Positions 1 through 16,366 of a stretch of DNA of 16,366 nt are shown here, piece by piece (positions within the stretch are counted from its first letter, which is position 1; the number at the start of each line of letters is the position of its first letter). The position numbers were made by a program, and so were the translations under genes. Under the pieces are notes generated by a model. It was given only the letters and a program-made list of their open reading frames with translations, had not been told where the DNA came from and made no database searches. This DNA is from Candidatus Nitrosopumilus sp. (lineage in GTDB: Archaea; Thermoproteota; Nitrososphaeria; Nitrososphaerales; Nitrosopumilaceae): positions 1 to 16,366 of the forward strand of contig JAEMQG010000134.1 of NCBI GenBank assembly GCA_022758935.1. Direction: 5' to 3'.

Positions 1-383
1 GAATGTGTTGTTTTTTGAGCAGAGTCAGAAGAGTTTGATTCTGATGCTGATATTGATATCACTCCAGTTTTGATTAGATGCTGAATTGCTTGTACAAATT
101 CTTTATCAGTGATTGTTCCATCTGCCCACCAACCTGCGTTGTTCTTAACCCAATCTGGAACGGATTGTGATTTTTCTTCAGATACGGTTGTTGTGGGAAT
201 TACGATAACACCATCTTTTATTAGAAATTGTAATCCCTGAATAAATTCAGATTCAGATATTGTACCATCTGCCCACCAACCGGCGTTGTTCTTAACCCAA
301 GCTGGAATTCCTTCTGCGTTAGCAAATGAAGTAATTGATCCAACAAGTAGGATTGTTGCAATTGTGGCAATCGTTGTATTCAT
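1..383 (-). CDS. Secreted WVKNNAGWWADG-repeat protein, 5' part only
   Basis: Open reading frame on the minus strand starting at ATG 383-381 and running off the left edge (127 codons visible, no stop). Residues 1-23 form a signal peptide: polar start, hydrophobic core, ANA before Glu24. Two copies of a roughly 37-residue unit follow, at about 24-60 and 74-110. Each contains WVKNNAGWWADG, then an acidic T-I-x-[ED] turn, an F-[IV]-Q helix and LIK-x-GVI. A Ser-rich linker begins at about 111. This unit is frequent in extracellular proteins of ammonia-oxidising archaea; its molecular role is not known to me, and the missing C-terminus could carry another domain. The start is supported by a signal peptide that begins at this Met and by a TATA-like TTTAAATA about 26 nt upstream, which fits a leaderless mRNA. 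Confidence 0.85.
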   Translation of the reverse strand, partial: MNTTIATIATILLVGSITSFANAEGIPAWVKNNAGWWADGTISESEFIQGLQFLIKDGVIVIPTTTVSEEKSQSVPDWVKNNAGWWADGTITDKEFVQAIQHLIKTGVISISASESNSSDSAQKTTH

Positions 384-403
384 TGTCAAAAAATCTCCAA
401 TAA

Positions 404-444
404 TCATATTTAAACTGGTGCCAATTAATTATCTAGTGCCAAAT
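404..444 (-). promoter_or_regulatory. Promoter of the 383(-) gene with tandem TTGGCACTAG elements
   Basis: Read on the minus strand: TTGGCACTAGA (442-432), then TTGGCACCAGT (424-414), 18 bp apart, the second running straight into TTTAAATA (415-408). The TATA box is centred about 27 nt before the ATG at 383, as expected for a leaderless transcript. The same layout (distal copy, 18-19 bp period, proximal copy touching TATA) recurs at the promoters near 3995 and 4110. That the element binds a regulator is inference. Confidence 0.55.
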
Positions 445-477
445 AACAACAGTCCAAGATCAACCTGAAACCCACAA

Positions 478-518
478 TCTAGTGGTAAAGTGAATTTAGC
501 ACGCTGTGATTTTTAAAT
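478..518 (+). promoter_or_regulatory. Promoter of the DUF1722-photolyase operon
   Basis: TTTTTAAAT at 510-518 lies about 26 nt before the GTG at 540, a good archaeal TATA position for a leaderless mRNA. TTAGCACGCTG at 496-506 sits just upstream and matches the first seven bases of the TTRGCACTAGT element. An opposite-orientation relative, CTAGTGGTAAA, lies at 479-489. The match is weaker than at 404-444 or 4079-4114. Confidence 0.45.
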
Positions 519-539
519 GAATAAAATCAGATTTTAAAA

Positions 540-1103
540 GTGGAGGACGAACAAATCAATTTTGCTAATAAAAATTACAAAATATCAGAAAAGGATGTAA
601 GAGAATATGTTTTGGCGCGATTTCAAGATGTAAAATGCTCAAAGAAGATTAAAAATCTGGTGACATTTCAGGCAGCTAACAAATACATGATAATGGCGCA
701 TGATCAAGTAGAATTAAAAAATCTAGGAAACATTGTTGCAAGTTATAAAAAAATACCATTTTCAGATGTTTTGCAAGAGTATCAAGACCGCTTGAAAATT
801 GCCATGATAAAAGAGCCGACAATGAAAACACATACAAATGTAATTATGCATATTTTTGGATATTTTTCAAAACATCTTAGTCAAGGTGAAAAGCAGTTAT
901 TTTTTGAGTGGTTAGAGCAATTTAGGGAAAATAGAATAACCATAGGAAACATACTCTCAAAGATAAGCCCCATAATCTATCGCTTTAACAATACATATCT
1001 TGCCAGTCAGACATATTTTTTGTTGTATTCGAATGTTCGGCCTAGAATCTTATTTAATGTATTAAATAAAAAAAATACTTTGGGAGAAATTAATTTAGAA
1101 TAA
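540..1103 (+). CDS. Stand-alone DUF1722 (YbgA-type) protein
   Basis: A 187-residue protein that reads through as one DUF1722 domain from about residue 18 to 175. Conserved-looking blocks are VREYVLARF, LVTFQAANKYMIMAHDQ, TMKTHTNVIMHIFGYFSKHLS, EKQLFFEWLEQFRE and the C-terminal FNNTYLASQTYF. E. coli YbgA is a similar single-domain protein encoded beside photolyase, and in many bacteria the domain is fused to DUF523 (TudS). Such a fusion (RudS) has been reported, from memory, to remove sulfur from 4-thiouridine in tRNA, the near-UV target in tRNA. No Cys-rich DUF523 part is present here, so any desulfidase activity would need a partner. GTG 540 is preferred because the frame has a stop at 522-524, no ATG follows it, and a TATA-like box sits at the right distance. 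Photolyase starts 20 nt downstream on the same strand. Confidence 0.85.
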   Translation: MEDEQINFANKNYKISEKDVREYVLARFQDVKCSKKIKNLVTFQAANKYMIMAHDQVELKNLGNIVASYKKIPFSDVLQEYQDRLKIAMIKEPTMKTHTNVIMHIFGYFSKHLSQGEKQLFFEWLEQFRENRITIGNILSKISPIIYRFNNTYLASQTYFLLYSNVRPRILFNVLNKKNTLGEINLE

Positions 1104-1123
1104 CGGTATTGGCTTAATAAAAA

Positions 1124-2482
1124 ATGACATTGTACAAAAATTCGTTATTCATATTTCGCCGAGATTTAAGATTGGAAGACAATACTGGATTGATTTATGC
1201 ATTAAAAAACTCAGAAGAAGTAATCCCATGCTTTATAATTGACAGTCAAATAATGAATAATTGTAAAAATTCTTCGTTTAGAATCGAATTTCTTAATCAA
1301 TCTCTAATAGATGTAGATAAGCAATTAAACAAAAAGAAAAGTAGTTTGCAAATTTTTAAAGGTAACACTAGAGCAATAATTCAAAAAATAATTTCAGACC
1401 ATAAAATTAAAAGTGTATTTTTGAATGGAGATTATACAAAATTTGCTCAAAATAGAGAGATGGAAATTGAAAAATTATGCAATAAAAACAAAGTAGATTT
1501 TAACAAATATGCAGATTATCTATTACAGGTTCCGGATGAAATACATACAAGAGAGGGAAAACCATATACAATTTATTCACATTTTTTTAAAACTGCAAAA
1601 ACCATTCCAGTAAGAAGAGTAATAAAAAATAATTTTGACAATTATTACAAGGATAAAATCAAAGACGGAATTTCAATAAATATGATAAAAAAAGAAATTG
1701 AAAAAAACAACATAGGGGGAAGAGCCAACGCTCTTAAAATTTTAAAAAATATTCATTTGTTCAAAGATTATCAAAAAAATAGAAACTATCCTTTTTTAGA
1801 TAAGACAACCAAATTATCGCATCACATTAGATTTGGTACAGTCTCTATTCGCGAAGTATATCACGCAATAAAAGAAAATTTAGGTGAGGAACATATTTTG
1901 ATAAATGAGATTTATTGGAGAGAATTCTTTACTTATGTTCTACATTACTTTCCAAATTCACAATTTACGACATTTAAGAAAAAATTTAAAAAAATACAAT
2001 GGAGTGCAAATAAGCAAGATTATCATGCATGGTGTGAAGGAAAAACAGGATTTCCCATTATTGATGCAGGAATGAGGCAATTAAATAAAACAGGATTCAT
2101 GCACAATAGAATTAGAATGATTGTCGCATCATTTCTTACAAAAGATTTGCACATAGATTGGAGAAAAGGGGAGAGATACTTTGCAGAAAAACTTGTAGAC
2201 TATGATCCTGCAGTAAATGTAGGGAATTGGCAATGGGTGGCATCCACCGGATGTGATGCTGTACCATACTTTAGAATATTTAATCCATGGCTACAACAAG
2301 AAAAATTTGATCAGGATTGTAGATACATTAAAGAATGGATTCCAGAATTAGAATCAATTCAATCTAATGAAATACATAGTCTTTGGAAAAAACGACCAGA
2401 ATATTTGGCATATCCAAGACCAATAGTTGATCATAAAATAGAATCAACAAAAACAAGGGAAATTTTCAGAGTGCAGAAATAA
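1124..2482 (+). CDS. phrB: Class I deoxyribodipyrimidine (CPD) photolyase
   Basis: Flavoenzyme that splits UV-induced cyclobutane pyrimidine dimers using light. The 452 residues match the usual class I length. The N-terminal antenna domain opens with FIFRRDLRLEDN (residues 9-20). The FAD domain has GRANALKIL (199-207), KLSHHIRFGTVSIREV (230-245), EIYWREFF (262-269), MHNRIRM (326-332) and YDPAVNVGNWQW (360-371). Residues equivalent to key E. coli ones are present: E262 and W265 (E274, W277), M332 (M345), N365 (N378), and the electron-transfer tryptophans W303, W346 and W369 (W306, W359, W382). It should therefore be active. An 8-HDF antenna is plausible because these archaea make F420-type deazaflavins, but that is inference. 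It sits 20 nt behind the DUF1722 gene, probably in one transcript, and is convergent with the SDR gene (13 bp between stops). Confidence 0.95.
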   Translation: MTLYKNSLFIFRRDLRLEDNTGLIYALKNSEEVIPCFIIDSQIMNNCKNSSFRIEFLNQSLIDVDKQLNKKKSSLQIFKGNTRAIIQKIISDHKIKSVFLNGDYTKFAQNREMEIEKLCNKNKVDFNKYADYLLQVPDEIHTREGKPYTIYSHFFKTAKTIPVRRVIKNNFDNYYKDKIKDGISINMIKKEIEKNNIGGRANALKILKNIHLFKDYQKNRNYPFLDKTTKLSHHIRFGTVSIREVYHAIKENLGEEHILINEIYWREFFTYVLHYFPNSQFTTFKKKFKKIQWSANKQDYHAWCEGKTGFPIIDAGMRQLNKTGFMHNRIRMIVASFLTKDLHIDWRKGERYFAEKLVDYDPAVNVGNWQWVASTGCDAVPYFRIFNPWLQQEKFDQDCRYIKEWIPELESIQSNEIHSLWKKRPEYLAYPRPIVDHKIESTKTREIFRVQK

Positions 2483-2495
2483 TTAAAAAATAAAA

Positions 2496-3875
2496 TTAAA
2501 TGGGTTTTCCTTTGTATTGATAATCAATTACTTTATGAAATGTGTTGTGAGATGCAATTATTGCAATGATGGCAGTAATCATACCAACAAAATTTCTCAA
2601 TGTAATTATATCATTAGGATGTGGAGCTAGTATTGAAGTATCAAAGACAACATAAAAATTATCAAATGACCAAAATGCAAGAGTTATCCATGATAGAATC
2701 CCACTAATAATAAACCCAAGTCGGGTTTTACTCTTCACAAAAATAATTGCTGATGCAATTCCTACATACCAAAAAAATCCACCCACAATCCAGCCAAAAT
2801 GATAAACATCTGGTCTATCATCCAACCAATAATAGGTTGTTCCGATAATTGCCATAGCAATTAATGAGCCAAGTAATAGTTTTTGATTTATTTTAAAACC
2901 AGTTTTTTCTTCTCTAGGATTTATTTCAGGAGGGTTTTGTCTCATTTCCTTGGTTGCAATGTCTATTGCCTCACGAACAGATTTCAATCTAATTGGAATG
3001 ATTGTAGTAATGGAATTGTCATTCACTACTGTATCGTGAACAAGACTATCAATTAACGGTCTTGCCAAAGATGCCTTTACCGGTGTAATAAGATCCACCC
3101 AATATGAGGAAAGTCTCGTAGTAAGAAAAGGAATTTGTATAACAAAGAGATTCTTGTTCAAATAAGCAGAATAAACACGCATTAGTTCTTCATATGTCAT
3201 AATATCAGGTCCGCCAATTTCATAGATTTTGCCAGTTGTTTCAGGATGTTTCATGCACTCTACTAGATATTCTACTACATCATCAACAGCAATTGGTTGT
3301 GCAAGTGATTTTACCCAAGAGGGCGTTACCATTATTCGTAATCGCTCAACAAGATAACGAAGCATAGCGTATGAACCTCCCTGAGCTCCAATGATTAATG
3401 ATGCACGTAATTGAGTTACAGGAATATTTCCAGATGCCAAGATCTCACCCACTTCTTTTCTGCTTTGCATGTGAGGAGATAATTCCAGGCTATCATTTAC
3501 CAAACCACCAAGATAGATTATTCTTTTGACATTGGCTTTAGTTGCCGCTTTGAGAAAATTTTGAGCTTGGATTCTTTCTCTAGATGCAAACTCTTTCCAG
3601 TGTTCTTTACTTCCCTCCATAGAGTGAAGAAGATAGTATACAAAATCAATTCCAGTCATGGCTTGTTCTAATTGTTCGACATCAAAAACATCAGCCTGAA
3701 CATATTTTACGTTTTTTGTATCTAAAAGTTTTTTTCTACTCATTCCTTTTACGGCAAATCCAGATGAAGACAAAGCAGAGATTAACCTAGAACCAATAAA
3801 ACCGGTGGCACCAGTTACCAAAATAGAATAAGGTGGTAATTTAGAAAATGCATCATTGGGTATTTTTTGACTCAT
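2496..3875 (-). CDS. NmrA-like atypical SDR with four-helix membrane tail
   Basis: A 459-residue protein in two parts. Residues 16-310 form an extended/atypical short-chain dehydrogenase fold with the nucleotide-binding TGATGFIGSRL (21-31), a DVFD acidic turn near 62-65, YYLLHSM (80-86) and IGGPDIMTYEELM near 220. No classical YxxxK pair stands out where expected, as in NmrA-like members. The tail has about four hydrophobic segments (roughly 333-352, 360-379, 387-405, 427-443), so the enzyme is probably tethered to the membrane. The substrate is unknown. Similar NAD(P)-binding proteins are found near photolyase and B12-photoreceptor genes in bacteria (established knowledge, recalled). It is convergent with photolyase and divergent from the cobalamin-binding gene at 4137, from which it is separated by two tandem-repeat promoters. 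The ATG at 3875 lies 8 nt after a possible leader ORF. Confidence 0.8.
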   Translation of the reverse strand: MSQKIPNDAFSKLPPYSILVTGATGFIGSRLISALSSSGFAVKGMSRKKLLDTKNVKYVQADVFDVEQLEQAMTGIDFVYYLLHSMEGSKEHWKEFASRERIQAQNFLKAATKANVKRIIYLGGLVNDSLELSPHMQSRKEVGEILASGNIPVTQLRASLIIGAQGGSYAMLRYLVERLRIMVTPSWVKSLAQPIAVDDVVEYLVECMKHPETTGKIYEIGGPDIMTYEELMRVYSAYLNKNLFVIQIPFLTTRLSSYWVDLITPVKASLARPLIDSLVHDTVVNDNSITTIIPIRLKSVREAIDIATKEMRQNPPEINPREEKTGFKINQKLLLGSLIAMAIIGTTYYWLDDRPDVYHFGWIVGGFFWYVGIASAIIFVKSKTRLGFIISGILSWITLAFWSFDNFYVVFDTSILAPHPNDIITLRNFVGMITAIIAIIASHNTFHKVIDYQYKGKPI

Positions 3876-3883
3876 AAAAACAT

Positions 3884-3967
3884 TTAATCCATTTGATTAA
3901 CACTAAGATAGTTATGGTTTGAGTTAGAATATCTAACTATTGATTCCGTGTATTGTGTTAAAGACAT
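3884..3967 (-). CDS. Possible 27-residue leader ORF upstream of the SDR gene
   Basis: ATG at 3967-3965, 27 codons, TAA at 3886-3884, 8 nt before the SDR start and in another frame. It begins MSLTQYTESI and is rich in Ser, Asn and Tyr, with no domain recognised. The reason to list it is promoter geometry: a TATA-like TTTAAATA at 3996-3989, preceded by two TTRRCACTAGT elements, predicts transcription starting within a few nt of this ATG and about 90 nt before the SDR start. Either this peptide is translated from a leaderless mRNA and the SDR is reached by coupling, or the stretch is a 5' UTR. Confidence 0.35.
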   Translation of the reverse strand: MSLTQYTESIVRYSNSNHNYLSVNQMD

Positions 3968-3988
3968 AAGTTGAATTTGAAAATAAAT

Positions 3989-4025
3989 TATTTAAACTAG
4001 TGTTAAGGTAACAAACTAGTGCCAA
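3989..4025 (-). promoter_or_regulatory. Tandem-element promoter facing the SDR gene
   Basis: Read on the minus strand: TTGGCACTAGT (4025-4015) and TTAACACTAGT (4006-3996), 19 bp apart, the proximal copy running directly into TTTAAATA (3996-3989). The TATA centre is about 26 nt from the ATG at 3967. Same layout as 404-444 (-) and 4079-4114 (+). Together with the next feature it gives two back-to-back tandem sites between the SDR and the cobalamin-binding gene. Confidence 0.55.
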
Positions 4026-4078
4026 ATTTTTCTAAAATAATCATTATAGGCATAAATAATGTCTAGAATATCTAATTT

Positions 4079-4114
4079 TTAGCACTAGTGATGAATATTA
4101 GCACTAATTAAATA
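4079..4114 (+). promoter_or_regulatory. Tandem-element promoter of the cobalamin-binding gene
   Basis: TTAGCACTAGT at 4079-4089 and TTAGCACTAAT at 4098-4108, 19 bp apart, the second overlapping TTAAATA at 4108-4114. The TATA centre is 26 nt before ATG 4137, so a leaderless mRNA is likely. The proximal copy occupies the BRE position, where a bound repressor would block TBP/TFB; it could equally be a variant recognition element for one of the multiple TFB factors of this group. Confidence 0.6.
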
Positions 4115-4136
4115 GGTTATTCAAAATATAAAAAAC

Positions 4137-4979
4137 ATGGTGTACATTAGAGCAAAGAAAGTAAAATCTGACAATTACCTGTATTTAGTAAAAAGTATCT
4201 GGGATTCCAAAAAGAATACATCAAAACAAGAGATCATAAAATACCTAGGTAAAGCATCAGAAGTTGTTAAAGATGACCTACCAATAGATTATCGAAATGA
4301 TCCAAAAATTCTATCCGCAATTGCATTACACAATCCAAGAGATTTAGTAAAAAGAGAAGAGTCAACAAAAAAATCAAAACAAATTTTATATAAAAAATTA
4401 ACGGATGGGGACATTCATTCATCTGTAAAAATTTATGAAGAATATACCAAAATTTTTAATTCTGCTGATTTTTTTGATAAAATTTTAAGACCAGTCATGC
4501 ATAAAATAGGTGATGATTGGGCAAATAATATAATCAATATTGCAACAGAACATGTTGCAAGCAATGTTGCTCAAGCACTTGTTAAAATTATTATGGATAA
4601 AGTTACAGGGAATGCCAACAAAAAGAAAATTCTTGTTTGTGTTCCAGTAGGAGAAGAACATCATTTAGGTTGTGATGTTTTGGAGACATATCTTTCACTA
4701 AAGGGGTTCAAAGTGTACAATATGGGCACATCAATACCCACAGAATCAATACTCAGTTTTATTGAAAGTAACAAACCAGACGTCATACTAGTTTCAATTA
4801 CATTGGAGGACAACATATTAGCAGGACAAAGACTAGTAAAAAAAATAAAGGATCAATACAGCATTCCAATATTGGTTGGGGGGTTTGCATTACAATCAAC
4901 TAAAGTACCAAAATTTGAGGCAACAGTAATTACAGAAACAACACTTGAAGAGATTCCTAAAATTCTTAGAACAGTGTAA
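4137..4979 (+). CDS. CarH/LitR-like cobalamin-binding protein without MerR domain
   Basis: A 280-residue protein in three parts. Residues 1-42 (starting MVYIRAKKVK, then YLYLVKSIW and EIIKYLGK) resemble the N-terminal segment of IS1634-type transposases and related proteins. Residues about 80-155 are helical and contain W128-x9-E138-H139, the Wx9EH signature of the adenosylcobalamin cap of CarH/LitR. Residues about 163-278 are a Rossmann-type B12 domain with E173-x-H175-x-x-G178 (H175 the expected lower ligand of cobalt), S220-x-T222 and G248-G249. Corrinoid methyl-transfer proteins normally read DxHDIG, so the ExHxxG plus Wx9EH pair points to a light or B12 sensor. T. thermophilus CarH has His132 right after its Trp; here that position is Ala129, so the light-state bis-His adduct may not form as described. 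A repressor role for photolyase, the SDR and itself is inference. Confidence 0.8.
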   Translation: MVYIRAKKVKSDNYLYLVKSIWDSKKNTSKQEIIKYLGKASEVVKDDLPIDYRNDPKILSAIALHNPRDLVKREESTKKSKQILYKKLTDGDIHSSVKIYEEYTKIFNSADFFDKILRPVMHKIGDDWANNIINIATEHVASNVAQALVKIIMDKVTGNANKKKILVCVPVGEEHHLGCDVLETYLSLKGFKVYNMGTSIPTESILSFIESNKPDVILVSITLEDNILAGQRLVKKIKDQYSIPILVGGFALQSTKVPKFEATVITETTLEEIPKILRTV

Positions 4980-5099
4980 TTCTAAATTTTTTTTTCCAAG
5001 TACCTATATCAATATAGCATTTAGAAAGAACTAAGACTGATTGCAAATATGGCATAATAATTAAAATAATCACATCATATTTTTTTTGATATTTACAGC

Positions 5100-5358
5100 A
5101 TGAAAAAAGAAATCGCATCAATTTACTCAAATTTTACCTCCTCATTACTTTGGGAAGGTTAGGGATTGGAAATTAGTTGAATCTATAGTTAAATCGCCCG
5201 GAATGGTATGGAAATCAAAAATGCCTCACGAAATACCTGGAATAAAAGGATTATTTTTTGTAGGTGATTCTACAATAAGTTAGGGTATTGGTACTGATTC
5301 TACGGGTTACAGATCTATTCTTTGTTATCCTAAAATTGTTTCCTATCTTAACAAGTAA
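5100..5358 (+). pseudogene. Decayed C-terminus of a phytoene-desaturase-like FAD oxidoreductase
   Basis: Two frames carry remnants. From ATG 5100, 20 codons (ending SNFTSSLLWEG) run to a stop at 5160. In another frame, codons from 5164 read DWKLVESIVKSPGMVW, then MPHEIPGIKGLFFVGDSTIS, a TAG stop at 5281-5283, GIGTDSTGYRSILCYPKI and a final TAA at 5356. GLFFVGDS followed by a GIGT turn is the C-terminal FAD-binding signature of phytoene-desaturase/carotenoid-isomerase-like amine oxidases. At least one frameshift and one in-frame stop break it, and the N-terminal FAD domain (several hundred residues) is absent from the upstream 120 bp. Carotenoid genes are classic CarH targets, so the position right behind the cobalamin-binding gene is suggestive. 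Family-level naming is by motif only. Confidence 0.65.
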
Positions 5359-5441
5359 AATATTATTCTAACAACAACCAATTGATAATTGGAAATTATG
5401 GATTTCAAGAAATTGATCTGTTAAAGTGTTTCAAATATTAG

Positions 5442-6125
5442 TTAGTGTTTTCTTTTTTTATTTATTATTACACACACAATTCCTGTTGGAGTTCCAATCA
5501 AAAAAATTAAGGCAATCGACATAGTAAGATAGTCTTCTAAAAAGATTTTTGTGTCAAACCAAGATTTCGGCAATAGAGTAAAAAATTCTACAAAGGTAAA
5601 ATCTTCAACAGTACCAATGGCTAAACTATACTTTCCATTTGATTTATCATCATATATTGCGATATAATATGTTCCATCTTTTGGTATTGTTATTTTCACT
5701 TCTTGTCGTTCCCAATATGTTACTTGGCCAAATGGTTCATAGAATTCTTTTGAAGGAAATTTTCCATGATAGGGAAAGACCCAAATTCCTAATTCTGGTG
5801 ACACCTCAAATGGAACTTTGTCAGATTTATCTATTCCATCTCCAATTAGCACAAGAGTTGGAGCATAATCAAATAATGATTTGATTTTTGGTATTACAAT
5901 GCTAGAATAAAATAAATCTCCGTGCTTTGCCGTAAATTTATAATATTTTACTTTGTTCTGCTCAAGGTTTTCATAAATTGCCCATGATATTTTATGATCC
6001 GGAATGTTGAGAGCATTGTTTAATTCTGTGTGGGTCTCATCATGACTAATTAATTTGTGGGCGTTCGCATCAAGAGGAATAAGTATCATTAGCAATATAA
6101 TTAAAATCAAACTAGCAATATGCAT
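5442..6125 (-). CDS. Secreted, C-terminally membrane-anchored protein of unknown function
   Basis: A 227-residue protein with a signal peptide (1-22, cleavage likely after DANA), an extracellular domain of about 175 residues, one transmembrane helix near 201-222 and a basic tail (KKRKH). The ectodomain is mostly beta-type and includes VKYYKFTAKHGDLFYSS and, near the end, DGTYYIAIYDD followed by GKYSLAIG. That pattern recalls pre-peptidase C-terminal (PPC)-like beta-sandwich domains, without catalytic residues I can identify. No function is claimed. The ATG at 6125 is supported by the signal peptide and by TTATAAAG on the minus strand at 6154-6147, about 26 nt upstream (leaderless). The gene is divergent from the small membrane-protein gene at 6232; the TTAGCACTAGT element between them is oriented towards the latter. 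Confidence 0.75.
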   Translation of the reverse strand: MHIASLILIILLMILIPLDANAHKLISHDETHTELNNALNIPDHKISWAIYENLEQNKVKYYKFTAKHGDLFYSSIVIPKIKSLFDYAPTLVLIGDGIDKSDKVPFEVSPELGIWVFPYHGKFPSKEFYEPFGQVTYWERQEVKITIPKDGTYYIAIYDDKSNGKYSLAIGTVEDFTFVEFFTLLPKSWFDTKIFLEDYLTMSIALIFLIGTPTGIVCVIINKKRKH

Positions 6126-6175
6126 AAATTTCTTTTAGATTTGTTCTTTATAACAAAGACCGTAATATGGCTAAA

Positions 6176-6211
6176 TTAGCACTAGTTTCAACCTTTTCAT
6201 TGTCTTATATA
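6176..6211 (+). promoter_or_regulatory. Promoter of the 39-residue membrane protein
   Basis: A perfect TTAGCACTAGT at 6176-6186 and a TATA-like CTTATATA at 6204-6211, about 25 nt before ATG 6232. No convincing second copy lies at the 18-19 bp spacing (6194-6205 reads TTTTCATTGTCT). The element lies in the divergent region shared with the gene starting at 6125(-). Confidence 0.45.
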
Positions 6212-6231
6212 GAATGAAACAAACTTTAATC

Positions 6232-6351
6232 ATGAATCAAGAAAAGCAATACAAAGAACCAATGAGTGGTAAAAAATTATTTACATTAGTTGGTGCTGTT
6301 ATGATTGGCGCAGTTGTTATAGGCATGGTTTTATTTACAAATTTTATTTAG
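6232..6351 (+). CDS. Small single-pass membrane protein, 39 residues
   Basis: ATG 6232 to TAG 6349-6351. A charged N-terminus of about 15 residues (MNQEKQYKEP, then SGKK) precedes one hydrophobic helix at about 16-37 (LFTLVGAVMIGAVVIGMVLF). An in-frame ATG at 6214 would add six residues; 6232 is chosen because it sits at the leaderless distance from the TATA box at 6204-6211. With positive charge before the helix, the N-terminus is probably cytoplasmic. No family recognised. A role as a small subunit or accessory peptide of a membrane complex is possible but unsupported. Confidence 0.6.
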   Translation: MNQEKQYKEPMSGKKLFTLVGAVMIGAVVIGMVLFTNFI

Positions 6352-6468
6352 TAAATAAATCATTCATTATTTTTTACGTTCTGATCTCAGAAATTTTTTC
6401 CCGGTAGTCAACATAGAATGTAATGATAACAAAATGTAACGTGATGTAAACCAATAATCTTCTAACAG

Positions 6469-6507
6469 TTAGCACTAGAACTTATTTTAAGTACTATTGA
6501 TATATTA
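6469..6507 (+). promoter_or_regulatory. Promoter of the zinc-ribbon/PPOX operon
   Basis: TTAGCACTAGA at 6469-6479 and a degenerate second copy, TTAAGTACTAT, at 6487-6497, 18 bp apart; the latter is followed directly by GATATATTA (6499-6507), about 23 nt before ATG 6526. Layout as at 404-444 and 4079-4114, with a weaker proximal copy. Confidence 0.5.
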
Positions 6508-6525
6508 GAAATCACAAAAAATTAC

Positions 6526-6627
6526 ATGCTACAAATTAATTCAAGGATATGCAAAAAATGTTCGAACTCATATGAAGATTGGTCATGTGATTATTGCTAT
6601 AAAGAATTTATAATAAATATGAGATAG
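6526..6627 (+). CDS. Zinc-ribbon micro-protein, 33 residues
   Basis: ATG 6526 to TAG 6625-6627. Four cysteines form two knuckles, C9-K-K-C12 and C21-D-Y-C24, with a short aromatic/acidic linker between, the minimal pattern of a zinc ribbon. The start lies about 23 nt after a TATA-like GATATATTA, so the transcript is probably leaderless. The stop is 4 nt before the PPOX-like gene, so the two should be co-transcribed. Function unknown: it could bind nucleic acid or a partner protein, or deliver metal. Confidence 0.65.
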   Translation: MLQINSRICKKCSNSYEDWSCDYCYKEFIINMR

Positions 6628-6631
6628 TAAA

Positions 6632-7069
6632 ATGTTGCAAAAAATAGATAGTCAAAAGATTGAGAATATGATTAATGATACAAGGATTCCAATAAGATTA
6701 GCTTGTATTACAAATGCAGGTTCTCCTATTGTAGTGTCTTTATGGTATACAGTAATTGACGATAAAATTTTTTGTGCAACTCAAAAAAAGGCAAAAATCA
6801 TATCACATATCAAAAATAATCCCATGGTTGGATTTGAGATAGCGACAGACAGTCCACCATACAGAGGAGTTAGAGGTCATGGGAAAGTCAAAGTGATAGA
6901 TGAGATGGGAAAAGAAATTCTCGAAATTCTAATAAACAAGTATTTAGGTAAAAAGATATCAACATTATCTGAATTTTTGAGGACTAATTCAGAAAATGAG
7001 GCTGCAATTGAGATAACGCCTGATAAAATAATCACGTATGATTATTCAAAGCGAATGAAGGATGCTTGA
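6632..7069 (+). CDS. PPOX-class (pyridoxamine 5'-phosphate oxidase-like) flavin-binding protein
   Basis: A 145-residue split beta-barrel protein. The N-terminal strand pair (IRLACITNAGSPIVVSLWYT, 21-40) and DDKIFCATQKKAKIISHIKN (43-62) match the first flavin-binding strands and the phosphate-contacting K/R-K-x-x-x-I turn of the family. The block GFEIATDSPPYRGVRGHGKV (67-86) is characteristic of archaeal and actinobacterial members. Such proteins bind FMN, F420 or heme; the sequence alone does not say which, and a role in pyridoxal phosphate synthesis is not implied. It lies 4 nt behind a zinc-ribbon micro-protein, and its last 8 nt overlap the start of a second zinc-ribbon ORF, so the three form a tight operon. 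Confidence 0.85.
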   Translation: MLQKIDSQKIENMINDTRIPIRLACITNAGSPIVVSLWYTVIDDKIFCATQKKAKIISHIKNNPMVGFEIATDSPPYRGVRGHGKVKVIDEMGKEILEILINKYLGKKISTLSEFLRTNSENEAAIEITPDKIITYDYSKRMKDA

Positions 7070-7208
7070 TCTTGTGAAAGATGAAGGATGTCCTACTTGT
7101 AGTTCTAAAAATTTTGGAATACTTGAAATGATAAATGATCTTAAGGGGTCATCAAAATGGAAAATACAATGCTATAACTGTAACAAATTTTGGTATTCAT
7201 TACACTAA
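7062..7208 (+). CDS. Zinc-ribbon protein, 48 residues
   Basis: ATG 7062 to TAA 7206-7208, overlapping the 3' end of the PPOX-like gene by 8 nt (the upstream TGA is at 7067-7069), which suggests translational coupling. Two CxxC knuckles, C10-P-T-C13 and C37-Y-N-C40, are about 24 residues apart, with KWKIQCYNCNKFWY giving the typical second ribbon half. A downstream GTG at 7074 (KDEGCPTC) is an alternative start. The spacing and aromatic residues resemble small zinc ribbons of transcription factors and ribosomal proteins, but no specific family is recognised. Confidence 0.65.
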   Translation: MLDLVKDEGCPTCSSKNFGILEMINDLKGSSKWKIQCYNCNKFWYSLH

Positions 7209-7209
7209 T

Positions 7210-7229
7210 AGATCTACGGATCTCTTTTT
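7210..7229 (+). terminator. Possible terminator after the zinc-ribbon/PPOX operon
   Basis: AGATC-TACG-GATCT (7210-7223) forms a 5-bp hairpin followed by CTTTTT. It starts 2 nt after the last stop of the operon. Archaeal termination depends mostly on the T-run; the short stem may be incidental. Confidence 0.35.
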
Positions 7230-7334
7230 CTAGAAAAATATCCACCAGGACTATTAATAAATAGTCATCATACTTGAAATTTACTTTAATAAATTTAAAA
7301 AATTAAAAAAAGTATTGATGATAAAAGTTAAGAA

Positions 7335-7369
7335 TTACCACTAGTAAAACATCCAACTGAAGTTTAAAT
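7335..7369 (+). promoter_or_regulatory. Promoter of the 7444 zinc-ribbon gene
   Basis: TTACCACTAGT at 7335-7345 (one base from the TTRGCACTAGT consensus) and GTTTAAAT at 7362-7369. The TATA position predicts a start near 7392, where an ATG opens a 19-codon ORF, so the 7444 gene would have a leader of about 50 nt. A second tandem copy is not clear. Confidence 0.4.
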
Positions 7370-7391
7370 CATTTCAAGTCATAGATAGTGT

Positions 7392-7451
7392 ATGAAACAA
7401 GAAAAAAGTCAATCATACAAAAACAAGATGAGAGTGAAATTTAATGGGTAG
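7392..7451 (+). CDS. Possible 19-codon leader ORF before the zinc-ribbon gene
   Basis: ATG 7392 to TAG 7449-7451, encoding a basic peptide (MKQEKSQSYKNKMRV...). Its ATG sits at the leaderless distance from the TATA box at 7362-7369, and its stop overlaps the start of the next ORF (ATG 7444) by 8 nt, a coupling arrangement. It has no recognisable domain and may be just a leader. Confidence 0.3.
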   Translation: MKQEKSQSYKNKMRVKFNG

Positions 7452-7626
7452 GACATGTCGAGGCATATGTCAGATGCACAGGGCAGAACCAGTTCCAAAT
7501 AAAATTAGATATGAAATAGGGCAAAAAAGGTGTACCTTCTGTGGCATATTTTTGTCAGTTGACGATACAAGATGCATTTGCTGTAAGGCAGTTTTAAGAA
7601 CAAAGGCTAGAGGAAAGAAAAACTAA
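7444..7626 (+). CDS. Zinc-ribbon protein, 60 residues
   Basis: Small basic protein with C5 and C9 near the N-terminus, then a four-cysteine ribbon: C30-T-F-C33 and C44-I-C-C47 (KRCTFCGIF and TRCICCKAVLRTK), ending in a basic tail (RTKARGKKN). Similar short proteins with RC-x2-C...C-x2-C-x-x-x-LRTK occur as multiple paralogs in ammonia-oxidising archaea and are annotated as hypothetical (recalled, not searched). A role in nucleic-acid binding is plausible from the charge but unproven. The frame has a stop at 7435-7437 and no other ATG upstream, so 7444 is the only good start; it overlaps a 19-codon ORF that begins at the predicted transcription start. Confidence 0.75.
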   Translation: MGRTCRGICQMHRAEPVPNKIRYEIGQKRCTFCGIFLSVDDTRCICCKAVLRTKARGKKN

Positions 7627-7651
7627 ATTATCTCAGAATAAAACAAGGTCA

Positions 7652-8272
7652 TCATATTTCCTTTTTTAGTTGAATCAGGAAATCTTTCAATACTTTGGTT
7701 CTCTTTTTAGCCTCAATCCTACCAGATTTTGTGTTCATTAGAGATTCTAATTTTAACAGTTTACGGTAAAAGTGGTCCAGGGTCCAGATTTTATCTTTAG
7801 GTAGTCTATTTTTACAGAATGGATCTTGCACGCTGTAAAATGATCTTTTTTCAAAACCTCCTACAGCAAAAACTCGAGCAATACCTATTGCGCCAAGGGC
7901 ATCCAAGCGATCAGCATCCTGAAGGATTTTTCCCTCAATTGTAGCAGGAGTTTTGTTCCTTGAGAAACTATGATCACGTATTGCATCAGAAATAATTTGG
8001 ATTTCTTCTAGTGAAAAATTGTACTTTTTTAGAATTTTTTTTGACTCTATTGCGCTTTCCATAGATGATAATTTAGAACGCTTATCAGATTTTGGGTATG
8101 AAACTATATCATGTAATAATACCGCACTTAGAATGAGTTTTTCATCAACATTTTCTTTTTTACAAATTTTTTTGGCATTTTTGTAAACCCGCATAACATG
8201 CTGAAAATCATGCGCAGAGTCATTACAATTTCTGTTATTAACTTCCTTTTTTAGTAAATCAATAGGATCCAT
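7652..8272 (-). CDS. HD-domain metal-dependent phosphohydrolase
   Basis: A 206-residue HD superfamily protein. Metal ligands are visible in order: H21/H25 in AHDFQHVMRVY, H54-D55 in LLHDIV, H101 in IRDHSF, and D119/D121 in LQDADRLDALGAIG. This order (H...HD...H...D) and the length fit the YedJ/YpgQ-like family of small nucleotide or phosphate-ester hydrolases; the substrate cannot be read from the sequence. The start at 8272 lies one base after the stop of the DedA-like gene (TAAAATG), so the two are co-transcribed and probably coupled. Confidence 0.88.
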   Translation of the reverse strand: MDPIDLLKKEVNNRNCNDSAHDFQHVMRVYKNAKKICKKENVDEKLILSAVLLHDIVSYPKSDKRSKLSSMESAIESKKILKKYNFSLEEIQIISDAIRDHSFSRNKTPATIEGKILQDADRLDALGAIGIARVFAVGGFEKRSFYSVQDPFCKNRLPKDKIWTLDHFYRKLLKLESLMNTKSGRIEAKKRTKVLKDFLIQLKKEI

Positions 8273-8273
8273 T

Positions 8274-8894
8274 TTAGAATCTCCATAATTTGGGCTTTAC
8301 AAATTTAATTTTTCTTTGAGTAATAAAAAGTGCCCAATCAATTGATGTAAAAAAGATCACTGAGACTATACCCAGTGTATCTATCAATAAAATTCCTAGA
8401 TATCGTTCTTCAAATATTTGAAGAAATGGAGTTAGGACGACATTACTAATAGATATCATCACATAATAAGACAGTGCCCTTCCAAACCAAAATCCCACAT
8501 ATAGTCCAAAACTTTTTGCTTTCATTAATCCATATGCAATAAATAACATGTTGCTAGGAAGGGGAGTAGCTGCAAATAGAAAAGATGCTAAAACATAGCC
8601 GTATTTTTTTCGATTAAGGAAATCACCAATTATATCAAGATTAGATTTTTGTTCAGGACCTACAAATTTCCTAAAAAGACTGCTGATTTTTTTCAAAATG
8701 AATCTACCAATGGTTGCACCCGTTGCACCTACAATTGAAAGCAGGATCGGGTCCAAACTTGGATCAAATACATAAAATGTTGATAAAATAATCCAGGTAG
8801 GCGGCATAAGAATTGGTACCGCATTAGCACCAATTAGAATCAGAAAAACTCCAAAATAAGAGAATCCAGCAAAAATCTCAAAAATATCAATCAT
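8274..8894 (-). CDS. DedA/YqaA-like (SNARE-associated/VTT) membrane protein
   Basis: A 206-residue polytopic membrane protein. Hydrophobic segments lie near residues 9-30, 33-60, 97-121, 127-150 and 165-190. The pattern GATGATIGRFILKK (56-69) followed by ASFLFAATPLPSNMLFIAYG (103-122) is typical of the DedA/VTT fold, in which re-entrant loops with Gly, Arg and Pro motifs form the transport core. Relatives act in lipid or small-molecule transport across the membrane; the substrate here is unknown. It is the first gene of a two-gene minus-strand operon with the HD hydrolase. Upstream, TTTAGAAAT on the minus strand around 8930-8922 is a possible TATA box. Confidence 0.75.
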   Translation of the reverse strand: MIDIFEIFAGFSYFGVFLILIGANAVPILMPPTWIILSTFYVFDPSLDPILLSIVGATGATIGRFILKKISSLFRKFVGPEQKSNLDIIGDFLNRKKYGYVLASFLFAATPLPSNMLFIAYGLMKAKSFGLYVGFWFGRALSYYVMISISNVVLTPFLQIFEERYLGILLIDTLGIVSVIFFTSIDWALFITQRKIKFVKPKLWRF

Positions 8895-9048
8895 TCCTGT
8901 CTGTTTGTAGCAGATTTTTTATTTCTAAACGCTTGGATCATCGTTTATTATGGAAATACTTTAAAATCAACTAGTAACATCTAAAAATTATACAATAAAT
9001 TACTGTATCAGTAGAAATTAGACAAAATTGAAACAATGATTCAATATA

Positions 9049-9056
9049 CTTATAAG
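9049..9056 (+). promoter_or_regulatory. TATA box of the C2H2 micro-protein gene
   Basis: CTTATAAG, centred about 26 nt before ATG 9079: a leaderless promoter. No TTRGCACTAGT element is adjacent; a partial AACTAGTAA lies 80 nt further up (8969-8977). Confidence 0.5.
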
Positions 9057-9078
9057 TAAATTGTGCATTAATATTCCT

Positions 9079-9201
9079 ATGTCTGCTATCAACTGGAAAT
9101 GTTTTAGATGTAATCTTACTTTCAAATATGAAAACATTGCAGACATGCATAAAAAAATTTCAAACCATTCAATCACAAAGATCAAAGAAATTGCTGCTTA
9201 A
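9079..9201 (+). CDS. C2H2 zinc-finger micro-protein, 40 residues
   Basis: ATG 9079 to TAA 9199-9201. C8-x2-C11 (WKCFRCNLTF) and H24-x5-H30 (ADMHKKISNH) give a complete C-x2-C-x12-H-x5-H finger with Phe at 15 in the core, so the protein is one free-standing classical-type finger with a short basic tail. The start is at the leaderless distance from CTTATAAG. Single-finger proteins of this size recur in ammonia-oxidising archaea; function unknown, with RNA, DNA or protein binding all possible. Confidence 0.7.
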   Translation: MSAINWKCFRCNLTFKYENIADMHKKISNHSITKIKEIAA

Positions 9202-9238
9202 TTTTAAAATTATTCTCAATATTCTTAAAGTAATTAGT

Positions 9239-9338
9239 GCAGAGGGTGGGATTTGAACCCACGAACTCCTGAGAGAAAGGATTTCCTATTTTGTGGATCT
9301 TGAGTCCTTCTCGGTTGACCGGGCTTCGATACCTCTGC
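9239..9338 (-). tRNA. tRNA-Leu (anticodon CAA) with a 16-nt intron
   Basis: On the minus strand the 100-nt gene folds as a type II tRNA: acceptor GCAGAGG/CCTCTGC, a D-arm containing CCCGGTCAA, anticodon stem AAGGA/TCCTT, a variable arm CTC-TCAG-GAG, and T-arm GTGGG-TTCAAAT-CCCAC. The anticodon loop is CT-CAA-G, giving CAA (Leu, UUG codons). The 3' half of the anticodon stem pairs only if about 16 nt after G37 (plus-strand 9283-9298) are removed, the canonical 37/38 intron position in archaea. CCA is not encoded. The mature length of 84 nt suits tRNA-Leu. Confidence 0.92.
9283..9298 (-). other. Intron in tRNA-Leu at position 37/38
   Basis: Minus-strand ATCCACAAAATAGGAA between G37 and A38. 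TCC and GGA can pair to form the small intron hairpin expected next to a bulge-helix-bulge splice motif. The boundaries could shift by a base because A flanks both ends. Confidence 0.7.
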
Positions 9339-9858
9339 AATGAGATTTGATATTGACCAATATTTTTCGATTGCTATTGAGATAAAATTGATAATATAAT
9401 CGTCAAATTAGCATAATTTTAAAAATTATTTCTATGAAAAATCAATAGTTGGAACAATAAATAGTCCTTTTCAATTTTTATGGTCCTCACTAGAATCACA
9501 AAATCAGAGTCCAGTAGGTTCATGACGTCTAAGAACTTGGAATTTATTTTATTAGATTAAATGGAAATTTGTGAACAAATATTATAAATCAAATATTGAT
9601 GATAAAACCAATTTTAAAAATAATCAAGGACACAGTAATGTGGAACATATTCATACTATTTTCTTTGATGTTATAACTATAATTTCAATTAGGGTTATTG
9701 CCAATACATCATGGCAGTGGGTCCAAATTTTGAAATCATAACTTTAGACATGTCCATATTTTCAATAATCACACCAATTTTTTGATGTAATAATTATTCT
9801 ATTTGAAATATAGAGAGCATTTTCATTAAAAAATTAAAATTTCATTTTTGAAAAAAGA
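9339..9858. other. Mostly non-coding stretch
   Basis: About 520 bp with no ORF that looks like a normal gene. One 26-codon ORF on the plus strand (ATG 9480 to TAA 9560, beginning MVLTRITKSE) has a weak TATA-like CAATAAATAG at 9455-9464 and is only a possibility. Around 9640-9780 several short frames encode hydrophobic residues, without a recognisable protein. No T-rich terminator hairpin or repeat stands out. Confidence 0.4.
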
Positions 9859-10356
9859 TCATGGACTCATCATGTGACTCATTTGTTTGCCTGTTGAATT
9901 TGTGCCATTAAACATCATGAGCATTTGATTCATTGCTTCTTGATTTTCACTCATGTGCCCAATCATTTGTAGTCTGAGGTCAGGATCGTTTATCATCTGT
10001 TTCATCATTTCTTGCATAAAGTCATGATTGTTTCTCATGAGTTCCGTCATTTGTGTTACATGTTGAGGATCCTGCATCCATTTACTCATCTGCGGATTGT
10101 TTGTCATTAATGCCATCATTTGGCTTTGAGTTTGAGGATTATTTGCCATGGAGTTCATCCACTGATTCATGAATTGGGGGTTATTCATCATCTGTTGATT
10201 CCACATAGTCATTTGTTTTGGGTCATTCATCATTTGTTGCATCTGTTGAGCATTCATCATCGGCGATACAGTATTTTGTTGAATCACAGACCCAATGCTC
10301 AACCCTGCAATAAAGACTGCAACTACAATACCGATCAGAACGTATTGTTTTACCAT
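9859..10356 (-). CDS. Methionine-rich secreted or membrane-anchored protein
   Basis: A 165-residue protein. Residues 1-27 are a signal peptide or N-terminal anchor (MVKQYVLIGIVVAVFIAGLS). The remainder is almost free of hydrophobic residues other than Met: I count 33 Met in 165 residues (20%). A degenerate unit of about 12-18 residues repeats, built on N-[ND]-P-Q/x-x-M-x-x-[WM]-M (for example NNPQFMNQWM and NNPQMSKWM), resembling the NP-x-M repeats of STI1/ubiquilin-type helical motifs. Clustered methionines outside the cytoplasm often bind Cu(I), and ammonia oxidation in these archaea needs much copper, so a copper-handling role is an attractive inference; a chaperone-like role is the alternative. 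No Cys and few His are present. Confidence 0.7.
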   Translation of the reverse strand: MVKQYVLIGIVVAVFIAGLSIGSVIQQNTVSPMMNAQQMQQMMNDPKQMTMWNQQMMNNPQFMNQWMNSMANNPQTQSQMMALMTNNPQMSKWMQDPQHVTQMTELMRNNHDFMQEMMKQMINDPDLRLQMIGHMSENQEAMNQMLMMFNGTNSTGKQMSHMMSP

Positions 10357-10383
10357 AATCCCATAAAACTATCAGTCACATAA

Positions 10384-10674
10384 TAGTATTCCATCATATT
10401 CAATAAGCGTGATACCAGATTAAATGGACTTGAATAGGGTTTGAAAAATATTCATACGAGGGTATTTCGGTCCTGTTTTTATATACTTTATAATTATTTT
10501 GACAGCATTCAAAAATAGTTGCAGAAAATCAATTAACAATTTGAAAAACAGAAATCATTACAAATTAAATTCTAAAAATACAATGAAGGTAAACTATTCT
10601 ACGTCTTTTGAAATGATTGATTAGGCTACAAATCACCAGGTTATCAAAAGACCGTGGATAATGCCTTCAAGTCT
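10384..10674. other. Intergenic region with an orphan TATA box
   Basis: No convincing gene. TTTTATATAC at 10477-10486 is a strong TATA-like box on the plus strand; the predicted start near 10510 is followed by no long ORF, so it may drive a non-coding RNA or a long leader of the CBS gene. A 13-codon ORF (10583-10624) is too short to call. Confidence 0.35.
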
Positions 10675-10686
10675 GATTTTAAATAT
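10675..10686 (+). promoter_or_regulatory. TATA box of the CBS-domain gene
   Basis: GATTTTAAATAT, centred about 26-27 nt before ATG 10708; leaderless geometry. No TTRGCACTAGT element nearby. Confidence 0.55.
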
Positions 10687-10707
10687 CACCATAATGTTGC
10701 TTAAAAC

Positions 10708-11139
10708 ATGACAGCATTAGTTCAAGACATTATGAAAAATGTTATTCTCTCAATAGATGCGTCAATGACCGTAATAGATGCCGCAAAAATGATGGATGAT
10801 GCATCTATTGGAGCAGTTGTGGTAATTCAAGAAAATATAGCAATTGGAATAATAACTGAGCGAGATATTGTGAGAAGAGTTGTTGCAAAAGGCAAACCAT
10901 CTCAGATAAATGTTAGGGAAGTGATGTCACATAATCTCGTAGTAATAAATCCCAGCAACACGATATTGGAGCTTGCACAGCTTATGAAAGAAAGACGAAT
11001 TCACAGAGTTCCAGTTATAAAAGATGATAGACTTATCGGCATGGTCACCTCATTCGATCTTGTAAGATATTGTAGTATTGGTGGTGAGCCCGAGATTAAC
11101 AAAATCACTGATCAGATACTATTGACATCACACACATAA
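10708..11139 (+). CDS. Tandem CBS-domain protein
   Basis: A 143-residue protein made of two CBS domains and nothing else: CBS1 at about 7-62 (VQDIMKNVILSIDASMTVIDA through ITERDIVRRVVAKG) and CBS2 at about 70-128 (VREVMSHNLVVINPSNTILE through MVTSFDLVRYC). The ITERDIVRR and VTSFDLVRY segments carry the Thr/Ser-x-x-D pattern used to bind adenosyl ligands such as AMP, ATP or SAM. Stand-alone pairs of this kind are energy or ligand sensors that act on partner proteins; these archaea have many. The partner is not evident from the neighbours. The start fits a leaderless transcript. Confidence 0.9.
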   Translation: MTALVQDIMKNVILSIDASMTVIDAAKMMDDASIGAVVVIQENIAIGIITERDIVRRVVAKGKPSQINVREVMSHNLVVINPSNTILELAQLMKERRIHRVPVIKDDRLIGMVTSFDLVRYCSIGGEPEINKITDQILLTSHT

Positions 11140-11435
11140 TAATTCAGAAGTGAAGATCAAATAATGTGGGGCATTACATATTTGAAACACAGTGTAGATG
11201 AATACCAATTATTAAAGCAGAGTGTGTTCTAGGGAATAATTCAAAAATAGTCACGCAAATAGACCAATACAAAAACACATGAGATATGAAATAAATATTT
11301 TATTTAGAACATCTAGTTGATTTTTCTGTGCTTTTTCAATAATTAAAAAAACCTGACTCTTCTGTAACTAGAATTAATTTTTGCAGAGATCAGTTTACAG
11401 GTAACACGCACGTACTGAGGATTCATACACAAGAT
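11140..11435. other. Intergenic region, no clear gene
   Basis: About 300 bp. A 22-codon ORF (ATG 11164 to TAG 11232, beginning MWGITYLKHS) has only a weak AT-rich box (around 11135) at the leaderless distance. Otherwise I see no structure, repeat or promoter I can support. Confidence 0.3.
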
Positions 11436-11463
11436 CTTTAAAAGACAAAATCAAAATTATGTC

Positions 11464-11568
11464 ATGATTGATTTCAAAAAATATCTAAACTGTCCAGACT
11501 GTAGAAAAAGACACCCTTATTGTCCACCACACAGAAAGGAAGTAGAGGCAATATTAGCTCAAGAATAG
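11464..11568 (+). CDS. Cys/His-rich micro-protein, 34 residues
   Basis: ATG 11464 to TAG 11566-11568. C10-P-D-C13, then C20 and H23 (LNCPDCRKRHPYCPPH), form a compact likely zinc site, followed by a charged helix (RKEVEAILAQE). CTTTAAAAG at 11436-11444 lies about 24 nt upstream, so the gene is probably leaderless. No family recognised; it belongs with the other tiny metal-binding proteins in this window. Confidence 0.6.
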   Translation: MIDFKKYLNCPDCRKRHPYCPPHRKEVEAILAQE

Positions 11569-11684
11569 CCAGAATTTTGTTTTAAAACAGAATCTTTAAT
11601 GATTTTTCTTGAATAGTTTTTTTTAGATGTTTTCTTAACAATTTACTCATCATTTTAGAAAATCTAGCCAGAGAGGTGTATTTA

Positions 11685-11762
11685 CTAAACCTCTTTTGCC
11701 TGTAGCATACTAACTTTCTTATCAAAATCACAATAGATCATTATGATCACTCTTTTTCCCAT
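11685..11762 (-). CDS. Possible 25-residue ORF
   Basis: ATG 11762-11760 to TAG 11687-11685 on the minus strand. It encodes a small mixed peptide (MGKRVIIMIYCDFDKK...). Support is only promoter geometry: the minus-strand TTTAATATTA at about 11790-11781 is 23-26 nt upstream. No domain recognised. Confidence 0.3.
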   Translation of the reverse strand: MGKRVIIMIYCDFDKKVSMLQAKEV

Positions 11763-11854
11763 GTTATTAGTAGATGAATTTAATATTAAAAGACAGCATG
11801 ACTTGAAAATCACATTGATAATCGCATGTCAAATATGTAGAACAGTTTAGAAAT

Positions 11855-11917
11855 ATGGGATTAAAAAGATTGGGCCAATTAGCCCAATCTTATGGGATAC
11901 AACCATGGTCTGGTTAA
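11855..11917 (+). CDS. Possible 20-residue ORF over an inverted repeat
   Basis: ATG 11855 to TAA 11915-11917, beginning MGLKRLGQLAQS. CAAATATG at 11830-11837 is about 22 nt upstream. The coding stretch contains a perfect 10-bp inverted repeat (11866-11891), so this could instead be a structured RNA. Low confidence as a protein. Confidence 0.25.
   Translation: MGLKRLGQLAQSYGIQPWSG
11866..11891. repeat. Perfect 10-bp inverted repeat
   Basis: AAGATTGGGC (11866-11875), a 6-nt spacer CAATTA, and GCCCAATCTT (11882-11891). No T-run follows, so it is not a typical terminator. It is GC-richer than the surroundings. Confidence 0.7.
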
Positions 11918-12017
11918 ACGGATTAATGACTCCCGTCTGAATTCCAATGTTATTATGACAAAATTTGCTTAAAAGACTCGCGTAGGAATTATCAGCATTA
12001 TCTAAATACTATTTTGT

Positions 12018-12089
12018 AAAATTATAATGTAGTTGAAACTCTCACCAGACAACTAATCGTTGTTGGTCTTAAGTTTCAATTATAATTTT
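12018..12089. repeat. Long imperfect hairpin, about 72 nt
   Basis: Nested complementary arms: AAAATTATAA (12018-12027) with TTATAATTTT (12080-12089); TTGAAACT (12033-12040) with AGTTTCAA (12072-12079); ACCA plus ACAAC (12044-12053, one bulged G) with GTTGTTGGT (12059-12067); loop TAATC. A T-run ends the right arm. It could be a structured non-coding RNA, the terminator of an unseen upstream transcript, or a small inverted-repeat element. The rest of 11918-12265 shows no gene I can support. Confidence 0.6.
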
Positions 12090-12265
12090 TTACTCTTCTG
12101 CAATAAAATAAAATTTTGCACTAAATTATCCTGAAAATTGGGATGTGATCAAAAACAGTCATAAATAAAAAAAAGAACGAACTATTTAGGCCAGTGATAC
12201 AACATTCAGGATTGAAACTTGATATGTGAGCAAGCAGTTATGTAGCTTTATCTGGTAAATTAATT

Positions 12266-13564
12266 ATGGGTGAAGTAAACAAGAATTATTCCAATCCATA
12301 TTACAATTTTGTACTGGCTGGAATAGACATTGCATCAAAATATAATTCTGCTTTTCTTGAGGCAGCTGAAAAATCTTTTGAATCGTTTTTAAACAAAAAA
12401 GGTGAAACACAACAAAAAACCCAAACTAATATCAGAACTTCGTTTGATTCTACGCTGCGCGATTGTCTTAACGAAAATATTTTTGCATCAAGTATGGCAG
12501 ATTATGTTGATGCCTGGACAAAAATACTCCCTTCATTGTATAACCAATTTAGAAATAATTTCAACTTCTCACTATATGAAAACAAATTATTAGAACCAAT
12601 TAGAGACACCATCAACAGAACCCCATCAGAAGTAATTGAGATGAAGGGGAGATTCAAACTGCTTCACTATAAATCAGAATATCCGATAATTCACAAGACT
12701 CCAATCCTTGTAATTTATTATCTTATCAATCGACATTATATTTTGGATCTCTTACCAAAGATCAGTGTTATTAAAAATCTTCAAAGGCAAGGTTTTGACA
12801 TCTATACAACAGACTGGAATAATCCAGCATCATATAGCAGAGATCTTACTCTGGAAACTTATGCCGAAGAATATGTGGGGTATGCAGTAGAAAAGATCAA
12901 GGAGACAAGCGGTTCCAATAAAGTTTCCTTGTTCGGGTATTGCTGGGGAGGGATATTTGCTTTGATTTATGCAGCAATGTATCCTCAAAATGTTAAAAAT
13001 CTAATTTTACATGCAACACCCACAGACATAGAAAAAGAAGAGACGACGATAGAGAATTGGACTACGCATCTTAACGTAAATAACTTGATAGATACGTTTG
13101 GAAATGTGCCGGGTTGGTTCTTAAACTTGGCATTTGTTTTACGTAATCCAGTTGAAGTATTATTAAAATATCCCAGGTATTTCAGTGAACCACGTAATCT
13201 TGAGGAGATAAACCAATTTTTTGCAATTGAGACTTGGCTTTATGATAGTATCCCAATTATTGGAGAGATTTATCGTGAAATAGTAGAACAAGTGTATAGA
13301 CATAACCTATTGATAAAAAACAAGATGAAAGTGGGTAAAGATACCATTGACCTCAAAAATATAACCATGCCTGTTTTGAATATAATCGGCACAGAAGATG
13401 ATCTTGTCCCACCATCGGCAAGCAAATCAATAATTAATGTCATAGGAAGTGTTGACAAAAAACTAATCGAATTTCCAACAGGTCACGTTGGATTGTGCAT
13501 AAGCAGAAATGCACATGAGAAATTATGGCCAGAGGTTGGAAGATGGCTTGGTGCGCGATCATAA
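12266..13564 (+). CDS. phaC: Poly(3-hydroxyalkanoate) synthase, class III-type PhaC subunit
   Basis: A 432-residue alpha/beta hydrolase that polymerises 3-hydroxyacyl-CoA into storage polyester. The lipase-like box GYCWGG places the catalytic Cys at 226; Asp378 (in GTEDDLVPP) and His407 (in PTGHVGL) complete the triad. Upstream, ILVIYYLINRHYILDLLP and GFDIYTTDWNNP (176-187) are conserved PhaC blocks. The length is well short of class I/II enzymes (about 560-600 residues) and close to class III PhaC, which needs PhaE; no PhaE-like gene is in this window. The first 100 residues are more variable. The start is chosen as the first ATG, with a weak TATA-like AGTTATGTAG about 26 nt upstream. The ATPase gene follows after 17 nt on the same strand and may be co-transcribed. 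Confidence 0.92.
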   Translation: MGEVNKNYSNPYYNFVLAGIDIASKYNSAFLEAAEKSFESFLNKKGETQQKTQTNIRTSFDSTLRDCLNENIFASSMADYVDAWTKILPSLYNQFRNNFNFSLYENKLLEPIRDTINRTPSEVIEMKGRFKLLHYKSEYPIIHKTPILVIYYLINRHYILDLLPKISVIKNLQRQGFDIYTTDWNNPASYSRDLTLETYAEEYVGYAVEKIKETSGSNKVSLFGYCWGGIFALIYAAMYPQNVKNLILHATPTDIEKEETTIENWTTHLNVNNLIDTFGNVPGWFLNLAFVLRNPVEVLLKYPRYFSEPRNLEEINQFFAIETWLYDSIPIIGEIYREIVEQVYRHNLLIKNKMKVGKDTIDLKNITMPVLNIIGTEDDLVPPSASKSIINVIGSVDKKLIEFPTGHVGLCISRNAHEKLWPEVGRWLGARS

Positions 13565-13581
13565 TCAAATAATAATTTAAC

Positions 13582-16110
13582 ATGATGCACAAAAACCAAA
13601 AAGAGGATGAGGTCAGCATCTCGGGACTTACCATTGAGGAAATTTTTGCGCATTTTGGAACCTCAGAAAATGGTTTGAGTAGAAATATGGCTGAAAAAAA
13701 CCTAGTCAAATATGGTCCAAACATACTCAAACCAAAAAAGAAAATGGATCCTTTTACACTATTTTTCAATCAATTTAAAAATCCAATTATTCTCATCTTG
13801 ATTTCCGCATCAATTCTATCCCTAATTCTTAACAACTCTGTAGATGCAATAATAATTTTGATCATTGTTTTTGTTAGCAGCATACTTGGTTTTTGGCAAG
13901 AACGAGGAGCTGCAGATGCAGTAAAGAAACTTTTGTCAATAGTTCAAATCAAGTCAACTGTTCTTCGTGATTGCAAACATGAACGAATTCCTGTTGAACA
14001 GATTGTTCCAGGAGATGTAGTGATTCTTAGTGCTGGGGACATGGTACCTGGGGATGGAGTATTAATTGAATCAAGAGATCTTTTTGTGAATGAATCTACA
14101 TTAACTGGAGAGACATATCCAGTTGAAAAACACCCAGACCAAAACAGATCATCACCAGACAAAGATAAAAAAAATCTTGTCTTTATGAGTAGTAATATCA
14201 TAAGTGGTGATTGCACAGTACTTGTGACAAAAACCGCCACCAATACAGAGATAGGGAAAATTTCAGAACGGTTAAAATTCAGACAGCCCGAAACAGAATT
14301 TGAACGCGGCACAAGAAAATTCGGTTACTTTCTAATGCAGATCACACTAATCCTGGTAATTGCAATTTTTGCAATAAACTCTTATTTTGGAAGACCGATA
14401 ATAGACGCATTTCTATTCTCAATAGCTTTGGCTGTTGGGCTCACACCACAGTTGCTTCCTGCAATAATTATCATCAATCTATCAAAAGGGGCAAAAAAAA
14501 TGGCATCAAAAAAAGTAATCGTCAAGCGACTGGAATCTATTGAAAACCTAGGAAGTATGAACGTGCTTTGCTCTGATAAAACTGGGACACTTACAAAGGG
14601 AGAGATGAAGATAAAATCAACAATCGATACAGAGGGCACAGATAATCAAAAAATTCTTTTGTATGCATTTTTGAATGCGTCATTTGAATCTGGATTTACA
14701 AATCCAATCGATGAATGTATTAAAAATCAAAACAAGTTTGACATTAGAAACTTTTCTAAATTAGATGAAATACCTTATGACTTCATAAGAAAACGTCTCA
14801 GCATCCTAGTTTCATCTGAAAATGAAAATTTACACATTACAAAAGGAGCATTAAAGAACATACTTGAGATTTGCACAAGAGTAGAGCTTGCAAATAGTAA
14901 TATCATAGAACTTGAATCTGTTAAAGAAAAAATCGAAAAACAGTTTGAACATCTGAGTAACGATGGATTTCGAACACTTGGAGTTTCTTATAAAAAAATA
15001 ACAAAATCGCGCATATCCAAAGATGATGAGTTGGAGATGATATTTCTTGGTTTTCTTGTTTTTTTTGATCCGATAAAATCTGGGACTGCCGATACTATTA
15101 GAGAGCTAAGTGATCTTGGAATATCTACAAAGATAATTAGTGGAGACAATAGATACGTTGTCAAATATGTCGGTACACAAATCGGGTTATCTACGGACAT
15201 AATACTGACGGGTAGTGAGTTGCATAACATTAGTGATGAGGCACTACTTAACCAAGTTAACAATGTAAGTGTTTTTGCGGAAATAGAGCCCACTCAAAAA
15301 GAGCGAATTATTCTTGCCCTTAAAAAATCAAATAACGTAGTAGGATTTCTTGGCGACGGAGTAAATGATGCAATAGCTCTTCATGCAGCAGATGTTGGCA
15401 TTTCAGTTGAAAGTGCTGTTGATGTTGCTAAAGAAAGTGCAGATGTCGTTTTACTTGAAAAGGATTTGAAAATTCTTGCAGAAGGAGTAATGTTGGGTAG
15501 GACTGCATTTGTTAATACTCTCAAGTATGTCTTTATGGCAACTAGTGCAAACTTTGGAAACATGTTCAGTATGGCGGGGGCATCACTTTTTTTGTCATTT
15601 CTTCCATTATTACCAAAACAAATTTTGCTTGAAAATTTAATGACAGATTTTCCTGAATTGACCATATCCACAGACAATGTAGATAAGAAATTGGTACAGC
15701 GGCCAAGAAGATGGAATATCAAATTCATACGTAAATTTATGATCACATTTGGATTTTTGAGTGTAGTATTTGATTTTCTAGCATTTGGAGTTTTTACATT
15801 ATTACAAGCAACAGAGCAAGACTTCAGAACAGGGTGGTTTGTTGAATCGGTCATATCTGCATCAGTAGTGGTGTTGATAATTCGTACAGAGAAGCCATTT
15901 TTTAAAAGCAGGCCAAGCAAAAATCTTTTGATTGCAACTTTATCCCTAGTTATTGCTACGTTAATTTTCCCACTAACGCCACTTGCCAAGATACTTGGAT
16001 TTGTGACAATACCTGCATCATTCTATGCTTCCATAGCTGTGATAATATCGCTGTATATCGTGAGTGCTGAAATTGTCAAAAAGAAATTTTATTCAAAGAT
16101 GGAGACGTGA
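13582..16110 (+). CDS. mgtA: MgtA-type (P-IIIB) magnesium-transporting P-type ATPase
   Basis: An 842-residue P-type ATPase. Domains in order: N-terminal cation-ATPase segment (13-60), M1-M2 (about 66-106), actuator with TGE (175-177), M3-M4 (about 248-298), phosphorylation site DKTGT with Asp332, nucleotide-binding KGA (421-423), hinge GDGVNDA (591-597), and M5-M10 to the end. Blocks LTPQLLPAIIIINLSKGAKKM, VKRLESIENLGSMNVLCSDK and NFGNMFSMAGASLFLSFLPL correspond closely to MgtA/MgtB signatures (LTPEMLP...NLAKGA, VKRL...GAMDVLC, NFGNVFS), favouring Mg2+ uptake over Ca2+ or H+ pumping. It is slightly shorter than enterobacterial MgtA (about 900), mainly at the N-terminus. Two adjacent ATGs (13582, 13585) are possible starts. 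Located 17 nt behind phaC; no metabolic link is obvious. Confidence 0.9.
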   Translation: MMHKNQKEDEVSISGLTIEEIFAHFGTSENGLSRNMAEKNLVKYGPNILKPKKKMDPFTLFFNQFKNPIILILISASILSLILNNSVDAIIILIIVFVSSILGFWQERGAADAVKKLLSIVQIKSTVLRDCKHERIPVEQIVPGDVVILSAGDMVPGDGVLIESRDLFVNESTLTGETYPVEKHPDQNRSSPDKDKKNLVFMSSNIISGDCTVLVTKTATNTEIGKISERLKFRQPETEFERGTRKFGYFLMQITLILVIAIFAINSYFGRPIIDAFLFSIALAVGLTPQLLPAIIIINLSKGAKKMASKKVIVKRLESIENLGSMNVLCSDKTGTLTKGEMKIKSTIDTEGTDNQKILLYAFLNASFESGFTNPIDECIKNQNKFDIRNFSKLDEIPYDFIRKRLSILVSSENENLHITKGALKNILEICTRVELANSNIIELESVKEKIEKQFEHLSNDGFRTLGVSYKKITKSRISKDDELEMIFLGFLVFFDPIKSGTADTIRELSDLGISTKIISGDNRYVVKYVGTQIGLSTDIILTGSELHNISDEALLNQVNNVSVFAEIEPTQKERIILALKKSNNVVGFLGDGVNDAIALHAADVGISVESAVDVAKESADVVLLEKDLKILAEGVMLGRTAFVNTLKYVFMATSANFGNMFSMAGASLFLSFLPLLPKQILLENLMTDFPELTISTDNVDKKLVQRPRRWNIKFIRKFMITFGFLSVVFDFLAFGVFTLLQATEQDFRTGWFVESVISASVVVLIIRTEKPFFKSRPSKNLLIATLSLVIATLIFPLTPLAKILGFVTIPASFYASIAVIISLYIVSAEIVKKKFYSKMET

Positions 16111-16366
16111 GATTTCGAATTAAAGTATCGTAATCTTAAGGCGTGGGGGTTTATGACAGGTAGGGAGATTTTGTACTATTCCTCTGATAATAGGGGCTGA
16201 AAAAAGACTAATTTTTCACAGATCATAAATCATTCATCAGATATCATCAAAATATGGAGAGATTTTCAATTGACCCAGATGCCAAGAATTGTTTGGAGAG
16301 AAGATATGAGTTTAATCTACCATAATTCATTTTACAAATAGAGGATTCTTATTTTCAAGATCCATC
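16111..16366. other. Downstream flank, no clear gene
   Basis: About 255 bp to the window edge. A 23-codon ORF (ATG 16254 to TAA 16325, beginning MERFSIDPDA) has a TATA-like TCATAAATC at about 16223-16231 at the leaderless distance; I give it low weight. No terminator hairpin was seen directly after the ATPase gene. Confidence 0.3.

Follow-up and report, generated by a model that had tools for sequence, protein, structure and literature searches.

The gene at 4137-4979 (+) of the window, that is, of the whole stretch of 16,366 nucleotides analysed here, encodes a protein of 280 aa that is probably an AdoCbl-dependent, light-released transcription regulator of ammonia-oxidising archaea. We infer its cofactor, response to light, DNA binding, oligomer formation and repressor action from the sequence: a cobalamin module with invariant residues, an operator, a set of associated genes, and co-occurrence. 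On these grounds the protein most likely functions like CarH/LitR, yet it is no member of that group, the MerR domain being missing. It also seems fairly likely that it belongs to a family of light-sensing B12 regulators that spans four taxonomic families within a single order of ammonia oxidisers and is equipped with a DNA-binding beta domain of an undescribed kind, an operator of its own and a regulon: an archaeal transcriptional B12 light switch. If this is true, globally important microbes possess a light-responsive gene switch, and the family adds a new output domain for B12 photoreceptors and a new archaeal DNA-binding domain.

Nitrification is inhibited by light (passages of PMC9239080), and the ancestor of ammonia-oxidising archaea has been inferred to have gained cobalamin synthesis (passages of PMC7554672). 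Among the genes of the source genome are those for a protein of the cobalamin adenosyltransferase family and one of the methylmalonyl-CoA mutase family. Among the matches listed by a full-text search of CC-licensed papers, none concerned a B12 light sensor in ammonia-oxidising archaea, an archaeal CarH/LitR or this regulator. With the gene, its operator and the gene set defined, the way in which ammonia-oxidising archaea sense light becomes directly testable.

The cobalamin module and its light-response residues

The earlier note had proposed a CarH/LitR-like B12 photoreceptor candidate without a MerR domain, a reading that motifs, structure matches and phylogeny now support at the level of sequence. 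On re-reading, the open reading frame, W128-x9-E138-H139 and E173-x-H175-x-x-G178 are all as it had described them. The ORF list, Pfam, NCBIfam, the alignment, the AF2 model and Foldseek all contribute to the identification of the gene. Domain order is simple: an N-terminal domain of 39 residues, a linker, and two Pfam cobalamin domains that both exceed their cut-offs. The helical part (B12-binding_2, residues 84-152; 4386-4592, +) carries GxxW (125-128) and EH (138-139), and the Rossmann part (B12-binding, residues 164-250; 4626-4886, +) carries GxxH (172-175), whose H175 is the proposed lower axial ligand of cobalamin. In the AF2 model the protein stops at residue 280, after the Rossmann part. 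In NCBIfam the CarH model ranks first (59.9 bits for residues 76-265, short of the cut-off of 400), ahead of methyltransferase corrinoid families at 48.3 bits or less. The top PDB sequence matches are 8j2x/8j2w (photocobilin), then 8c35 (the TtCarH H132A variant).

A published signature of light-responsive cobalamin domains (SignatureFinder) consists of GxxW, EH, GxxH and GxxxP (parts of PMC11796333), and the window protein carries all four elements: G125-W128, E138-H139, G172-H175 and G197-P201. We followed these residues in an alignment of 86 rows, made up of the window protein, 14 of 18 loci from genome contigs and 71 of 254 listed database proteins. GxxW, EH and GxxH (G125, W128, E138, H139, G172, H175) are unchanged in all 86, the most distant of which is 29% identical. 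The Wx9EH feature of CarH/LitR is present, with W128, E138 and H139 each in 86/86. The complete set of invariant columns is P49, F112, G125, W128, E138, H139, N143, P170, G172, H175, N195, S220, G248 and G249. GxxxP is less fixed, with P201 in 82/86 and G197 in 20/86; at the lower-ligand motif ExHxxG, intact in the window protein, the 86 sequences have E in 74 and D in 12, H in 86 and G in 35.

The position of TtCarH H132 is occupied by A (59), E (10), M (9), L (5) or S (3) in the 86 rows, and never by H. Its equivalent is Arg, Gln and Tyr in the light-responsive CtMerR, SasPcob and AbDPcob, respectively, and TtCarH H132A cannot monomerise (both from parts of PMC11796333). With the second His missing here, and given the behaviour of H132A, the light state would need to work as in CtMerR, SasPcob and AbDPcob.

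Divergent, broken and cut copies of the gene also occur. Genome G192 has a second, divergent copy (L068, 8402-9265, -) about 3 kb from photolyase, which has lost W128, E138 and H139 while keeping GEQH and recalls CarA, the Myxococcus paralogue that works without B12. In genome G396 a stop codon breaks the B12 gene (L174, 5745-6635, -). Contig C148 of the window's own assembly holds a cut second B12 gene (L159), 87% identical over 113 residues; the FAD oxidoreductase of this locus is 99% identical to its counterpart in Nitrosarchaeum sp. BD3, and L159 probably comes from another strain that was binned together.

Relation to corrinoid proteins of methyl transfer

Automatic labels in public databases call some members light-induced MerR regulators and others methanogenic corrinoid proteins or methionine synthases, and the latter names suggest a corrinoid protein of methyl transfer. 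Such proteins and MetH do share the two-part cobalamin fold. Whole-domain profile scores are comparable as well: TtCarH, at 47.0 bits, is no closer than 24 corrinoid/MetH-type domains, which range from 43.9 to 77.0 bits and mostly outscore it, and its structure ties with that of MetH as a match to the AF2 model. Among the matches listed for that model, however, the top five from VIA and each of the 50 Foldseek rows are B12 photoreceptors. Motifs and phylogeny are what separate the two groups. GxxW..EH occurs in none of the 24 comparison corrinoid/MetH-type proteins (20 unannotated archaeal, 2 bacterial corrinoid, 2 MetH-type), whereas it is present in the regulator, in T. thermophilus CarH and in four other bacterial B12 proteins (2 Streptomyces, Skermanella, Pontibacillus). 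Only the T. thermophilus protein is named as a photoreceptor in its record; the other four bear generic names and were grouped as photoreceptor-type after the motif had been seen, so that its presence in them is partly circular. The GDxHDIGK-type motif of methyl-transfer corrinoid proteins is, conversely, absent from the regulator. In the tree the regulator family falls outside the separate corrinoid clade, in line with the claim of the earlier note and not with a place within methyltransferase corrinoid proteins. A Pfam scan of 12 window proteins detected no methyltransferase, and the regulator has a fused beta domain and an operator. It is thus by motif and tree, not by profile score, that we discard a function in methyl transfer, which is extremely improbable.

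The N-terminal beta domain

The N-terminus was said to lack a MerR helix-turn-helix, and this holds: residues 1-80 gave no MerR or other domain match. The AF2 model instead shows a basic three-stranded beta domain in residues 1-39 (4137-4253, +), with antiparallel strands at 2-9, 12-23 and 28-39, which we propose to be DNA-binding. Family, paralogue and fold searches returned no family, no paralogue and no clear fold match for it. Across the 86 sequences its net charge has a median of +7 (range 0 to +9), and it is the best-conserved part of the protein, with a mean majority-residue frequency of 0.70 vs 0.57-0.60 in the B12 part. That this domain binds DNA is suggested by its charge and its degree of conservation, together with the operator described below. 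Most matches of the search within the order reach back to query residue 1 or 2, and those that start later are partial, which indicates that the domain travels with the cobalamin module.

At E values of 1e-25 or better, the regulator was detected in 69 of the 201 genomes searched from the order. The family to which the window belongs (f1) contributes 36, out of 52 genomes, while f3, f66 and f2 contribute 25, 5 and 3. Named matches include Nitrosarchaeum, Nitrosopumilus, Candidatus Nitrosocaldus and Nitrososphaeraceae. Outside the order, the matches listed in a search of 300 genomes from the phylum show 17-30% identity and extend little or not at all into the N-terminal domain.

Operator sites in the window

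The operator consensus is TTAGCACTAG-N9-TTAGCAYTAG, abutting a TATA-like sequence. The gap of 261 bp between the divergent SDR and B12 genes contains two repeat pairs, one aimed at each gene. That of the B12 gene (4079-4107, +) consists of TTAGCACTAG and TTAGCACTAA, with their starts 19 bp apart, and leads up to the TATA-like TTAAATAG at 4108-4115; that of the SDR gene (3997-4025, -) consists of TTGGCACTAG and TTAACACTAG, again 19 bp start to start, with a TATA-like sequence at 3986-3996. A third double box, TTGGCACTAG / TTGGCACCAG with a spacing of 18 bp (415-442, -), lies before TTTAAATA and precedes the secreted-looking gene cut by the left edge; it stands upstream of DUF1722 too, in reverse orientation. 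Upstream of the PPOX gene (6469-6497, +), TTAGCACTAG is followed 19 bp on by a degenerate second box, read by eye, before a TATA-like sequence. A single box TTAGCACTAG at 6176-6185 (+) is followed by a TATA-like sequence and a short ORF, also read by eye.

Single boxes number 15 in the window vs 5.2 expected, and 0/200 shuffles reach 15. These counts were superseded by a stricter test for the double box, defined by a spacing of 18-20 and at most 1 mismatch in all. The box consensus was derived from the window and from B12 promoters, so that box counts at B12 genes are not independent of it.

Operator sites in relatives

In an upstream alignment of 51 loci, which excludes L005 and L016 (duplicates of L052 and L088), L020 (cut) and L068 (divergent paralogue), box 1 with at most 2 mismatches to TTAGCACTAG lies some 57 nt ahead of the start codon of the B12 gene in 46/51 loci; it is missing at that place in L075, L079, L080, L081 and L082 (5/51). 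Box 2 follows about 19 bp after box 1 and runs into a TATA-like sequence. Mismatch-free double boxes are found in L083 and L084 (genus of Nitrosocaldus) and in L082, and one with 2 mismatches in L090. In a further sample of 20 B12 loci, mostly outside the window's family, 8 have a double box ahead of the B12 gene that shows no more than 1 mismatch (L173, L174, L181, L183, L184, L186, L187, L189); it stands at -134 in L186 and at -86 of the interrupted gene in L174, and its spacing is 20 in L189. Three more (L172, L180, L182) have a double box with 2 mismatches, and no double box was found at the B12 gene in the remaining 9/20 (L171, L175, L176, L177, L178, L179, L185, L188, L190).

Counts by gene, from which the duplicates L005 and L016 were likewise left out, are uneven. 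A double box stands 48-68 nt before the start codon of the B12 gene in 46/52 cases, of the secreted-looking protein gene in 34/42, of the FAD oxidoreductase in 9/24, of the 184-aa protein in 6/16 and of the SDR in 6/42, vs 11/547 for other ORFs. At this distance there was no case among TFB (41), DUF1722 (35), photolyase (19), PPOX (14) and HD protein (7) genes, nor among the 120-aa cluster 5 (26), the 150-aa cluster 6 (25), the 227-aa protein (21) and clusters 17 and 18 (11 each). Within 260 nt, the double box precedes 34/42 secreted-looking, 24/42 SDR, 6/14 PPOX, 9/24 FAD oxidoreductase and 6/15 184-aa protein genes, and is rare before other genes (18/670). DUF1722 has no forward double box within this range (0/34), and the reverse pair that precedes it in 27/34 is explained by its back-to-back arrangement with the secreted-looking protein gene. 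Photolyase has none either (0/18), which leaves direct operator control of photolyase without sequence support.

A scan of 61 genomes from the family with the strict double box gave 39 matches, spread over 22 of them, compared with 8 in 7 for the reversed pattern. The strict double box occurs in 19/23 genomes with the B12 gene vs 3/38 without (Fisher one-sided 3e-9, a value that overstates the evidence because the genomes are related by descent and not independent), and was not found in 4/23 genomes having the gene. The association is in part trivial: wherever the gene occurs, so does its own promoter. Boxes also occur away from it, for instance before PPOX genes in G037 and G471 that sit on contigs other than that of the B12 gene. 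The SDR follows the same distribution (19/61 genomes: 18/23 with the B12 gene, 1/38 without), and so does the FAD oxidoreductase (13/61 genomes: 13/23 and 0/38). In some genomes these genes are distant from the B12 gene, as is the SDR of G209, at 268 kb on the same contig.

Alternatively, a different factor such as a dedicated TFB might recognise the boxes, the B12 protein then being just one target among others or a co-regulator. A TFB gene lies within 9 kb in at least 30 of 53 loci and box 2 occupies the BRE position; moreover, in the exceptional genome G473 (L162 / L126) the SDR and boxes are present and the B12 gene was not found, one strict double box standing 98 nt before a uracil-DNA-glycosylase-family gene. 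However, the boxes track the B12 gene across genomes, box 1 is too far upstream for a BRE, and none of 41 TFB genes has boxes. In addition, L076 is the only one of the rearranged loci L072-L078 with a listed TFB gene. Control of the boxes by another factor is accordingly quite unlikely, and the B12 protein remains our preferred reader of them.

Gene company and comparison with known systems

The neighbours reported by the earlier note, namely DUF1722, photolyase, an NmrA-like SDR and a desaturase relic, were all recovered from the ORF list, Pfam and relatives. From the left edge, the window contains the N-terminal part of a secreted-looking repeat protein (3-407, -; matching residues 1-134 of a 306-aa relative at 80% identity), whose cluster bears the operator in relatives; a DUF1722 protein (540-1103, +; Pfam); a DNA photolyase (1124-2482, +), whose top NCBIfam match, to the 8-HDF type, stays under the cut-off of that model; and the NmrA-like SDR oxidoreductase (2496-3875, -; Pfam). 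Beyond the regulator, a frame-shifted relic of an FAD (amine-oxidase/desaturase-like) gene (5100-5352, +) was recognised by its match to a relative's intact FAD oxidoreductase gene, with the C-terminus of which it is 84-85% identical; its two pieces do not share a reading frame, and the longer one contains a single in-frame stop. A PPOX-class protein (6632-7069, +) weakly matches F420-dependent families. A suspected identity of a 184-aa neighbour as a DICT domain found no support in Pfam or NCBIfam.

Within 9 kb of 53 B12 loci we counted at least 40 SDR, 36 DUF1722, 30 TFB, 23 FAD oxidoreductase and 14 photolyase genes, all lower bounds as some loci are cut short. Of the 201 genomes from the order, 18 have a photolyase gene. 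Every one of these 18 also has the B12 gene, and in 13, 2 of which belong to f3, the two genes lie within 10 kb of each other. DUF1722 is present in 28 of the 201, 27 of which have the B12 gene, and 24 of 26 same-contig pairs are within 6 kb. The neighbouring genes that bear the operator may protect against light damage.

This company had been likened to that of bacterial B12 photoreceptors, and the T. thermophilus carH region (phr, crtB, carH, ldrP, SDR, photolyase, FAD-dependent oxidoreductase) bears the likeness out. Its SDR is 34% identical to the window SDR over 300 aa (E 4e-56) and its photolyase 26% identical to the window photolyase over 409 aa, while the FAD-dependent oxidoreductase matches over 49 residues only. 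LitR of Pseudomonas likewise has photolyase, SDR and FAD-dependent oxidoreductase genes nearby, in an operon that is light-induced (passages of PMC9758184). These data bear on whether the protein senses cobalamin supply or redox state and not light. Redox enzymes among the gene set would suit such a role, but the light-response signature among the invariant residues, the restriction of photolyase to genomes with the B12 gene and the light induction of the Pseudomonas operon make it improbable, and we retain a light sensor as the preferred reading.

CarH of T. thermophilus and class II LitR resemble the archaeal system in the B12 module with Wx9EH and ExHxxG and in a direct-repeat operator at the promoter. 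They differ from it in having a MerR domain in place of the beta domain and tandem 11-bp repeats in place of repeats 19 bp apart; TtCarH has H132, which is lacking here, and the promoter here is archaeal. CtMerR of Chloracidobacterium (8JBS/8JBT) is, by its PDB title, a protein of the MerR family, and photocobilins (SasPcob, AbDPcob) have a bilin-binding domain (parts of PMC11796333), unlike the archaeal protein with its end after the Rossmann part.

Proposed mechanism

A dark repressor released by light is the best-supported reading. In the dark, AdoCbl would be bound base-off/His-on through H175, with its adenosyl group packed on W128, E138 and H139, and would keep the protein assembled head to tail, as a dimer or a larger oligomer. 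Two subunits could then place their basic beta domains on the two direct repeats, which are 19 bp apart and abut the TATA box, and the bound oligomer would block TBP/TFB at its own promoter and at those of the SDR and secreted-looking genes, as well as, in some genomes, at FAD-oxidoreductase and PPOX promoters. CarH packing is described as head-to-tail (a portion of PMC8156234), which the direct repeats fit, and the location of box 2 at a TATA-like sequence fits the exclusion of TBP/TFB. Light would cleave the Co-C bond; since H132 has no counterpart here, stabilisation of the light state would dispense with the second His, as in CtMerR, the oligomer would loosen and the genes would be expressed.

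The main rival keeps the same sensor and operator and makes the protein an activator, bound just upstream of the TATA box and recruiting TBP/TFB in the light or in the dark. Both boxes do lie directly upstream of the TATA-like sequence, a position that serves archaeal activators and repressors alike. Box 2, however, abuts that sequence and covers the BRE position. Bacterial CarH, moreover, is a repressor whose operator overlaps promoter elements (passages of PMC9304148). An activator thus appears unlikely, and we favour the light-released repressor.

Further along the window, 9859-10356 (-) encodes a protein very rich in Met, Asn and Gln with weak Pfam matches, and a PhaC-like protein of the polyhydroxyalkanoate synthase type (12266-13564, +) is followed by a P-type cation ATPase (13582-16110, +).
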